Shown here one piece after another: positions 1 through 64,000 of a stretch of DNA of 64,000 bases. The stretch is from Nibricoccus aquaticus (GTDB lineage: Bacteria; Verrucomicrobiota; Verrucomicrobiia; Opitutales; Opitutaceae), in the NCBI RefSeq assembly GCF_002310495.1, contig NZ_CP023344.1:1798001-1862000 (forward strand), written 5' to 3'. Within the stretch, counting starts at the first letter, position 1, and the number at the start of each line of letters is the position of its first letter. The translations under genes and the position numbers were made by a program. The notes beneath the pieces were generated by a model that saw nothing but the letters and a program-made list of their open reading frames with translations, was not told the origin of the DNA and did not search any database.

Positions 1-1051
1 CATACGCGCCCATCAACGCCATCGGCAGACCCTTCTGCCCGAGCCCCTGCGAATGCGCCGCATTCTGACAGCACACGCCCGCGGGCACCACCGGCAGCGG
101 CGCCGCCCCGATGTCCTCGCAAAATTGAAAATACTCAAAGTACCCCAGCCCCGCCGTCTGGTGATAACGCCACAAATTCTCCTGCTCGCGCCGCTCCTCC
201 ACCGGCCCGATCGTGTCCTTCCAACGGTACATATTGCTCAACCCGTTTCCATGCACGAGACACCCGCCGGGAAACCGCACGAACTTCGGCTTCAAGTCCG
301 CAATAACCTGCGCCAGATCCGCCCGCAGCCCATTCTTCCTCCCGCGAAACGTCTTCTGCGGGAAAACTGAAACCACATCCACCGCCACCCCGCCCGGCTG
401 CGTCGCCAGCACCAGCAACCGCGCCGCCTTCTCCGTCCGCCTCGCCATGATCGTCGCGCTCAATCGCTTCCACGTCCGCTTCGGCATCGGCGCCTCCAAT
501 TGCGCCTCACCGAGATTCTCTCCGTCCGCCGATTCGAACCGCACGATCAACGGAAACGCATCCCCGTCATTCGCCGTCTTCCCCCAGCGATTCCCGTTGT
601 GAAGATGCATCGCGAACAACGACACATCATAAGCTTCACCGCCCGTAAGCGCCATCCCGCCAAACCCCGCGTTCGCGATCCCCGCGCCTTCACCGACCGC
701 GTCCACTTTCAGCACCGCATACTTCGGATTGTTCGCGTGCAACGGATCCGCCGCATCGACCATCAACATCACCTTCGCCTCACCACGCTGCACCACTTCC
801 CAAAACGACATCGGCCCCCAGTTCGGTTGCTCCGTCGCCTGATATTCAAACGACCGGTTCTGCACCATCTCCGCGTAGAGCCCGCCATCTGCCGCGTAAT
901 TGATGTCCTCGAAAAAAATCCCCACGAGATCCCGGCTAATCGCCTTCCCCTTCGCGCCAGCATCGACCGACACCGTCACCGGCTCCGCCATCAACGCACC
1001 AGCCGCCCAAACGCCCAACGCCACCACACCGACACGATTAAAAAACAACAT
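1..1051 (-). CDS. alpha-L-arabinofuranosidase, GH51 (3' end beyond window)
   Basis: Secreted enzyme expected to release terminal alpha-L-arabinofuranose from arabinoxylan or arabinan. The frame stays open from the ATG at 1051 to the window edge, giving 350 residues; the C-terminal part and the catalytic glutamates lie outside. Visible: a hydrophobic signal peptide (about residues 1-22, ending MAEP), the GH51 N-terminal motif GIFFEDINYAADGGLYAEM near 44-62, a CBM4-like beta-sandwich region (about 70-235), then KPKFVRFPGGCLVHG near 254-268, which starts the TIM barrel of the larger bacterial GH51 class. It belongs functionally with the xylan enzymes elsewhere in the window although it is far from them. 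Family call is firm; exact substrate is inferred. Confidence 0.9.
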   Translation of the reverse strand, partial: MLFFNRVGVVALGVWAAGALMAEPVTVSVDAGAKGKAISRDLVGIFFEDINYAADGGLYAEMVQNRSFEYQATEQPNWGPMSFWEVVQRGEAKVMLMVDAADPLHANNPKYAVLKVDAVGEGAGIANAGFGGMALTGGEAYDVSLFAMHLHNGNRWGKTANDGDAFPLIVRFESADGENLGEAQLEAPMPKRTWKRLSATIMARRTEKAARLLVLATQPGGVAVDVVSVFPQKTFRGRKNGLRADLAQVIADLKPKFVRFPGGCLVHGNGLSNMYRWKDTIGPVEERREQENLWRYHQTAGLGYFEYFQFCEDIGAAPLPVVPAGVCCQNAAHSQGLGQKGLPMALMGAY

Positions 1052-1368
1052 GGGATAAAAAGGGTAAGCCCCCGACCCTGCCGCCCGCCCCGCCCTTTTC
1101 ACTCCCCACAGATCTGGACCGTAAACCCACCTGAGCTCCGCGCCGCCTCCGATTCCGAGGTAGGGCGGGTTAGCCTTAACCCCGCCGGTTTGATTCGCGA
1201 TCCCCCGCGCTGATCAAATCGCCTCCCGCCCCCCTCCGCGCTTCCCCCTCCGTGCCCATCCGAGCAATCCGTGGTTAAAAAATCTCATCCCCGTTCCACC
1301 ACCCCTTGCTCATTCTTTGGCCTTTGCCCCTTTGGCGTTTGCCCCTTTGGCGTTTGGAATTTCCCCGA
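1052..1368. other. intergenic gap, repeat-bearing
   Basis: Gap of 317 bases between two minus-strand genes. I see no gene. It holds an oriented repeat (1248-1285) and, at about 1319-1357, two to three copies of a unit close to CCCTTTGGCGTTTG, directly downstream of the flavin reductase stop. No convincing terminator or promoter was identified. Confidence 0.5.
1248..1285 (+). repeat. oriented intergenic repeat, family B copy 1
   Basis: Degenerate units CTCCGTG / CATCCGAG / AATCCGTGG followed by GTTAAAAAATCTC. The same core and A-run tail recur at 4630 and 23649, always in this strand orientation. Confidence 0.6.
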
Positions 1369-1980
1369 TCACCGATCGGGGCGTTTCAGCGAAAAAATCT
1401 CCCCCATCCGCGAGTACGCCTCGCCCCCCAGCCGCGCCACCAGATCAAGCTTCACCGGATCGACCTTCCCGTCCGCTCCGATCACCGCGTCATCCACGTG
1501 CATCACCTGGATCAACCCAAACACCACATTCGCCGCCGCCGGCCCCTCACCGATCCGCGTGATCGAATGCAGCCGACACTCAAAACTCACCGGCGCCCCC
1601 GCCACGCGCAACGGCTTCACCTTCTCCGCCGCGACCGACGCGATTCCGAATTTCTCAAACTCGCTCTCCCCATACGGCAGCAACGCTGCGCACTTATTCA
1701 TCGCCTCCGCCTGCGCGTACGAAACGAGGTTCACCACAAACTCCCCCGTCGCCTCGATATTCCGCACGGTATCCTTCTTCGACCCGTCGCGCAGATTCAC
1801 CGGCACAAACATCAACGTCGGCGGTGCCGAGGTCACCCCCTGGAAAAAACTAAACGGCGCCAGATTCGTTTTTCCCTCCGCCGAGATCGTTGAAACCCAC
1901 GCAATCGGTCGGGGCAAAATCGTGCCGGTCATCCAGGCATAAGCGTCGCGAGTAGGAATCGTCGTCAGATCGATGCGCAT
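1369..1980 (-). CDS. flavin reductase family protein (FMN-binding split barrel)
   Basis: Cytoplasmic protein of 203 residues resembling the flavin reductase/DIM6-NTAB family, which bind FMN or FAD in a split barrel and use NAD(P)H or serve as oxidoreductases. The N-terminal segment GTILPRPIAWVSTISAEG (about 19-36) followed by NLAPFSFFQGVTSAPPTLMF is the typical flavin-binding signature, and VRNIEATGEFVVNLVS (about 72-87) is the conserved middle helix. Length is normal for the family. It stands alone between repeat-rich gaps; no partner monooxygenase is next to it, so its physiological substrate is unknown. Confidence 0.88.
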   Translation of the reverse strand: MRIDLTTIPTRDAYAWMTGTILPRPIAWVSTISAEGKTNLAPFSFFQGVTSAPPTLMFVPVNLRDGSKKDTVRNIEATGEFVVNLVSYAQAEAMNKCAALLPYGESEFEKFGIASVAAEKVKPLRVAGAPVSFECRLHSITRIGEGPAAANVVFGLIQVMHVDDAVIGADGKVDPVKLDLVARLGGEAYSRMGEIFSLKRPDR

Positions 1981-2111
1981 ACCTCACGAAACTCCCCCCA
2001 CCGCTCAAGTCCAGCACCCACCCCTCGCACATCTTGCCCCCCCCACATAACTCCGACGTAGTCACGAGCACCAGCGAGTGGATTCCCTTCCGCATTTCCG
2101 CGATCCCTTCG

Positions 2112-2150
2112 AAATCCTCTTAATCCCATAAATCCTGTCCAAAAACTCCG
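2112..2150 (+). repeat. oriented intergenic repeat, family A copy 1
   Basis: Units AATCCTCTT, AATCCCATA, AATCCTGTCC in tandem, ending with AAAAACTCCG. It is followed by the three-hairpin element, the same order as at 10307-10458. Confidence 0.65.
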
Positions 2151-2156
2151 TGATTC

Positions 2157-2247
2157 CCCGGCGCGCGATCAGCGCGCCCCTCCGCCCACTCGGCGCAGGC
2201 GATCAGCCGGAGCCACACCTCCAAGATTTCGCCTTTGGCGAAATCCT
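2157..2247. repeat. three-hairpin intergenic element, copy 1
   Basis: Three successive inverted repeats: GGCGCGC-GATCA-GCGCGCC (2160-2178), a middle stem around CGGC...GCCG (about 2191-2209) and GATTTCGCC-TTT-GGCGAAATC (2225-2245). A second copy at 10348 has the same order. The third stem differs in sequence but keeps pairing. Confidence 0.65.
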
Positions 2248-2304
2248 TTTCGTGGCTCCCCAAACTCCGTCGCCCCGAAAACTCCGCCGCTTCATTCCGC
2301 CTCC

Positions 2305-3027
2305 ATGCCCGCTCCCTCCAGCGCCTCAACCGCAACGCCAGCCACCACGCCACCCCGCGAAGCCCCATGGGCCGAAGGCCTCCGCGGCGCCCGCGCCAAT
2401 CTCCTCCCCGGCCTCGCCCTCCAGCTCTTCGCGCTCGCCCTCGTCCTCGCCTATTTCTGGCACGCGCCCACCCACCACGCCCTCGAACGCCTCAGCGCCT
2501 GGCGCAGCGAACTCGGCGTCACCTTCGCCATCGTCTCGACCGGCCTCTTCGGCGGACTCCTCCCCTTCCTCTACCTCCGCCTCACCGCCGCCCGCTACAC
2601 CTGGCCCCAAGGCGCGCTCATCACCGCCTTCTGGGCCTACAAAGGCATCGAGATCGACCTCTGGTACCGCGCCCTCGCCCACCTCGTCGGCGAAGGCAAC
2701 GCCACCGCCACCGTCGCCGCCAAAATGGTCCTCGACCAATTCCTCTACTGCCCGCTCATCGCCATCCCGCTCACCACGCTCGCCTACGCGTATGCGGAAA
2801 CCCACTTCAACACCCGCGCCGTCCTCGCCGACCTCCGCGCCCCGCGCTGGTACGCCCGCCGCGTCTTGCCACTCCTCATCTCCAACATCGGCGTCTGGGT
2901 CCCCGCCGTCTGCATCATCTACGCGTTGCCCACCCCGCTCCAACTCCCCCTCCAAAACATCGTCCTCTGCTTCTTCACGCTGCTGCTGGCACATCTGGCG
3001 CAGCAGAAGACAACAGACCATCACTAG
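2305..3027 (+). CDS. Mpv17/PMP22-like integral membrane protein
   Basis: Membrane protein of 240 residues with about five hydrophobic segments (roughly 33-50, 71-93, 140-162, 190-213 and 218-236). The second half follows the Mpv17/PMP22 pattern: IDLWYRALAHLVGEG then KMVLDQFLYCPLIAIPL (about 117-152), and LPLLISNIGVWVPAVCIIYALP followed by QLPLQNIVLCFFTLLLAHLA at the end, matching the family's W-x-P / N-x-x-x-x-F-W spacing. Mpv17 proteins are mainly eukaryotic organelle membrane proteins of uncertain channel-like function; bacterial members exist but are scarce. The N-terminus (first 25 residues) is low-complexity Ala/Pro/Thr. Identification is by motif reading only. Confidence 0.65.
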   Translation: MPAPSSASTATPATTPPREAPWAEGLRGARANLLPGLALQLFALALVLAYFWHAPTHHALERLSAWRSELGVTFAIVSTGLFGGLLPFLYLRLTAARYTWPQGALITAFWAYKGIEIDLWYRALAHLVGEGNATATVAAKMVLDQFLYCPLIAIPLTTLAYAYAETHFNTRAVLADLRAPRWYARRVLPLLISNIGVWVPAVCIIYALPTPLQLPLQNIVLCFFTLLLAHLAQQKTTDHH

Positions 3028-3065
3028 TATTGAAGCTCGAAACGAACATTCTCGGTCGACTGCAT

Positions 3066-3539
3066 TTACTGGAGCGATTCGACCGAAAAATAGACCGAAA
3101 TCGGGCCAAACTTGGCAGGCAGCGCACGTAAGCGTGCCTCGATATCTTTCGATGTAAGCGGCTTTGGAATCCGCCACTCAACTCCGTGCGCGAACTCAGG
3201 AACAGCCTCAGTGATTCGCACCTTAAGCAGTTCATTCACTGCGCCAGTCAAATCGCCAACTTTGTGGACCACCAAATAAGCGGCTCCAAATCGGAACCCT
3301 TGATCAAATGCAGCCAGATCTCGTTCAAGTGTGAATGCCGAGCCGAGTTTATGTACGCTGCCATCTGCTTTATCGATGATCATCCCTTTGGACCCGGCCG
3401 CGGGCGGCCCGTTATATAGGTACGGGAAATACCATCCATGCGTGATCTCTTTCGCGGATTCGACACTCACGAAAAAACCATCCGGCACGTTCGCGTTTGC
3501 GATAGCAGCTGCCCGAGAGAGATCCATTGTGTGTCTCAC
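3066..3539 (-). CDS. YrhB/Imm35-like small protein
   Basis: Protein of 157 residues (146-153 if a later start is used) with an N-terminal region resembling YrhB/Imm35 domains: YFPYLYNG, GMIIDKADGSVHKLGSAF and LERDLAAFDQGF (about 37-82) fit the pattern of an aromatic strand, D-x-x-D-G-x-V-x-x-L-G-x-A and a following helix. Some relatives act as immunity proteins in polymorphic toxin systems. No toxin is visible nearby, so this may be an orphan or simply a domain relative. The GTG at 3539 abuts the aldo/keto reductase stop (TGAGTG), suggesting translational coupling; ATG at 3527 is the alternative. GC content is visibly lower than its neighbours, hinting at later acquisition. Confidence 0.6.
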   Translation of the reverse strand: MRHTMDLSRAAAIANANVPDGFFVSVESAKEITHGWYFPYLYNGPPAAGSKGMIIDKADGSVHKLGSAFTLERDLAAFDQGFRFGAAYLVVHKVGDLTGAVNELLKVRITEAVPEFAHGVEWRIPKPLTSKDIEARLRALPAKFGPISVYFSVESLQ

Positions 3540-4535
3540 TCAATACGGCCCGCGAATAAACGCCGCCACCTCGCGCGTATAAAACTCCACTAGCGCCCCA
3601 TGCTGCTCCGCGCTCAACTTCGGCAGTGACGCCGCCCGCGTGTTGCCCGTCGCCTGCGCCGGATTCTTCGCACCGGGAATGATCACGCTCACCGCGTCGA
3701 AATCCAAAATCCACCGCAACGTCCAGTCCGCCATCGACCAGCCCGCCGGCACCTGCGCCTTCAACTTGTCCGCCAGCTCCACGCCCTTCGCGAACGGCAG
3801 ACCCGCGAACGTTTCGCCGACATTAAACGCCTGCCCATCCCGATTGAAATTCCGGTGATCCGTCGCGTCGAACTTGCTCGCCGCCGTCATCTTCCCGCCG
3901 AGCAACCCGCTCGCCAGCGGCAGCCGCACGATCAGCGCCACGTTCTTCTTTTTCGCAGCCTCGAACAGCGTCGCGATCGGTTTCTGACGAAACACATTAA
4001 AGATGATCTGCAACGCCGCGCACCCCGGCTGCTCCGTGCACCACAACGCCTCGTCCATCGCCTCCACGCTCGCACCGTACGCCTTGATTTTCCCCTCCGC
4101 CTTGAGCTCGTCGAGCCACCCAAACAACTCCCCGCGCTTCAGCACCTCTGGCGGCACACAGTGAAACTGCGTCAGATCGAGCGCATCCACGCCGATCCTG
4201 CTCAACGAATCCTCCGTGTGCTTCCGCACCGCCGCACGCGTGAAATTCTCCGGCCAGCCCGGATCGCCCCGCCGCCCGAGCTTCGTCGCCACAAACAAAC
4301 CCGACGCCTTCGCCGCACCGATCTCCTTCAAAAACGTTCCGATCAGCCGCTCGCTCCGCCCATCGCCATAAACATCGGCGGTATCATAAAACGTCACCCC
4401 CGCCGCATACGCCGCCCGCAACGTCGCCAGCGCCACCTCATCCGTCACCTCGCCCCAGTTTGCCCCCAGCTGCCACGTCCCCAGCCCGATTTCACCGACA
4501 CTTTTTCCCGTCTTCCCAAAAACACGCGTATTCAT
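3540..4535 (-). CDS. aldo/keto reductase
   Basis: Cytoplasmic NAD(P)H-dependent oxidoreductase of 331 residues. The catalytic tetrad of the aldo/keto reductase fold is readable: Asp and Tyr in FYDTADVYG (about 49-57), Lys in VATKLG (about 82-87) and His in LTQFHCVPP (about 120-128). IGLGTWQLGANWG near the N-terminus and the C-terminal SVIIPGAKNPAQATGN, which lines the cofactor site, are both typical of the YghZ/Tas-like branch. Substrate unknown. It is followed without gap by the YrhB-like gene in the same direction. Confidence 0.92.
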   Translation of the reverse strand: MNTRVFGKTGKSVGEIGLGTWQLGANWGEVTDEVALATLRAAYAAGVTFYDTADVYGDGRSERLIGTFLKEIGAAKASGLFVATKLGRRGDPGWPENFTRAAVRKHTEDSLSRIGVDALDLTQFHCVPPEVLKRGELFGWLDELKAEGKIKAYGASVEAMDEALWCTEQPGCAALQIIFNVFRQKPIATLFEAAKKKNVALIVRLPLASGLLGGKMTAASKFDATDHRNFNRDGQAFNVGETFAGLPFAKGVELADKLKAQVPAGWSMADWTLRWILDFDAVSVIIPGAKNPAQATGNTRAASLPKLSAEQHGALVEFYTREVAAFIRGPY

Positions 4536-4629
4536 AAGCGCGCACTCCTCTCCGACGCCCCCGCCAACGTCAACGCCCCGTCATTCCGCACGTCAGCCCG
4601 CCTCCCTTTCTTCTTCCGCCATCCCTCCC

Positions 4630-4660
4630 CCTCTGCGTCATCCGTGGTTAAAAAACTCCG
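4630..4660 (+). repeat. oriented intergenic repeat, family B copy 2
   Basis: CCTCTGCGTCATCCGTGG followed by TTAAAAAACTCCG, about 100 bases before the DsbD-like start. Nearly identical to the copy at 23649. Confidence 0.65.
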
Positions 4661-4759
4661 TTCCTCCGACCGCCTTACACCTCTGCACCGCCCATCCACC
4701 TCTCCGGGAATTTTCCGCAGGGCCTTTGCCTCTTACCTCGTAACACCTATACCTCCCTC

Positions 4760-6877
4760 ATGCCGTTCCCGCTCCGCCGCCTCTCCTCGCTCACCGCCTT
4801 CTTCCTGATCGCCCTCGGATTCACCGCAGCGCTCACGGCTCCAACTGCCGCCCACGCCCAGGTCAAAGCTACCCTCGTCGCCGCCGAGTCATCCATCCAG
4901 CCCGGCCGTGCCTTCACCGTCGCGCTCCGCCTCCAGCACGAACCGCACTGGCACACCTACTGGATCTATCCCGGCACCGGCGTCCCCACCGAGCTCACCT
5001 GGCAGCTCCCGCCCGGCTGGACCGCTGGCGACATCGAATGGCCCACGCCCCACGTCGTCAAAGACGGCTCCGGCAACATCGCGGGCAACGGCTACGAAGA
5101 CGACACGCTCCTCCCTGTCACGATCACGCCGCCCGCCGATCTCAAGCCCGGCGAAACCATCACGCTCAAGGCCAAAGCCGAATGGCTCATGTGCAAAGAG
5201 GTCTGCAAACCCGGCAGCGCCGACGTCTCACTTACGCTCCCCATCTCTGCCGATAAGCCAAAGAACAACGACGCCCTCCGCGCCGCCTTCGCCGCCATCC
5301 CCACGCCCGCTCCCGCCGACGGCTTTAACCTCACCGCCACGCGCTCCGGCAAAACCATCACGCTCACCATCGCCGGTCCCCGCGCCGCTTCGCTGAAAAA
5401 TCCCCACGCCTTCACGAGCGACGCCCTCGTCCAATACGACCTCCCCCAACCCGCCAAAACCTCCGGCGACCAGATCGTTCTCACACTCCCCGTTTCTCCA
5501 TCCTACGACGGCAAAGGCGAAAAACTCACCGGCATCCTCGCCTACACCAACGACTCCAACTCCACCCGCGGCCTCATCCTCGACGTCTCGATCACCAACA
5601 ACACCGCAGCAGCAGCCGGCACTTCTGCCGCCGGCTCCTCCACCGCAGGAACAACGTCCTCATCCGCTGGCAGCCTCGCCGGCACGCTAGCCCTCGCCTT
5701 CGTCGGCGGCCTCATCCTCAACCTCATGCCCTGCGTCTTCCCCGTGCTCGGCATCAAGATCCTCGGTTTCGTCAACCAGGCCGGCTCTGACCGCCGCAAA
5801 GTCACGATCCACGGCATCGCCTTCACCGCCGGCGTCCTCGCCTCGTTCTGGACACTTGCCGGCGCCCTCGCCGCCCTCCGCGCCGGCGGCTCACAACTCG
5901 GCTGGGGCTTCCAACTCCAGTCGCCGCTCTTCGTCTTCATCCTCGCCGCCGTCATGCTCGTCTTCGCCCTCAGCCTGAGCGGCGTGTTCGAATTCGGCCT
6001 TCGTGCCACCGGCGTCGGCGCCAACCTGCAGTCGAAGTCCGGATACAGCGGCTCCTTCTTCACCGGCATCCTCGCCACCGTCGTCGCCACCCCGTGCAGC
6101 GCGCCTTTCCTCGCGCCCGCCCTTGGTGCCGCGCTCGCACTCCCCGTCATCGAGTCCTTCGCCGTTTTCACCGCCATCGCGATCGGCCTTTCGCTTCCCT
6201 ACCTGCTGCTCTCGATCTTCCCAGCCGCCATCAAAGTCCTCCCACGCCCCGGCATGTGGATGGAAACGTTTAAGCAGTTCATGGCGTTCCCGCTCTACGC
6301 CACCGTCGCCTTCCTGATCTGGGTGCTCGCCGGACAAAGCAGCAAAGAAGGCCAGGAATACACGCTCCTCTACGTCCTCCTCGGCCTAACCTTGATCGCC
6401 CTCGGCACCTGGTGGTACGGCCGCTACAACGCCCCCGGCGCCAAACCCGCCCGCGCCCGCCTCGGCCTGATCGGCGGACTCGTCCTCTTCGCCGCCGGCG
6501 CCGCCCTCGGTTGGCCCCGCGCCGCCGCCCCAACCGATCTCGTCTGGCAAAAATGGAGCCCCGAAGCCGTCGCCAAACTCCAGGCCGAGGGAAAAACCGC
6601 CTACGTCGATTTCACCGCCCGCTGGTGCTTCACCTGCCAGACCAACAAAGCCGCCGTCTTCGGCTCCTCCGACGTCAAGAAACTGATACACGACAAATCC
6701 ATCGTCCTCCTCAAAGCTGACTGGACCAACCAGGACCCGCAAATCACCGCCGAGCTCGCGAAGTACAACCGCAGCGCCGTCCCCTTTAATCTCATCTACA
6801 AGCCCGCGTCGCCCGAGCCCGAGATTTTGCCCGAGCTCCTCACCCCCGGCATCGTCCTCAACGCGCTGAAGGGCTGA
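4760..6877 (+). CDS. DsbD-family thiol:disulfide interchange protein
   Basis: Inner-membrane protein of 705 residues that should carry reducing power from the cytoplasm across the membrane to periplasmic thiols. Order seen: signal peptide (about 1-34, ending AHA), a periplasmic DsbD-alpha-like domain with a cysteine pair in WLMCKEVCKPG (about 143-149), a low-complexity Ser/Thr/Ala linker, about eight membrane helices (roughly 305-600) with the two redox cysteines in LNLMPCVFPVLGIK (about 323) and VATPCSAPFLAP (about 444), and a C-terminal thioredoxin domain with active site WCFTC (about 623). All six expected cysteines of the relay are present. The next genes are convergent, so it is a single-gene unit. 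Confidence 0.92.
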   Translation: MPFPLRRLSSLTAFFLIALGFTAALTAPTAAHAQVKATLVAAESSIQPGRAFTVALRLQHEPHWHTYWIYPGTGVPTELTWQLPPGWTAGDIEWPTPHVVKDGSGNIAGNGYEDDTLLPVTITPPADLKPGETITLKAKAEWLMCKEVCKPGSADVSLTLPISADKPKNNDALRAAFAAIPTPAPADGFNLTATRSGKTITLTIAGPRAASLKNPHAFTSDALVQYDLPQPAKTSGDQIVLTLPVSPSYDGKGEKLTGILAYTNDSNSTRGLILDVSITNNTAAAAGTSAAGSSTAGTTSSSAGSLAGTLALAFVGGLILNLMPCVFPVLGIKILGFVNQAGSDRRKVTIHGIAFTAGVLASFWTLAGALAALRAGGSQLGWGFQLQSPLFVFILAAVMLVFALSLSGVFEFGLRATGVGANLQSKSGYSGSFFTGILATVVATPCSAPFLAPALGAALALPVIESFAVFTAIAIGLSLPYLLLSIFPAAIKVLPRPGMWMETFKQFMAFPLYATVAFLIWVLAGQSSKEGQEYTLLYVLLGLTLIALGTWWYGRYNAPGAKPARARLGLIGGLVLFAAGAALGWPRAAAPTDLVWQKWSPEAVAKLQAEGKTAYVDFTARWCFTCQTNKAAVFGSSDVKKLIHDKSIVLLKADWTNQDPQITAELAKYNRSAVPFNLIYKPASPEPEILPELLTPGIVLNALKG

Positions 6878-6901
6878 GGCCCACACCCAGACCCGGACCG
6901 G

Positions 6902-7227
6902 TCACGCCACGCGCGCCGGTGATTCCGCGGGCGTACCGCGCTTCAGAAAACCGAACACGTTAACGACGACAGGCCCCCAACGCACCAGCGAGCCGAGCAG
7001 CTTCTGGCGGGGAACGCGACGCGCATAACGAGCGCCAGCGCGGGCACAGTGGCGATGGCCGCCAGCGGCCCCAGCTTGCGGAAAAACGCCCGCACCCGCT
7101 CCGCCCATACGAGCGGGCGCATCACGCGCGCAGTGTCCGCAACGCACTGCACTCGGCGGCGGCCAATATCCCGGCGCAGCGATACCTTGTACGCCGCCAG
7201 CCGGTTCAAGTCTGTTTGCGGATACAT
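6902..7227 (-). pseudogene. YqjK-like small membrane-associated protein, frameshifted
   Basis: The ATG at 7227 overlaps the end of the YqjE-like gene. Frame one reads MYPQTDLNRLAAYKVSLRRD... through RAFFRKLGPLAAIATVPALALVMRVAFP and then becomes unprotein-like. Shifting frame at the CCCC run near 7009-7013 gives RQKLLGSLVRWGPVVVNVFGFLKRG and a stop at 6902. One extra C would restore a 108-residue protein with a basic N-terminal helix, a hydrophobic segment and an amphipathic end, as expected for a third YqjD/YqjE/YqjK-type component. The damage may be a real mutation or a homopolymer error in the assembly. Function is inferred from position only. Confidence 0.55.
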
Positions 7228-7594
7228 GCGATGTCTTCGGCGATTTCCTGGCGGGTACCCGAGAACGGCGCGGGCTGGCGCACGATGAAGCGGCGCAGCG
7301 CGATGATGATCGCGACGAGCGCGCCTAAGTAAAAGAGCGCGAGACCACCCAGCGCAGCCAGACGCGCGCTTTCCCAAAAGAAATACACGAGCGCCAGGCT
7401 CGCGAACGTGATCGTCATCACCGCCGCAAACACCGCCGCGCTGATCCAGACAAAGAGCTGGATCAGCCAGAATTTTCCTCCTGCAGCTCGACCGAGAAAA
7501 GCTCCAGCCGGTCCTGCCCAGTGGCGAGCAGCCCGGCGCCCAGCGTGCGCAACGATCCGAAAAATCCCGCAGTGTGAGCCGGTGCCGGTTCCAT
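7206..7594 (-). pseudogene. YqjE-like phage-holin-superfamily III protein (DUF1469), frameshifted
   Basis: The start ATG at 7594 gives MEPAPAHTAGFFGSLRTLGA...LELFSVELQEE, the classic YqjE N-terminal helix, then hits TGA at once because only four A occur near 7472-7475. With five A the frame runs on as KFWLIQLFVWISAAVFAAVM, two membrane segments (ITFASLALVYFFW and LAALGGLALFYLGALVAIIIAL) and the family's end PFSGTRQEIAEDIACIRKQT, stop at 7206: 129 residues, a normal length. The gene lies directly after the YqjD-like gene, as is usual. Either a recent null mutation or an assembly indel in a homopolymer. Confidence 0.8.
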
Positions 7595-7603
7595 GGCAGG
7601 CGG

Positions 7604-7921
7604 TTACTTGCTGCTATTGCGGCCCAGCAACACACCGACGAGCAGGCCCACGCCCGCTGCGATCGCCAGGGATTGATAGGGATTCGCGCGGATGGCCTCG
7701 TCGGTGTATTTCGCTCCAGCGACCACTTTTTTCTTCGCGCTTTCGCAGGTGCTCGCGAGGCGTTCCTGCATGGCACCGAAACGTTCGCGCAGCGTTTCGA
7801 GAGCATCGGCCGAGTATTCGGTTACGGATCCGCTCACGATCGTCTCCGCCTCGGCGAGAAGGGCTTTCAGTTCGGCAACGAGATCAGTGGAGGAGCGTGC
7901 GGTATCGAGGTGGTTTTTCAT
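7604..7921 (-). CDS. YqjD/ElaB-family membrane-anchored protein (DUF883)
   Basis: Small protein of 105 residues, start ATG at 7921. A long charged helix (about 10-75: LVAELKALLAEAETIVSGSV...LRERFGAMQERL) is followed by the conserved IRANPYQSLAIAAGVGLLVGVLLGR tail, one C-terminal membrane anchor. E. coli YqjD and ElaB bind ribosomes and sit in the inner membrane in stationary phase or under stress; the same role is inferred here. Its start overlaps the 3' end of the sigma factor frame by 38 bases, and the YqjE-like gene follows 9 bases after its stop, forming a sigma-yqjD-yqjE-yqjK-like unit. Confidence 0.88.
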   Translation of the reverse strand: MKNHLDTARSSTDLVAELKALLAEAETIVSGSVTEYSADALETLRERFGAMQERLASTCESAKKKVVAGAKYTDEAIRANPYQSLAIAAGVGLLVGVLLGRNSSK

Positions 7922-8432
7922 GGAATGTGAATGAAGGTAAATGCAGCGCCTTGTACGTTCCCGCCACCGACCGCCCCGAAACCTCTGCCAGATTTTCGAT
8001 CGTCGCCCGGCGATAGTAATATCCTTCGATGAGCCGTCGCTGCTCCACCGGGAGATCCGCGAGACAATTTTCCAGATGCTGCAATCGACACTCCAACGCC
8101 GGAAGCAACTGCTCACGACGCTCTTCAATTTGGTCGGCAAGCCCGCTAGCGAGCAAAGCCTGCCAGCGTTGACGGCGCTCGATCCACTGCCGCGCTTTGT
8201 TCAGCGCGAAGCGACAAGCCCACGGCGTAAACGGCTGCGCCGCGTCGTAGGCATCGAATTTTTCCCACAACGCGATGGCTGTTTGTTGCACGATGTCCTC
8301 CGCATCGGCGGTGCTTGGGACAAGCGCACCCACGTAGCGGAAAATCTCTTTCTCGCTCCGAAGGAATAACGAAAGAAACCGCTGCTGTTTAGCGGTCGAA
8401 TGATCCTTGGGCCGTGCAGGTCCTTGCATCAT
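7884..8432 (-). CDS. ECF sigma factor, planctomycete/verrucomicrobial type, aberrant C-terminus
   Basis: RNA polymerase sigma-70 family protein of 182 residues. Region 2 is clear (QQRFLSLFLRSEKEIFRYVGALVPSTADAEDIVQQTAIALWEKFDAYD, then FTPWACRFALNKARQW), followed by a linker and region 4 (CLADLPVEQRRLIEGYYYRRATIENLAEVSGRSVAGTYKAL). In relatives the recognition helix continues with SRIRRALLxC; here it breaks off after TYKAL into HLPSFTFHEKPP, which reads out of frame over the yqjD start. So the last part of region 4 is missing or replaced. The ATG has GGAAG about 8 bases upstream. With the two broken genes downstream this suggests a decaying stress operon. Confidence 0.82.
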   Translation of the reverse strand: MMQGPARPKDHSTAKQQRFLSLFLRSEKEIFRYVGALVPSTADAEDIVQQTAIALWEKFDAYDAAQPFTPWACRFALNKARQWIERRQRWQALLASGLADQIEERREQLLPALECRLQHLENCLADLPVEQRRLIEGYYYRRATIENLAEVSGRSVAGTYKALHLPSFTFHEKPPRYRTLLH

Positions 8433-8544
8433 AGATTACTTCCGACAAGCGCTTCGTTTTGGACAAAATAGTCGCCGGAAATATGAAATCAGCCGCGGCT
8501 TTGCCCCACGAATTTAGCGGTGATCTCGTGCTTTCCGGGGCGCG

Positions 8545-10233
8545 TCACTTCCCCACGCCCCAGTCAAATACCAGCAACGACACGCCCTGCCGTGGCAGCG
8601 CAAACCCAAGCGCCGCTTCGCCGTTCTTCACATCCACGGCAGAAACATCGCCCACCGTCGTCAACTGACTCTCCTTCTCCAGCTGAGCGTATTGCTCCTG
8701 CGTCGGCGCGATCGGCGAACCCATGCGCTTCCACGTCCCGTACGAGTTGCTGTGCATCTCATCCACGCCGTAATGCGTCACCAGCGCCCCGTGCACATCC
8801 GCCGGAAACCCCGCGACCTTCAACGCCACAGCAGCATCCGCCCCGGCCAAGTCGTCGTCATGATAATGCCACACCATCACCGCGATCTTCGTTTTCTCCA
8901 CGCTCGCAAACGCCGCCACATCCGGCCGCTCGCGCACACCCGCCTTCACCATCACATCGAGCGGTACTTCCGCTGAACTCGTCGTCGCGACGCGCTCTCC
9001 GCCCATCTTCGAAAACATCCGGAAAACATTCAGCACCGGCAGATCGACACCATTCGTCGCCAGCGCACGAAAGCCCGCGAACCACGGCTGATCTTCAAAC
9101 TCAAACGCCCACGTCACCGCGCCCTCGAAGTTCACGCCATGCTTGTCCGCGAGTAGATGCTTCCGCGCAAAACTAGCCGCCGTGTAACTCGAATACATCG
9201 TGCCGTTGCGATAACCATTCTGCGGACTCTGACACGCCGCGCACCCTTCCGGATCGGATTCACCGATAATGATCGGCCGGTCCTTCAGCGCCGTGAACGC
9301 CGCGATTTTTCCGAACCCCCGATCAATCGCCGTCAGATGATTCGAGATGCCCATGCGCACATGCCCGTCGACAAACACCGGCGAACCTTTCGCGTGAAAC
9401 GCCAGAAAGTCCGTCGGCGTCCCCACCTTGCCCGTCGCATAATTTTTCCCACTCGAGACGTGCTTCAGAAAATCGTCCATGAACTTCCCGCCGCTGCCCG
9501 CCGAGTGCGGCCCGCCGACCTTCGCCGTCGGCAGCGCCTTCCGCACGCCGTCGATCGCATAGTCGTGCGTCTTGTACCACTCCTCCGGCGTGCCCTTCCA
9601 ATAATGGCCGTTCGCCTCGTTCCACACTTCCCAATACCACTGCTCCACTTCCTCCTTACCATACCGCTCCACGCAGTGCTTCACCCATTGGTAAACCAGC
9701 TCACGCCACTTGTCGTAGTCCTTTGGCGGATAAGCCCAGCCCGTGATGATATTCTCGTACGGCAACCCCGGACGCCACTCATGCCGGTAAGGTTCCGGAT
9801 GCGTTGACAGCGCCTGCGGCATGAACCCGATCTGCGCAAACGGCCGCACGCCACGCCCAACATAAGAATCGAAAATCAAATCCACCACTCGCCAGTCGTA
9901 CACCGGCTTCCCCTGCGCATCCTCCGTATAAATATTCGTGCTCCCCCACTTCAGCGCCGGCGTCCCGTCACCGCTCGTGAGCAGATTATGCGTGCGAAAG
10001 AAAACCTGCTGCGGCTTCAGCTCGCCGAGATGCTTCAGCAACTTCTGCCCATCCTTCATCGTCGCATAGTTCGGTTCGTCAGCGCCGAAGAAACGCCACA
10101 CAGGCTTCAACTCTCCCACTTGTTTCGCCGCATCCACCTGAATCGAAACCGGAAACGCCTCCGCCGCCCGCGCGACCGAAGTCATCAAAGCTGCCGCCAC
10201 CAACACACACGCCAACATCGAGGGTATTTTCAT
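8545..10233 (-). CDS. beta-xylosidase-like glycoside hydrolase, GH39
   Basis: Secreted enzyme of 562 residues predicted to remove xylose from the non-reducing end of xylo-oligosaccharides. ATG 10233 is chosen because a signal peptide begins there (MKIPSMLACVLVAAALMTSVARA) with a GAGGG ribosome site just upstream; a longer frame exists but reads repeat-like sequence. The barrel shows the acid/base motif WYWEVWNEANGHYWKG and the nucleophile motif RPIIIGESDPEGC, both as in GH39. A C-terminal beta-sandwich (about 440-562) follows. It lies alone between the sigma module and a TonB receptor gene. Other GH39 specificities (for example iduronidase) are possible; the xylan-rich window supports xylosidase. 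Confidence 0.88.
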   Translation of the reverse strand: MKIPSMLACVLVAAALMTSVARAAEAFPVSIQVDAAKQVGELKPVWRFFGADEPNYATMKDGQKLLKHLGELKPQQVFFRTHNLLTSGDGTPALKWGSTNIYTEDAQGKPVYDWRVVDLIFDSYVGRGVRPFAQIGFMPQALSTHPEPYRHEWRPGLPYENIITGWAYPPKDYDKWRELVYQWVKHCVERYGKEEVEQWYWEVWNEANGHYWKGTPEEWYKTHDYAIDGVRKALPTAKVGGPHSAGSGGKFMDDFLKHVSSGKNYATGKVGTPTDFLAFHAKGSPVFVDGHVRMGISNHLTAIDRGFGKIAAFTALKDRPIIIGESDPEGCAACQSPQNGYRNGTMYSSYTAASFARKHLLADKHGVNFEGAVTWAFEFEDQPWFAGFRALATNGVDLPVLNVFRMFSKMGGERVATTSSAEVPLDVMVKAGVRERPDVAAFASVEKTKIAVMVWHYHDDDLAGADAAVALKVAGFPADVHGALVTHYGVDEMHSNSYGTWKRMGSPIAPTQEQYAQLEKESQLTTVGDVSAVDVKNGEAALGFALPRQGVSLLVFDWGVGK

Positions 10234-10306
10234 GGGGACGCCCTCACCCAAACTCTCCGACTTCACCACCGCAACCCACCCGAACTGTAAGCCAACCAAA
10301 CACCCC

Positions 10307-10343
10307 AATCCTGTTCATCCTGAAAATCCTGTCCAAAATTCCG
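10307..10343 (+). repeat. oriented intergenic repeat, family A copy 2
   Basis: AATCCTGTTCATCCTGAA followed by AATCCTGTCCAAAATTCCG. Same orientation as the other copies although both flanking genes are on the minus strand. It is followed by the second three-hairpin element. Confidence 0.65.
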
Positions 10344-10347
10344 TCAC

Positions 10348-10458
10348 CCCGGCGCGCGATTAGCGCGCCCCTCCGCTCGGTCGGCGTAGGCGATCAGCCG
10401 AAGCCAAATCTCCAATTTTCGGCCTTTGGCCGAAACCTTTTAGTGGTCAAAAATTCCG
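10348..10458. repeat. three-hairpin intergenic element, copy 2
   Basis: GGCGCGC-GATTA-GCGCGCC (10351-10369), a middle stem TCGGC...GCCGA, and TTTCGGCC-TTT-GGCCGAAA (10417-10435), then GTCAAAAATTCCG. Compared with the copy at 2157, the first stem is unchanged with one loop change, and the third stem has paired compensatory changes, which argues for a selected structure. Confidence 0.65.
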
Positions 10459-10494
10459 CCTCTGCCTCTGGCATCTGCGCGCTCGCTCGCGCTC

Positions 10495-12579
10495 CTACCA
10501 CGCCACCCGCACGCCACCTCGCACCCACCGCGGCGCATCGTACGTCAGCAACCCTGTCGCACTCCGGCTCGTCACGACGTCCTCATCAAAAACATTCTCC
10601 ACCGCCGCAAACACCGTCAGCCTCAGCCCCGCCCGTCTTCCTTCCCTCGCACGCACTCTCCACGATTTCTCCACCCGCAAATCCACCGTCACCGCCTCTC
10701 TCAACACCAGCGCGTTCTCATCATCCTCAAACTGCTCGCTCGTGTAGCGCCCCGCCACCCGCACGTTCAGCCCGCCCGGCGCCCTCCAATCAACCGACGC
10801 CGTCGCCTTATGCTCCGGCGCCTGCGCCAACCGCTTCCCCACGAGCGACGCCTGCGCCCGCGCCTCCGTCACTTCCGCGTCGCTCCACAAATACCCCGCC
10901 CGCAACTCCAGCGCCTCCACCACCCGCCAGCCCGCGCCCAACTCTACCCCACTCACCCGCACCGTATCCAGATTCTGGCGCTGCCGCGTCGTCAGCGCCG
11001 GATTCGTGCTCAACGTCACATTCCCCACCGCATCCTCCAGCTCATTCCAAAACCCCGTCGCCTCCAGCCGCCACGCTCCGCGCGTAAACTCTGTTCCCAC
11101 TTCCCCGCCCGTCAGCGTCTCCCTTTTCAAGTCCGCATTCGCGAGCGTGTTCACCGTCCCCACGCGAAACGGCCGGTAATACTCATTCAACGTCGGCACC
11201 CGGAACGCCCGATAAACCGCCCCGCGCACCCGCCACGCCTCACTCGCTTTCCACACCAGCCCCGCGCGCGGACTCAGCTCCATCCCCGCCTGCGTCGCAA
11301 AATTTTCCTCCGCCACCACCGCGCCGCTCGCCCGCGCCACTTCCCTCAAACGCCCGTCCGCATTCTCCCAAAAATCCGCCCGCACATCGACCGACGCCCG
11401 CCACCGCTCCGCAATCCGCCGGTCATGATGCACAAACGCTCCCGCAAAAATCTGCTCCCCACCCGCAAATCTCCGCCGCGACAACTGCCCCGCCTGAAAC
11501 AAAAAATCCTCCCGCGTCTCCCCTTCCACCCAGCGCACATCCCCACCCACCGCCATGCTCGCCACATCGCTGTCCTTCCACGTCACGCTCGCCGAAGTCC
11601 CCGCCGCCGTCGCCGGAACCTCAAACTGATCATTCGCCGGCGTCTCTGCACTCCGCGTCGCATTCACCGTCGTGAAAAAACTCTCGAAGCTCTGCCGCTG
11701 CCCATACGCCACCGCCGCCCAACTCAACCCCGGCCTCGGCTCTCCCTCTATCGCCGCCGACACAAACCCCGCCCGCGTCGCATTCCCCTGCATCGCCGTC
11801 CCATTCCCCCGCTCCTCCTCGAAAAACCGCCCCGTCACATTCGCCCGCACGTGTTCACTCACCGCCCCACTCCACGCCACCCGCGCCGTCCGATGCTCCG
11901 ACGACAACGCCCGGTCCACCGCGCCACGATCCGCCTCCTTCAACGCATAAAACCCTTCCGTCGAAAACGCCTCCACATCCACCCGCAAAAATCCCCCGCC
12001 CACGGCTCGCGTCACCGCAGCCTCTCCGCGCCACATCTCAAAACCCCCAAACTCCGCGCGCACTTCCTGCCTCTCCGTCTCCACGGCCACACTCTCGAGC
12101 GCCACCACCCCGCTGAGCGCCGCGCTCCCCCATACACTCGAGCCGCCGCCACTCACGATCTGAGCGCCACCGAGCGACATCCGCGGCACCGCACTCCAGC
12201 TCACCCATCCGCCAAACGGATCGTTGAGCGGCACGCCATCGAGCAACACCAGCGACCGGCTCGCTCCACTCGGCCCGATCCCGCGCAAAGAAACACCCTG
12301 CGCCGTCGGATTCGCCGCCACACTGCTCGTCCGCCGAAAAAGCCCGAACGCCGTCTCCTCTCGCAACGCCACATCCACGCCCATTGCTACGCGCAACCGC
12401 TCCCCATCCACCACCCGCACCGCCAGCGGCACTTCATCCATCATCTGCGGTGCCCGCGAAGCGGATACGACCAACCTCGATAACACCTCCACCTCCTGCG
12501 CCCGCACCGCCCTGCCACCGCCCTGCAAAATCACCCCGGCCACCACGACGGCCGGAAACCCCCACTCACGAAACTTCAT
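10495..12579 (-). CDS. TonB-dependent outer-membrane receptor (BtuB/CirA-size)
   Basis: Outer-membrane receptor of 694 residues. ATG 12579 begins a signal peptide (MKFREWGFPAVVVAGVILQGGGRAVRAQ); the plug follows with SRLVVSASRAPQMMDEVPLAVRVVDGERL and TAQGVSLRGIGPSGASRSLVLLDGVPLNDPFGGWVSW, then a 22-stranded barrel ending in the aromatic-rich APRWVRGGVRVAW. This is the size of vitamin B12, siderophore or copper-type receptors, not the roughly 1000-residue sugar receptors. Nothing next to it identifies the ligand, and I could not make a cobalamin riboswitch from its leader. A 21-base palindrome lies about 165 bases upstream (12745-12765). Confidence 0.88.
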   Translation of the reverse strand: MKFREWGFPAVVVAGVILQGGGRAVRAQEVEVLSRLVVSASRAPQMMDEVPLAVRVVDGERLRVAMGVDVALREETAFGLFRRTSSVAANPTAQGVSLRGIGPSGASRSLVLLDGVPLNDPFGGWVSWSAVPRMSLGGAQIVSGGGSSVWGSAALSGVVALESVAVETERQEVRAEFGGFEMWRGEAAVTRAVGGGFLRVDVEAFSTEGFYALKEADRGAVDRALSSEHRTARVAWSGAVSEHVRANVTGRFFEEERGNGTAMQGNATRAGFVSAAIEGEPRPGLSWAAVAYGQRQSFESFFTTVNATRSAETPANDQFEVPATAAGTSASVTWKDSDVASMAVGGDVRWVEGETREDFLFQAGQLSRRRFAGGEQIFAGAFVHHDRRIAERWRASVDVRADFWENADGRLREVARASGAVVAEENFATQAGMELSPRAGLVWKASEAWRVRGAVYRAFRVPTLNEYYRPFRVGTVNTLANADLKRETLTGGEVGTEFTRGAWRLEATGFWNELEDAVGNVTLSTNPALTTRQRQNLDTVRVSGVELGAGWRVVEALELRAGYLWSDAEVTEARAQASLVGKRLAQAPEHKATASVDWRAPGGLNVRVAGRYTSEQFEDDENALVLREAVTVDLRVEKSWRVRAREGRRAGLRLTVFAAVENVFDEDVVTSRSATGLLTYDAPRWVRGGVRVAW

Positions 12580-12690
12580 AAGAGAAAAGCGACGCACCCC
12601 GCACCTTCCCCCAAACCCCGCCCCACGTGAAGCCACCACTGACCGATTTCCCCAAAGATTCCTCTTCCAGTCAGACCCCACCCCCTCCCT

Positions 12691-12716
12691 GTAGGGCTCG
12701 ACCTCGCGTCGATGCC
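12691..12716 (+). repeat. REP-like hairpin with GTAG head, class 1
   Basis: GTAG, then GGC-TCGAC-CTCGC-GTCGA-T-GCC. The copy at 44244 has the same layout and bulged T with a different but still paired inner stem. Confidence 0.6.
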
Positions 12717-12744
12717 TCCGCGCCAGCCTCCAGCCCCCCAGTCA

Positions 12745-12765
12745 ATGTAACGTATTACGCTACAT
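12745..12765. promoter_or_regulatory. palindrome upstream of TonB receptor, candidate operator
   Basis: Two 10-base arms, ATGTAACGTA and (read on the other strand) ATGTAGCGTA, around a single central T: one mismatch in ten. It is AT-rich within a very C-rich region, which suits a dimeric repressor site for the minus-strand receptor gene. Regulator unknown. Confidence 0.45.
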
Positions 12766-13136
12766 CCCCCTCCTCCGCTCCTCCCCACCAATCCTCCCCA
12801 ACGTCATCCTCCGCCTCGTCTATCCCTCCGCTCTTCCGCCTCCTCCGCTTCTCAGCCTTCTCCCCCATCGTCACCACCCGCGCACCAGATCCTTCGCGTA
12901 ACACGCGCACACCTACACTCACCTCTCGCGCGTTTCACTCACTGCATTTCGCCCGCGCCCGCGCGAAAAAAAATCCTCGGCACCGTCCGCATATCCCGTT
13001 GTCCTCAGCGCAGGTCGCACACGCGAGCCCGGTCCCGAACGAGCAAGTCCTCTTCTCTTCGACCGTGGTGCGTTTCTCTTCGCTCCCGTGTGCGCGGCCG
13101 GTCGGGGCGTCCGCCGTCTATGCGCGCGGATGCCGT

Positions 13137-13155
13137 CACGGTGCTTTTCACCGTG
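13137..13155 (+). other. hairpin before the mannosylfructose synthase start
   Basis: CACGGTG-CTTTT-CACCGTG, a perfect 7-base stem. It is followed by GTCAAAAAACTCCG and then the first possible start codon at 13172. It may be a leader structure or one more repeat-family member. Confidence 0.4.
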
Positions 13156-13210
13156 CAGTCAAAAAACTCCGATGTCCGCCTCCGGGCCGGGCGTCAGTCC
13201 ACGCCAGCAC

Positions 13211-14548
13211 ATGAACCAGCTCTCAATCGAATCCACCCTGCCTCGCATCGGCATGGTCTCCACTCACGGCTACGTCGCCGCCATCCCGCCCCTCGGCGCA
13301 GCCGACACCGGCGGCCAGGTCGTCTACGTCATCGAACTCTCCAAGAAACTCGCCCAGCTCGGCTTCGAGGTCGACATCTGGACCCGCCGTTTCGAAGACC
13401 AGCCCGAGATCGACATCGTCAACGAACGCGTCCGCGTCATCCGCGTCCCCTGCGGCGGCAAAAAATTCATCGGCAAGGAATACCTCGTCGATCACCTCCC
13501 GGAGTGGTCCGAAAACGCCCTCCGCTTCATCGCGAAGCACGGCCTCAAATATCACTTCTTCAACTCCCACTACTGGGACGCCGGCGTCGCCACCCAACGC
13601 CTCGCCGAAGCCCTCGACGTCCCCCACATCCACACGCCCCATTCCCTCGGCCTATGGAAAAAGCAGCTCATGGAAAAAGACTTTCCCGATGACGCCGCCG
13701 CCCTCGAAAAAAAGTACAACTTCGCCGAACGCATCCGCCAGGAAACCCTTCTCTACCGCTCCTGCGAAGCCGTGGTCGCCACCACCCCGCCCCAGCTCGA
13801 CCTCATCACCCACGACTACGGCACCGTCACCGAAAACGCCCACATGATTCCCCCGGGCTACGACGACAACCGCTTCTACCCCGTCTCCGCCGCCTCCCGG
13901 AAATCCATCCGCCAGCGCCTCGGCTTCGAAGGTCAGGTCGTCCTCGCCCTCGGCCGCCTCGCCCGCAACAAAGGCTACGACCTCCTCGTCGAGTCCTTCG
14001 CCCTCGTCGCCACGCGCATCCCCGATGCGATCCTCCACCTCGCCGTCGGTGGCGAAAAACTGAATACCAACGAGCAGACCATCCTCGACGAACTCAAAGC
14101 CCAGGTCGCCCGCCTCGGCCTCGAATCCCGCGTCAAGTTCGGCGGCTTCGTCTCCGAAGCCGATCTCCCCGACTACTACCGCGCCGCCGACATCTTCGTC
14201 CTCTGCAGCCGCTACGAACCCTTCGGCATGACCGCCATCGAAGCCATGGCCTGCGGCGCGCCCACCGTCGTCACGACACAAGGCGGCCTCTTCCGCGCCA
14301 TCTCCTTCGGCCGCCACGCCCTCTACGGCGACCCCTTCGACCGCGAAGACCTCGGCATCATGATCGTGAAACCCCTCCGCCACCCACGACTCGCCGCCCG
14401 CCTCTCCCGCATGGGCGCGCACAAAGCCCGCAGCCTCTTTACCTGGACCGGCATCGCTCAACAACTCATCAGCCTCGTCGAAGAACGCGTCTCCGCCGCT
14501 TCTTTCACCGACACCGAATGGGACGAACCCTGGAACGACGGCGACTAA
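13211..14548 (+). CDS. mfpsA: mannosylfructose-phosphate synthase (GT4)
   Basis: Cytoplasmic glycosyltransferase of 445 residues. The family joins GDP-mannose and fructose 6-phosphate to make mannosylfructose 6-phosphate, precursor of a non-reducing compatible solute. The N-terminus (IGMVSTHGYVAAIPPLGAAD then TGGQVVYVIELSKKLAQLG), FNSHYWDAGVATQRL, HTPHSLGLWKKQ, the GT-B motif SRYEPFGMTAIEAMACGAPT and the ending MGAHKARSLFTWTGIAQQL...WNDGD fit the Agrobacterium enzyme as I remember it better than sucrose-phosphate synthases. ATG 13211 matches the family N-terminus; ATG 13172 would add 13 residues. The next gene is the matching phosphatase, 175 bases on. Sucrose-phosphate synthase is the alternative. 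Confidence 0.85.
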   Translation: MNQLSIESTLPRIGMVSTHGYVAAIPPLGAADTGGQVVYVIELSKKLAQLGFEVDIWTRRFEDQPEIDIVNERVRVIRVPCGGKKFIGKEYLVDHLPEWSENALRFIAKHGLKYHFFNSHYWDAGVATQRLAEALDVPHIHTPHSLGLWKKQLMEKDFPDDAAALEKKYNFAERIRQETLLYRSCEAVVATTPPQLDLITHDYGTVTENAHMIPPGYDDNRFYPVSAASRKSIRQRLGFEGQVVLALGRLARNKGYDLLVESFALVATRIPDAILHLAVGGEKLNTNEQTILDELKAQVARLGLESRVKFGGFVSEADLPDYYRAADIFVLCSRYEPFGMTAIEAMACGAPTVVTTQGGLFRAISFGRHALYGDPFDREDLGIMIVKPLRHPRLAARLSRMGAHKARSLFTWTGIAQQLISLVEERVSAASFTDTEWDEPWNDGD

Positions 14549-14564
14549 GACTCCCCCTCTTCCT

Positions 14565-14589
14565 GTAGCCGCGCTGCCCGCAGCGCGGC
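14565..14589 (+). repeat. REP-like hairpin with GTAG head, class 3
   Basis: GTAG overlapping a perfect stem GCCGCGCTG-CCCG-CAGCGCGGC, 17 bases after the synthase stop. It may weaken read-through into the phosphatase gene. Confidence 0.6.
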
Positions 14590-14650
14590 CTCCGTCCTCC
14601 AACAATCACTCCTAATCCCAAACCGCCGGACAACCTACGCATACCGTCAC

Positions 14651-14702
14651 GCCTCTGTGTCCTCCGTGTCCGCGCTCCGTGCCCTCTGTGGCCAAAGTAA
14701 CC
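14651..14702 (+). repeat. oriented intergenic repeat, family B copy 3
   Basis: Units CTCTGTGT, CCTCCGTGT, CGCGCTCCGTGC, CCTCTGTGG followed by CCAAAGTAACC, directly before the phosphatase-glycosidase start. Confidence 0.6.
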
Positions 14703-14723
14703 TTCGCCCAATCCCAGCTTCCC

Positions 14724-16841
14724 ATGAGCGACCAAAAATCTTTATCCGCCTCTCGCCCCATCCGCCTTTTCAGCACCGACCTCGACGGCACCCTCCTCGG
14801 CAACCCCGAGGCCGCCAACCGCTTCGCCACCGCCTGGTCCTCGCTCCCCGCCGCCACCCGCCCGCTCCTCGTCTATAATAGCGGCCGCCTCCTCGACGAC
14901 ACCCAGCGCCTCATCACCACCGGCGAACTCCCCGCCCCCGACTACATCATCGGCGGCGTCGGCACCCAGATCCACGACGCCCGCGCCAACCGCACGCTCA
15001 CCGAATTCGCCGACCGCATGTCTCCCGGCTGGGACTTGGAAAAAGTGAAAGCTGTTGTCTCCGCGCTTCCTGTCATCCGTCCGCAGCCCGACCACTTTCA
15101 ACACGCCTTCAAATCCAGCTGGTTTTTCGAAAACGCCACGCCCCTTCAGCTGGAAACCCTCGAACAACAACTCGCCGCCGCCGGACTCGACACCTGCGTC
15201 GTGTATTCGAGTAACCGCGACCTCGATGTCATCCCCCGCCACGCCAACAAAGGCGGTGCTCTCTCCTGGCTCTGCGCGCGCCTGGGCATCGCGACCGACG
15301 AAGTCCTCGTCGCGGGCGACACCGGCAACGACGCCGGCATGTTCCGCCTCCCCGGCGTCCGCGGCATCATCGTTCAGAACGCTCACCCAGAACTCTTCAC
15401 CGCCACCGTCGATATCCCGATCTACACCTCCGGACTCGTCATGGCCGACGGCGTCCTCGAAGGCCTCCGCCATTACGGCATCATCACCCGCGCCCCTTCC
15501 GCCGGCCAAAGCGGCATCTCCGCGGAAAAAATGTCCGCCCCCTTCCGCCAGCTCTTCACCGGCACCCAGCTCGGCTCGCTCTCCGACGACGAGAAAAAGC
15601 TCATCCACACCGGCTACGAAAAAGCCCTCGTCGCCCTCCGCAAAAACATCACGCCCCTCGGCTTCTCCGCCTGCTCCCTCGCCGATAACGCCGTCACCGG
15701 CACCGACATCAACTACCGCTCCGTCTGGGCCCGCGATGGTTCGATGACCGTCATCTACACGCTCGATCTCGAAGACTCCGACATCCGCGCCGCCCAAAAA
15801 GCCACGCTGGAAACCCTCCTCAGCGCCGCCTCTCCCTCCGGCCAGATTCCCGCCAACGTCCGCATCGACAACGCCGAGGCCGATTACGGCGGCGTCGGCA
15901 ACATCTGCTCCATCGACTCCGGCCTCTGGGTCATCATCGCCGTCTACAACTACGTCAACAAGACCAACGACCTCGACTTCCTCCGCGCCCACATCGACCG
16001 CCTCCAGATCGCGATGAACTGGCTCAGCGCGCACGATAGCAACAACGACGGTCTCCTCGAAATCCCCGAGGCCGGCGACTGGACCGACCTCTTCGGTCGC
16101 AGCTACAACGTCCTCTACGACGAAGTCCTCTGGTACCGCACCAACGTCTGCTTCGGCCGCCTCCTCGAATTCCTCGGCCGCTTCGAACACGCCGCCGATT
16201 ACCTCCGCTGGTCGCAAAAAGTCCGTGCCCGCGTTCTCGATACATTCTGGCCCACCACCCGCATCTCCGACCCGAAGGCCCCGCCCGCGAACCGCTTCGC
16301 CGACCGCCAGTTCGGCCTCGGCGACACCCAGTACCTCCTCGCCGAGATCACGCCCTTCTCCTTCAACTGGCGCTGCGACGTGTACGCCAACGTCCTCGCG
16401 TTCCTCATGCACGTGCTCGACATCGACCGCGCCCGCACCGCCTTCCGCTTCATGTGGGGAGTCGGCGTCAACAACCCCTGGCCCGTTTCCAACTTGTATC
16501 CAGTTGTCCAGGCCGGCGACCCCGACTGGCGCTCCTACTACACGGTCAATCTCCTCAATCTCCCCAACCATTATCACAACGGCGGCATCTGGCCCTTCGT
16601 CGGCGGTATGTGGGTCCGCTTCATCCACCAACTCGGCTTCCACGACGTCGCCTGCCGCGAACTCCTCCAACTCACCAAGCTCAACAAACTCGGTCGCGAC
16701 CAAGAGTGGGAATTCAACGAATGGGCCCACGGCATCACCGGCCGCCCCATGGGCAAAGCCTTCCAAGCCTGGTCCGCCGCATCCTTCATCAAAGCCTGCC
16801 ACGAACTCGAAGCCACCCCCACCAACGAGCCCCGCGACTAA
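14724..16841 (+). CDS. mannosylfructose-phosphatase (HAD-IIB) fused to a six-hairpin glycosidase domain
   Basis: Two-domain protein of 705 residues. Residues about 10-250 are an HAD-IIB phosphatase (FSTDLDGTLLG, VYNSGRL, YIIGGVGTQIHD, NKGGALSWLC, VAGDTGNDAGMF) closest to mannosylfructose-phosphate and sucrose-phosphate phosphatases. Residues about 260-700 form an (alpha/alpha)6-type glycosidase related to amylo-alpha-1,6-glucosidase and neutral invertase-like enzymes: NYRSVWARDGSMTVIYTLDL, GNICSIDSGLWVIIAVYNYV, IPEAGDWTDLFGRSYNVLYD, NHYHNGGIWPFVGGMW, QEWEFNEWAHGITGRPMGK. So one chain could dephosphorylate the disaccharide and also hydrolyse it or a related glycoside. ATG 14724 gives the family-like start; the longer frame reads repeat. 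The activity of the second domain is unproven. Confidence 0.82.
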   Translation: MSDQKSLSASRPIRLFSTDLDGTLLGNPEAANRFATAWSSLPAATRPLLVYNSGRLLDDTQRLITTGELPAPDYIIGGVGTQIHDARANRTLTEFADRMSPGWDLEKVKAVVSALPVIRPQPDHFQHAFKSSWFFENATPLQLETLEQQLAAAGLDTCVVYSSNRDLDVIPRHANKGGALSWLCARLGIATDEVLVAGDTGNDAGMFRLPGVRGIIVQNAHPELFTATVDIPIYTSGLVMADGVLEGLRHYGIITRAPSAGQSGISAEKMSAPFRQLFTGTQLGSLSDDEKKLIHTGYEKALVALRKNITPLGFSACSLADNAVTGTDINYRSVWARDGSMTVIYTLDLEDSDIRAAQKATLETLLSAASPSGQIPANVRIDNAEADYGGVGNICSIDSGLWVIIAVYNYVNKTNDLDFLRAHIDRLQIAMNWLSAHDSNNDGLLEIPEAGDWTDLFGRSYNVLYDEVLWYRTNVCFGRLLEFLGRFEHAADYLRWSQKVRARVLDTFWPTTRISDPKAPPANRFADRQFGLGDTQYLLAEITPFSFNWRCDVYANVLAFLMHVLDIDRARTAFRFMWGVGVNNPWPVSNLYPVVQAGDPDWRSYYTVNLLNLPNHYHNGGIWPFVGGMWVRFIHQLGFHDVACRELLQLTKLNKLGRDQEWEFNEWAHGITGRPMGKAFQAWSAASFIKACHELEATPTNEPRD

Positions 16842-16878
16842 CTACATTCGAGCTGCGTCTCTTTTCCCTCCGTTGGAG

Positions 16879-16898
16879 GGACGACCTCCGTGTCGTCC
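16879..16898 (+). repeat. REP-like hairpin with GGAG head, class 2 copy 1 (possible bidirectional terminator)
   Basis: GGAG then GGACGAC-CTCCGT-GTCGTCC, a perfect 7-base stem in the 74-base gap between convergent genes. The same 20 bases occur at 26396, 32080 and 48503. Confidence 0.7.
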
Positions 16899-16915
16899 AT
16901 TCCGCTACGCCCCGT

Positions 16916-18388
16916 TCACCGCAACGCCACACTCAACCCCCACCGCTCCAGCGTCCCCCCGATCTCCCGGTCATACAACGCCGCCGCAATCCGCTCCTCC
17001 GAGATCGCCCGATACATCGCCACCTCCACCCCCGAAAGCGACTCCTGCAACGACAGCACCACAAACGTCGTACTCGCGCCCGTGCGGAGCTTCTTCACCT
17101 CATCATCGAGCGCCTCCTTCGCCAGCTCGTACCCCGCGCGCGTGGCCACGATCCGCTGCTGGACGCTATCCAGCCGCCCCGCCGCCAGGCTCACGTTCAA
17201 CGCGATCTCCTGTTTGAACCGCTCTAGGTCTTCTTCGGCTTGCTCACGCTCCAAACGCGCCGCCCTCAACCGCCCCCGCTCCCGCGCAAACGTGAGCGGC
17301 ACAGTCAGGACAACGCCTGCCGAGTAACTCCCAAACTCGCGGTCACTCACCATCCGCCGACTGTCCCGCGCCGTCTCGCCGACACCACTGAAACTATAAC
17401 CGCCGACAACGTCCAATCGCGGCATCAACCAATTCCGCGCATATGCCAGATCCGCGTCTCTCTTACCCAGAAGAAGCCGAGCCTGCTGAAAATCGGGACG
17501 CAGCTCCCACGCCTTCTCCAAGTCAGCCGCCGCGATCCTCTCTGGCGAAATCGATCCCACCTGCACTGCTAGCAGCGATGCGCGTTCCGTCGGCATGTCC
17601 TCTCCCAACAAATGCCGCAGCCGCAGATCCGCATCGCGCAGCGCCCGGTCGGCCAGAATCACCGCCTCGCCACGCGCCGCCGCCCGCGCCCGCGCCTGAA
17701 CCAGCTGGTTATTCGACATGCCGCCCGCATTCACCCGGATCTCGTTTTCCCGAATCAAATTCGCGGCCAGATCGCGTGATCGCTGCGTCACGCGCAGATA
17801 TTCATGCGAGAACTGAAGATCGCTGTAAGCGACGATCACCCGCGTCACCGTATCGATCACGACCTGCCGGAACTCCCACTCCGAAATTTTCGCGTCCGCT
17901 TTGAGAAGCCTGACTTCGTACAACTGTGCATCCGATCCCGCTCCTTTAAGCAACGGCTGCGTCACGCTGATGCCGGAATACGCGTCATACTCTCCCGCAC
18001 TCCCGCGAACACGTTCGCCCGTCCACGACGTCCCGATGCTGTAGTCCAGTCCCCACGGCGTGCGCCCATCCAAAGATGCCCGGTAACCATCACGCTTATT
18101 GAACGACCCACTCGTCGCCACACTCGAAGCAAACGGCATCTCCTCTTTCTCGTAATCACGCCCCACCGTCAGCGCCGGATCAAAAACGCCCTTGCCGCCA
18201 AACAGTCGCGCCCGCGCGATCTCCGGCGAAAACCGCACCACCTTGATCTGCCGGTTATGCGCGAGCGCCCGCTGAATCGCCTCCTGCAAACTAAGCGGCT
18301 CCGCCGTTTCCGTCTGCGCAGACAGCCCGCTCAATCCGCAAAGACACAGCGCTGCGATCTTCCAACAATTCATCGCCGCTTTCATCAC
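16916..18388 (-). CDS. TolC-family outer-membrane efflux channel
   Basis: Outer-membrane channel of 490 residues, the exit duct of a tripartite pump. Signal peptide (about 1-24, ending SAQ), then LSLQEAIQRALAHNRQIKVVRFSPEIARARL, the usual TolC start, two long helical coiled-coil halves (for example TQRSRDLAANLIRENEIRVNAGGMSNNQLVQARARAAARGEAVILADRAL), beta segments YSGISVTQPLLKGAG and FGSYSAGVVLTVPL, and a second helical repeat LAAGRLDSVQQRIVATRAGYELAKEALDDEVKKL. Its start overlaps the ATPase stop by four bases. Last gene of the PadR-headed operon. Confidence 0.9.
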   Translation of the reverse strand: MMKAAMNCWKIAALCLCGLSGLSAQTETAEPLSLQEAIQRALAHNRQIKVVRFSPEIARARLFGGKGVFDPALTVGRDYEKEEMPFASSVATSGSFNKRDGYRASLDGRTPWGLDYSIGTSWTGERVRGSAGEYDAYSGISVTQPLLKGAGSDAQLYEVRLLKADAKISEWEFRQVVIDTVTRVIVAYSDLQFSHEYLRVTQRSRDLAANLIRENEIRVNAGGMSNNQLVQARARAAARGEAVILADRALRDADLRLRHLLGEDMPTERASLLAVQVGSISPERIAAADLEKAWELRPDFQQARLLLGKRDADLAYARNWLMPRLDVVGGYSFSGVGETARDSRRMVSDREFGSYSAGVVLTVPLTFARERGRLRAARLEREQAEEDLERFKQEIALNVSLAAGRLDSVQQRIVATRAGYELAKEALDDEVKKLRTGASTTFVVLSLQESLSGVEVAMYRAISEERIAAALYDREIGGTLERWGLSVALR

Positions 18389-19086
18389 GCGTTCGCCGCC
18401 GCCGTCACCGCATCGACGACTCGCCCGTCGAGCACATGAATCGTCCGCTCCGCGAAACGCGTGAACCGCGCATCGTGCGTCACCATAACGATGGTCGCAC
18501 CGCCACGATGCAGATCGCGCAAGAGCTCCATCACCGCCTCACCATTCTTCGAATCGAGATTCCCCGTCGGCTCATCCGCCAGCAACACCGCTGGATATCC
18601 CGCCAGCGCACGCGCGACTGCGACACGCTGCTGCTGACCGCCGGAAAGCTGCGCGGGCAGATGCTTCGCACGATGCGACATGCCGACTTTCTCCAGCGCT
18701 TCCGCCACCCTCGCACGTCGTTCGTCCGGCAGCATGCCGCGATAAGTCAGCGGCAGCTCCACGTTTTCCTCGACGCTCAAATCGCCGATCAGGTTGAACG
18801 ATTGAAAAATGAACCCGATCTCACGGTTCCGAATCCGCGCCCGCTCCTGGAGATTCAGCTCATGAACAGCGCGTCCATTAAGCAAATACATCCCTCCTGT
18901 CGGCGCATCAAGCAGCCCGAGGATCGCAAGCAACGTGGACTTCCCGCAGCCCGAAGGCCCCGCGATCGACACGTACTCGCCCTTGTTGACCTCAAGCGAG
19001 ACATCCGCGAGTGCACGCGTCTCGATGTCGTCGGTTTGAAAGACTTTGGTCAGGTTCTCTAGTTGGATAACAGGATGCTGGCTCAT
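18385..19086 (-). CDS. ABC transporter ATPase, MacB/LolD type
   Basis: Cytoplasmic ATPase of 233 residues that powers the adjacent permease. Walker A GPSGCGKST (about 40), Q-loop in IGFIFQSFNLIGDLSVEENVELPLTYRG, signature LSGGQQQRVAVARAL, Walker B VLLADEPTGNLDS and switch His in TIVMVTHDARF are all intact. The short single-domain form with an N-LDS D-loop is that of MacB, LolD and FtsE-like exporters. It sits between the adaptor and TolC genes, overlapping the latter. Confidence 0.95.
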   Translation of the reverse strand: MSQHPVIQLENLTKVFQTDDIETRALADVSLEVNKGEYVSIAGPSGCGKSTLLAILGLLDAPTGGMYLLNGRAVHELNLQERARIRNREIGFIFQSFNLIGDLSVEENVELPLTYRGMLPDERRARVAEALEKVGMSHRAKHLPAQLSGGQQQRVAVARALAGYPAVLLADEPTGNLDSKNGEAVMELLRDLHRGGATIVMVTHDARFTRFAERTIHVLDGRVVDAVTAAANA

Positions 19087-19104
19087 GGGAAAAAGTGCGT
19101 GGAG

Positions 19105-20412
19105 TTATTGAAGTTGGATCCTCTCATGCGCACTCCACTGCGACATATCGGAAAGGATCACGCGGTCTCCGGGCTGCACGCCATCGACGATCTCGACCAG
19201 GCTCACCGAGCTCCGCCCGAGCATCACACGCGTGAGCGAGGCGTGCACGCCATCGGCCTCGAGTTTGAACAACCCCACCGCCCCGCTCTCCTGCCCAAAC
19301 GCCGGACGCGTCACGTAGAGAACATTGTCCAGTCGCTCGATCTCGATCACGCCTTCAATCGACAAATCCGGCCGCGCTCCCCGCGGCAGCTCGCCGCTCA
19401 AACGCACGTCCACCGCCACCGTGCTGGCCTGCACCGACGGATCGATCCGCTCCACGTCGCCTTCAATCACGCCATTACGCGTATCGACGGTTACGCGCTG
19501 ACCAACCTGGATGTCGCGCGTCTGCGTCTCCGCGATCCGGATCTGCGCCTTCAACCGCGTCGGATCCGCCACTCGCGCCAAATTCACGCCCGTCTGCACC
19601 TGTGAACCGATTTCCACCGGCAGGATCTGCAACACACCGCGCATACCCGCCCGCACAGAAAGCGACGCCAATTCATCATGCCGCAGTTTCGCCTGCGCGC
19701 GCAACCGCGACACTTCCGCTTGCTTCACCGCGAGCTGCGGCGCGATAGAGTCCCGCGCAAATTTGAACCGCTTCTCCTCAATCTCGAAACGCGTCCCCGC
19801 ATGCTCCGCATTCACGCGCGAAAGTTTGTAGTCCACCGACGAGAGCAGCCCTTGCTTGAAAAGCTCCTCATTCAACTCGGCGCGCAGCCGCGATTGTTCC
19901 CGCTCCGCACGCGCGCTCGCCAGCGCCGACTCCGCCGCGAGCACCTCGCGCTCCAGCGTCACGTTCAAATTAACCAGCTCCGCCTCGACCGCCGTCAGTT
20001 GTGAATCCGCATTCGCCGCCGCCTGCTCCACCTCCGGATTCGTGAGCACTAGGATCACACTCTCTTCCGTGACCGCAGCGCCCGGACGCAACAGCACGCG
20101 ATCAACCCGCCCCGCCGTGCGCGAAGCGATCCAGCGAATCTCTTCCGGCACCAGCGTCCCGACGCCGCGCACCTGACGCAGCATCGATCCGCGCTTCACC
20201 GTATCAATTAGGACCAGCCCGCGCTCCACCGTCGGAGCCGCCGGTTTCAAAACCATCAGCCCAAGCACGCCGCAGCTGATCAACGCCGCGGCGATCACTC
20301 CAGCAACCAGCCGCCGCTGCTTCCTCGGCCGTTCCGATTTCGGACGCGCCGCGTCCATCGAAGGCACGGCCATCCTTACGACCGTTTCAGAATTTTTGAC
20401 CGTAGAATTCAT
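19105..20412 (-). CDS. HlyD/MacA-type periplasmic adaptor
   Basis: Membrane-fusion protein of 435 residues bridging the inner-membrane permease and the TolC channel. One N-terminal membrane helix (VAGVIAALISCGVLGLMVL, about 37-55), a lipoyl-like segment (VPEEIRWIASRTAGRVDRVLLRPGAAVTEESVILVL), a long alpha-hairpin (about 130-260, with LNVTLEREVLAAESALASARAEREQSRL) and beta-barrel/MP domains with RGVLQILPVEIGSQVQTG and VTVDTRNGVIEGDVERI. It starts 8 bases after the permease gene and ends 18 bases before the ATPase. Confidence 0.9.
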   Translation of the reverse strand: MNSTVKNSETVVRMAVPSMDAARPKSERPRKQRRLVAGVIAAALISCGVLGLMVLKPAAPTVERGLVLIDTVKRGSMLRQVRGVGTLVPEEIRWIASRTAGRVDRVLLRPGAAVTEESVILVLTNPEVEQAAANADSQLTAVEAELVNLNVTLEREVLAAESALASARAEREQSRLRAELNEELFKQGLLSSVDYKLSRVNAEHAGTRFEIEEKRFKFARDSIAPQLAVKQAEVSRLRAQAKLRHDELASLSVRAGMRGVLQILPVEIGSQVQTGVNLARVADPTRLKAQIRIAETQTRDIQVGQRVTVDTRNGVIEGDVERIDPSVQASTVAVDVRLSGELPRGARPDLSIEGVIEIERLDNVLYVTRPAFGQESGAVGLFKLEADGVHASLTRVMLGRSSVSLVEIVDGVQPGDRVILSDMSQWSAHERIQLQ

Positions 20413-20419
20413 GGGAAAA

Positions 20420-23032
20420 TCATTCGCTCCTCAACGCATCCACAGGATTGGAATTCGCCGCCCGCTTCGCCGGAAACCAGCACGCGCCGATCACCACAAC
20501 GACCAGCGCCAGGCTCGCCGCGATGAACACCGCCGGATCATACGCACTCACGCCATACAGCTGACTCGCGATGAGTTTCGCTCCGGCCAGCGCCGCAACG
20601 ATGCCTATGCCCACGCCGACGAACGCGAGCCGCAATCCCTGCCCGATTATCAACTGAATGATTCCGCACGGCGAAGCGCCCAACGCCAGCCGCACGCTCA
20701 ACTCCCGCCGCCTCGTAGCCACCGCATAGGAAACGACTCCGTAAATGCCGACGTACGCGAGCACCGCCGCCGTGATCGCAAACGCCGCGACCAGATTGCG
20801 GAAAAGTTTCCGCCCCTTGAGCGAGTCTTCCATTGCCTGCTCCATGCTTCTCACATTCCCAAGCGGAACGCCGGGATTGAGCCGTTCCACCTCAGCGCGC
20901 ACCGCAGGAAGAATCGAGTCCACCGGCAGTGACGTCCGCACCACGACCGAAAATTTGAACGGATTAAACGTGAGCGGCACGTAGCCTGTGGCTTCCGACT
21001 CCGCCTCCAGCGAGCCATTCACAATCGCCCCGACGACACCGACAATCAGGTAAACACGCCCGCCGATACTCACGCGGTTTCCTACCGCGTCACCGTTCGG
21101 AAAAAAGCACCGGGCTGCCGTATCGTTGATGACCGCCACCTGTGGCGCACCCGTACGATTATCCGCCGCCTCGAAAAAACGTCCCTCGCGCAACCGTGCT
21201 CCGATCGTCTCGAAATAATCTTGGGAGACAAAATTCAACCGCGCTAGCACGCGATCGCGTGCCGCAGCATCGCCCGTTCGCGACATGTATTCTCCAAATG
21301 CCCCTCGTGAAAAGGGTATCGCTCGTCCCGCGCCCGTTTTATCGACGCCAGGAATCGCCCGCAGACGATCCAGTAGCTCGCTTGAAAACAACAGCCGGTC
21401 CTGCGCCTTCGGATATGTCTGCGCCGGAAGCGAAACATCAAACGCGAATACCTGCTTCGCAGAAAAACCGGGATCGATGCGCGCCGCCTGCAAGAGACTC
21501 TTCAGCATCAATCCCGCTCCCACGAGCAACACAAGCGTCAGCGTGATTTCCGAAATCACCAGCAATGACTGCGCGCGGGTTTTGCCGCCCTGCGTCGAGC
21601 GGCCACCGCTCTTGAGTAGTCCGTGGAGATCCGCACGGCGCACGCGCCACGCAGGCAAAACCGCGCAAAGCACGCCCGACGTCGCCGTCAACGCCACCGC
21701 GATAAACAACATGCGCAGATCGAGCTGAAGGGTGATGGTGTTGATGAGTAGATGCGCAGCCACTTGCTGCAAAACAGCCACACCTCCCAGTGCGAGCACC
21801 ACACCCAAGCCGCCACCCGCTGCTGACAGTAACAGACTCTCGCTCATGACATGCCGCATCAGCTGGCCGCTGCTCGCGCCTAACGCTGCCCGCAGCGCGA
21901 TTTCCGGCGCACGGTCACTCGCTCGCGCTAGGAGGAGATTCGCGACATTCGCACATGCAATCAGAAGCAAAAGCGCCACCGCTACCGACAAGCCCAGCAT
22001 CACCTGCTTCGGATTTCGCGCGAGCTGCGACTCCAGCGAACGCACAGCCACGCTCCATTTCTTTTTCCATGCAGGATAGAGCGGATCAAGACGCCCGCGC
22101 AGTGCCTTCAACTCCACCTCGGCCTGCGCCATCGACACACCCGGCTTAAGGCGGGCGTTCACGTCCGCCCAATGCGAAGTCCGTGCACTCCGTTCGGTCT
22201 TTGGCGCGAGGATCGCGGGGATAAAATATTGTGTACCGCGCCAGAACCACGCCCCAGCCGGTAGAATGCCGACGACAACGCGAGGCACATCATCGAGCAC
22301 CACCGTCTGCCCAACCACTGACTCATCGGAACCAAAATGCGATCGCCATAACTCCTCCGAAAGAATGATCACGCGACCTGTTTCAGCCGACTGATCCTCT
22401 TCGGGCAGGAAGCCGCGACCGTGCAATGGGTGAATTCCAAACACACGCGTAAACTCATGCGTCACTTCGACTCCACCGACCGCAACTGCGCCGCTCGAAG
22501 AACGCAGATTACCGCTTACAAGAGCCCACAGCGTGACGGCCTCAAAACTTCGACTATGCTCGCGCCAGTCGCCGAACACCCCGCCCGACGCCTGATTGAG
22601 ACCGCCATCCTCCATCACCTCAAAAAGCGACGCGATCCGCTCCGGCTGCGGATAATGCAGCGGACGAAACACCGTCGCATCCAGCGCCGTGAAAATCGCG
22701 AGATTCGCCCCAATGCCGATCGCCAGCGTCAACACACACACCGCCGTAAACCCGGGCGCGCGCCGCAACGTTCGCGCCGCGAATCGCAGATCACGCCAAA
22801 CATATTCCCAACTCATCGTCCGCTGCTCCCGCGCCGCTTCCTTGAGCTGATCGATTCCACCAAACTGCCGCCGCGCCGCGAAACGCGCTTCCTCCAGCGA
22901 CATGCCTGCCGCGAGATTCGCCGCCGTCGCACGCTCAAGATGATCGGCCATCTCCGCAGCCATGTCGGCTTCGAAAGAGCGCCGCCGAAACAGCGCACGA
23001 AAACGTGAAGAGAGAGAATGCCAGAGATTCAT
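20420..23032 (-). CDS. ADOP-family ABC permease (acidobacterial-type duplicated FtsX)
   Basis: Inner-membrane permease of 870 residues. The N-terminal prefix domain (FRRRSFEADMAAEMADHLERAT...GMSLEEARFAARRQFGG, about 13-72) and the double MacB core mark the ADOP family. Each half has a helix (FTAVCVLTLAIGIGANLAIF; AQSLLVISEITLTLVLLVGAGLMLKSL), periplasmic MacB_PCD domain and FtsX helices (for example VMLGLSVAVALLLLIACANVANLLLARASDRAPEIALRAALGASSGQL and LVAAFAITAAVLAYVGIYGVVSYAVATRRRELSVRLALGAS). This family usually pairs with a PadR regulator, as here 104 bases upstream. The export substrate is unknown; drugs, peptides or lipids are possible. Confidence 0.93.
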   Translation of the reverse strand: MNLWHSLSSRFRALFRRRSFEADMAAEMADHLERATAANLAAGMSLEEARFAARRQFGGIDQLKEAAREQRTMSWEYVWRDLRFAARTLRRAPGFTAVCVLTLAIGIGANLAIFTALDATVFRPLHYPQPERIASLFEVMEDGGLNQASGGVFGDWREHSRSFEAVTLWALVSGNLRSSSGAVAVGGVEVTHEFTRVFGIHPLHGRGFLPEEDQSAETGRVIILSEELWRSHFGSDESVVGQTVVLDDVPRVVVGILPAGAWFWRGTQYFIPAILAPKTERSARTSHWADVNARLKPGVSMAQAEVELKALRGRLDPLYPAWKKKWSVAVRSLESQLARNPKQVMLGLSVAVALLLLIACANVANLLLARASDRAPEIALRAALGASSGQLMRHVMSESLLLSAAGGGLGVVLALGGVAVLQQVAAHLLINTITLQLDLRMLFIAVALTATSGVLCAVLPAWRVRRADLHGLLKSGGRSTQGGKTRAQSLLVISEITLTLVLLVGAGLMLKSLLQAARIDPGFSAKQVFAFDVSLPAQTYPKAQDRLLFSSELLDRLRAIPGVDKTGAGRAIPFSRGAFGEYMSRTGDAAARDRVLARLNFVSQDYFETIGARLREGRFFEAADNRTGAPQVAVINDTAARCFFPNGDAVGNRVSIGGRVYLIVGVVGAIVNGSLEAESEATGYVPLTFNPFKFSVVVRTSLPVDSILPAVRAEVERLNPGVPLGNVRSMEQAMEDSLKGRKLFRNLVAAFAITAAVLAYVGIYGVVSYAVATRRRELSVRLALGASPCGIIQLIIGQGLRLAFVGVGIGIVAALAGAKLIASQLYGVSAYDPAVFIAASLALVVVVIGACWFPAKRAANSNPVDALRSE

Positions 23033-23136
23033 GAAGACAATGGAGTGCCAGGGCGGAGTGCTGCTCCGCTGATTAAAACAAGAGGTTGCTGCTCACCGGG
23101 CGCACCGCGCGCCCGAGGTCACAAGGGGAAGGTAAA

Positions 23137-23463
23137 CTAGGCCGAACTCATCACTTGCTTGATCGCGCCGACGAGCTGATCCCAGTTCTCCTTCTCCGCC
23201 TCGAGCTGCTTCTTGCCCGCCTTGGTCAGAGAATAAAATTTCGCCCGCCGGTTGTTCTCCGACTGCCCCCACTCGGAGTCGATCCAGCCCTTCTGCTCCA
23301 TCCGATAAAGCGAGGGATACAGCGACCCTTCCTCCACTTTGAGAACTTCGCTCGAAAGAACGTGAATCCGCTGCGCGATCCCCCACCCGTGTGTGGAACC
23401 GCCGTTGAGGACGCGAAGAATCAGCATGTCCAGCGTGCCAGGGATGATTTCAACTTTTGCCAT
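23137..23463 (-). CDS. PadR-family transcriptional regulator
   Basis: Repressor of 108 residues with the PadR winged helix: IPGTLDMLILRVLNGGSTHGWGIAQRIHVLSSEVLKVEEGSLYPSLYRMEQKGWIDSEWGQSENNRRAKFYSLTKAGKKQLEAE, i.e. helix-turn-helix to about residue 58, wing with NNRRAKFYSLT, then a C-terminal dimerisation helix. It heads the efflux operon. AGGAAG lies 6 bases before the ATG, and a perfect inverted repeat (23478-23508) lies just upstream, consistent with self-repression relieved by a substrate of the pump. Confidence 0.93.
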   Translation of the reverse strand: MAKVEIIPGTLDMLILRVLNGGSTHGWGIAQRIHVLSSEVLKVEEGSLYPSLYRMEQKGWIDSEWGQSENNRRAKFYSLTKAGKKQLEAEKENWDQLVGAIKQVMSSA

Positions 23464-23477
23464 ATGCTTCCTATGTT

Positions 23478-23508
23478 TATCTAGGGATGACCGCCACTCC
23501 CCTAGATA
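23478..23508 (-). promoter_or_regulatory. inverted repeat, candidate PadR operator
   Basis: TATCTAGGG (23478-23486) and its exact reverse complement CCCTAGATA (23500-23508) are separated by 13 bases, so the arm centres are 22 bases apart, two helical turns on one face. It is 14 bases upstream of the PadR start. TTGACT on the minus strand (23513-23508) could be a -35 box overlapping the far arm; a matching -10 is not obvious. Confidence 0.65.
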
Positions 23509-23570
23509 GTCAAGGGAAGAAATCGCCAGCCACCAAAAATCCCGCCCCGTCTCCGCCCTAAGCCCTCCGT

Positions 23571-23743
23571 AATCCCGTTAATCCTCTTAATCCTGTCCAA
23601 AAACTCCGGCTCCTCCCGCCGCCCTTCATCCACCTCCTCCCATCCTTCGCATCTGTGTCATCCGTGGTTAAAAATTCCGCTACTCCGCTCAGCCTTCCCT
23701 CCTCCTCCTCAGCGCCCTCCGCGCCTCCGCGGTGAATACTCCG
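23571..23743 (+). repeat. cluster of oriented repeats, families A, B and C
   Basis: Three repeats in series: AATCCCGTTAATCCTCTT then AATCCTGTCCAAAAACTCCG (23571-23608); CATCTGTGTCATCCGTGG then TTAAAAATTCCG (23650-23679); and AGCGCCCTCCGCGCCTCCG then CGGTGAATACTCCG (23711-23743). All end in NTCCG after an A-rich run. They fill most of the 321-base gap between PadR and the next minus-strand gene; no gene is seen there. Confidence 0.65.
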
Positions 23744-23784
23744 ACTCCTCCGTCTCCTTCCGCCACCCCGTCTCCGCCCCGCGC

Positions 23785-24819
23785 TCACCTCACCTGAAAC
23801 ACCTTCTTCAGATACGCGACGTTCGCCGAATAATTCCACACCACATCCGCCCCGCCCGATCGCTTCGCATCTCGCGAGCGTTCCACCACCAGCCACCCGC
23901 GCCACCCCATCTCATCGAGCGCCGCCTTCACCGCTTTCAAATCGATCCGCGCATTATTCTCCAACCACACCCCGTCATCATCCGTCGCGTGAATCTGACA
24001 GATCCGCTCCTTCCCCAAGATCTTTAATTCCCCCACCAGATCGCGCCCATTCTTCAGCGCATTCGAGAAATTGAAATAACTCTTCACCGCGTCCGAGCCG
24101 ACATCCTCCAGCAAAGCTACCTCACCTTTCGCATCCAGCGCCGTCTCGATCCCGATCACCACGCCCGCCTTCTCCGCCAGCGCCGCGACCATCTTCAGCC
24201 GCTCCACGATGCGCGGCTTCAACTCCGGGTTCTTCACCAGATCCCCCTGCACACCCAGCGGCAGGAAAACGACCGTCACGCCCAGCGCCTTCGCCGTGTC
24301 GATCGCATCGCCCACCATCCGCTCATACGTCGGCCGCGTCGCGAACGACTGCGCATAAAACCCCGTCATCGCCACCGAGCAAAACCCCAGCCCCAGCGCC
24401 TTCGCCTGATCGAGATATTCTTTCTGCACCGCCGCATCCGCCAGCCGGTTCTCGAACGTCTCCCGCTGCCCGAGCGACCCCATATCCAGCTCGATTCCAT
24501 CCGCCCCGATCTCCTTCGCCAGCGGCAACGCGCTCAATTTCTGCCGTTTCAAAATCATCAAATCGATCACCGCCACCTGGTACCGCTGCGTGATCGCCTT
24601 CGCCTCGCCCGCCACCGCAGCCACTCGCGTCTCTTCGCGCCCATTCGCGGCTGGACCGCTTCCCTCCTCCGCCCGCCCCGTCGCGGCACTCGTCGCCACC
24701 AGCACCACGCTCATCAGCGCACCGCGCAACCACCGCGCAAAAAATCCCCCGCGCTTCACCACACCGAAAGTAACACCGCCGCTAGCTTCGGAAAAATTTA
24801 TCATAAGCGAAACACTCAC
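23785..24819 (-). CDS. secreted sugar-phosphate isomerase/epimerase-like TIM-barrel protein
   Basis: AP-endonuclease-2 (xylose isomerase-like) TIM barrel, 344 residues from the GTG at 24819, which has a strong GGAGGGG site five bases upstream; ATG 24804 and ATG 24714 are alternatives. A hydrophobic stretch (ARWLRGALMSVVLVATSAATGRAEEG) marks an export signal, so the protein is likely periplasmic. Barrel motifs: KLSALPLAKEIGADGIELDMGSLG, FCSVAMTGFYAQSFATRPTYERMVGDAIDTAKALGV, AEKAGVVIGIETALDA, KSYFNFSNALKNGRDLVGEL, ICQIHATDDDGVWLENNARIDL, GWRGWLVVERS. Glutamates and histidines in the expected metal-site strands are present. Such exported members are common in Verrucomicrobia and Planctomycetes; their substrates are mostly unknown. 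Confidence 0.82.
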   Translation of the reverse strand: MSVSLMINFSEASGGVTFGVVKRGGFFARWLRGALMSVVLVATSAATGRAEEGSGPAANGREETRVAAVAGEAKAITQRYQVAVIDLMILKRQKLSALPLAKEIGADGIELDMGSLGQRETFENRLADAAVQKEYLDQAKALGLGFCSVAMTGFYAQSFATRPTYERMVGDAIDTAKALGVTVVFLPLGVQGDLVKNPELKPRIVERLKMVAALAEKAGVVIGIETALDAKGEVALLEDVGSDAVKSYFNFSNALKNGRDLVGELKILGKERICQIHATDDDGVWLENNARIDLKAVKAALDEMGWRGWLVVERSRDAKRSGGADVVWNYSANVAYLKKVFQVR

Positions 24820-24992
24820 CGCTTCCCCTCCGGTTGAAAACCCGTTTCTCGCCCCTCGCACCGTCCCGAAAATCCGCCTCACCCGCTGCAAGTTTTCACC
24901 CCGTAGTTCGTTTGTTCCTACGAGGACAGGACTTCACCTCATTTTGACCAAACTTCTTCAGTTTCCGCCGCGCCCCGGTCGATAAATTATCT

Positions 24993-26381
24993 ATGGCAAA
25001 CGCGCGCTCCAGACATCTGAAAAAGCCGCGCCCGGGCCGCAAACTCCGCACCGCCCGGCTCCTCATCGCCAAGTTCGCCGCCTGCCTCGCCCTCGTCGCC
25101 GCACCCGCGCCACGCGCCCCGCTTTCCCCCATCCCCGCGCCCATCGAAGCTCTCTCCGTCGCCGACGAAGCTTTCCTCGACGATCTCCAACTCCGCGCCC
25201 TCCGCTACTTCGAGGAACACTCCGACCCCGTCACCGGCCTCACCCGTGACCGCGCCCCAATCGATGGCTCCGGCAGCACCGCACCCGCCAGCATCGCCGC
25301 CACCGGCTTCGCCCTCACCACCTGGTGCATCGCCGCCGACCGCAACTGGCTCCCCCGCCACGAAGCCATCGCCCGCACCCGCCACGCCCTCCGCTTCATC
25401 CACGACCACGTCGACCACGAACGCGGCTGGCTCTACCACTTCGTCAACATCACCACCGGCAAACGCGCGTGGAACTGCGAAGCCTCCACCATCGACACCG
25501 CCCTCTTCCTCAAAGGCGCCCTCCTCGCCCGCGAATACCTCCGCGACCCCGAAGTCACCGACCTCGTCAACGCGCTCTACGCCCGCATCGACTGGCGCTG
25601 GGCCCTCAACAACGGCCCCACCCTCACCCACGGCTGGCGCCCCGAGACCGGCTTCATCCCCCATCGCTGGGACAGCTACAGCGAACTCCTCGGCCTCTAC
25701 CTCCTCGGCATCGGCGCCCCCGCCCAAGCCCTCCCCGCCGATTCCTGGAACGCCTGGCACCGCGGCCCCGTCGTCACCTACGGCTCCCGCACCTTCATCA
25801 ACTATCCGCCCCTCTTCGCCCACCAATACGCCCACGCATGGTTCGACTTCCGCGGCAAACGCGACCGCTACGCCGACTACTGGAAAAACTCCGTCGATGC
25901 CACCCTCGCCCAACGCGACTGGTGCGCCGACCTAGCCGGCAAATTCAACCACTGGTCCCGAACCCTCTGGGGCCTCACCGCCTCCGACAGCGCCCGCGGC
26001 TACATGGATTGGGGCGGCCCCACCGGCGGCTCCGAACGTCTCGACGGCACCCTCGTCCCCTGCGCCCCCGGCGGCTCCCTCCCCTTCGCCCCCCGCGAAT
26101 GCCTCGACACCCTCCGCACCATGCGCGCCACCGGCGGCGACAAAGTCTGGGGCCGCTACGGATTCGCCGACGCCTTCAACCCCCACACTGGCTGGGTCTC
26201 CCCCGACGTCATCGCGATCGACGTCGGCATCACCCTTCTCATGGCCGAAAACCTCCGCAGCGAATTCGTCTGGCGCCACTTCATGCGCGCCCCCGAAGCC
26301 CGCCGCGCCCTCGCCCTCGCCGGCTTCCAAAACACCCACGACTTCCCCGCCTCCTCCCTCGCCCTCACCACCCGCAAATAA
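24993..26381 (+). CDS. GH144-like glucanase / putative glucoamylase family protein
   Basis: Exported (alpha/alpha)6 enzyme of 462 residues of the glycoamylase-like family that includes GH144 endo-beta-1,2-glucanases. A basic N-terminus and hydrophobic helix (LLIAKFAACLALVAAPAP, about 23-40) precede the catalytic region: FLDDLQLRALRYFEEHSDPVTGLTRDR, SIAATGFALTTWCIAADRNWL, GWLYHFVNITTGKRAWNCEASTIDTALFLKGAL, LTHGWRPETGFIPHRWDSYSELLGLYLLGIG, INYPPLFAHQYAHAWFDFRGKRD, and GRYGFADAFNPHTGWVSPDVIAIDVGITLLMAENLRS. These follow the family closely. Beta-1,2-glucan is the best-known substrate; other beta-glucans are possible. Confidence 0.83.
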   Translation: MANARSRHLKKPRPGRKLRTARLLIAKFAACLALVAAPAPRAPLSPIPAPIEALSVADEAFLDDLQLRALRYFEEHSDPVTGLTRDRAPIDGSGSTAPASIAATGFALTTWCIAADRNWLPRHEAIARTRHALRFIHDHVDHERGWLYHFVNITTGKRAWNCEASTIDTALFLKGALLAREYLRDPEVTDLVNALYARIDWRWALNNGPTLTHGWRPETGFIPHRWDSYSELLGLYLLGIGAPAQALPADSWNAWHRGPVVTYGSRTFINYPPLFAHQYAHAWFDFRGKRDRYADYWKNSVDATLAQRDWCADLAGKFNHWSRTLWGLTASDSARGYMDWGGPTGGSERLDGTLVPCAPGGSLPFAPRECLDTLRTMRATGGDKVWGRYGFADAFNPHTGWVSPDVIAIDVGITLLMAENLRSEFVWRHFMRAPEARRALALAGFQNTHDFPASSLALTTRK

Positions 26382-26395
26382 TCCTACCCTTGGAG

Positions 26396-26415
26396 GGACG
26401 ACCTCCGTGTCGTCC
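26396..26415 (+). repeat. REP-like hairpin with GGAG head, class 2 copy 2
   Basis: GGAG head and GGACGAC-CTCCGT-GTCGTCC, 14 bases after the glucanase stop. It could serve as its terminator structure, though there is no T-run. Confidence 0.65.
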
Positions 26416-26478
26416 TTTCAGACCAACCACCCAAAAGTCGTCGGCCACATGTGATTGGTCACAACCCCGCCTGTGCCC

Positions 26479-26512
26479 TTCGTCATTAGTCATTCGGCCT
26501 TCAACCTTCAGA
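26479..26512 (+). repeat. degenerate AT-richer intergenic repeat
   Basis: CTTCGTCATTAGTCATTCGG then CCTTCAACCTTCAG: short units of TCATT/TCAAC type unlike the surrounding GC-rich DNA, similar in style to the repeat at 34222. Confidence 0.4.
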
Positions 26513-26637
26513 TTTCTCCACGCGAATTCCCCTCAACCCTCGCCTCCACCGCGTCGATACACACCCCACCTTCCGCCCCGCCGCTGCCAGGCCCTCTCCC
26601 CCGCCCGGCCATCCAATCCCCGCTCGCGCCCTCCCGC

Positions 26638-27228
26638 ATGAAACAAGTCCTCTACGTCGAAGACAGCGCCACCTCCCAGCTCCTCATGCGCAAATACCTC
26701 CAGTCCGCCTGCGAGCTCACCATCACCCCCTCTCCCCGCGCCGGCCTCGCCCTCGCCCAGGAACGCACCTTCGACCTCGTCGTCACCGACTACCTCTTCC
26801 CCGACGGCGACGCCCTCGACCTCATCACCCGCCTCCGCCTGCACAAAGACAACACCCAGCTGCCCATCGTCGTCGTCAGCAGCTGCATGGATGCCACCCT
26901 CCTCAACCGCGTCCTCAAAGCCGGCGCCAACGACGGCATGGCCAAGCCCCTCCCCACCGTCGAATTCCGCGCCATGATCGAGCGCATGTTGACCGAGGCC
27001 TACATCCGCACCCCCGAAAAATCCATCACCAGCGTCACCTGCTTCCAATGGTCCGCCCACGGCGAATTCCACGAATTCTGCCCCGAGCTCGCCGTCCACC
27101 TCTCCAGCACCGACCGCGACGACGTGAACCGCCGCATGACCTCCGCCATCCGCGACCAGCTCACCCAAGGCGCCCGCCTCGGCTTCACCACGCACGAAAA
27201 AACCATCACCCACATCGTCCAAACCTGA
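26638..27228 (+). CDS. response regulator with unclassified C-terminal domain
   Basis: Protein of 196 residues. Residues 1-120 are a receiver domain: acidic pair in VLYVEDSATSQLL, phosphoacceptor Asp in LVVTDYLFPDG (about 48), Ser in IVVVSSCMDATL and Lys in GMAKPLP (about 105). The last 75 residues (FQWSAHGEFHEFCPELAVHLSSTDRDDVNRRMTSAIRDQL...) are not a DNA-binding domain I recognise. The ATG at 26638 is chosen because the receiver fold begins there. There is no kinase next to it; the hybrid kinase at 29503 is the nearest candidate partner. Confidence 0.85.
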   Translation: MKQVLYVEDSATSQLLMRKYLQSACELTITPSPRAGLALAQERTFDLVVTDYLFPDGDALDLITRLRLHKDNTQLPIVVVSSCMDATLLNRVLKAGANDGMAKPLPTVEFRAMIERMLTEAYIRTPEKSITSVTCFQWSAHGEFHEFCPELAVHLSSTDRDDVNRRMTSAIRDQLTQGARLGFTTHEKTITHIVQT

Positions 27229-27251
27229 CCCCGCTCGCACGCGATCCCCCA

Positions 27252-27276
27252 CCGCGTGGGCGCAGCCTCTACGCGG
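27252..27276 (-). repeat. REP-like hairpin with GTAG, class 4 copy 1
   Basis: Arms CCGCGT and ACGCGG around a 13-base spacer; on the minus strand GTAG follows the first arm bases. It lies between convergent gene ends (27228 and 27308). A close relative is at 28569. Confidence 0.5.
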
Positions 27277-27307
27277 CGCGGCGCCTCCGCCCTCCCCTCC
27301 CCCTTCA

Positions 27308-28387
27308 CTACTTCTTCACCGGCTCCGCAGACTTGGCCGCTCTCTCCGTCGCAGGCTTCTCCGCATCGATATACTCCTCCACCTCCGCCTCGCCGATCTT
27401 CACCGACCCGCTCCGCGAAATTTTCCGCGACAATAAAATCCCCCCGTCCGTCTCCTTCCCGATCAAGTCCGCCCCCGCCGCAATCAACGGCCTCACCGAC
27501 TCCGTCAGCGACACCCCCGCCGAGTTCACCGACATCTTCGTCCGCCACAAAAGCACCGGCTTGCTCGCCGCCACCGACGCATACTCGAACGCCGAGATGA
27601 CCACATAGTACAGCCCGCCAAACGATTCCTCCACCAACCGCTGCGTCTTCCCATCGCGCTCCACGAACCGGTGAAACGGACTCATCAACCCCGTCACCTC
27701 CATGCTCGACATACCGATCGCATCCGCCGAGCTCGTCGCCGCATCATTCGCCCGCCGGAATGCCGACTCGTCGTTCAGCACCGCGTTTAGCTCCAGCGCG
27801 AATTTCATCCCGCCCACCAGCGCCGCCCGATCGATCAAAATCTTGCGCTTCTGCACATCCCCCAACACCCGCAACATCAGATCACTCGCATCGCCATCCG
27901 TCGGCGCAGTCGTCGCCTCCATCCCGCTCTCGTTCACATAAGCCGGGCTCTCATGCGTTCCCCAATGATACACAATCACCAGCGCAGGAGCCGGCCCGCC
28001 CTCCCCTGACTCCCGATAATTTCTCTTCGCGAGGGCGCGCATCACCAGCTGCCGCACAGCCTCCGCAGACGGCGGCTTCACCGTCGCCGAAATGTCTCCG
28101 CTCTCCCGCATTCCGCCCCCTTCGATGACGCAATACACCGGAGCCTCCGGCGTTGGCGCCACCAGCTTCCGGCCCTCAACCGTCATCTCCGTCAGCACAT
28201 TGAAATCCAAAACCGGCTCCCGCTGAAACGACTTCGGCGTCAGCCTGAAAACGAAACGCCCGCTCTCCTCGTTCTCGCCCTTCACCGGCACCGCCGCAGT
28301 CGCGGGCTTCGCCGGAACGACGACGCCAGGCTCCACCGCAACCAACGACAACACGCTGAGCAAAAACCAAACGGGAAGAAACTTCAT
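27308..28387 (-). CDS. secreted protein of unknown function
   Basis: Protein of 359 residues with a signal peptide (MKFLPVWFLLSVLSLVAVEPG). I recognise no family. Visible elements: ALVIVYHWGTHESPAYVNESG (about 134-154), YYVVISAFEYASVAASKPVLLWRTKMSVNSAGVSLTESVRPLIAAGADLIGKETDGG (about 252-313), which resembles the core of a DUF4136-like or lipoprotein-type exported domain, and a C-terminal charged tail EEYIDAEKPATERAAKSAEPVKK. Possible ribosome site GGAGG close to the start is on the wrong strand side, so none is assigned. It stands alone with repeats on both flanks. Confidence 0.6.
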   Translation of the reverse strand: MKFLPVWFLLSVLSLVAVEPGVVVPAKPATAAVPVKGENEESGRFVFRLTPKSFQREPVLDFNVLTEMTVEGRKLVAPTPEAPVYCVIEGGGMRESGDISATVKPPSAEAVRQLVMRALAKRNYRESGEGGPAPALVIVYHWGTHESPAYVNESGMEATTAPTDGDASDLMLRVLGDVQKRKILIDRAALVGGMKFALELNAVLNDESAFRRANDAATSSADAIGMSSMEVTGLMSPFHRFVERDGKTQRLVEESFGGLYYVVISAFEYASVAASKPVLLWRTKMSVNSAGVSLTESVRPLIAAGADLIGKETDGGILLSRKISRSGSVKIGEAEVEEYIDAEKPATERAAKSAEPVKK

Positions 28388-28568
28388 GGAGGTAAAACGA
28401 CAGGCTGGGGTTGAGACAAACTAAGCGCGAATAGACAAAATCCGCAGCCTCGTTGTCGATGCCAGCCGCTTCAGACTGTTCAATACCCGCTCGCCATCTC
28501 GTCAGTTACAACGAGCTCTTCCCGCTCAATCCCCTCCTTCACCGTCATCCGCCTTCGTCAGCCTCTCA

Positions 28569-28593
28569 CCGCGTGGGCAACGTCTCTACGTGG
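28569..28593 (-). repeat. REP-like hairpin with GTAG, class 4 copy 2
   Basis: Arms CCGCGT and ACGTGG around a 13-base spacer; it ends one base before the stop of the solute-binding protein gene. Same architecture as 27252-27276. Confidence 0.5.
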
Positions 28594-29370
28594 TCACTCC
28601 CAATCCGGCAGCCCGTACCGCTTCAAAATCGTCGTCAGCTCCCCGCTCTTGCGCAACCGCACCAGCCCCTCGTCAAAAATCCGTGCGTACTTTTCCCCGG
28701 CCGCCGTCTTTGCGAACGCCATATAGATCGCCTCGCCCGCCTGCAGGTAAGCCACCCGATAGTCCGCCGGCGATCCCCCCTCGCTGCGCACCGTCCAGAT
28801 AAACACCGCCAGCGTCTCCGCCATCACATCGATCTTACCCTTGTTCAGCTGCGCTATTCCATCGGTCAGCGGCGTATCCCCCTGGAAATAAACCACCTTC
28901 CCCGAACGGTTGCTTTTCAAAAACGCATCGAACGAATCCCAATAACTGTACCCCGAAATCACGCCCAGCCTCACCGCATTGAGCGACTGGAGATTCTCAT
29001 ACTTCCACGGATTGTCCTTCTTCACGAACAGCGCCACCCGCGGCATCCCCGCCGATTGCTTCGGCCGCAACAACCCCTCCGCCTCCGTCGGATTCGCCCC
29101 GATCACCGCATCCACCTCCGCCTTCCGCGCCGACGCCAGCGCGTCCTTCCACGGCATCAACTGATAATCCACTTTCACCCCCGCCGGCTCGAAAATCAGC
29201 CGCGCCAGCTCCACCACATACCCCGGCCGCTCCGCCGATGGCTCCCCGTTGAACGGCATCCACGCGTCCGCCCGTATCCTCAAAACCGATTCCTCGGCCG
29301 CCCCCGCCGGAGCCAGCCACAACGCAAACGCGCACAACAAAGAAACAACCAGCCGCAGGGTCTTGTTCAT
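28594..29370 (-). CDS. periplasmic solute-binding protein, PBP2 type (SBP_bac_3)
   Basis: Exported binding protein of 258 residues. Signal peptide MNKTLRLVVSLLCAFALWLAPAGA, then VLRIRADAWMPFNGEPSAERPGYVVELARLIF, WKDALASARKAEVDAVIGA, RLGVISGYSYWDSFDAFL, GKIDVMAETLAVFIW and the C-terminal FDEGLVRLRKSGELTTILKRYGL, all typical of amino-acid-type binding folds. ATG 29370 is chosen for the signal peptide. No ABC permease or ATPase is nearby; instead it diverges from a hybrid kinase with the same kind of sensor domain, suggesting that it presents ligand or works as a sensor accessory. Confidence 0.87.
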   Translation of the reverse strand: MNKTLRLVVSLLCAFALWLAPAGAAEESVLRIRADAWMPFNGEPSAERPGYVVELARLIFEPAGVKVDYQLMPWKDALASARKAEVDAVIGANPTEAEGLLRPKQSAGMPRVALFVKKDNPWKYENLQSLNAVRLGVISGYSYWDSFDAFLKSNRSGKVVYFQGDTPLTDGIAQLNKGKIDVMAETLAVFIWTVRSEGGSPADYRVAYLQAGEAIYMAFAKTAAGEKYARIFDEGLVRLRKSGELTTILKRYGLPDWE

Positions 29371-29502
29371 ATTCAAAATAGTTCGGGGGAAAAATCCGTG
29401 AACCTTTCTCATCGGCTCACCCCGCTCCGGCCTAAAGTTCGCTTTACTCGTTGCCGATGAATCTGTGGCGGGTAACTTCACCCAACCCCAGCCCCCCACG
29501 AC

Positions 29503-32025
29503 GTGCCATCCTTCTGGTCACCTCACGTGCGACGCCTTTTCCACGCAGGCATCGTCGCCACCCTCCTGCTCACCACGCCCCGCGCCTCCGCCGACGCCTC
29601 CCCGGCCACGCCTCCGCCCCGCCTTCCCGATTTCACCCTCGGTATGGCCGCGCGACAGCCCCTACGCGTCGGCAGTACCTCCGACAGCTTCCCCTACGGC
29701 TACCTCGGCGCCGACGGCAAATGGACCGGCTTCTCCGCCGACATCTTCGACGCCCTCGCCCGCGAGATGCGCCTCACCTTCCAACGCGAAGGCATGCCCG
29801 GCCGCGAACTCATCGACCGCTTCCGCCAGGGCGAATTCGACCTCCTCCAATCCCTCAGCCAGACCGCCGACCGCGAAGCCTACACCGCCTTCTCCGTCCC
29901 CTTCCTCACCCTCAAAGGCGCCGTTTTCGTCCGCAAAAACGGCCCCGTCCGCACCCTCGCCGACCTCCACGACCAGCCTTTCGCCGTCATCGGCGTCGGC
30001 AGCATCGCCGAAAAATTTATCCGCGATAAAAATCTCCGCGTTAAACCCATCTACGTCGGCTCCTCCGACGAAGCCCTCCGCCTCATCGAACAAGGCCGCT
30101 GCTCCGCCGCCTTCGTCTCCCACCTCACCGCTCTCTCCGTCATCGACCGCGCCGGACTGAAAAACGTCGAAATGCTCGGTGAAACCATCGAAGGCTACGA
30201 CATCCGCCACTGCATCGCCGTCCATAAAGGCGACGCCCAGCTCCTCGCCCGTCTCAACGAGGGCCTCGCCATCCTGAATCGGACCGGCGAATACGAACGC
30301 ATCTACCGCAAGTGGTTCAACCGCGTTGACCCGCGATTCTTCACCCGCGAGCAAGTCATCCGCTACGTCCTCGCCACCCTCACCCTCGCCCTCCTCGCCA
30401 CCCTCTGGGGCCTCCTCCGCCAGCGCACCCTCCGCAAACGCATCGCCGGCCAGGCCGCCGAACTCGCCGAAAAAGAATCCCTCCTCAGCGCCCTCTATAA
30501 AAACATCCCCACCGGCATGTGCGTCCTCGAGACGCGCCCCGAAGGCCGTTTCGTCCTCTCCCTCAACCCCCAGGCCGAGCTCACCCTCGGCCTCCCCGCC
30601 CCCTCCACGACAGGCCGCCCCCTCAGCGAACTCGCCCTCCCGCCCGCCCTCGCCGCCCTCCTCGCGAAAATTCTCCAGCGCCCCGCCATCGTCGGTGAAA
30701 TCCTCCGCGAAGAATTCCGCCTCGGCGAAACCCGCCAGCACCTCCTCGTCACCCTCGTCCCCCTCGCTCCGAGCTCCCAGGGCTTCCCCCGCCTCTGCGT
30801 CCTCACCGAAGACATCACCCGCCGCCGTCAGCTCGACGAAGAGATCGCCCAGTCCCGCCGCCTCCGCGCCATCGGCGAACTCGTCGGCGGCATCGCTCAC
30901 GAATTCAACAACCTCCTCACCCCCGCCATGCTCAAGATCGGCGAGATCCAGGCCGACTGGACCGCCGACACCCGCCTTCAAACCGAGATCGGCCTCATCC
31001 AGCGCGTCGTCATCCGCTCCTCCGAACTCACCCACCGCCTCCTCGCCTTCGGCCGCAAATCCAGCGCCCACCTCGAAACCGCCAGCCTCGCCACCCTCGC
31101 CGCCAGCTGCCTCGAACTCCTCCGCCAGACCATCGACCGCCGCATCGTCCTCGAATCCTCGATACCGCCCGCCCTCCCCCCGCTCCAGATCAACGCCACC
31201 GATCTCCACCAGGCCCTTCTCAACCTCCTGCTCAACGCCCGCGACACCCTCACCGACAAACTCGCCCTCCGCCCCGACGGCTGGACTCCCCGCATCCAGA
31301 TCCTCGTCACCCCGCTCCCGCCCGAAGCCCTCGACGCCCCCGCCGGCCACACCCGGCCCACTCTCGGCTGGCAGCGCCTCACCCTCCGCGACAACGGCCA
31401 GGGCATGGCCCCCGACGTCCGCGAACGCATCTTCGAACCCTTCTTCACCACCAAAGGCGTCGGCCACGGCTCCGGCCTCGGCCTCGCCACCGTCTGGCAC
31501 ACCGTCACCGAAAGCGGCGGCCACATCACTGTCGAATCCATCCCCGGCGAAGGCACCGCCTTCCACCTCGTCCTCCCCGTCAACCCCGCGCCTTCACCCG
31601 CCTCACCCATCGCCAAAGAAACACCATCCGCCCCCACGTCTCCACGCCGCATCTTCATCGCCGAAGACGAAGAACTCATCGCCCAGACCCTCGTCACCAT
31701 CCTCCGCCGCGCCGGCCACCACGTGGATCACGCCCCCGACGGCTCCCTCGCCTGGGAACGTATCCAGGATAAACTGCCAGACCACGACCTCCTCATCTTC
31801 GACATCAACATGCCCGGCCTCGACGGCATCGAACTCTCCCGCCGCGTCCGCGCCTCCACTCGCTACACCGGGAAAATCCTCATCATCAGCGGCCGCCTCA
31901 GCCCCGCTGAAAAAGACGCCCTCACCGAGATCGGCGTGGACGCCATGCTCCCCAAACCCTTCACGATGGATCAATTCCGCACCACCGTGAACACCCTCTG
32001 CGCCACAGCCCCCGTCTCCGCGTAA
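29503..32025 (+). CDS. hybrid histidine kinase with PBP2 sensor, PAS and receiver domains
   Basis: Inner-membrane signalling protein of 840 residues. Order: signal peptide (to about 31), PBP2 solute-binding domain (about 50-282: LRVGSTSDSFPYGYLGADGKWTGFSADIFDALA ... RTGEYERIYRKWF), one membrane helix (YVLATLTLALLATLWGLL), PAS (about 325-445), dimerisation box with phospho-His in GGIAHEFNNLLTPAML, ATPase with DNGQGM and GHGSGLGLATVWHTV, then a receiver (about 710-835) with phospho-Asp in LLIFDINMPGLDG and Lys in LPKPF. GTG 29503 or GTG 29527 could be the start. BvgS/EvgS-like logic: it senses a small molecule in the periplasm. No dedicated output regulator is adjacent. Confidence 0.92.
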   Translation: MPSFWSPHVRRLFHAGIVATLLLTTPRASADASPATPPPRLPDFTLGMAARQPLRVGSTSDSFPYGYLGADGKWTGFSADIFDALAREMRLTFQREGMPGRELIDRFRQGEFDLLQSLSQTADREAYTAFSVPFLTLKGAVFVRKNGPVRTLADLHDQPFAVIGVGSIAEKFIRDKNLRVKPIYVGSSDEALRLIEQGRCSAAFVSHLTALSVIDRAGLKNVEMLGETIEGYDIRHCIAVHKGDAQLLARLNEGLAILNRTGEYERIYRKWFNRVDPRFFTREQVIRYVLATLTLALLATLWGLLRQRTLRKRIAGQAAELAEKESLLSALYKNIPTGMCVLETRPEGRFVLSLNPQAELTLGLPAPSTTGRPLSELALPPALAALLAKILQRPAIVGEILREEFRLGETRQHLLVTLVPLAPSSQGFPRLCVLTEDITRRRQLDEEIAQSRRLRAIGELVGGIAHEFNNLLTPAMLKIGEIQADWTADTRLQTEIGLIQRVVIRSSELTHRLLAFGRKSSAHLETASLATLAASCLELLRQTIDRRIVLESSIPPALPPLQINATDLHQALLNLLLNARDTLTDKLALRPDGWTPRIQILVTPLPPEALDAPAGHTRPTLGWQRLTLRDNGQGMAPDVRERIFEPFFTTKGVGHGSGLGLATVWHTVTESGGHITVESIPGEGTAFHLVLPVNPAPSPASPIAKETPSAPTSPRRIFIAEDEELIAQTLVTILRRAGHHVDHAPDGSLAWERIQDKLPDHDLLIFDINMPGLDGIELSRRVRASTRYTGKILIISGRLSPAEKDALTEIGVDAMLPKPFTMDQFRTTVNTLCATAPVSA

Positions 32026-32037
32026 ACACGCCCACCC

Positions 32038-32061
32038 GTAGCCGCGTCACTTAAGACGCGG
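32038..32061 (+). repeat. REP-like hairpin with GTAG head, class 3 copy 2
   Basis: GTAG then CCGCGTC-ACTTAA-GACGCGG, 12 bases after the kinase stop. Together with the next hairpin it could end transcription from both sides. Confidence 0.6.
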
Positions 32062-32079
32062 TCCGAGTATTCCCCGTAG

Positions 32080-32099
32080 GGACGACCTCCGTGTCGTCC
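32080..32099 (+). repeat. REP-like hairpin with GTAG head, class 2 copy 3
   Basis: GTAG head and GGACGAC-CTCCGT-GTCGTCC, between the convergent kinase and tgt genes. Confidence 0.65.
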
Positions 32100-32128
32100 A
32101 TTCCGCTCATTCGTCCCCCGCGCCTCTT

Positions 32129-32168
32129 CGCTTCCGACCTTAGCGCCTTCGCGTCTTTGCGATTCAAC
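32129..32168 (+). repeat. oriented intergenic repeat, family D copy 1
   Basis: Units CTTCGCTTCCGACCTTAGC / GCCTTCGCG / TCTTTGCG followed by ATTCAAC. The second copy is at 35763 in the same orientation. Confidence 0.55.
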
Positions 32169-32198
32169 TAAACGACCGCCCGCTTTCAGCCCTGCCGC

Positions 32199-33350
32199 TC
32201 ACTTCCCGCCCGCCAGCCGCTCCGCTGCCCCCGCCTCGTAACGCGCAATCCACGCGCGATGCCACGCACCAAAATCCCCCGCCTCGATATGCGCCCGCGC
32301 CTGCGCCGTCAGCTCGATGAAAAACTGGAGATTGTGAATCGTCAGCAACGTCGCGCTCAGCATCTCTCCCGCGACCGTCAGATGCCGCAAATAAGCCCGT
32401 GAAAACCGCGACGTATAATTCGTCACGCCTTCCGCAATCGGCCGCGGATCGGTCCGGTACTTCTCGTTCCGCAAATTCATCGGCCCGTCCGGCGTGAACA
32501 CCAACCCGTTGCGCGCCACGCGGCTCGGCAGCACGCAATCGAACATATCAACCCCCAGCGCGATCATCTTCAAAATCTGCGGCGGCGTCCCCAGCCCCAT
32601 CGTATAGCGCGGCTTGTCCGCCGGCATGAACGGCGTCGTCGCCCCGACTTGCTTGATCATCTCCGGCTCCGGCTCGCCCACGCTCACCCCGCCCACCGCG
32701 TATCCAGGAAGGTCCAACGACGCCAGCGACTCCGCCGCCTCGCGCCGCAGATCATCGAACGTTGAGCCCTGCGCGATTGCGAACACATGATGCCCGCCCG
32801 CCAGAAACCCGTTGTCCGTGGCGATCTCCTTGCACTGCTTCGCCCACCGAAAACTCCGCTCCACCGCCCGCGCGCACTCATCCCGCGTGCAAGGCCACGG
32901 CGGACACTCATCCAAAACCATCGCAATATCGCTCCCCAGATTCGCCTGGATCGTCATCACTTCCTTCGGCCCGAGAAACAACTTCGCCCCGTCCAGATGC
33001 GACTGAAACGCCACGCCGTCCTCCCGGATGTCGCGCAACTTCGCCAAAGAAAAAACCTGAAACCCCCCGCTGTCCGTGAGGATCGGCCCTTCCCACCCCA
33101 TGAACGCGTGCAACCCGCCCAGCTCCTTCACCAGCTCACTCGTCGGCCGCAGATTCAGATGGTACGTATTCCCCAGAATAATCTGCGCCCCGATCTCCTG
33201 GATGTGCTGAGGCGTGATCGCCTTCACCGTCCCCTGCGTCCCGACCGGCATGAAAATCGGTGTCTCCACCACCCCATGACGCGTCTGCAAACGCCCCCGG
33301 CGCGCCGCCGTGACTGAATCGGTTTTCAACAACTGGAAATGCTCAGGCAT
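32199..33350 (-). CDS. tgt: queuine tRNA-ribosyltransferase, zinc-site cysteines missing
   Basis: Cytoplasmic enzyme of 383 residues that swaps guanine 34 for preQ1 in GUN-anticodon tRNAs. Motifs present: RRGRLQTRHGVVETPIFMPVGTQGTVK, LGNTYHLNLRP, catalytic Asp in ILTDSGGFQVFSL, GGVSVGEPEPEM, YTMGLGTPPQILKMIALGVDMFDCVLPSRVARNG with the nucleophile Asp, and the end LLTIHNLQFFIELTAQARAHI. Odd: where bacterial Tgt carries the zinc ligands C-x-C-x2-C before SRAYLRHL, this one reads AEGVTNYTSRFSRAYLRHL, with no cysteine; the histidine ligand in TIHN remains. ATG 33350 matches the family start. A diverged but functional enzyme or loss of zinc are both possible. Confidence 0.93.
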   Translation of the reverse strand: MPEHFQLLKTDSVTAARRGRLQTRHGVVETPIFMPVGTQGTVKAITPQHIQEIGAQIILGNTYHLNLRPTSELVKELGGLHAFMGWEGPILTDSGGFQVFSLAKLRDIREDGVAFQSHLDGAKLFLGPKEVMTIQANLGSDIAMVLDECPPWPCTRDECARAVERSFRWAKQCKEIATDNGFLAGGHHVFAIAQGSTFDDLRREAAESLASLDLPGYAVGGVSVGEPEPEMIKQVGATTPFMPADKPRYTMGLGTPPQILKMIALGVDMFDCVLPSRVARNGLVFTPDGPMNLRNEKYRTDPRPIAEGVTNYTSRFSRAYLRHLTVAGEMLSATLLTIHNLQFFIELTAQARAHIEAGDFGAWHRAWIARYEAGAAERLAGGK

Positions 33351-33439
33351 AAAACGCCGCCCACCCTCGACACCCGCCCCGCCTCTGGCAACTCCGCAAC
33401 GGCTCATCCCGTCCCCGCCAGCTTGTCCATCCTCTCTCC

Positions 33440-33470
33440 AATCCTGTTAACCCCGTTAATCCTGTCTCCA
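33440..33470 (+). repeat. oriented intergenic repeat, family A copy 4
   Basis: AATCCTGTTAACCCCGTT then AATCCTGTCTCC, in the divergent gap between tgt and the amidotransferase. The A-run/TCCG tail is absent in this copy. Confidence 0.55.
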
Positions 33471-33572
33471 TTCTGACCACACTGCCCGCCATCACTGTAC
33501 CGCCCGCCGACCTCCCCTCCTGCCCACCCCCACACTTGACCCCCCGGCCATTCCACCGGTTATTAACCCACC

Positions 33573-34139
33573 GTGCTCCTCGTCATCGATAACTACGACT
33601 CCTTCACCTACAACCTCGTCCAATACTACGGACAGCTTGGCGTCGAACAGCGCATCTTCCGCAACAACGAGATCACCCCCGCCGAAGCCCTCGCCCTCAA
33701 CCCCGACCGCGTCCTCCTCTCCCCCGGTCCCTGCTCGCCCGCCGAAGCCGGCGTCACCCTAGACATCATCAAAGCCTTCGCCGGCAAAAAACCCATCTTC
33801 GGCGTCTGCCTCGGCCACCAATCCATCGGCCACTACTTCGGCGGCAAAGTCGTCCGCGCCGACCGCCTCATGCACGGCAAGACCTCCCCGATCCATCACA
33901 AGAACACCGACGTCTTCGAAGGCATGCCGCAGGATTTCCCCGCCACCCGCTACCACTCCCTCCTCGTCGAGCGCGCCAGCTTTCCCGCCGCGCTCGAAAT
34001 CACCGCCGAAACTGCCGAAGGCGAGATCATGGGTCTGCGCCACAAAGAGCTCCCCATCTGGGGCGTCCAATTCCACCCCGAGTCCATCGCCACCGAAGGC
34101 GGCATGAAGATCCTGGAAAACTTCCTGAAACTAAACTGA
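33573..34139 (+). CDS. anthranilate/aminodeoxychorismate synthase glutamine amidotransferase (TrpG/PabA)
   Basis: Glutamine amidotransferase of 188 residues supplying ammonia to an anthranilate or aminodeoxychorismate synthase. Class I triad: Cys in [12 protein letters not shown] (about 79) and His/Glu in [10 protein letters not shown] (about 169-171). The N-terminus [23 protein letters not shown] and [13 protein letters not shown] are diagnostic of the TrpG/PabA branch. Start is GTG at 33573. No trpE or pabB is visible, so whether it serves tryptophan, folate or both is undecided; a single amphibolic subunit is common. Confidence 0.93.
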
Positions 34140-34221
34140 GCCCCAGCCGCTCAGATGGAATGACCGCCCGTCATTCACCTCCTCGCCCGCGTCTTCTCAT
34201 CTCCCGCGCCGGCTCGTTTCC

Positions 34222-34254
34222 TCATTCTGCATTCTTAATTCCTAATTCATAATT
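34222..34254 (+). repeat. AT-rich oriented intergenic repeat, family F
   Basis: Units TCATTCTGC, ATTCTTAATT, CCTAATTCAT, AATT directly upstream of nrdR. Strikingly AT-rich against its surroundings. It may include promoter-like elements, but the unit structure suggests a repeat first. Confidence 0.5.
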
Positions 34255-34264
34255 TCCCGTCCCC

Positions 34265-34726
34265 ATGCGCTGCCCCAAATGCACCTCCATCGAGGACAAA
34301 GTCATCGACTCCCGCATCAGCAAAGAGGGCTCCTCCATCCGCCGCCGCCGCGAATGCCTCGAGTGCAGCTACCGCTTCACCACGACCGAATCCGTCGTCC
34401 GTGACGGCCTTGTTGTCATCAAACGCGACGGCCTCCGCGAAGAGTTCGACCGCGAAAAACTCGTCCACTCCATCCGCGCCGCCCTTCACAAACGCCCGGT
34501 CGACGCCGAGCAGATCACCATGCTCGTCGAAGACGTGATCGACCAGGTGGAGTCGAAGTACGAAAGCGAAATCCCGACCCAGGCCATCGGCGACGCCATC
34601 ATGCAAGGCCTCAAAAAAATCGACCAAGTCGCCTACGTCCGCTTCGCCAGCATCTACAAAGAATTCCGCGACGTCTCCGAATTCATGACCGAGATCAACG
34701 CCCTCGAAAAACCGAAGCAGAAGTAA
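34265..34726 (+). CDS. nrdR: transcriptional repressor NrdR
   Basis: Repressor of ribonucleotide reductase genes, 153 residues. N-terminal zinc ribbon MRCPKCTSIEDKVIDSR...RRRRECLECSYRFTT (four cysteines in two CxxC pairs), then an ATP-cone VIKRDGLREEFDREKLVHSIRAALHKRPVDAEQITMLVEDVIDQVE, and the conserved end VAYVRFASIYKEFRDVSEF. Length and motifs are those of the family. It regulates by sensing ATP/dATP; targets should carry NrdR boxes elsewhere in the genome. Confidence 0.97.
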   Translation: MRCPKCTSIEDKVIDSRISKEGSSIRRRRECLECSYRFTTTESVVRDGLVVIKRDGLREEFDREKLVHSIRAALHKRPVDAEQITMLVEDVIDQVESKYESEIPTQAIGDAIMQGLKKIDQVAYVRFASIYKEFRDVSEFMTEINALEKPKQK

Positions 34727-34741
34727 ACGCTCACGAAAGTA

Positions 34742-35179
34742 ATGCGCCCCCAAAGACTGCGCCTCCCTCTGCTCATTCTGGCTATACTAGCGCTATCCAG
34801 CTGTGCGGCACCCATGGCGGAACGCACTTCAGTAGTTGATGCCTACGCGAGACCAGAAAAAGGCGGCCTCATGATGGAGGTTATTCATCCCATTTCGCTC
34901 AAGGGAACTTTACTGTTTTTCTCTCCCATCAAACGACAAGCCGTCGACCAAATGACGGGCAAGCACTGGCGACTACTGTTACGAGACAGACAACTCGTTG
35001 ATCTTTTCAAGCAGGCCGAAGTTAAGCGCAGATTTGATGAACACGTCCGCAGTGGGATCGATCCGTTGATGTTCTCCGACGTTTCTTTCGCAGCGAATCT
35101 TCGTCTTTCCGACCTGGCCGCTCCCCCCGCTGAAATTGAACCTTCGGGCCGGTCCATGATTCCCAGTTCAAATAAGTGA
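34742..35179 (+). CDS. small predicted lipoprotein of unknown function
   Basis: Protein of 145 residues with a lipoprotein signal (MRPQRLRLPLLILAILALSSC, lipobox LSSC with the lipidated Cys at 21). The remainder (VVDAYARPEKGGLMMEVIHPISLKGTLLFFSPIKRQAVDQMTGKHWRLLLRDRQLVDLFKQAEVKRRF...) has no family I recognise. GC content is clearly lower than neighbours, suggesting recent acquisition or weak selection. It starts 15 bases after nrdR and its stop overlaps the next gene by four bases, so the three could be co-transcribed. Confidence 0.65.
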   Translation: MRPQRLRLPLLILAILALSSCAAPMAERTSVVDAYARPEKGGLMMEVIHPISLKGTLLFFSPIKRQAVDQMTGKHWRLLLRDRQLVDLFKQAEVKRRFDEHVRSGIDPLMFSDVSFAANLRLSDLAAPPAEIEPSGRSMIPSSNK

Positions 35180-35712
35180 TCATCGAGGTCGCTCTCCCAA
35201 AAGACATGCCTTCCCCCGCCCGCGACGACCTCCGCCGCCTCCACTTCATCAACAGCCTCTTCGCCTCCGTCACCGGCCAGGACCTCTACCTCGCGAACCA
35301 GATCAAAGAAGCCATCGCCTTCAGCCTCACCGAACTCGAAACCCAAACCGCCGAGCACCCCGAGTTCGCCGCGAAATACGACGCCGCCTTCACCGCCGCC
35401 GCCGCCCGCCTCCTCGGCCAATTCTTCGGCACCCAGCCCAATCACGGCTTCTATCACTGGGACGCCGCCTCTTCCCAAATCTCCGCAACGCCGCTCTTCG
35501 CACGCGACGAACTCATGCGCGGCCTCAAACACCTCGCGCCGTTTCCCCAGTCCACACTCCTCGTCACCAATCTTCGCCCCGCTCTACTTCCTCCCGATCG
35601 ACGCGAAACACCGAAACGACTTCGCGAATACGAAGACACCCTCGCCTTCCTCCGCGACCTCGCCGCCGCCCGCACCACCCCCAGCGCCAACCTCAATCTC
35701 CTATTCCTCTAA
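35176..35712 (+). CDS. hypothetical protein
   Basis: Protein of 178 residues starting at GTG 35176, overlapping the lipoprotein stop (GTGA); ATG 35206 is an alternative. The sequence looks helical: RDDLRRLHFINSLFASVTGQDLYLANQIKEAIAFSLTELETQ, FAAKYDAAFTAAAARLLGQFFGTQPNHGFYHWDAAS, FARDELMRGLKHLAPF, KRLREYEDTLAFLRDLAAAR. No signal peptide, membrane segment or catalytic motif is evident. High GC and typical codon use contrast with the gene before it. Function unknown. Confidence 0.65.
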   Translation: MIIEVALPKDMPSPARDDLRRLHFINSLFASVTGQDLYLANQIKEAIAFSLTELETQTAEHPEFAAKYDAAFTAAAARLLGQFFGTQPNHGFYHWDAASSQISATPLFARDELMRGLKHLAPFPQSTLLVTNLRPALLPPDRRETPKRLREYEDTLAFLRDLAAARTTPSANLNLLFL

Positions 35713-35762
35713 CGTCACGCGCCCACCTCTCCCCGCGCCCACAACCGCTATCCCGCCGTCCT

Positions 35763-35806
35763 TCGCTCCGACCTTTGCGTCTTCGCGTCTTTGCGCTTCA
35801 AAATCA
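35763..35806 (+). repeat. oriented intergenic repeat, family D copy 2
   Basis: TTCGCTCCGACCTTTGCG / TCTTCGCG / TCTTTGCG / CTTCAAAATC, about 27 bases before the HIT gene. Same orientation and unit order as 32129-32168. Confidence 0.6.
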
Positions 35807-35832
35807 AACCACCGCCAACCTGAATCTCCAAC

Positions 35833-36174
35833 ATGTCGAAAACGCTCTTCCAAAAAATCATCGACCGCGAAATCCCCGCCAAGATCGAACACGAGGACGA
35901 CCGCTGCATCGTCATCCACGACATCCAGCCCCAAGCCCCCGTCCACCTCCTCATCATTCCCAAAAAATTGATCCCCCGCGTCGGCGAATCCACGCCCTCC
36001 GACGAAGCCCAGCTCGGCCACCTCCTCGTCACCGCCGGCGTCGTCGCGAAAAAACTCAATCTCCCCCGCGGCTTCCGTCTTGTGATCAACAACGGCCCAG
36101 ACGCGTGCGAAACCGTCCCGCATCTTCACGTCCACCTCCTCGCCCAACGCCAGCTCACCTGGCCCCCAGGTTGA
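35833..36174 (+). CDS. HIT-family protein (HINT-type)
   Basis: Histidine-triad protein of 113 residues; relatives hydrolyse adenosine phosphoramidates or other nucleotide conjugates in the cytoplasm. The active-site motif is HLHVHLL (about 99-105), preceded by the usual FQKIIDREIPAKIEHEDDRCIVIHDIQPQAPVHLLIIPKKLIPRV and FRLVINNGPDACETVPHLHVH. Complete and normal length for the HINT branch. Confidence 0.95.
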   Translation: MSKTLFQKIIDREIPAKIEHEDDRCIVIHDIQPQAPVHLLIIPKKLIPRVGESTPSDEAQLGHLLVTAGVVAKKLNLPRGFRLVINNGPDACETVPHLHVHLLAQRQLTWPPG

Positions 36175-36237
36175 GTGATGCTGCCTGGCGCGCCGGGTGT
36201 TTCCAGCCAGCGCCAGCCCCCCTCCGTTCGCACGCCG

Positions 36238-38874
36238 TCAGTTCGTAATCCGGATATTCACCGGATAATACGCACCCGACCACTCGGTCGAATCCCAGCG
36301 TGCCGCCGAGTTATCGTAGAGAGGATGGCTCTTCGCTCCGTTGGCCGCCGTGGCCAGCACGAAGAGCTCATACTCGCCGTTCGCAAACGTTCGCGTGTCG
36401 ACTTCAAAGGCATGCCTCACCAGCGGCGCCGGTCCGTCACGCTGCGTCGTGAGAACAGCAATACGCTTTGAAGTCCCGACGCCGCCGCCCTTGGGCCTCA
36501 TAAAAAGTTCTACGGACCGGATCCCCGCGGTCCCGCCCGAACTCCACAACTCCGCGCTTCGCGCCGGAGTCACCATGAGATCCGGCGCCCAGCCCGCCCA
36601 GGGATCGCCACCGGCGATGACTTCGATGCGCGTCGTGCCCGAAATCGCATGAATGACTTCAGGCGCTTCGATCGCCGCGCTCGCCGCACTGATTTCCACG
36701 TTGCCGATGAACGCGAGGCGCGCCGGCGGCCCCAGCTGCGGCAGCTCCGCATGCATCGGGAAGTGATGGATCGCCGCCGGTGGTGTGTACGCTGGCGCGC
36801 TGCCCGGCGGATAAAAAATCTCCAAGTGCACATTCGAGATGCCGATGTTGTCGGCGAAAAATTGCACCGTGTTGTCGCCCACGCGCAGCGGCGAAACCCC
36901 GTCTTGCACGATGTCGCCGAGCTTTATCCGCGCCGTGTCCGGACTCCCGCCCCAGTCCAGCAGTGCCGGATCCCCGGGTGTGCTATTGTTCACCCGAGCC
37001 GGCAGCGGATAGCTCACACCATTCACCAAAACATGATCGCCCGCTCTCAGACTGAACGGAGAGAAATCTCCCTGTTGATACGTGCAGACGAGCCAGGCCT
37101 CCGCCGTGGCATTGGCCGCGACGGGCCGCGAATCATCCGGAATGCGCACCGTGAATGTCGGAAACGTAGAAGACCACCGATTCGATTTTTGATAATCATC
37201 GCCCGCGATCTGCGTGACGTAGTTATGCACCACGCGCGGATCGACGACCGGCCCGTCGAAACCGAAATTGTCCCAGTGCAGAAGGAAGTAAGGGTTGTTA
37301 TCCTTCGTCGTGTTATAGCCGATCGAGGACCATAAAAACTCGTACGCTCCCGGCCGCACCGTCGCTCCGCCAAACGACTGGTTGATCACGCGCTTCCCGT
37401 CGATGAACACTTCGACACCATCCGTCCCTAATCGCACGTCAAACGCCCGGCGCACATTCGGGATCACCTGCACGCCCGCCGCTTCCATGTCCACCGACGC
37501 CACTTTGTGCGAAGCACCGTCATCCCCGATCAAATGAACGCTGAAAATCTGCCCCTGACTGCGCATGCGCACCACACCGGCGGGCAATCCCTTCACGCCA
37601 TCCTCATCGAAGAAGTCGGCATGCCCCGTGAGATCGCGCGCGATCGGATTGAGATCCAGATACCACACCGAGCGCGGACTCATCGGGCTGTCCATGTCGA
37701 ACACGATCCGGCGCCTCACGCCCGTCTCCAGCAGGATGGGCTTCCGGAAGCGCTGCGCCGTCTGTGATTTGTCGCCCACATGCGGTCCGCTCGTCTGCGT
37801 GCCGTTGAGCGTGTGCGCATGAAACTGCGAATTGATGAAAAACAAATTGTACCGCGGATCCGTCGACGTGGAGTGCGCGTTGTTCCAAAGCTTCTCATCG
37901 GCCGGCCCCTCGGGAAGATTGAAGTCGTCGAAGTAAGTCATCGCCGCCCGCAATGCCGTCACCCGCGTTTCATCGCCTCCGGCAAACGTCATTTCCGTCG
38001 GCAGACTCGTCACCTCGCCCAGCGCGTTCAACCGCTCCACCCGCACATGATACGTCGCCTGATTGGCAAGCGGCTGCAACTGCACGCGGCGACTCGGCGT
38101 CACCAGCGTCCTCGCCACTTCCTCGCCGGGGACCATCGCCCGGCCGCACGCGCCATGGCAGCCGCCACACGCGCCCATGCTGACCATCGCCGCAGGCGAC
38201 GCGCCATCCGGCCACCACGTCACACGAAAACCCGCATCCGAACGACCATCGGCACCCACCGACCAAAACTGTCCCCACGGACTATCCGCATTGTAGTCCA
38301 TTTCCAACGTCGCCACGCGATCATCGCGCAACACCCGCACCACCGGAGCCGTCCCCAACGCCAGCGGCCCCGCGCTCGGGCTCGTGATAATCCACCGGGA
38401 AAAACGCCGCAACTCACCGCCGGGTGCTGGATCGCGAAACTGCGCCAGCCCTCCCGACACGCCCACCACTCCCGTCCCCATAAACGCATTTCCTCCGGTG
38501 CTCGTCGCCACCGTCGTCCACGTTTTCAAATCCGAGGAAACCTGCCACGCCACCACCGCATCTGTTCCTGCGCGCGGCGCAGGCAGCGTCGCCGTCAGCG
38601 CCGTCGCGCCCGCGTTTCGTTGCACACCGGTCAGCGACGAAATCACGCCATCGTTTGCCGCCGGATTTCGATCCAGATAATACTCCCACAGCGTCGGCAC
38701 GCAGTCGCCATCTTCATCCGCCAGCGGCGCCGCTGACGGCGTCCCCGCCTTGACCCGGCACCACTCGGCATACGATGCCGCCATCAGATTTCCTCCAAGA
38801 GAAACAACCGGCAGCAGAACAACCGCCACCCGCAACGGACGCGCAACGTCCCGACACCAGGATGATAGCCTCAT
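36238..38874 (-). CDS. large secreted protein, multi-beta-domain, with one CxxCH motif
   Basis: Exported protein of 878 residues without a recognised overall family. Seen in order: signal region (to about 33, ending LMAAS), a short segment with DEDGDCVPTLWEYYLDRNP, the pattern found in verrucomicrobial exported proteins near calcium-binding or sorting regions, beta-rich sequence with a fibronectin-III-like part (QATYHVRVERLNALGEVTSLPTEMTFAGGDE, about 270-300), a laminin-G/concanavalin-like region (YFDDFNLPEGPADEKLWNNAH ... GTDGVEVFIDGKRV, about 312-490) and a C-terminal beta domain (EVIAGGDPWAGWAPDLM ... DTRTFANGEYELFVLATA). MGACGGCHGACG (about 233-244) contains one haem-c-like CxxCH. It may bind or degrade polysaccharide, but no catalytic site was identified. 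Confidence 0.65.
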   Translation of the reverse strand: MRLSSWCRDVARPLRVAVVLLPVVSLGGNLMAASYAEWCRVKAGTPSAAPLADEDGDCVPTLWEYYLDRNPAANDGVISSLTGVQRNAGATALTATLPAPRAGTDAVVAWQVSSDLKTWTTVATSTGGNAFMGTGVVGVSGGLAQFRDPAPGGELRRFSRWIITSPSAGPLALGTAPVVRVLRDDRVATLEMDYNADSPWGQFWSVGADGRSDAGFRVTWWPDGASPAAMVSMGACGGCHGACGRAMVPGEEVARTLVTPSRRVQLQPLANQATYHVRVERLNALGEVTSLPTEMTFAGGDETRVTALRAAMTYFDDFNLPEGPADEKLWNNAHSTSTDPRYNLFFINSQFHAHTLNGTQTSGPHVGDKSQTAQRFRKPILLETGVRRRIVFDMDSPMSPRSVWYLDLNPIARDLTGHADFFDEDGVKGLPAGVVRMRSQGQIFSVHLIGDDGASHKVASVDMEAAGVQVIPNVRRAFDVRLGTDGVEVFIDGKRVINQSFGGATVRPGAYEFLWSSIGYNTTKDNNPYFLLHWDNFGFDGPVVDPRVVHNYVTQIAGDDYQKSNRWSSTFPTFTVRIPDDSRPVAANATAEAWLVCTYQQGDFSPFSLRAGDHVLVNGVSYPLPARVNNSTPGDPALLDWGGSPDTARIKLGDIVQDGVSPLRVGDNTVQFFADNIGISNVHLEIFYPPGSAPAYTPPAAIHHFPMHAELPQLGPPARLAFIGNVEISAASAAIEAPEVIHAISGTTRIEVIAGGDPWAGWAPDLMVTPARSAELWSSGGTAGIRSVELFMRPKGGGVGTSKRIAVLTTQRDGPAPLVRHAFEVDTRTFANGEYELFVLATAANGAKSHPLYDNSAARWDSTEWSGAYYPVNIRITN

Positions 38875-38992
38875 GCGCGCATGGAAACTCCCCTACCCAA
38901 CCGGTTCCGCGCACAATCCGTGCATCCGCGCTCTTTGCGTTTTATTTACCGGGCAAGACGCCTGCGACTCCCACCGGCAATATCCAGGCCGA

Positions 38993-40075
38993 TCACGCTT
39001 TCAGAGTCGGACAACTCTTCCCGTCAAACCACGTCCCCTCCACATACGTCGTCGTCGGGATCTCCGGCACGCCGTACTTATTGTGTTGCAGCTGGCCAGC
39101 GAGAATCTCCACCGCCAGCCCGCCCACCGTCGCGTGATTCTGCCGCACGCCCGCCGTCGCGCCGCTCGTGTCATCGAGAAACACATCCACGAACGCCACA
39201 TCCCGCGGCACCTTGATCCCCAGCTCCGCCATCGCCGGCTGCACGAACGACGCCTTGCTCACGATCACCTCCGGCTTGTGCTTCTTGAACCATTTTTGAA
39301 ACGCCGCCGCCGGCACCGTCACATCCGCCTGACTCTCCCCCATCCACGCCTCGACCGGCTCTGCATCGGGAAATAAAAACATCGGCACCCGCTCGCTCTC
39401 CGCGAGATTCACCTGCTCGCACAAAAACCCCGCCGTCCACAGATGGTCCACGCTGTGATCCCAACCGCGATGCATCACGAATCCGATCTTCCGATACCCC
39501 AGCGCCATCAACCGCTGCATCGCCAGCCGGATGATATCGCACTGGTTGTTCGTCACGTTGTGCAACCGCGGCTCATGCGGAAAATAGTCGATCTTCACCG
39601 CGCTGAACCGCTCCCAGTCGAAATGCAGCTGCACGTCGATCTCGCGCACGTGCGACGCGATGATCAGCCCGTTGATCCCGCGCGAATAGAGAATCCCGCT
39701 CAACCGCCCGTGCGTCAGCCCCGGCTCGCGCATCCAGAAGTGCTCGAGGTGATAACCCAGCTCCTCCGCCTTCGCCAAAGCCCCCGCATAAAAATCCGGA
39801 TGCGCCGTCACCTTCTTCCACCCCAGCCGGCTCGTCCAATTCGTCACATACGCCAGCGTCGGGGGATTCCTCCGCGTCATGATCCGCCCGCGATAAGCGA
39901 CCAGCGCCTTCAGCAGCGGATCCGGCGCATAACCCATCTTCTCCGCCAGCGCTTTGATCCGAGCCCGCGTCTCCTCCGGCAGACGCGGATTATTCCTCAA
40001 CGCCAGCGACACCGTCGTCACATGCACGCCCGCTTCCTTCGCGACATCGAGCAACGTGACACGTCGTTTGTTCAT
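38993..40075 (-). CDS. LacI-family transcriptional regulator
   Basis: Sugar-responsive repressor of 360 residues, start ATG 40075. N-terminal helix-turn-helix and hinge: RVTLLDVAKEAGVHVTTVSLALRNNPRLPEETRARIKALAEKMGYAPDPLL. The ligand domain follows with RGINGLIIASHVREID, RLMALGYRKIGFVMHRG, DVAFVDVFLDD and NHATVGGLAVEILAGQL. It is divergent from the GH52 xylosidase with a 110-base shared region, so it most likely controls that xylan cluster. TTTCCCGCTAAA at 40170-40181 is a weak partial palindrome that could be an operator. Confidence 0.92.
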   Translation of the reverse strand: MNKRRVTLLDVAKEAGVHVTTVSLALRNNPRLPEETRARIKALAEKMGYAPDPLLKALVAYRGRIMTRRNPPTLAYVTNWTSRLGWKKVTAHPDFYAGALAKAEELGYHLEHFWMREPGLTHGRLSGILYSRGINGLIIASHVREIDVQLHFDWERFSAVKIDYFPHEPRLHNVTNNQCDIIRLAMQRLMALGYRKIGFVMHRGWDHSVDHLWTAGFLCEQVNLAESERVPMFLFPDAEPVEAWMGESQADVTVPAAAFQKWFKKHKPEVIVSKASFVQPAMAELGIKVPRDVAFVDVFLDDTSGATAGVRQNHATVGGLAVEILAGQLQHNKYGVPEIPTTTYVEGTWFDGKSCPTLKA

Positions 40076-40185
40076 GCCTGCCCGGATGCCCCCGCGCACC
40101 ACCTGCCTCAAGTCTAAAGTTAGCGCCCGCCTCCGCGTTGCTCTGTGTTCGCCCGCCGATTGCATCCAGTTTCCCGCTAAACCCC

Positions 40186-42312
40186 ATGCCTTCCGCGCCG
40201 TCGTCTGCCCCCTTGGAAAGTTATCACACGCAGCATTCGCCTTTCGGCGCATTCGCCAGCTTCACACTCGGGCTCGTCGATTCCCCCGGCGGTTTCGGCC
40301 ACGCCCTTCGCGGCCCCGCCCAACAAAATCTCTACATCGGCTTCCGCCCTTCCACGAAGTCGGACTGGAATCTCCTCCCTTACTTCACGCCTCCCAAATC
40401 CAACGAGGTCGCCTTCGTCGGCGAACTCGCCGTCCCGCAGGCCCCCAAAAACTACCGCTCCCTCCGCCCCGGCGATTACGACCGCCAGCTCGGCTGGGCC
40501 AGCGACACCTGGCGCGCCGGGGATGATCGCTTCACCTTTTCTCTCCTCACGCCGTTCTCCCGCGTCCCCGATCCCGCGAAACTTACCGCAGCCGACGCCC
40601 GCCTCCATCTCGCCCCGCTCGTCTCCGGTTTCATCGAGTACGACAACCGCCAGGGGAAAACCCCCGCCGAGCTCATCTTCGGCCTCGGCGAACCCGATCG
40701 CGGTCTGCATCCGCTTTCCGACGACGCCAGCCCGCTCGCCGGCTTTGCCTGCGGCACCGAGTACGCCTACGCCACCAAACCCGGCCGCGGCATCGAGCTC
40801 CGCCAGGGCTTCGACGTCTTCTCTCCCAAGTTCCGCGACTACCGCGGTCTCCTCGTCATCGGCGGAGAAACCGCCCTCGTTTTCACCGTCCCCGCCGGAC
40901 AGAAAAAACGCTTCCCCCTCGTTCTCGCCTTCTACAACGCCGGCCAGATCACCACCGGCCTTCCCGCCAGCTACGCCTACACCCGGCACTTCTCCGGCCT
41001 GCCCGACGTACTCGCTCACGGCCTGAAAAATCACGCCCGCTACGCGAAAATCGCCCGCGACCGCGACGCCGAACTCACCCGCAGCCGCCTCAACGTCGAC
41101 CAGCAGTTCCTCCTCGCGCAGTCCACCCACAGCTACTTCGGCAACACCCAGCTTCTCTGGCATCGCGGCAAACCCCTCTGGGTCGTCAACGAGGGCGAAT
41201 ACCGCATGATGAACACCTTCGACCTCACCGTGGATCACGTGTTCTTCGAACTCGAATGGCTCCCTTGGGCCGTCCGCGACACCCTCGATCTTTTCGTCCG
41301 CCGCTACGGCTACACCGACCGTATCCGCACCGCGGATCGCCTCGCCCCCGGTGGTCTCGCCTTCACCCACGACATGGGCGTGATGAACCACTTCACCCCG
41401 CCCGGCCGCTCCAGCTACGAGTGCGACGACGTCGAAGGCTGCTTCAGCCACATGACGATGGAGCAACTCCTCAACTGGATTCTCACCGCTGTCACCTACG
41501 CCGAAAAAACCGGCGACCGCCCCTGGCTGGTCCGCAAAAAAAAGATCCTCCTCGCTTGCGCCGAAAGCCTCCGCCGTCGCGATCACCCCGATCCGAAAAA
41601 ACGCGACGGCATCCTCAAGCACGACTCCTCCCGCACGGGCACCCACGGCTGGGAAATCACCACTTACGACAGCCTCGACGTCTCCCTCGGCCAGGCCCGC
41701 AACAACCTCTACCTCGCCGTCAAAACCCTCGGCGCCTGGGTCCTCCTCGAAAACGCCTTCGCCCGCCTCGGCCTCAAAAAAGAGTCCACCTCTGCCCGCG
41801 CCACGTCCGACCTGCTCGCCCGCTCGATCACTCAAAAATTCGACCCCGCCACCGGCTTCTTCCCCGCCGTTTTCGAAAAAGGAAACCAGTCCCGCATTAT
41901 CCCGCTTATCGAGGGCCTCGTTTACCCGCTGTATCTGGGTTACCGCGACGCTATCGATCCCGCCGGCCGCTTCGCCCCGCTCTTCGACCAATTTCGCCAG
42001 CACCTAGCTCAAGTCTTCAAACGAGGCATCTGCCTCGATGAAACTTCCGGCGGCTGGAAAATGAGCAGCACCAGCCGCAACACCTGGTTCAGCAAGATCG
42101 CCATCTCCCAGCACGTCATCCGCCAGCTCTTCCCCGAGACGCTCTCGCCCGAAGCCCTCGCCGCCGACCGCGTCCACGCCGACTGGCAGCGCCGCCCCGG
42201 CTGCGGCGCCTTCGCCATGTGCGACCAGATCCTCAGCGACACCGGCGTTGTCTGCGGCTCCCGCTACTACCCCCGCGGCGTCACCGCCTGGCTCTGGCTC
42301 CTCGAAAAATAG
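40186..42312 (+). CDS. beta-xylosidase, GH52
   Basis: Enzyme of 708 residues releasing xylose from short xylo-oligosaccharides; no signal peptide is seen, so it should act in the cytoplasm behind the importer. The family is nearly monospecific. Nucleophile Glu is in VVNEGEYRMMNTFDLTVDH (about 336) and the acid/base Asp lies in TTYDSLDVSLGQARNNLYLA (about 495-498). HSPFGAFASFTLGLVDSPGGFG near the N-terminus and GGWKMSSTSRNTWFSKIAISQHV near the C-terminus are typical. ATG 40186 is chosen because the family N-terminus begins there. First gene of a plus-strand xylan cluster. Confidence 0.95.
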   Translation: MPSAPSSAPLESYHTQHSPFGAFASFTLGLVDSPGGFGHALRGPAQQNLYIGFRPSTKSDWNLLPYFTPPKSNEVAFVGELAVPQAPKNYRSLRPGDYDRQLGWASDTWRAGDDRFTFSLLTPFSRVPDPAKLTAADARLHLAPLVSGFIEYDNRQGKTPAELIFGLGEPDRGLHPLSDDASPLAGFACGTEYAYATKPGRGIELRQGFDVFSPKFRDYRGLLVIGGETALVFTVPAGQKKRFPLVLAFYNAGQITTGLPASYAYTRHFSGLPDVLAHGLKNHARYAKIARDRDAELTRSRLNVDQQFLLAQSTHSYFGNTQLLWHRGKPLWVVNEGEYRMMNTFDLTVDHVFFELEWLPWAVRDTLDLFVRRYGYTDRIRTADRLAPGGLAFTHDMGVMNHFTPPGRSSYECDDVEGCFSHMTMEQLLNWILTAVTYAEKTGDRPWLVRKKKILLACAESLRRRDHPDPKKRDGILKHDSSRTGTHGWEITTYDSLDVSLGQARNNLYLAVKTLGAWVLLENAFARLGLKKESTSARATSDLLARSITQKFDPATGFFPAVFEKGNQSRIIPLIEGLVYPLYLGYRDAIDPAGRFAPLFDQFRQHLAQVFKRGICLDETSGGWKMSSTSRNTWFSKIAISQHVIRQLFPETLSPEALAADRVHADWQRRPGCGAFAMCDQILSDTGVVCGSRYYPRGVTAWLWLLEK

Positions 42313-42460
42313 TTCTCCCCGATCTCGCGCCCAAGAAGCGCCGCCGTTCCCACCCGCTTCCGCTTTCGCATTCCCTCAAATACCACTCCCCGAACAGAAC
42401 CTCTCGGGCTCCGAGATTCCTCGCTAGCTCCCCGCGCGCTCCAGATTTCGCCTCCTTCCG

Positions 42461-42499
42461 AAATCCTGTTCATCCTCTTAATCCTGTCCAAAATTTCCG
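42461..42499 (+). repeat. oriented intergenic repeat, family A copy 5
   Basis: AATCCTGTTCATCCTCTT then AATCCTGTCCAAAATTTCCG in the 225-base gap between GH52 and the transporter. It is preceded by GATTTCGCCTCCTTCCGAAATC, a decayed version of the third hairpin of the element at 2157. Confidence 0.65.
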
Positions 42500-42537
42500 C
42501 CTCCGTTTCCTTTTCTGTTACGCCTTAGTCACGCCCC

Positions 42538-44235
42538 ATGACCCCAGCCCCAGCATCCTCCGGCAAACTCTCCGTCACCGAAAAAGTCGGCTACAGCGCC
42601 GCCGACGCCGCCGCGAACTTCGTCTTCATGACGATGATTCTCTTCCAGCTGAATTTCTACACCGACGTCTTCGGCCTCAGCGCCAGCGCCGCCGCCGCCA
42701 TTCTGCTCTGGCCGCGCCTGTGGGACGCCCTCTTCGATCCGATCATGGGCGTCCTCGCCGACCGCACCAACACCCGCTGGGGAAAATTCCGCCCTTGGAT
42801 CTTGTGGACCTCCGTACCGTGGGCCGTGTGTATGGTTCTCGCGTATACGACGCCCGAAGGCTGGAGCACCGCCGCGATGGTCGCCTACGCCGGCATCACG
42901 AACACCATCCTGATGACGCTCTACTCGATGAACAACATGCCGTACTCCGCCCTCGGCGGCGTCATGACGGCCGACCTCAACGAACGCACTAAACTCAATT
43001 CCTACCGCTTCGTCGCCGTGAACATCGCCCAGTTCATCGTTGGCGGCCTCACCCTCCCGCTCGTCCACCGCTTCTCCGAAGGCGCCACCCGCCAGCACGG
43101 CTGGCAGGTCACGATGACGATCTGGGCCGTCCTCTGTTTCGTCCTCTTCCTCGTCACCTTCTTCACGACCAAGGAGCGCGTTGAAACTTCGCCCATACAA
43201 AGCAACGCACTTCCAGCTCCCGAAACTCCTCAAAAATCCAAGTTTTTCCCTGCTTGCTTGTTAATGGGCTGCGCCACGGGAGTAGTTCTGATCTACACTC
43301 ATGATCTCATACACTGGGAGCTTCTTAAAAGAATCGTTGTGGGCGCCCTGGCAGGAGCATTTCTCACGACACTTTGGTCGATTCTTCCTTTCTCGGTAAG
43401 ACAGGACTTTCGAGATCTTAAGAAAAACGCTCCGTGGATCGCCCTCGTCGCCTTCACCGTTTTCAACTTCGCCATGTTGGCCTTCCGCGGCGGCGCTCAC
43501 TATAATTACTACCATCACTTCGCCGACAAAGCCGCCATGTTCGACTTCGTCGAAAAACTCGGCCTTACCACGCCCTCGCTCGAAAAAGCCGACACCATCC
43601 TCGACTACTGGCTCGGCTACATCGTCCACGGCACACGCGAAACCGCCGCCACCTCCAACGTCGCCGATGTCTTCAACAGCATCGTCAACATGACCGGCAC
43701 TGCCGTCACCATCCTCGTCATCATCCTCTCCGCCGGCTTCTCGAAACGCTTCGGCAAAAAAGCCGTCATCGGCTGGGGCTTCGCCCTCTCCGCACTCAAC
43801 GCCTTCGCCATGTACCTCCTCGCGCCGACCGACACCCTCGGCATGTGGTTCCTCGCCGTCACCGGCTCGATCGTCTACGCGCCGACCATCGCCGTCGCCT
43901 GGGCCATGTACGCCGACGCCGCCGACTACTCCGAATGGCAGACCGGCCGCCGCTTCACCGGCATCGTTTTTGCCACTATTGGCTTCTCGCTCAAAGCCGG
44001 CCTCGCACTCGGCTCCGCCGCTTTCCTCTGGCTCATGGCCGGTATCTGGGAGTACGATACCAAATTGGCATCCGCCACCAACGCCCTCGCCGGCTACCGC
44101 GCCACCAGCAGCATCATCGTCGGCCTCCTCTTCATCGGCGGCGCGATCTCCATCGCCGCCTGCAAACTCAACAAAGCCCGCACCCTCCAGATGGCCGACG
44201 AACTCGCCGCCCGCCGCGCGAAAGCCGCCGCCTGA
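42538..44235 (+). CDS. GPH-family glycoside/pentoside transporter with inserted segment
   Basis: Inner-membrane cation:sugar symporter of 565 residues, likely importing xylosides or aldouronic oligomers for the flanking intracellular enzymes. GPH signatures: KLSVTEKVGYSAADAAANFVF, WPRLWDALFDPIMGVLADRTNTRWGKFRPWIL, MNNMPYSALGGVMTADLNERTKLNSYRF, ADAADYSEWQTGRRFTGIVFA. About twelve core helices. Odd: between the sixth and seventh core helices (about residues 217-297, bases 43188-43428) is an in-frame insertion of much lower GC with two extra hydrophobic stretches (FFPACLLMGCATGVVLIYTH; IVVGALAGAFLTTLWSILPF). Usual members have about 450-480 residues. A second extra loop follows (LDYWLGYIVHGTRETAATSNVADVFN). 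Confidence 0.92.
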   Translation: MTPAPASSGKLSVTEKVGYSAADAAANFVFMTMILFQLNFYTDVFGLSASAAAAILLWPRLWDALFDPIMGVLADRTNTRWGKFRPWILWTSVPWAVCMVLAYTTPEGWSTAAMVAYAGITNTILMTLYSMNNMPYSALGGVMTADLNERTKLNSYRFVAVNIAQFIVGGLTLPLVHRFSEGATRQHGWQVTMTIWAVLCFVLFLVTFFTTKERVETSPIQSNALPAPETPQKSKFFPACLLMGCATGVVLIYTHDLIHWELLKRIVVGALAGAFLTTLWSILPFSVRQDFRDLKKNAPWIALVAFTVFNFAMLAFRGGAHYNYYHHFADKAAMFDFVEKLGLTTPSLEKADTILDYWLGYIVHGTRETAATSNVADVFNSIVNMTGTAVTILVIILSAGFSKRFGKKAVIGWGFALSALNAFAMYLLAPTDTLGMWFLAVTGSIVYAPTIAVAWAMYADAADYSEWQTGRRFTGIVFATIGFSLKAGLALGSAAFLWLMAGIWEYDTKLASATNALAGYRATSSIIVGLLFIGGAISIAACKLNKARTLQMADELAARRAKAAA

Positions 44236-44243
44236 TTTCCTTC

Positions 44244-44268
44244 GTAGGGCTCGCGCTTGCGCGATGCC
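44244..44268 (+). repeat. REP-like hairpin with GTAG head, class 1 copy 2
   Basis: GTAG then GGC-TCGCGC-TT-GCGCGA-T-GCC, 8 bases after the transporter stop. Same layout as 12691-12716 with a changed but paired stem. Confidence 0.6.
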
Positions 44269-44339
44269 ACTCACCACCGCCCGCGTTCCTGCTTCTTTTC
44301 CTCCGCACCCGTAGTCCACCACGGCGCCACGCATCGCCA

Positions 44340-44375
44340 TAGGTCCTATAAGTCCCATAAGACCTATAGGACCTA
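44340..44375. repeat. four tandem 9-base near-palindromes
   Basis: TAGGTCCTA, TAAGTCCCA, TAAGACCTA, TAGGACCTA in direct succession, each close to the palindrome TAGGWCCTA. The outer units form a perfect long inverted repeat. Located about 75 bases before the GH67 start. It could be a multi-site operator or another tandem-unit repeat. Confidence 0.6.
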
Positions 44376-44447
44376 TTTCTTTCCGCCGCCCACCGCTGTC
44401 CTCTTGTCACCTGGCCCTTGATCCTTGGCCCTGCGTCCTCACCCGCC

Positions 44448-46577
44448 ATGCCCCGCCTCTTCGCCCTCGCCGTCATTTTCGCCTCGCTCGCACTCTCCTC
44501 CGCCCGCTCCGACGACGGCTACCGCCTCTGGCTCCGCTACGACCGCATCGAAAACGAAACCTACCGCACTCAAGCCGCGCCCGCCCTCGGTCGCATCGTC
44601 CTCGCCACGCCCTCCGGCGCGGAGTCCCCAACCGTCGCTGCCGCCCGCGACGAACTCACCACCGCCCTCGGCAACCTCCTCGGCGCAACTCCCGTCATCA
44701 CCCTCGAAAAACTTCCTGCCGCTTCATCTGCCGTAGCCCGCTCCTCCGACGCCTTCTCCGTCTCCTCGCCTTCCTCTTTCACTCCTCACTCTTCACCTCT
44801 CACCATTTCCGCATCCTCCGACCTCGGCATCCTCTACGGCACCTTCGCCCTCCTCCGCCACCTCCAGACCGGCCAGCCGCTCGAAAACCTTTCCCTCACC
44901 TCGTATCCAAAAATCCAGCACCGCCTCCTCAACCATTGGGACGACCTCAACGGCCACGTCGAACGCGGCTACGCCGGCTCCTCTCTCTGGGAATGGTTCT
45001 ACCTCCCCGAGATCCGCAACCCGCGCTACCACGACTACGCCCGCGCCTGCGCCTCCCTCGGCCTCAACGGCACCGTCCTCACCAACGTCAACGCCAACGC
45101 CCAGATCCTCACCGCGCCCTACCTCGCCAAAGTCGCCGCGCTCGCCGGTGAATTCCGCCCCTACGGCATCCGCGTCTACCTCACCGCCCGCTTCAGCGCC
45201 CCCATCGAAATCGGCGGCTTGAAAACCGCCGACCCGCTCGACCCCGCCGTCGCCGCCTGGTGGAAAACCAAAGTCGCCGAGATCTACCGCGCCATCCCCG
45301 ACTTCGGCGGCTTCCTCGTCAAAGCCAACTCCGAGGGCCAGCCCGGACCGCAGGACTACAAACGCACCCACGCCGACGGCGCCAACCTCCTCGCCGACGC
45401 CGTCGCTCCCCACGGCGGCATCATCATGTGGCGCGCCTTCGTGTATTCGCCCGACAACAACGACGACCGCGTCAAACAGGCCGTCACCGAATTCGCTCCG
45501 CTCGACGGCAAATTCCGCGACAACGTCATCGTCCAGATCAAGAACGGCCCACTCGACTTCATGCCGCGCGAGCCCTTCTCCCCGCTCTTCGGCGCCATGC
45601 CCAAGACCCGACTCGCCGCAGAACTCCAGATCACCCAGGAATACCTCGGCCAGTCCACCCAGCTGGCCTTCCTCGCCCCGATGTGGCGCGAATTCCTCGA
45701 CGCCGACACTTTCGCCAACGGCCCCGGCACCACCATCGCCTCCCTCATAGACGGCTCGACGAAACGCCAGCAACCCAGCGTCATCGCCGGCGTCGCCAAC
45801 ACCGGCACCGACCGCAACTGGACCGGCCATCTCCTCGCACAAGCCAACTGGTACGCCTTCGGTCGTCTCACTTGGGATCACTCGCTCACCTCCGAACAGA
45901 TCGCCGATGAATGGACCAAGATGACTTTCGGCCACGACGCCTCCGTCGTCTCCACGATCACCAAGCTCCTCCTCGGCTCCCGCGAAACCGTCGTCAACTA
46001 CTCCATGCCCCTCGGCCTCACCCACATCATGGCCGAAGGTCACCACTACGGCCCCGGCCCCTGGGTCGACAAACTCGGCCGCGCCGACTGGACCTCCGTT
46101 TACTATCACCGCGCCGCCGCAACTGGCCTCGGCTTCAACCGCACCGCCACAGGCTCCAACGCCCTCGCCCAATATTCTCCCGCCATCGCGCAACGCTACG
46201 GCTCTCTCACCGACTGCCCCGAAAATCTCCTCCTCTGGTTCCACCACGTCGCTTGGGACCACCGCCTCCGCTCCGGTCGCACACTCTGGGACGAACTCTG
46301 CCTGCGCTATCAACAAGGCGTCGACGAAGTCCGCGCCATGCGCCGCGACTGGGATTCGCTCAAAGGCCGCATCGACGACGAACGCTTCACCCACATCCAG
46401 CAACGCCTCACCCGCCAGGAACTCGACGCCATCGAATGGCGCGACGCCTGCCTCCTCTACTTCCAGACTTTCTCCAAACGCCCCTTCCCCGCCGGGATCG
46501 AACCTCCCGCGCACCCACTTTCCCACTACATCTCGCAAAAACGCCGCCACATGCCCGGCGACCCCAGCGGGAAATAA
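44448..46577 (+). CDS. alpha-glucuronidase, GH67
   Basis: Enzyme of 709 residues that removes 4-O-methylglucuronate from the ends of aldouronic acids. Signal peptide about 1-22 (MPRLFALAVIFASLALSSARS). Catalytic region: KANSEGQPGPQDYKRTHADGANLLADAV (acid Glu about 296), IVQIKNGPLDFMPREPFSPLFGAM (base pair Asp/Glu about 369-374 onward), ITQEYLGQSTQLAFLAPMWREFLD, and the C-terminal dimer region WFHHVAWDHRLRSGRTLWDELCLRYQQGVDEV. Residues about 97-125 (SSDAFSVSSPSSFTPHSSPLTISASSD) form a Ser/Pro stretch made of TCACTCCTCACTCTTCACC-type units, like intergenic repeats that invaded the gene. ATG 44448 fits the signal peptide. Confidence 0.94.
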   Translation: MPRLFALAVIFASLALSSARSDDGYRLWLRYDRIENETYRTQAAPALGRIVLATPSGAESPTVAAARDELTTALGNLLGATPVITLEKLPAASSAVARSSDAFSVSSPSSFTPHSSPLTISASSDLGILYGTFALLRHLQTGQPLENLSLTSYPKIQHRLLNHWDDLNGHVERGYAGSSLWEWFYLPEIRNPRYHDYARACASLGLNGTVLTNVNANAQILTAPYLAKVAALAGEFRPYGIRVYLTARFSAPIEIGGLKTADPLDPAVAAWWKTKVAEIYRAIPDFGGFLVKANSEGQPGPQDYKRTHADGANLLADAVAPHGGIIMWRAFVYSPDNNDDRVKQAVTEFAPLDGKFRDNVIVQIKNGPLDFMPREPFSPLFGAMPKTRLAAELQITQEYLGQSTQLAFLAPMWREFLDADTFANGPGTTIASLIDGSTKRQQPSVIAGVANTGTDRNWTGHLLAQANWYAFGRLTWDHSLTSEQIADEWTKMTFGHDASVVSTITKLLLGSRETVVNYSMPLGLTHIMAEGHHYGPGPWVDKLGRADWTSVYYHRAAATGLGFNRTATGSNALAQYSPAIAQRYGSLTDCPENLLLWFHHVAWDHRLRSGRTLWDELCLRYQQGVDEVRAMRRDWDSLKGRIDDERFTHIQQRLTRQELDAIEWRDACLLYFQTFSKRPFPAGIEPPAHPLSHYISQKRRHMPGDPSGK

Positions 46578-46628
46578 TTCTCCTCCGTTTCAGCCCTTCC
46601 GCTTTTCCGCGCCTCAGCGATCCCTCCG

Positions 46629-46708
46629 AATCCTGTCCCTCCTGTTAATCCTGTCCAAAACGCCGCCTCTTCTCCGCGCCCTCCGCGTCTCCGCGGTAAA
46701 ACAATTTC
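46629..46708 (+). repeat. oriented intergenic repeats, families A and C
   Basis: AATCCTGTCCCTCCTGTT then AATCCTGTCCAAAACGCCG (46629-46665), followed by CGCGCCCTCCGCGTCTCCG then CGGTAAAACAATTTCC (46672-46708), ending three bases before the GH43 start. Confidence 0.65.
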
Positions 46709-46711
46709 CCC

Positions 46712-48469
46712 ATGCCTTCCCCTCGCCCAAACCCGCTCTCCCGCTTTCTCCGTCCCTCCGCCCTCCTCCTTTCCCTCTTCACCCTTCACTCTTCCCTCCT
46801 CTCCGCTCCCGCTCCGGTGACCTTCAACTCCTTCACCTACACCGGCCGCGACACCGTCTTTGAAACGCCACTTCCCCCCGGTCATTTCCGCAATCCCATC
46901 CTCGCCGGCTACTACCCCGACCCCTCGATCTGCCGCGTCCCCGGAAAAACGCCCGACGCCCCCGCCGACTACTACCTCATCAATTCCACCTTCTCCCACT
47001 TTCCCGGCATCCCGATTTTCCACAGCCGCGACCTCGTCAACTGGACCCAGCTCGGCCACGTCATCGACCGCCCCGACCAGCTCAACTACGACGGCCTCGG
47101 CATCACGCGCGGCCTATTCGCCCCCGCCATCGAATACCACAACGGCACCTTCTACGTCGTCTGCACGTTGATCGGCCGCGGCGGCAACTTCCTCGTCACC
47201 GCCACCGATCCCGCCGGCCCCTGGAGCGATCCGATCTGGCTCGGTTTCGACGGCATCGATCCCTCGCTCTTCTTCGACGACGACGGCCGCGGCTGGCTCG
47301 TCAACAACGGCAATCCGCCCGACAACAAACCCCTCTACGACGGCCACCGCGCCATCTGGATTCAAGAGTTCGACGTCGCCTCGAAAAAACTCATCGGCCC
47401 CCGCTCCATCATCGTGAACGGTGGCGTCGATCTCTCCCAAAAACCCGTCTGGATCGAAGGTCCCCACCTCTACAAACGCGACGGCTGGTACTACCTCTGT
47501 TGTGCCGAAGGCGGCACCAGCACCGATCACTCCCAAGTCATCCTCCGCTCCAAATCCCCCACCGGCCCCTTCGTCCCCTGGGATAAAAATCCCATCCTCA
47601 CCCAGCGCGATCTCGACGGCTCCGCTCCCGGCGCTGTCACCTGCACCGGCCACGCCGACCTCGTGATCGGCCCCGACGGCCACTGGTGGTCCGTCTTCCT
47701 CGCCTGCCGTCCCTACGCACCGGATACTTGGGCCACCGGCCGTGAGACCTTCCTCCTCCCCGTCAAATGGACCGACGACGGCTGGCCCCAAATCCTCCCG
47801 CCCGGCGAACGCGTCCCCCTCATCGCCGCCGCTCCAAAACTCTCCGTCTCTCAACCCTCGACTCTCAGCTCTCAACCCGCCGCCACTCCCCTCACCGGCA
47901 ACTTCACCTGGACCGACGACTTCAACCAACCCGTTCTCTCGCCTCTCTGGATCATGATCCGCGCCCCGCGCGAAACCTGGCTCACCCTCGACCCATCCGC
48001 CGGTCACCTCGCCCTCACACCTCGCGCCGAACTCCTCTCCGGCACCCACAACCCCTCTTTCCTCGGCCGCCGCCTCCAACACTCGAAGTTTCAAACCTCC
48101 ACCAAGCTCGCCATCCCCGCCTCGTCCAACACCTCCGCCGGTCTGGCCGTCATCCAAAACGAAACCCACCACTACTTCAGCGGCGTTCGTCGCACCGCCG
48201 ACGGACTCACTGCCTTCGTCGAACTCCAAAACGGCGCAAAACCCGAAACGCTCGTCACACTCCCGCTTCCCGCCAACGCCACCTCCATCGAGCTCCGCCT
48301 CACCGGCGACGCCAAAGTCCTCTCCTTCGACTACGCGCTCACCCCGGGCGATTGGAAACCGCTCCTCTCCCAAGCCGACGCCTACCCCATCAGCGTCCAG
48401 GCCGCCGGCGGTGGCATCCACTTCACCGGCGCCCTCATCGGCCTCTACGCGCGATGCCTTCCGAGATAG
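46712..48469 (+). CDS. beta-xylosidase/arabinofuranosidase, GH43 (XynB-like, two-domain)
   Basis: Exported enzyme of 585 residues. Signal peptide about 1-32. Five-bladed propeller with catalytic Asp in LAGYYPDPSICRV (about 73), pKa-modulating Asp in GFDGIDPSLFFDDDGRG and acid Glu in KPVWIEGPHLYKRDG. A linker of Ser/Pro/Thr (SVSQPSTLSSQPAATPLTG, about 375-395) made from CTCAACCCTCGACTCTCAGC units leads to the C-terminal beta-sandwich (FTWTDDFNQPVLSPLWIMIRAP ... GGIHFTGALIGLYA). This two-domain form is typical of xylan side-chain and xylobiose enzymes. Last gene of the plus-strand xylan cluster. Confidence 0.93.
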   Translation: MPSPRPNPLSRFLRPSALLLSLFTLHSSLLSAPAPVTFNSFTYTGRDTVFETPLPPGHFRNPILAGYYPDPSICRVPGKTPDAPADYYLINSTFSHFPGIPIFHSRDLVNWTQLGHVIDRPDQLNYDGLGITRGLFAPAIEYHNGTFYVVCTLIGRGGNFLVTATDPAGPWSDPIWLGFDGIDPSLFFDDDGRGWLVNNGNPPDNKPLYDGHRAIWIQEFDVASKKLIGPRSIIVNGGVDLSQKPVWIEGPHLYKRDGWYYLCCAEGGTSTDHSQVILRSKSPTGPFVPWDKNPILTQRDLDGSAPGAVTCTGHADLVIGPDGHWWSVFLACRPYAPDTWATGRETFLLPVKWTDDGWPQILPPGERVPLIAAAPKLSVSQPSTLSSQPAATPLTGNFTWTDDFNQPVLSPLWIMIRAPRETWLTLDPSAGHLALTPRAELLSGTHNPSFLGRRLQHSKFQTSTKLAIPASSNTSAGLAVIQNETHHYFSGVRRTADGLTAFVELQNGAKPETLVTLPLPANATSIELRLTGDAKVLSFDYALTPGDWKPLLSQADAYPISVQAAGGGIHFTGALIGLYARCLPR

Positions 48470-48502
48470 AGCGCGTCATCCCTAACGCTCGCCCCCCTGA
48501 AG

Positions 48503-48522
48503 GGACGACCTCCGTGTCGTCC
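48503..48522 (+). repeat. REP-like hairpin with GAAG head, class 2 copy 4
   Basis: GGACGAC-CTCCGT-GTCGTCC in the gap between convergent GH43 and SDR genes; the head is GAAG rather than GTAG/GGAG. Confidence 0.65.
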
Positions 48523-48568
48523 GCCCTGTCATTCTCCGACGCACCACCGTCCGCTTTCTCTCTCTACC

Positions 48569-49336
48569 TCAGAACCCCACGCTCACGCCGCCATCCACCG
48601 GTAGTGTCACTCCGGTGACAAACCGCGACGCCGGCGACGTCAGATAAACCGCCGCCCACCCGATATCCTCCGGCTGCCCCAGCCGCGCCATCGGCGTGCG
48701 CCCGAGGATCTTCCCCTTGCGCGCCGGATCGCCATCGAGCGCCTTCCTCGACATCTCCGTCTCGATCCACCCCGGCGCGATCGCGTTTACACGAATCCCG
48801 TGCGGCGAAAACTCCGTCGAGTACCCCTTCACCATCCCCACCATCGCCGACTTCGCCGCCGTGTAAGCGATCACCAGCGGAATCCCAAACAGCGACGCCA
48901 TCGACGCCGTGAATAAAATCGTCCCGTGCTTCCGCTCGATCATCCCCGGCACCACCGCCCGCGTCAGCGCATGAGCCCCCACGATATGCGTGTTCAGCAC
49001 CTTCTGAAATTCCTCCGCCGATGTCTCCACCGCCGGCTTCTTCAAATGAATCCCCGCGTTGTTCACGAGCGATGTCACCGGCCCCACCTCACGCGTCACC
49101 CGCTCGATCAGCGCCCCTGCCCCATCGAGCTGCGTCACATCATGCACCGCAAACGACGCGCCCGCTCCCAGCTCCTTCACCGCCGCCGCGAGTTCAGCCT
49201 CCCGCCGCCCCACCAGCACCACCCGCGCTCCCGCCGCTGTCATGCTCCGTGCCATCGCGAGTCCGATCCCGGTGCCACCACCTGTGATCAGGACAACTTC
49301 GCCGCTAAGTGAAAAAACAGTTGGGAATGAGGACAT
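48569..49336 (-). CDS. short-chain dehydrogenase, probable fructuronate reductase-type
   Basis: NAD(P)-dependent oxidoreductase of 255 residues: cofactor loop TGGGTGIG (about 19-26), NNAG (about 91-94), catalytic YTAAK (about 158-162), Ser in TASMAS, and C-terminal [11 protein letters not shown]. It lies in the same direction as GH43 and uxuA. Some SDRs linked to uxuA (as in Bacillus) reduce D-fructuronate to D-mannonate, the step before mannonate dehydratase; that role is inferred from position. Gluconate 5-dehydrogenase or KDG/DKI reduction are alternatives. Confidence 0.85.
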
Positions 49337-49366
49337 GATTAAAAATTGGATGCAGACCGTGCGCGC

Positions 49367-51466
49367 TCAGCGACGCTGAAGACTCCACTCGAAACAAGAC
49401 CCGTCTCCACGGTCCGGCGCCGGCCCCGGATGATCCGCCGAGATCCCGCCGCTCTCCGGAGCGATCCGCAAATGCCGGTGCGTCACGAGCGACATCAAAA
49501 TCAGATCGCCGTAAACCGTCTCCGTCCACTGGAAGCTCGTCGCCGCAGACACCTCTCCACGCACCAGCTCCACGCGCTCACCGGCCACACCGACCAGCCG
49601 CCCGTCTTCCACGCGCAGCGCCACCCGCCCCAACCCCGCATCGATCACCGTGAACCGCGCCGCCTTGTCCGCAGGCACCGACGCGAACGCGCCGTCCTTC
49701 ACACCCAGCGCCAACCCACGGCCCCGCGCCGTCAGCGTAATCGCTTCGCCCACCGGAATCGCCCGCATCAACCCGCGCGGATTCGGCTCATCCACCGCAA
49801 ACGAATCGAAGTCCGCCGCTCCACCCGCCTGGCTCGCCTCGTTGAACGCAAAAAGCGAATACCGCACACCCTGAAACGTCTTCAGTTGAAACACCATCGT
49901 GAACTCCCTGCCGATCTCCGCGAATCTCCCCCCATCCGCACTCCACGCAAACCGCGCCTTCTCCGTCAGGAAATCGCAGCTCACCCGCAGCCACACCCGC
50001 TTCATGCCTTCTCCCAACGCCACGCGCTGCGTCTCTCCCGTCGTCTGATCAAACTGCGCGACCTCTAATCCGCCACCCGCCTTCGCCCGCACGCCGATCC
50101 ACGCATACGGCAGATTCAACAACGCGAGTCCCGCTACATCGCCCGCCTTCAACCCGCCCACATCCAGAACCGCTGTCGCCACCGACCTCGGCCCCATCGC
50201 CCGCTGCGTCAGTGAATTCCTCGCCCTCCAGAAATTATCCGCCGCCTGCGTCTCCAACCGCAAAAAACCCGGCCGCGCTTTCAACGACCACCGCGCATCG
50301 TCCGGCACATGATTCCACTGCCAGACATTCGCCAACTCCGGCCCGCTAAAGTCATCATTCCGCCGATACGGGGCCGACGGCTTCTCCTCGTTCCCCGCGT
50401 CCGCACTCCCCGTCTTAGGCTTCACCCACGTCCGCGGCGTCCGCTTCAAATTTCCCTCCAGACCAAAATACGGCCAGCTGTCCTTCCATGTGATCGGCGA
50501 CAGCGCCGTGAGCCGGCCGAGCGAATTAAAATCCATCATCGAAAACCCCCACCACTCGCCCGCCTGCGTCTGCACCAACCCGCCTTGATGCAGCGACATC
50601 CGCCCGCCATCGCGCGTGTTCCCCGGCACCACGTCGAACGGCGGCCCTTTCTGTCCGCGTAACCGGTTTCCCTCAGCCAGACCGAAATCCTCATCCATCG
50701 AGATCGCCGGATTCACCTCGTACGGCCCCGTGATTTTATCCGCCCGCGCGCACGGCATCTTCATCCGCCCTTCGAACCACGCGCTCGTGATGTAGTAACG
50801 TCCATCGATCTTATAAAGATGCACGCCCTCGCCCATCCCCGCCGACTTTTCGATGATTACTCGCTGCGTCCCCGGCACGATGTCGTCCAGCGCTTCATTC
50901 AACTCCGCGAAGTGAATCCCCTGATACCCCCAGATCGCGTACGCCTTCCCGTCATCGTCGAAATACACCGACAGATCGTGCAGCGAACACTTCATCGCCG
51001 TCCGCGTCCACGGCCCCGCCGGATTCGTCGCGGTGAAATGCTGCGTCGTCTGCCCGTTCACGTTCGTAAAAATATGAAACACCCCGCCGTGATGCCGGAA
51101 ACTCGGCGCCCAGATTCCCTGCCCGTAAATTTCTTTTCCATCCTCCAGCCGAAACCCCGGCCCCAGATTGAGCTTGTTGAAAACGTACCCGAGCAGCCGC
51201 CAGTTCACCAAATCCTTCGAGTGCAAAACCGGCAGCCCCGGCATCGCGTGCATCGTCGTCCCCGTCAGATAATAATCCTCGCCCACTCGGATCAGATCCG
51301 GATCTGAAAACTCCTCATAAAAGAGCGGATTGGTAAACGTCCCATTCCCATTATCCGCCGTCCACGTGGCCGCGCCGGCTGAACCCACCCACAAAAGCCA
51401 CGAGAGCGCCGCTACACACATCATCCTGAATCCAGCAGAGCTACAACCGCACGCCAGCCATCGCAT
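49367..51466 (-). CDS. exported GH43 enzyme with long C-terminal region
   Basis: Secreted protein of 699 residues. ATG 51466 starts a signal region (MRWLACGCSSAGFRMMCVAALSWLLWVGSAGA); a longer frame reads through an intergenic repeat and is rejected. The propeller has Asp in FYEEFSDPDLIRVG, Asp in SLHDLSVYFDDDGKA and Glu in GMGEGVHLYKIDG, the GH43 triad. A beta-sandwich (about 345-520, FSGPELANVWQWNHVPDDARWSLKARPGFLRLET) and a further C-terminal domain (about 545-699) resembling a beta-trefoil or Fascin-like fold follow. Probable xylosidase or arabinofuranosidase acting on imported oligomers. Between uxuA and the SDR in one transcription unit. Confidence 0.9.
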   Translation of the reverse strand: MRWLACGCSSAGFRMMCVAALSWLLWVGSAGAATWTADNGNGTFTNPLFYEEFSDPDLIRVGEDYYLTGTTMHAMPGLPVLHSKDLVNWRLLGYVFNKLNLGPGFRLEDGKEIYGQGIWAPSFRHHGGVFHIFTNVNGQTTQHFTATNPAGPWTRTAMKCSLHDLSVYFDDDGKAYAIWGYQGIHFAELNEALDDIVPGTQRVIIEKSAGMGEGVHLYKIDGRYYITSAWFEGRMKMPCARADKITGPYEVNPAISMDEDFGLAEGNRLRGQKGPPFDVVPGNTRDGGRMSLHQGGLVQTQAGEWWGFSMMDFNSLGRLTALSPITWKDSWPYFGLEGNLKRTPRTWVKPKTGSADAGNEEKPSAPYRRNDDFSGPELANVWQWNHVPDDARWSLKARPGFLRLETQAADNFWRARNSLTQRAMGPRSVATAVLDVGGLKAGDVAGLALLNLPYAWIGVRAKAGGGLEVAQFDQTTGETQRVALGEGMKRVWLRVSCDFLTEKARFAWSADGGRFAEIGREFTMVFQLKTFQGVRYSLFAFNEASQAGGAADFDSFAVDEPNPRGLMRAIPVGEAITLTARGRGLALGVKDGAFASVPADKAARFTVIDAGLGRVALRVEDGRLVGVAGERVELVRGEVSAATSFQWTETVYGDLILMSLVTHRHLRIAPESGGISADHPGPAPDRGDGSCFEWSLQRR

Positions 51467-51477
51467 CACCCAGACGC

Positions 51478-51523
51478 CTCCGTGCTCTCCATCTGACCTC
51501 TGTGTCCTCTGTGTAATCTCCGA
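51478..51523 (+). repeat. oriented intergenic repeat, family B copy 5
   Basis: CTCCGTGCTCTCCATCTG then ACCTCTGTGTCCTCTGTG and TAATCTCCG. It lies directly before the minus-strand GH43 start and would be translated if a longer start were used. Confidence 0.55.
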
Positions 51524-51561
51524 CGCAGCCTCAGAATTCAGATTCATCGCGATCAATAAAC

Positions 51562-52647
51562 TCAACCCTTCCGAATCTCCAGCGCCTGAATCCCCGCCTT
51601 CAGATAACCCAGCGCGAACGCCATGCCCGCGTGCCACGGCGCCGCGCAGCTCATCTGCGGCGCATGATCCGGGATGATCACACCTTCGAATTGGTTCTTC
51701 TTCAAAATCGCCAGCACGCGCAGCACGTCGATCTCACCATCGTCGATAAACGTCTCTTTATAGTGCGGCACCTTGTCGCGCACGTTGCGCAAATGGATGT
51801 AACCGAGCCGCCGCTGACGGCTGTACTGATCGACGACGTCGTAAATGTCGCCCTCCGTCATCTCCGCCAGTGAGCCCACGCAAAACTCCAGCGCGTTCGC
51901 CGGACTCGGATTCAGATCGATCGCCTTCTGATAAAGCTGCGGCTGATAAACCAGTCTCGGCTGCCCGCGCACAAACGGCATCGGCGGATCATCCGGATGC
52001 AGCGCCATCTTCACTCCCGCCTTTTCCGCCACCGGCAAAACCTCATCCAGAAAACGCCGGTAACGATCCCACAACTGCTCATGCGTCGCCGCCGGGATTG
52101 TCCCCGTATCCCGCGTCGGTGCCGTCGGATCGACCACCATGTTCCACACGAGTCCATTGGGCATCGGCAGATCGTACGGCCCTTCCATGCCGACCGCCGG
52201 CGCATCGCCGCGCGCATATTTTCCTTTCGTCCGTCCCGCCACGCCTGCGATGGAAAAATTATAGCCCATGACCGGAATCCCCGCCTCGCCCACGCGACGC
52301 ACGATCGTCTTCACGTTTTCGATGTGCTGCGCGCGCTTCGGCCCATCGATCAAAATATCGCCCCAATGCGCCGGATCGAAATTCTCAATCGCCTCCAGCG
52401 TCAGCCCCGCCGCCTCCACATCACGTCGCACCGCGACGAGTTCTTCCACCGTCCAGAGTTTCTCCGGATCGCCCGCCAGTCCCCAGCCCCAGTCCGTCCC
52501 CGTCGGTTGATCATCAGGGCCCACATGCGCGCCTCCCCGAAAATAATCCACCAGGTGAGCGACGATGTGCGTCGCACCCGCCTGCTTCGCGAACGCGAAA
52601 TTTTCCGCCGTGAGCATGTGCCGGTAAAGACCGAGTCCGAGTTTCAT
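51562..52647 (-). CDS. uxuA: D-mannonate dehydratase
   Basis: Cytoplasmic enzyme of 361 residues converting D-mannonate to 2-keto-3-deoxygluconate in glucuronate catabolism. TIM barrel of the UxuA type: LGLGLYRHMLTAENFAFAKQAGATHIVAHLVDY, LEAIENFDPAHWGDIL, VMGYNFSIAGVAGRTKGKYARG, VKMALHPDDPPMPFVRGQPRLVY, NALEFCVGSLAEM, YIHLRNVRDKVPHYKETFIDDGEIDVL, PDHAPQM. Metal-binding His and Cys in HPDD, FCVG and HLRN strands are present. It is the first gene of the uxuA-GH43-SDR unit and explains the fate of glucuronate released by GH115 and GH67. Confidence 0.95.
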   Translation of the reverse strand: MKLGLGLYRHMLTAENFAFAKQAGATHIVAHLVDYFRGGAHVGPDDQPTGTDWGWGLAGDPEKLWTVEELVAVRRDVEAAGLTLEAIENFDPAHWGDILIDGPKRAQHIENVKTIVRRVGEAGIPVMGYNFSIAGVAGRTKGKYARGDAPAVGMEGPYDLPMPNGLVWNMVVDPTAPTRDTGTIPAATHEQLWDRYRRFLDEVLPVAEKAGVKMALHPDDPPMPFVRGQPRLVYQPQLYQKAIDLNPSPANALEFCVGSLAEMTEGDIYDVVDQYSRQRRLGYIHLRNVRDKVPHYKETFIDDGEIDVLRVLAILKKNQFEGVIIPDHAPQMSCAAPWHAGMAFALGYLKAGIQALEIRKG

Positions 52648-52704
52648 AAGATAAAAATGTGTGCGTGAACTGTCACCTAAGCGCGACTACATCGCAGCCG
52701 GCAA

Positions 52705-52724
52705 CTGGTAAGTAAATCTACCAG
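52705..52724 (-). promoter_or_regulatory. inverted repeat upstream of uxuA, candidate operator
   Basis: CTGGTA (52705-52710) and TACCAG (52719-52724), exact arms 8 bases apart, 58-77 bases before the uxuA start. TGGTA/TACCA half-sites recall those of GntR-type hexuronate regulators and of some LacI proteins. A separate short hairpin AGCGTG/CACGCT (52734-52756) lies just after the GH115 stop and could help terminate that transcript. Confidence 0.45.
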
Positions 52725-52788
52725 CCCCGCGCGAGCGTGCTTCGCTGTAACACGCTGCTTCGTCAGCGCCGAAATAACAGCCGCGCAC

Positions 52789-55700
52789 CTAAGATTTGCT
52801 CTCCGTGACCGCCTTCGCTTTCGGCTTCGCACTCGGATCGCCTGTGGGAGGCGGCGCGACATCCACCTTCGCTGGCGGCCCGAGCAATTCCGTCAGCATC
52901 GGCTTCAGGTTCTTCGCCCAGACCTCATAGCCCTTCAGCGACAGGTGCAGCTTGTCCACCGCGACACCCTCAAAAAGCTTTCCCTGCGCGTCCGCGAGTT
53001 GGTCGTTGATGTTAAGAAACCGCACCGCTTTCCCATCCGCCAGTTTCGCGATCTGCTCATTCACTTCATTGATCGCGGCGTTCGCTCTCTCGCCATCGTT
53101 GCGCGGAAAAATCCCCATCAGCACGATCGTCGCTTCCGGTGCCTTCGCTTGGCACACCTCCAGAATCGTCGCGATTCCCGTCACCACGTCGGCAACCGCA
53201 CCCGGCTTCGGCGTCTTCCCGAGGTCGTTCGTCCCCGCCAGCAACACGATGACCTTGGGGTTAACGCCATCGAGTTCTCCCTGCGTGATCCGCCAGAGGA
53301 TGTTCTTCGTCGTGTCGCCGCCCCAGCCAAAATTTCCCGCATTCCACCCGTGGAAATTCTTTTTCCAGTGCACCAGAAAGTCGGGATAATCCGTCCCGCC
53401 CCAACGCCGCGTGATCGAATCCCCGAGGAAATAAACATCGATCCGCCCCGCCCGCGCCTTCTGCACCAGCTGCTCGTGCGCCAGCATCGAATTTGCATCA
53501 CCCCTCGGCCGCGCAAGCTCCGCCGCTCGTCCGTTCACCGTGCCCACCTGCCGGCTTTCCCGCGGCCCTAGATAACTCGGCCGCACTCCGCCCGCGTCGA
53601 TCACCACGCGCTCGATCACCACCCCAGGCGTCACGCACCAGATCTTCAATACATGCGCCCCCGCCCGCTCCACCCGATGCGTCGTCAACACCCGCCGCAC
53701 GCTCTCCGCCACCGCCTTCTCCCACGTCGCATCGCTCGTCCACGTCCCGAGCTTCACCACCTGCGGTGCCGCATCGTCAAACGACACCGCCACACTCAGC
53801 GGCTGCCCCGGCAGAAAATCCAGCGACGGCGCGCAATGCAGCTCCACCTTCACGTCACCCGTCGAAAACAAATGCACGTCATACTCCAGCCGCGCCGAAT
53901 CTCCGCCCGGCACGACCGCCTTCGCCGTCACCGGAAACGCCCTCACGCCCCCGGCCATTCGCCCAAATCCTTCCAGCGTTTTCCACTCAACCCCACCGCC
54001 ACTCACCGCGCGCGAAAAATTCAGCGCCTCCATCGCCACCTGCCGGTCCGTCTCCACAAAACCCTTCACGCCTGTTGCGTTCCGCTTCACCACCGGCACA
54101 TCGACGCGCAGCGTCTGCCCGTCCGCGCTCTTTACCAGCACGCGCGCCACCCGCTCGCCCGCCGGCACCTCACTCCAGTTCGCTCCGACTTCGACGCGCA
54201 CATCCGGCCCGAGTTCACCGCTCGCCGGCATCACCCGCAGCCACGGTTCACTCGTCTCCACCGTGAACGCCACCCGCCCCGCTCCCCGGTTAAAAATTTC
54301 CACCCACCGCGTCTGCCCCGGCTTGAACGCATTTAACTCCGGCAGCTTCGCCACCGCGCTCACCGGATAATTCCCCGGCCTCGCCGCCACATCGCCTTCG
54401 ACCGCGATCGCCAGCCGCCCCGCCTCGCCGACCTGCACTTCCGTCACCGCCGGCATGATACTCGCGCTCGGCTGCTGCCAGATCGTGTAACCGATATGGA
54501 TCTGATCCATCATCCGCCGCCACTTCCCATCGAGCATCGCGTCCCACCGCCGCGTGAACGCCGCATCCTTCGCGAACAACGTCCGCACCCATTCGCCTTC
54601 CGCCTTCGCCGATGCCCGCCCTTGCGACGCGTGCAACCGGTTCCTCCCCGCCGCCACCAGCATCTCGTTCAAATTCGCGCACGCCTCCACCGGATGCAGC
54701 ACCAGCTGCAAAAACGCCGCCCGCGCCTCCTCCGGCAATGCCGCATCCACTTTCCGGGCACGCTCCGCCAGGTCCGTCCACTCCGCCAGCACGCGCTCAG
54801 CCTCGCGTTCATTCACCAGCGAAAACGTCTCGGGCGACAACAGCTCCGGCGTCCGCCGCCGGTTCAGCTTCGTGTACCCGTTGATGAGCGCCGCGATTTC
54901 CCCCGCGTGCTTTTCGCCAAACTCCCGCGCCGCCCACGTCCGCGAATACTCACCGAGCTTTTCATAAGGCCACCGCGCCGGATTCCACGCGTACGTCAGG
55001 AAAAACTCTATAGGGAACTCCATCGGCTTCAGATCGCCGACATTCACGATCCAAATCCGCGTCGCCTCATGCTGCCACGCGAGATGCATCTGCTCCCACA
55101 CCTTCGAGATCGGCGTCACGTTCAGCCATTTGTAGTTCCTCGGCCCGCCCACGTAGTCGAAGTGATAATAAACCCCCGCGCCGCCCGGCCGCTTCCGCTC
55201 TGCCTCCGTCGGCAGACGCCGGAGATTGCCCCAGTTGTCGTCGCACCAAAGCAGCGTCACATCATCCGGCACGCGCATCCCGCGCTCATAGTATTCCTGC
55301 ACTTCTTTATAGAGAGCCCACAGCTGCGGCACGCGCGTCACGTCCGCATTCACTTCCTTCGCCAGAATTGCGCGCTGATCCGCCACGATCTTTTCCAGCA
55401 GCGCCACATTCGCCGCTTCCGACATCGGCTCATCGCCGTCGCCGCGCATCCCGAGCGTCACCATGCTTTCGAACGCCCGATTTCTCCGCACTCCGTCGCT
55501 CCAGAATTCCTTCAACCCGTCCTCATTCTTCGCGTAGTCCCACGGACCTTTCCCGTGCTTCGCCCACTCCTGCTGCGAGCGCACCATCGGCTCGTGATGC
55601 GACGTCCCCATCACGATCCCGTACTCATCCGCCAGCCGCGCATTCTCCGGATCGTCCTCGTTGAACGCATTATTCCACATCGCCGGCCACAGATAATTCG

Positions 55701-56445
55701 CCCGCAATCGCAGCATCAGCTCGAACACCTTCCCATAAAACTGGCTGTTCAATCCGCCAAATTTCTCCGCCGCCCATCCCGTCAGAGCTGGCGCTTCATC
55801 ATTCAAAAAAATTCCGCGGTACTTCACGACCGGCTCGCCCGACGTGAACCGCCCCGCCTTCACAAAAATCTCCGCCCGCTTCGCCACCGACACATCCGCC
55901 CACCAGTACCACGGCGACACGCCGATCTGCTGCGACACTTCGTACACGCCATAAATCGTCCCGCGCTTGTCACTGCCCGCGATCACCAGCGCCCGCTTCA
56001 CGCCCGGCAGCGGCGCCTCGACTGTCTCGATCACAAACGTCTCCCACTTCCCGCGAATCTCCTCCGCCTTCAATTTCCCCCGCGCCACCAGATCATCAAT
56101 CAGCGCGCTCCGCCCCAGAGTCCCCACAATCACGACAACACTTTCCTCTTCACCCGACTTCACGTTCTCCGCGCCCGCAAAAAATCCCGGCTTCACGCCG
56201 CTCACGCGCTCCACATCCGCCTGCAAATCCCGCGCCGCCCGCAGCACACCCGCCCAGTCATTCACCGACACATGGATCGCTGCCGCGCGCCCTTTCTCTA
56301 CCAACGCCACCGCTCCGCTCTCCGCCGTCTCCGCGACGATCGGCTCCATCAACAGCGAGCGTGGCGTCTGCGCCGCCACCGGCCACGCGGCGACAGTGAA
56401 CAAAAACCAAAAGCTCAGGCGGCGCAGGTGTATCATCGGTGTCAT
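52789..56445 (-). CDS. GH115 alpha-glucuronidase fused to SGNH/GDSL esterase
   Basis: Exported protein of 1218 residues with two activities in one chain. Signal peptide about 1-25. GH115 spans about 60-950: VVKYRGIFLNDEAPALTGWA, FELMLRLRANYLWPAMWNNAF, YGIVMGTSHHEPM, RNRAFESMVTLGMRGDGDEPM, LWCDDNWGNLRRLP, YHFDYVGGPRNYKWLN. From about 998 an SGNH hydrolase follows: block I YFLGDSITRRW (Ser), block II GWGGDTT, block III LAGTNDLG, block V DKLHLSLKGYE. GH115 removes internal methylglucuronate from xylan; the esterase probably removes acetyl groups. Its start codon is one base after the GH2 stop (TAAT-ATG), so translation is likely coupled. Confidence 0.93.
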   Translation of the reverse strand: MTPMIHLRRLSFWFLFTVAAWPVAAQTPRSLLMEPIVAETAESGAVALVEKGRAAAIHVSVNDWAGVLRAARDLQADVERVSGVKPGFFAGAENVKSGEEESVVVIVGTLGRSALIDDLVARGKLKAEEIRGKWETFVIETVEAPLPGVKRALVIAGSDKRGTIYGVYEVSQQIGVSPWYWWADVSVAKRAEIFVKAGRFTSGEPVVKYRGIFLNDEAPALTGWAAEKFGGLNSQFYGKVFELMLRLRANYLWPAMWNNAFNEDDPENARLADEYGIVMGTSHHEPMVRSQQEWAKHGKGPWDYAKNEDGLKEFWSDGVRRNRAFESMVTLGMRGDGDEPMSEAANVALLEKIVADQRAILAKEVNADVTRVPQLWALYKEVQEYYERGMRVPDDVTLLWCDDNWGNLRRLPTEAERKRPGGAGVYYHFDYVGGPRNYKWLNVTPISKVWEQMHLAWQHEATRIWIVNVGDLKPMEFPIEFFLTYAWNPARWPYEKLGEYSRTWAAREFGEKHAGEIAALINGYTKLNRRRTPELLSPETFSLVNEREAERVLAEWTDLAERARKVDAALPEEARAAFLQLVLHPVEACANLNEMLVAAGRNRLHASQGRASAKAEGEWVRTLFAKDAAFTRRWDAMLDGKWRRMMDQIHIGYTIWQQPSASIMPAVTEVQVGEAGRLAIAVEGDVAARPGNYPVSAVAKLPELNAFKPGQTRWVEIFNRGAGRVAFTVETSEPWLRVMPASGELGPDVRVEVGANWSEVPAGERVARVLVKSADGQTLRVDVPVVKRNATGVKGFVETDRQVAMEALNFSRAVSGGGVEWKTLEGFGRMAGGVRAFPVTAKAVVPGGDSARLEYDVHLFSTGDVKVELHCAPSLDFLPGQPLSVAVSFDDAAPQVVKLGTWTSDATWEKAVAESVRRVLTTHRVERAGAHVLKIWCVTPGVVIERVVIDAGGVRPSYLGPRESRQVGTVNGRAAELARPRGDANSMLAHEQLVQKARAGRIDVYFLGDSITRRWGGTDYPDFLVHWKKNFHGWNAGNFGWGGDTTKNILWRITQGELDGVNPKVIVLLAGTNDLGKTPKPGAVADVVTGIATILEVCQAKAPEATIVLMGIFPRNDGERANAAINEVNEQIAKLADGKAVRFLNINDQLADAQGKLFEGVAVDKLHLSLKGYEVWAKNLKPMLTELLGPPAKVDVAPPPTGDPSAKPKAKAVTESKS

Positions 56446-56446
56446 A

Positions 56447-59173
56447 TTATTTTCTAGCAGCAGTGATCGTTGTCGTTCCCGTCGTGAGCCCATCGGCTTT
56501 CGCCGTGACTTTGATTTCTCCCGTCGCACCTGGCTTCGCTCGCACAATCACGAGACACAACCCGCTGAACGCCTTCCGCGTCGGCACCTGAAACGGCTCG
56601 AAGCTCCGCGGATCGCCATTATCCGACGCCACAAATTCCCCCGCGCCTTCCACCGTGAATCGCAGCGACTGCTCCGCCCGCGGCACCGTCAGCCCGTCTT
56701 TGTCCGTCACGCGCACCGTCACAAACGCCAGGTCTTTCCCATCCCCGCGAATCGCCGCGCGATCCACCGTCAGCTCCAGCTTCGCCGCTTCGCCCGCCGT
56801 GCGCACCTCATCGCGCGCCCACTCTTTTCCATTCTTGTAGGCAACAACCTCTAGCTTGCCCGGCTCATAAACAACCTCGTCCCAACGCAGCCGGTACTCG
56901 TACGCGCCCTTCTTCTTCCGCCCCTGCGAACGCCCGTTGAGAAAAACCTCCGCCTCATCGCCCGACGTGAACACATGCACCGGTGTCACCTCGCCCACGC
57001 GCTCCGGCCAGGTCCAGTGCGGCAGCAGATGCGCCATCGGCAGCTCCGGCCGCCAGCGCGACTGATAGAGATAAAACCGGTCCTTCTTAAATCCCGCCAT
57101 GTCGATGATGCCGCAGTACGAGCCGCGCGCCGCATAGTACGGCGTCGGCTCGCCGAGATGATCCCAGCCCGTCCACACAAACTCGCCCGCCACGTACGGA
57201 TGCTTGTCCTGCGTCGCGAACACCTTGTCCGCCGTCGATCCGAAATCCACCGCGTGCAACTCGTACGAAGTCACCACGTGCTGCTTCGAATCGCCTCCAC
57301 GCCCGTCGCGCACCGGCGCGCTCACCATCGGTGAAACCGGAAACAGATAAACCCCACGCGTGCTAAACGCCGACGCCGACTCGCTGCTGATAATCACCTT
57401 GCCCGGAAACTTCGCTCGAAAGTTCGGATACTGCGGCGGCGTGCGAATCCGATCCGTCCCCTCGAACTCCGGCTCCTGCCGGATGCCTTCGCCCTGATAG
57501 TTCAGATTGATCACGCCCACCACGGCCGGCAGCGGCATGTCCGCCTTCGCCCAATTCATCGCCGTCGTCGTCGGCCGCGTCGGATCTTCCTCACGCACGA
57601 TGTCGTGCAACTTTTTCGCCACCGCCGCGCCCGCCGCATCCGTGTACTGCTCGCCGACTTCGTTCCCGATGCTCCACAACACCACCGACGGATGATTCCG
57701 GTCGCGTCGCACCAGCGCCCGCATGTCCTGCTCGCTCCAGTCGGGAAAGATCAGATGAAAATCCAGCGGCGTCTTTTTCCGCTCCCAACAGTCAAACGAC
57801 TCGTCGATCACCAGAAACCCCATCCGATCCGTCAGCTCCAGCAACTCCGGCGCGGGTGGATTGTGGCTGATGCGAATCGCATTACACCCGAGCTCGCGAA
57901 GCATCTCCAGCTGCCGCTCCGCCGCCCGCAGATTAAACGCCGCCCCCAGCGCCCCGAGATCGTGATGCTGATTCACACCTTGCAGCCGGATGCGCTCGCC
58001 ATTCACCAACACGCCGCGCTCTGCATCCCACTGCACATCGCGAATCCCAAACCGCGTCTCATAAACATCCACGAGTTCCTCGCCGCGCATCACGCGCGTC
58101 ACCGCCACATACCGATGCGGCGTCTGCGTCGGCGGGGGCCCCCAAAGACGCGGCGTGCCAATCTCCACCGATCCACTCGCCACGTTCTCTTCGCCCGGCG
58201 CGAGCGACAGACTCGTCACAGGTAACTCCACCACCGCTTTCGCTTCCCGCGTCCCATCCGCCGCGAGCGCGTGAATCGCCGTCGCCACCTCCACGACCGT
58301 CTTCTCCTGCGAACCATTCACCACTGTCACCGCCACATCCACCATCGCCGCGTCCGCTGAAACTTCCCGCGCCTTCACAAACGTCCCCCACTGCGCCACG
58401 CGCACTGTCTGCGTCTTCGTCAGCCACACGTTCCGATAAATACCCCCACCCGGATACCAGCGCGACGAACTCGGCGGATTATCCAGCCGGATCGCGAGCT
58501 GGTTCTCGCCTCCAAAATTCACATACGGCGTCAGATCGACCTGCCACGACGAGTACCCAAACGGCCACCCGCCCACCAGCCGCCCGTTGAGCCACACCGT
58601 CGCATACGCCATCGCCCCATCCACCTCCAACCGGATCAACTTCCCCGCATCGCCCGCCGGTATTTCCAGCTTCTTCCGGTACCAGCCAATGCCCCAACTC
58701 GGCAGACGCCCCATGCCTCCATAATTCCCTTCCTCCAAAAACGGCCCCGCAATCGCCCAGTCATGCGGCAACGTCACCGCCTTCCAACCGCTGTCGTCGA
58801 AGTCTCCGCGCACAAACGAAACCTCTCCGCCCGGATCGCCCGCCGGCCGCACACGACGCTTCGCTGGATCTTTGATGAACGCATTTCCCGTCGGCAAAAT
58901 CCACGGCTTCAGCACGCCCTGCTTGGCCGCCGCGAGTCGCGCCGCTTCCTCGGGCGTTGAGTCCGCCGCCTTGTCATCCCTCGCGTCAGTCACTTCCGGC
59001 CGCACATCGTAGAGCAGCGGCGTCTTATTTCCCTCCAGATCGCCCATCCGGAACCGCCATCCTTCATTGATCGAGACACGCTCACGCGGTGCCGCCGCTG
59101 ACTCGGAGGCCGCAAACGCAGGCGCGATAAAACTAACCACGATCAGGGCGATTCGGAGGAATTTCTGGGGCAT
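56447..59173 (-). CDS. exported glycoside hydrolase, GH2 (beta-galactosidase-like)
   Basis: Secreted or periplasmic enzyme of 908 residues, signal peptide about 1-21 (ending AFAAS). Jelly-roll domain (WKAVTLPHDWAIAGPF, GGIGWYRKKLEIP-type strand, WLNGRLVGGWPFGYSSWQVDLTPYV), an immunoglobulin-like domain, then the TIM barrel: GVNQHHDLGALGAAFN, NAIRISHNPPAPELLELTDRMGFLVIDESFDCW, acid/base Glu in VVLWSIGNEVGEQY and nucleophile in VIISSESASAFSTRG. C-terminal domains close with VTAKADGLTTGTTTI. The substrate may be galactose, xylose or glucuronic acid side groups; GH2 covers all. Operon position between the xylanases and GH115 suggests a xylan side-chain role. Confidence 0.92.
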   Translation of the reverse strand: MPQKFLRIALIVVSFIAPAFAASESAAAPRERVSINEGWRFRMGDLEGNKTPLLYDVRPEVTDARDDKAADSTPEEAARLAAAKQGVLKPWILPTGNAFIKDPAKRRVRPAGDPGGEVSFVRGDFDDSGWKAVTLPHDWAIAGPFLEEGNYGGMGRLPSWGIGWYRKKLEIPAGDAGKLIRLEVDGAMAYATVWLNGRLVGGWPFGYSSWQVDLTPYVNFGGENQLAIRLDNPPSSSRWYPGGGIYRNVWLTKTQTVRVAQWGTFVKAREVSADAAMVDVAVTVVNGSQEKTVVEVATAIHALAADGTREAKAVVELPVTSLSLAPGEENVASGSVEIGTPRLWGPPPTQTPHRYVAVTRVMRGEELVDVYETRFGIRDVQWDAERGVLVNGERIRLQGVNQHHDLGALGAAFNLRAAERQLEMLRELGCNAIRISHNPPAPELLELTDRMGFLVIDESFDCWERKKTPLDFHLIFPDWSEQDMRALVRRDRNHPSVVLWSIGNEVGEQYTDAAGAAVAKKLHDIVREEDPTRPTTTAMNWAKADMPLPAVVGVINLNYQGEGIRQEPEFEGTDRIRTPPQYPNFRAKFPGKVIISSESASAFSTRGVYLFPVSPMVSAPVRDGRGGDSKQHVVTSYELHAVDFGSTADKVFATQDKHPYVAGEFVWTGWDHLGEPTPYYAARGSYCGIIDMAGFKKDRFYLYQSRWRPELPMAHLLPHWTWPERVGEVTPVHVFTSGDEAEVFLNGRSQGRKKKGAYEYRLRWDEVVYEPGKLEVVAYKNGKEWARDEVRTAGEAAKLELTVDRAAIRGDGKDLAFVTVRVTDKDGLTVPRAEQSLRFTVEGAGEFVASDNGDPRSFEPFQVPTRKAFSGLCLVIVRAKPGATGEIKVTAKADGLTTGTTTITAARK

Positions 59174-59206
59174 CGTTTGGTAAGACGTTTTAAGAAATAA
59201 AATCCC

Positions 59207-61669
59207 TCACGGCAGCACAACCTGCACAGTCGTTTTCTCCTCTTCCGGTTTGAGCGAGAAAGTCTGCTGCGTCATCTTCCCGTCGCGCTCCACCGTCACG
59301 ACATACTCGCCGTGAAAGCCGCGCCCACCGACTTTCCCCGTCTTGCCGGCTTTGCCCTGCACTTTCGTCCGCCAGTCGTTGAGCACGAGTGAGCGATAAA
59401 TTTTTCCCGCCGGCTTCTCCGACCAGTCACCGCGATAAAGCGCCCCCTTCGGTCGCCAGTGCGCTTTCTCCCAAAAGCCCCAATGCTGCACACCCACCAC
59501 ACTCGGATGACTGTAGCAAAGAATCAGAAAATCCCGCGTATAGTCCGCTTGGAGCTGCTGGTCGTCCGTATCGATGTCGAACTCCGTAATGCGGATCGGG
59601 AGCTTGAATTCCGAATACACCTCCAGCGCCGCCAGTACATTCTCCGGCGGGTTCGGCTGCGCGCTGATGTGCCCCTGCAATCCGAGTCCACCCAGCGGCG
59701 AGCCCTTCGACTGAAGGAACTTCGCCACCTTGAAAAACTCCAGGCAATGCGCCTTGTCCGCCACGAGGTCGTGATTGCTGTAATCGTTCAGATAAAGTGG
59801 CACACCCGGAGCACCTTTCTCCGCCGCCTTGAACCACTCCGTCATGATGTCGTTCCCGAATAGCGCCATCAGGTCGTGGTTATCGTACGGCTCATTCAAA
59901 ACATCCCACTCCTGGATAAACTCCTTCGTCGCCCCCGTGATCTCGGCGATGTGCTTCAGTACGAGCCCGGGAATCGTCGCCCGCTCTTTCTTCGAGCCGT
60001 TCAGCTTCTTGATCATCTCAGGCAGATTCTTCCAACCCGGCCACACCAGCACATGCCCGCGCACGTGGAATCCATTTTCCCGCAGCCAGCGCAGCCCCTC
60101 TAGCGACTGCTGCTGGCTGTACGCGCCCTTCCACTCCCCGATCCACACCGGCCACTTCAAATCGTTCTCCGGACTCGCCGCATTGAACAACTCCTTCGCT
60201 TTCTCGCGGTAGATTTTATTGTCCGGCGAATCCTGCGTGAGCCGCGCGAACTGAAGCGCCGTTCCAAAGTGAAACGCACTGCGCACCTGCTCCACCTTGA
60301 TCGTCGCCCCCGCCACCGGCTGCCCGTTCGCATCGCGCGTCTCGATCACAAACGCCGATTTCCGGATCTTCTCAATGCGCGCCAGCGCCTCTTTTCTCCA
60401 CGCCGCATCCGCTTCACGCCCCACATACGTGAACCGCGTCTTCGGCAGATCCGCCGCCTTCACCTGCGTGCCGAAACCGAGCACCTCGATTCCGCCGATC
60501 TCCACCGTCTCCCGCTTGAATCCAAATCCAAATGACAGCTCCAGCCCGCCTTTCCCGTAGCTGTCCACGAACGTGAACGGCAGCAAAAACTCCTGCCACT
60601 CCCCGCGCATCGTCACCGTGCTCTCCACGCTCTTCGCATAATTCGGCCCCGCCTGCTGCACCACGACGCGCACATAACCCGCGCCCGTTTCATCGGCCGA
60701 CGCCACCGCCCGCGCGAAAAACCGCACGAGCCCCGTATCGCCTTTCTTGACCGCCTTCCCGAGCGGCACCCGCGCCTCCACCGCCCACGCCGGACTCAGG
60801 TCGCGCATCGTCTCCATTTTGATCGCGCGTGAAAACGCCTGCCCCTTCACATCCACCCTTGAGAGCGAAAACGCGTTTTCATTCCCGCTCTGCGCCGAGA
60901 TCGTGAAGTCCTTGATCACATCGCCCGTCAGCAACGCCTCGCCGCCCTCCGGGATTTTCGCGCCACCCATCGCCGCGCCTTCCGCCATCGCTGCCGCCGG
61001 AGCCGCACCCGCCCCGCCACGCAGCTCCGCCTCCAGCGCGCTGAACGTGAAAAACACACAGCCCTGCTTCCGCAGCTCCGCGAGGATCGCAGGCAACTGC
61101 TGCCGCGTCTCTGCGCGCCACTCGTGAAACAAAATCACCGTTCCATCGCGCACATCCGTCGTCGCCTTCTTGAAAATTTCCTCCGCCGGCACCGCTTTGT
61201 CCCAATCCTGCGAACTCACCAGATGCTTCGGCGCATAAACCGTGATGCCCGCTTTCTTCGCCGCCTCGCGCACGCGATCATCCACCGTCAGATAAGGCGG
61301 CCAGTACCAGCGCGGCGCCACGCCGAGCGCCTGCGTGATCACGCGCTGCGCCTCCGCCACGTCCTTCGCGAGCGCTCCGTCATCGAGATCGCGCGGCTGC
61401 GCGTGCGTCTGCGAATGATTCACCACTTCATGTCCCGCCGCCGCGATCGCTTTCGCCGTCGCCGGATTCTCATTCACGCGATCGCCCACGAGCGCGAACG
61501 TCACCATGACCTTTTCCTGCGCCAGCACCGCCAGCAACGGCTCCGCGTCCGCCGGCCTCGGGCCATCATCGAACACCAGCGCGACACGTTTCGTCGGGAC
61601 CGGCGCAGCAAAGGAGGCAGTCATCATCGCCGCTCCAAGCAGGGTAAGTGCGATCAATCGGGTATTCAT
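59207..61669 (-). CDS. bifunctional CE4 polysaccharide deacetylase - GH10 endo-xylanase
   Basis: Exported protein of 820 residues (837 if it starts at the GTG at 61720). Signal peptide MNTRLIALTLLGAAMMTASFAA. CE4 region about 25-225: VALVFDDGPRPAD with metal Asp, HEVVNHSQTH with two His, RWYWPPY and TVILFHEW. A carbohydrate-binding-like beta domain (about 255-400) follows, then GH10 (about 420-740) with acid/base Glu in IQEWDVLNEPYDNH (about 593) and nucleophile in IRITEFDID (about 695), and a C-terminal extension. It should deacetylate and cut xylan together. A C9A9 homopolymer lies between the GTG that overlaps the upstream stop and ATG 61669. Confidence 0.93.
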   Translation of the reverse strand: MNTRLIALTLLGAAMMTASFAAPVPTKRVALVFDDGPRPADAEPLLAVLAQEKVMVTFALVGDRVNENPATAKAIAAAGHEVVNHSQTHAQPRDLDDGALAKDVAEAQRVITQALGVAPRWYWPPYLTVDDRVREAAKKAGITVYAPKHLVSSQDWDKAVPAEEIFKKATTDVRDGTVILFHEWRAETRQQLPAILAELRKQGCVFFTFSALEAELRGGAGAAPAAAMAEGAAMGGAKIPEGGEALLTGDVIKDFTISAQSGNENAFSLSRVDVKGQAFSRAIKMETMRDLSPAWAVEARVPLGKAVKKGDTGLVRFFARAVASADETGAGYVRVVVQQAGPNYAKSVESTVTMRGEWQEFLLPFTFVDSYGKGGLELSFGFGFKRETVEIGGIEVLGFGTQVKAADLPKTRFTYVGREADAAWRKEALARIEKIRKSAFVIETRDANGQPVAGATIKVEQVRSAFHFGTALQFARLTQDSPDNKIYREKAKELFNAASPENDLKWPVWIGEWKGAYSQQQSLEGLRWLRENGFHVRGHVLVWPGWKNLPEMIKKLNGSKKERATIPGLVLKHIAEITGATKEFIQEWDVLNEPYDNHDLMALFGNDIMTEWFKAAEKGAPGVPLYLNDYSNHDLVADKAHCLEFFKVAKFLQSKGSPLGGLGLQGHISAQPNPPENVLAALEVYSEFKLPIRITEFDIDTDDQQLQADYTRDFLILCYSHPSVVGVQHWGFWEKAHWRPKGALYRGDWSEKPAGKIYRSLVLNDWRTKVQGKAGKTGKVGGRGFHGEYVVTVERDGKMTQQTFSLKPEEEKTTVQVVLP

Positions 61670-61674
61670 GGGGA

Positions 61675-61692
61675 TTTTTTTTTGGGGGGGGG
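61675..61692 (-). repeat. C9A9 homopolymer tract at a coupled start
   Basis: On the coding strand nine C are followed by nine A, then TCCCC-ATG. The frame from GTG 61720 (which overlaps the upstream GH10 stop as GTGA) runs through the tract into the CE4-GH10 frame. A one-base change in the tract would break that coupling but leave ATG 61669 usable. Confidence 0.7.
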
Positions 61693-61716
61693 AAGCGTTG
61701 CGATAAAACCGCGCCC

Positions 61717-63528
61717 TCACGGCAGCGTGACCGTGAGCTCAGCAGCACCGGCCGCTGGCGTGAGTGAAAACGTTTTCTCGATCCGACGCCCGCCCGCCTC
61801 GACGACAACGGAGTACTCGCCGTGAAATCCGCGCTGCGCGAAACGCCCGCCCGCATCGGTCGCGCCTTCCAGGTTCGTCCGCCATTTCTTCAGCACGAGA
61901 TCCTTATACACACGCGCGTTCGGCTTCTCCGACCAGTCCGCGCGATACATCGCCGCCGGCGGACGCCAGTGCGTGCTCTCCCAGAATCCCCAATGCTGCA
62001 CACCCACGACACTCGGATGACTAAAACTCAGGATAAGAAAATCCCGCGTGAAATCTGCCTGCAGTTCCTCGTCCATCGTCCACACATCGAACTCCGTCAT
62101 GCGCACCGGCAGCGCGAACTGCTTCTGATAACGATCCAGCACCGCGAGAATATTTTCCGGAGCGTTTGGCCGACCGTTGAAGTGAACCTGCATGCCGAGC
62201 CCGTCCACCGGCGCGCCGTGATCGAGCAGGTAACGCGTCGTCTTTTCGAAGTGCGCCACGTGATCCGCATCAGTCGTCGCGTCGTGATTGGAGAAATCGT
62301 TGAAGTAGAGTGCAACGCCGGGAAGTTCCTCGCGCGCGACCTTGAACCACGGCGCCATGACCTCGTCCCCGAAGATCTTCATGAGATCGAAATTCGTGAA
62401 CGGCTCGTTGAGCACGTCCCACTCGTCGAGCAATCCTTTAGTCGCGCGGGCAATCTCGCGGATGTGCGCGTGCACCATCTCCGGAATCTCATTTTGCTTC
62501 GCGGTGCCGATCCGCTCCTGAATCGGCTTCGGCAGATTCTTGTGCCCCGGCCAGACGAAGACATGGCCGCGAGTATGAAAGCCGCGCTCTTTCAACCAGC
62601 GCAGTCCCGCGAGCGTTTGCTCCTGCGAAAACCCAGCGCCCCACTCGCCCGCCCAGACCGGCCACTTCAAATCGTTCTCCGGTCCCGCCGCATTAAAAAG
62701 CTCCTCGGTGATCTCGCGATAGCGCCGGTTTTCCGGTGAATCCACGACCAGCCGCTGCATCTGCAACGCCGATCCCCACTGAAACGCCGCGCGCGTCTGC
62801 GTCACCACCACCTTCGCGTCGGAAACCGGCTTGCCCGCCGCATCCACGACGTTGATCGCGAAATCCCCCTTGCGGATTTTTTCGATGCGCCCGAACGCCG
62901 CCTTGCGCCACGCCGCATCGGCCTCGCGACCCTTGTAGCTGAACTTCGTGCGCGGCAGCTCCGCCCACGTCTGCGTTTTGCCGTAGTGAATAACTTCGAC
63001 GCCACCGATCTCGACCGTCTGCCGCTTGAAGCCGAAGCGCAGCATGAACGCCGCGCCGTCCTTATCGAAATCCTGCGTCCATACGAACGGCACCAAGATC
63101 TCCTGCCACTCGCGCGTGATCGGAAAATCACCCTCGAAGCTGCTGTTCCAATCCACGCCGTTGCGACGGATAAAGAGCAACACCCGCGCCGCACCCGTCT
63201 CGTCTGAGATCTCCGTCGCTCGCGCGAAAAAACGCATCAACGCCACCTCACCCGCGACAACGGGCCGTGAGTTAACTCCCCGCAACTCGATCGCCGCCAT
63301 TGGGCTGGTATCCTGCAGCGTCGCCACGCGCCACCCGCGCGTAAACCCCGGCCCCGCGAGATCAACCGTCTCGAACTTCACATTGTCCTTCGCGTGCGGC
63401 TCGACGCGCAGCGCGAACGCGTTGACCGGATCTCCCGCCAGCAACGAGTCCCCCTTGGGCAACAATGTTTGCGCCTGTGCGATCGCGGCGGCCAGCAGGA
63501 GTGGGATGAGCAGGAGGATGCGTTTCAT
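61717..63528 (-). CDS. endo-1,4-beta-xylanase, GH10, with N-terminal binding domain
   Basis: Secreted xylanase of 603 residues. Signal peptide MKRILLLIPLLLAAAIAQAQ. Residues about 20-180 form a beta-sandwich of carbohydrate-binding type; a bridging segment (FAINVVDAAGKPVSDAKVVVTQTRAAFQWGSAL) leads to the GH10 barrel with GHVFVWPGHKNLP, acid/base Glu in LDEWDVLNEPFTNF (about 374) and nucleophile in VRMTEFDVWT (about 478), then HPSVVGVQHWGFWESTHWRPP. It is a close paralogue of the GH10 part of the next gene, showing tandem duplication with fusion of a deacetylase in one copy. First complete gene of the operon. Confidence 0.95.
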   Translation of the reverse strand: MKRILLLIPLLLAAAIAQAQTLLPKGDSLLAGDPVNAFALRVEPHAKDNVKFETVDLAGPGFTRGWRVATLQDTSPMAAIELRGVNSRPVVAGEVALMRFFARATEISDETGAARVLLFIRRNGVDWNSSFEGDFPITREWQEILVPFVWTQDFDKDGAAFMLRFGFKRQTVEIGGVEVIHYGKTQTWAELPRTKFSYKGREADAAWRKAAFGRIEKIRKGDFAINVVDAAGKPVSDAKVVVTQTRAAFQWGSALQMQRLVVDSPENRRYREITEELFNAAGPENDLKWPVWAGEWGAGFSQEQTLAGLRWLKERGFHTRGHVFVWPGHKNLPKPIQERIGTAKQNEIPEMVHAHIREIARATKGLLDEWDVLNEPFTNFDLMKIFGDEVMAPWFKVAREELPGVALYFNDFSNHDATTDADHVAHFEKTTRYLLDHGAPVDGLGMQVHFNGRPNAPENILAVLDRYQKQFALPVRMTEFDVWTMDEELQADFTRDFLILSFSHPSVVGVQHWGFWESTHWRPPAAMYRADWSEKPNARVYKDLVLKKWRTNLEGATDAGGRFAQRGFHGEYSVVVEAGGRRIEKTFSLTPAAGAAELTVTLP

Positions 63529-63564
63529 AGGACCGGAGGGGAGATTGCCGGGGAGAAATTACAA

Positions 63565-63588
63565 AGGCGGGGCCGTAAAGCCCCGCCT
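63565..63588 (-). terminator. hairpin between TonB receptor and xylanase genes
   Basis: AGGCGGGGC (63565-63573) and GCCCCGCCT (63580-63588), a perfect 9-base stem with a 6-base loop. On the minus strand it is followed by TTTGTAATTT. It may end most receptor transcripts or act as an RNA stabiliser/attenuator before the xylanase genes. Confidence 0.6.
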
Positions 63589-63620
63589 CTGGTTGATGAG
63601 ACCGTGCTATACCGGCGCGA

Positions 63621-64000
63621 TCAGAAGCTGAAGGTATTAGTGACGAACCATTCCTGGACTGGCTTGATACGCATGCCCGCCCACGTCTGCCCGTCAGGCT
63701 GCACCGTGATCGGAATCAGGCCTTCTTTGTCGAAGAGGTTGCGGACGTTAAGCTGGATCTTCCAGTTGATCTTTTTCGTTATCTTGCGCTCGTAATTGAT
63801 CCACATGTCGAGGCCGTCTTCCGAGGGGCCGTAGTAAGGCTTCGAGAGATCGAAGCTGCCCAGACCACCCGCGCCAGCGATAGTCGGATAACCGATGACC
63901 ACTTTGTCCTGCCAGCGGTAGCTGCCACCAATGCCGGTCCCCTTGATCGGACCTTTGCGGAACGAGTAGTTCGTGGTGACATTGTAGCGCCACTTGCGGA
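63621..64000 (-). CDS. TonB-dependent receptor, C-terminal end (5' part beyond window)
   Basis: The last about 125 residues of an outer-membrane receptor; the frame is open to the window edge (WRYNVTTNYSFRKGPIKGTGIGGSYRWQDKVVIGYP...). Barrel strands with alternating hydrophobic and aromatic residues, the motif INWKIQLNVRNLFDKEGLIPITVQPDG and the terminal EWFVTNTFSF with a final Phe are typical of large sugar-type receptors of Verrucomicrobia, which lack SusD partners. Position just ahead of the xylanase genes suggests import of xylo-oligosaccharides. Confidence 0.9.
   Translation of the reverse strand, partial: RKWRYNVTTNYSFRKGPIKGTGIGGSYRWQDKVVIGYPTIAGAGGLGSFDLSKPYYGPSEDGLDMWINYERKITKKINWKIQLNVRNLFDKEGLIPITVQPDGQTWAGMRIKPVQEWFVTNTFSF

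Follow-up and report, generated by a model that had tools for sequence, protein, structure and literature searches.

Two adjacent genes in the 64,000-nucleotide stretch of Nibricoccus aquaticus DNA that was analysed (hereafter the window) probably form a make-and-break cassette for an intracellular, non-reducing hexosyl-fructose disaccharide, a reading to which we give a probability of about 0.78. The first gene encodes a GT4 glycosyltransferase (GT), which would move a hexose from a nucleotide sugar onto fructose-6-phosphate. The second is a fusion: its HAD half would strip off the phosphate and thereby make synthesis irreversible, while its GH100-like half would split the finished disaccharide into hexose and fructose. 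Such a cycle would be futile unless the two halves were regulated in opposition, and ions or phosphate would be the likeliest switch for the enzymes. Salt inhibition of an invertase, SyInv of cyanobacteria, is described in PMC6753628.

The gene pair and its domains

Both genes, and all features given below, lie on the forward strand. They were found where a sequence-only reading had placed them, with the GT4 gene adjoining a single open reading frame that joins an HAD phosphatase to a glycosidase; the extra glycosidase part which that reading saw on the phosphatase is indeed present, at about 430 residues rather than about 440. Nothing informative was found at the locus in the way of promoters or terminators.

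The candidate hexosyl-fructose-6-phosphate synthase (13211..14548, 445 residues) has GT4 domains and presumably resembles MfpsA of Agrobacterium. Its best solved match is TeSPS. Against TIGR02472, the model of canonical sucrose-phosphate synthase (SPS), it scores 196.5 bits, below the curated cut-off of 576, which two control proteins clear (L036, 622 bits; L079, 672 bits). It forms a 37-row clade of its own outside TeSPS, HoSPS and the SPS rows in quick trees that carry SH-aLRT support only, and in which TeSPS, MshA and HoSPS have long branches and an untrustworthy mutual order. A model for mannosylfructose-phosphate synthase was not among the best 25 of its 38 NCBIfam matches. Read from the alignment, H144 (codon 13640..13642) is the equivalent of TeSPS His158 and E336 (14216..14218) that of Glu331; the equivalent of Arg178 is also retained, and a Lys stands in place of Arg105. 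H144, E336, R174, K89 and Q36 are invariant in all 34 aligned GT rows. The GT has the catalytic His and Glu and the basic residues at the acceptor phosphate that belong to an SPS-type acceptor site. These residues fit a sugar-phosphate acceptor, but they stop short of proof for fructose-6-phosphate because MshA has several of them too. According to PMC7264703, TeSPS His158 and Glu331 are essential and contact the 6-OH and 3-OH of the hexose, whose O2 is contacted by a UDP phosphate. We could therefore name no residue diagnostic of the donor.

The fusion gene (14724..16841) encodes 705 residues from the ATG at 14724, or 720 from an alternative GTG at 14679, from which its residues are numbered here. 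The HAD-IIB phosphatase domain of S6PP type occupies residues 28-272 (14760..15494). PF05116 (S6PP) gives 214 bits over residues 29-268, with a cut-off of 20.3, and the DxD, K and GDxxND motifs of this phosphatase type are all there. The first of them, D34-x-D36 (DLD, 14778..14786), is conserved across the fusions, with D34 in 71/71 and D36 in 70/71. The closest solved relative and best Foldseek match is the Synechocystis sucrose-phosphatase 1s2o; the equivalog model of the plant and cyanobacterial sucrose-phosphatases, TIGR01485, gives 149.5 bits, below 183.65.

The (alpha/alpha)6 glycosidase domain follows at residues 285-716 (15531..16826), and its nearest family appears to be the GH100 alkaline/neutral invertases. 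Its score against PF12899 (GH100) is 54.6 bits, above the cut-off of 23.6, with the best stretch at 551-708; PF06202 (GDE_C) gives 40.3 bits, with its best stretch at 398-704; PF22422, the MGH1-like model of GH63-type mannosylglycerate hydrolase, reaches 23.5 bits, below its gathering score of 27. The best Foldseek matches are the invertases InvA, InvB and CINV, with an identity to GH100 structures of 16-20%. Compared with 5goq, the half gives a VIA Z score of 32.3 within the whole model (rmsd 3.3, 363 aligned) and of 31.0 when folded alone (rmsd 3.7, 358 aligned), a score that equals the one for 6ttj and exceeds those of the next (alpha/alpha)6 glycosidases by just 0.5-1.3. Since other families score nearly as high, the substrate is not given by the fold alone. 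Folding the half separately left the ranking unchanged and did not raise confidence; the resulting model has a mean pLDDT of 78.4, with weak regions at 258-284 and 340-348.

We take Asp188 of InvA to be the general acid and Glu414 the general base, which makes D470 (16086..16088) and E681 (16719..16721), aligned with them, the candidate acid and base of the fusion. A lack of catalytic acids, which the sequence-only reading held would speak against it, was not seen, as D470 and E681 are kept in 71/71 fusions and also in 12/12 stand-alone relatives. Both InvA residues are tied to catalysis in PMC10661998. InvA, InvB and CINV1 have an Arg in a short stretch that follows their GK; the glycosidase family of the fusion has a gap at this place in the alignment. 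The same paper describes Arg430 as conserved in GH100, and its match to the gapped Arg is unsure, the numbering of chain and paper being apparently off by one.

Recurrence of the fusion and its synthase partners

Fused open reading frames, recognized by alignment-length thresholds, were found in 75 relative loci after eight loci that repeated the window or other loci had been left out. Five are identical copies, which leaves 70 fusions in addition to the window, mostly from Verrucomicrobiota. These 70 non-identical fusions rule out a frameshift, an assembly error or chance as the origin of the joined gene. The family is sampled unevenly, since the locus scan relied on exact matches to six short peptides taken from the window protein. 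In a sample of the phylum, the fusion protein had a match in 30/387 genomes, 26 of them fused; counted from match ranges, the others were two glycosidases alone, one phosphatase alone and one glycosidase remnant. The GT was found in 23/377 sampled genomes, and all 23 belong to these 30. Five of the remaining seven have an SPS, one (G421) has a GT beside the fusion, and one (G394) holds the glycosidase remnant.

Wherever a synthase partner was seen, it lay on the same strand as the fusion (63/63 loci, three of them identical copies). The GT precedes the fusion in 53 of these loci and follows it in five, and in the other five the fusion is followed by an SPS. Twelve fused loci have no partner within the stretch; ten were followed into eight genomes, all of which carry a GT elsewhere, and the two at contig ends (L004, L043) fell outside this follow-up. 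Other arrangements of the parts also occur. GT, HAD and glycosidase are three separate genes at L044, L046, L047 and L049, in some Planctomycetota. Some members depart from the cassette pattern. At L105/L109 and L151, GT and glycosidase occur with no such HAD within the stretch. The first Asp is missing from the fused HAD at L150, where a separate, intact HAD lies upstream.

The sugar presumably made and cleaved

The product in the window's lineage would be a hexosyl-fructose, either mannosylfructose or sucrose, with the former slightly ahead. The sequence-only reading had named mannosylfructose. Its view of the GT as lying outside canonical SPS holds, but a mannose donor is not supported, as the GDP-mannose genes are uninformative and the fusion stands beside an SPS in one clade. 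GDP-mannose pyrophosphorylase-type genes were found in 19/19 genomes examined, with either partner, and are therefore useless as a discriminator of the donated sugar; no match among them reaches the TIGR01479 cut-off of 372.95, the best covering about the first 350 of 467 positions.

In the SPS-partnered clade, an SPS-type protein adjoins the fusion in five cases (L036, G119, G284, G295, G359) and an HAD alone in a sixth (G318); TIGR02472 was scored for the SPS of L036 only, to which the other five are 60-73% identical. In all six, the phosphatase tail of the SPS is degraded: DxD is without its second Asp, and the last motif without its GD. The genome G039, in which the fusion has no match, encodes an SPS that retains both. 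The neighbouring HAD must therefore supply the sucrose-phosphatase step in that clade. GT and SPS are mutually exclusive, with 5/12 genomes holding SPS only, 7/12 GT only and 0/12 both. Given a canonical SPS with a degraded phosphatase beside the fusion, and none of the 12 genomes with both synthases, the fusion of this clade very probably handles sucrose.

The partner swap is a single change on the fusion tree, on a long branch, and may thus have gone together with a change of sugar. Three of the ten fixed differences (T469M, G473N, F640W) fall inside segments set round the active site, against 0/24 in six non-overlapping control clades and 1/47 when two nested ones are added; the hypergeometric p for this enrichment is 0.17. 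A GT-partnered glycosidase (L044) also has M at 469. T357A, also inside a segment, belongs to a list of ten columns that are replaced in all SPS-partnered fusions, and just misses the 90% limit of the fixed-difference count.

For the GT-partnered lineages we see nearly even odds that the GT uses GDP-mannose and the fusion is a mannosylfructose-phosphatase/hydrolase, the SPS clade having switched to sucrose. The separate subfamily of the GT argues for this, as do the changes beside the general acid that accompany the swap. It gains nothing from the GDP-mannose genes, present whatever the partner, or from the nearest solved relatives, which are sucrose enzymes. The gene neighbourhood does not favour it either: in the clustering of up to 65 loci no conserved third gene (nucleotide-sugar, kinase) hinted at the sugar, with the fusion and the GT/SPS as the two largest clusters, those ranked after them beginning with GC-rich shadow frames, and the groups of 2-4 loci coming mostly from close relatives.

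Sucrose in every lineage, with the GT a divergent UDP-glucose SPS and the fusion a sucrose-phosphatase plus invertase, is a reading that we place somewhat below an even chance. In its favour, the fusion (the HAD alone in G318) stands beside an SPS whose own tail is degraded, and the two synthases exclude each other; moreover, of the 247 columns conserved among GT-partnered fusions, 220 are unchanged in each of the five with an SPS partner, and TeSPS, SPP and InvA are the best solved relatives. Set against it are the position of the GT outside TeSPS, HoSPS and the SPS clade, with 196 bits versus 576, and the single long-branch swap, which can have accompanied a change of sugar.

A bolder version of the mannosylfructose reading is offered tentatively, as we think it rather more likely to be wrong than right: the fusion would be a self-contained mannosylfructose turnover enzyme toggled by ions, and one verrucomicrobial clade would have converted the cassette to sucrose through a canonical SPS with a dead phosphatase domain and altered residues beside the general acid. 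To our knowledge, mannosylfructose occurs in very few organisms and no hydrolase has yet been assigned to it, so that the fusion would be the first. If mannosylfructose is the product, this solute is not rare in Verrucomicrobiota.

It is improbable that the glycosidase half serves as a scaffold or cleaves some other glycoside: stand-alone relatives (33-38% identity) do occur in Chloroflexota and Paenibacillus (L055-L057, L059, L062) in stretches without a GT or HAD of the cassette families, which makes the glycosidase family wider than the cassette, and one genome (G004) keeps GT and HAD with no glycosidase match, but the catalytic residues persist in every fusion, and at the Pirellulales loci a separate glycosidase gene still adjoins GT and HAD.

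Comparison with known systems

The mannosylfructose pathway of Agrobacterium was reportedly described by Torres and Salerno in 2007. There, the GT4 synthase MfpsA is paired with an S6PP-type HAD, MfppB, that is not known to carry a glycosidase. The window is alike in its GT4 and S6PP-type HAD, with a GT that is not of the canonical SPS type, and differs in the fused glycosidase. A plasmid cluster of Paracoccus sp. TOH (L084) has a GT 46% identical to that of the window and an adjoining S6PP-type HAD, whereas its third gene is weakly GH32-like (24.6 bits, cut-off 22.1) and not the glycosidase of the window. The mannosylglycerate/glucosylglycerate hydrolases of GH63 type (4wvb and 5ohz, the latter taken by us to be of this family) share the fold and the turnover of a small glycoside, but rank below GH100 in Foldseek. 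As far as we know, enzymes with the last making step and the first breaking step in one chain are uncommon, and the known ones are regulatory switches.

No description of an HAD-glycosidase fusion was found in the open-licence literature, a scope that most subscription papers lie outside; two papers on mannosylfructose (PMC7356697, PMC13308351) are, in their available parts, not about a fusion. The cyanobacterial pathway of SPS, SPP and alkaline/neutral invertase has the same three steps as those proposed for the cassette (PMC6753628, PMC7264703), with phosphatase and invertase as separate proteins where the window has one chain. The HAD of the window is nearest to Synechocystis SPP and its glycosidase to InvA/InvB, while its GT lies outside the SPS rows. 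What is unusual in this otherwise known type of pathway is that a single polypeptide would combine synthesis with hydrolysis. The fusion recurs across the phylum with a natural swap of synthase partner, which provides a ready comparison for the determinants of mannose versus glucose in both synthase and glycosidase.

Gene arrangement, domains and catalytic residues

The window genome is a single contig of 4.73 Mb. The GT4 glycosyltransferase gene (GT; window 13211-14548, + strand), a candidate hexosyl-fructose-6-phosphate synthase, shares its strand with a fusion gene at 14724-16841, or with a start at GTG 14679, from which the residues of the fusion protein are numbered here. The phosphatase-glycosidase fusion claimed beside the GT4 gene in the sequence-only reading is borne out, as one gene encodes both a sucrose-phosphatase-type (S6PP-type) HAD domain (214 bits over residues 29-268) and a domain resembling GH100/GDE_C. 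By fusion sequence, the closest named relative in the tree is the Opitutaceae record L002. Upstream and divergent lies a GH39-type glycosidase (177 bits) adjoining a TonB-dependent receptor gene (8545-12681, - strand). Downstream, on the other strand, is an efflux gene row (16916-23463, -) of an outer-membrane efflux protein, an ABC ATPase, a HlyD-type adaptor, a MacB/FtsX permease and a PadR regulator.

The best solved sequence relative of the HAD half is 1s2o, the Synechocystis sucrose-phosphatase, and that of the glycosidase half is 5goo, the Anabaena alkaline invertase. For the GT it is 6kih (Tll1590, the sucrose-phosphate synthase of Thermosynechococcus, TeSPS), followed by 3c48 and 3c4q and then by 2r60; we take 3c48 to be MshA and 2r60 to be Halothermothrix SPS (HoSPS). 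A structure model of the fusion was built from a 42-row alignment (mean pLDDT 83.1, pTM 0.87), and Foldseek placed 1s2o first, with the InvA/InvB/CINV invertases after it. Using VIA-align, the model matched 5goq with a Z of 32.3 (rmsd 3.3, 363 aligned), while other (alpha/alpha)6 glycosidases reached at most 31.0. The glycosidase half alone again gave 5goq as the top match (Z 31.0), with the next families within 0.5.

A profile alignment pairs D470 with Asp188 and E681 with Glu414 of InvA, as these two residues are named in PMC10661998; the chain's own numbering reads one higher. Together with R352 and D353, they are conserved in all 71 fusions and in 12/12 stand-alone glycosidases. The catalytic acids whose absence had been set as a possible refutation are therefore present. 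In the phosphatase, D34 and K191 occur in 71/71 fusions and D36 in 70/71, the exception being locus L099. The GT residues that correspond to TeSPS His158, Glu331 and Arg178 do not vary, and Arg105 and Arg253 are replaced by Lys and Asn; these matches were read from an alignment with chain numbers taken as the paper's plus three. Most likely, the cassette makes a hexosyl-fructose disaccharide and then breaks the same compound, a single polypeptide carrying both the phosphatase and the hydrolase.

Distribution and gene pairing

A fusion-based scan gave 62 loci, mostly in records named Verrucomicrobiota or members thereof; fused loci under other names were few (Planctomyces, Acidobacteria, Anaerolineae, Flavobacteriaceae and Saprospiraceae). 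Scan loci and loci from genome searches yielded 75 fused ORFs, with eight repeats set aside and 5/75 being identical copies. Their neighbours were this GT in 58, an SPS in five and no partner within the stretch in 12. Ten of these 12 were traced to eight genomes, all of which carry the GT. Where seen, the partner was always on the same strand (63/63 loci), and the GT came first in 53. The fusion query matched 30 of 387 genomes sampled from the window's phylum (26 of them fused); among 246 genomes from the phylum to which a Pirellulales genome belongs, it matched eight (two fused). The GT query, run on a phylum sample of 377 genomes, was positive in 23, all 23 being among the 30. The cassette parts travel together.

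Several cassettes have separate or missing parts. In loci L044, L046, L047 and L049, the parts are encoded by three separate genes spanning ~5 kb; those for GT and HAD share a strand, and that for the glycosidase lies on the opposite one. No HAD was seen in the L048 stretch, nor such a HAD in those of L105/L109 and L151, where GT and glycosidase are present; in L108 the HAD is present at only 30% identity. Genome G004 has GT and HAD without a glycosidase match, and in L116 (5692-8333) and L117 (6287-8504) the GT stands with a stand-alone HAD and no adjoining glycosidase. Genome G033 holds three GT copies, one of them paired with a fusion. In L149 and L150, from the phylum of a Pirellulales record, the order is GT, separate HAD and then fusion (L149, 7299-10201, +; L150, 3066-5453 and 2503-3345, +). 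The first catalytic Asp of the fused HAD is lost in L150 (PLD for DLD) and retained in the separate HAD.

Stand-alone glycosidases in Chloroflexota and Paenibacillus records (L055, L056, L057, L059 and L062) are 33-38% identical and have the same catalytic residues. The last third or so of the glycosidase is found in a 262-aa frame, 82% identical, in L058 (5665-6450, Cephaloticoccus) and L106 (1489-2274, genome G394 of the window's family); no GT match was found in G394. These remnants look like a decayed cassette. A plasmid of Paracoccus sp. TOH (L084, 5716-9308) carries a GT with 46% identity to the window GT, together with an S6PP-type HAD and a weak GH32-like protein that may be a fructosidase in the glycosidase's role.

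The SPS-partnered clade and the product

The neighbour of the fusion in L036 reaches 622 bits against TIGR02472 (cut-off 576) and is a canonical SPS with a C-terminal phosphatase-like domain. L036-type SPS proteins also stand beside the fusion in G119, G284, G295 and G359 (60-73% identical), and beside a stand-alone HAD in G318 (63%). In 6/6 of these SPS tails, the second Asp of DxD is gone (DLP or DLL), as is the GD of the last motif. Because the adjoining tails have lost these key residues, the gene neighbourhood suggests that the fusion is the natural sucrose-phosphatase of this clade. The tail of the L079 SPS, from a genome without a fusion match (G039), retains DIDNT and GDSGND. When 12 genomes, picked for known cassette type rather than drawn at random, were searched with both queries, five had SPS only, seven GT only and none both. 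The best GT-type matches in the SPS-only genomes were at 29-31% identity, and the best SPS-type matches in the GT-only genomes at 28-32%. On the tree, the SPS-partnered fusions group in a single clade (SH-aLRT 100) next to L097, inside the GT-partnered fusions, which amounts to one change.

Conservation in at least 90% of 56 GT-partnered fusions defines 247 columns. All five SPS-partnered fusions retain 220 of them, and at 10 others all five carry a replacement. For the catalytic-window test, a slightly different set of 250 conserved columns was used, of which 37 lie inside windows round catalytic residues. Three of 10 fixed differences of the SPS-partnered fusions fell in these windows (T469M, G473N and F640W; hypergeometric p 0.17). 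The corresponding counts in eight comparison clades, two of them nested in others, were 0/9, 0/5, 0/14, 0/2, 1/9, 0/2, 0/5 and 0/1. L044, which is GT-partnered, also has M at 469. These substitutions hint that specificity may have moved with the synthase partner.

The GT clade (37 rows) stands apart from the TeSPS, MshA, HoSPS and SPS rows and includes the Paracoccus TOH GT. GDP-mannose pyrophosphorylase-like genes occur in 19/19 genomes of both partner kinds. Sucrose is the clear reading for the SPS-partnered clade; in the window's lineage, mannosylfructose is a little more likely than sucrose as the product.

In cyanobacteria, an SPS with an inactive phosphohydrolase domain and a separate sucrose-phosphatase is described as the more common arrangement in a review (PMC6753628), which also reports salt control of the Synechocystis invertase. 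By analogy with that invertase, salt control would be the leading candidate for the brake between the opposed phosphatase and hydrolase halves of the fusion.
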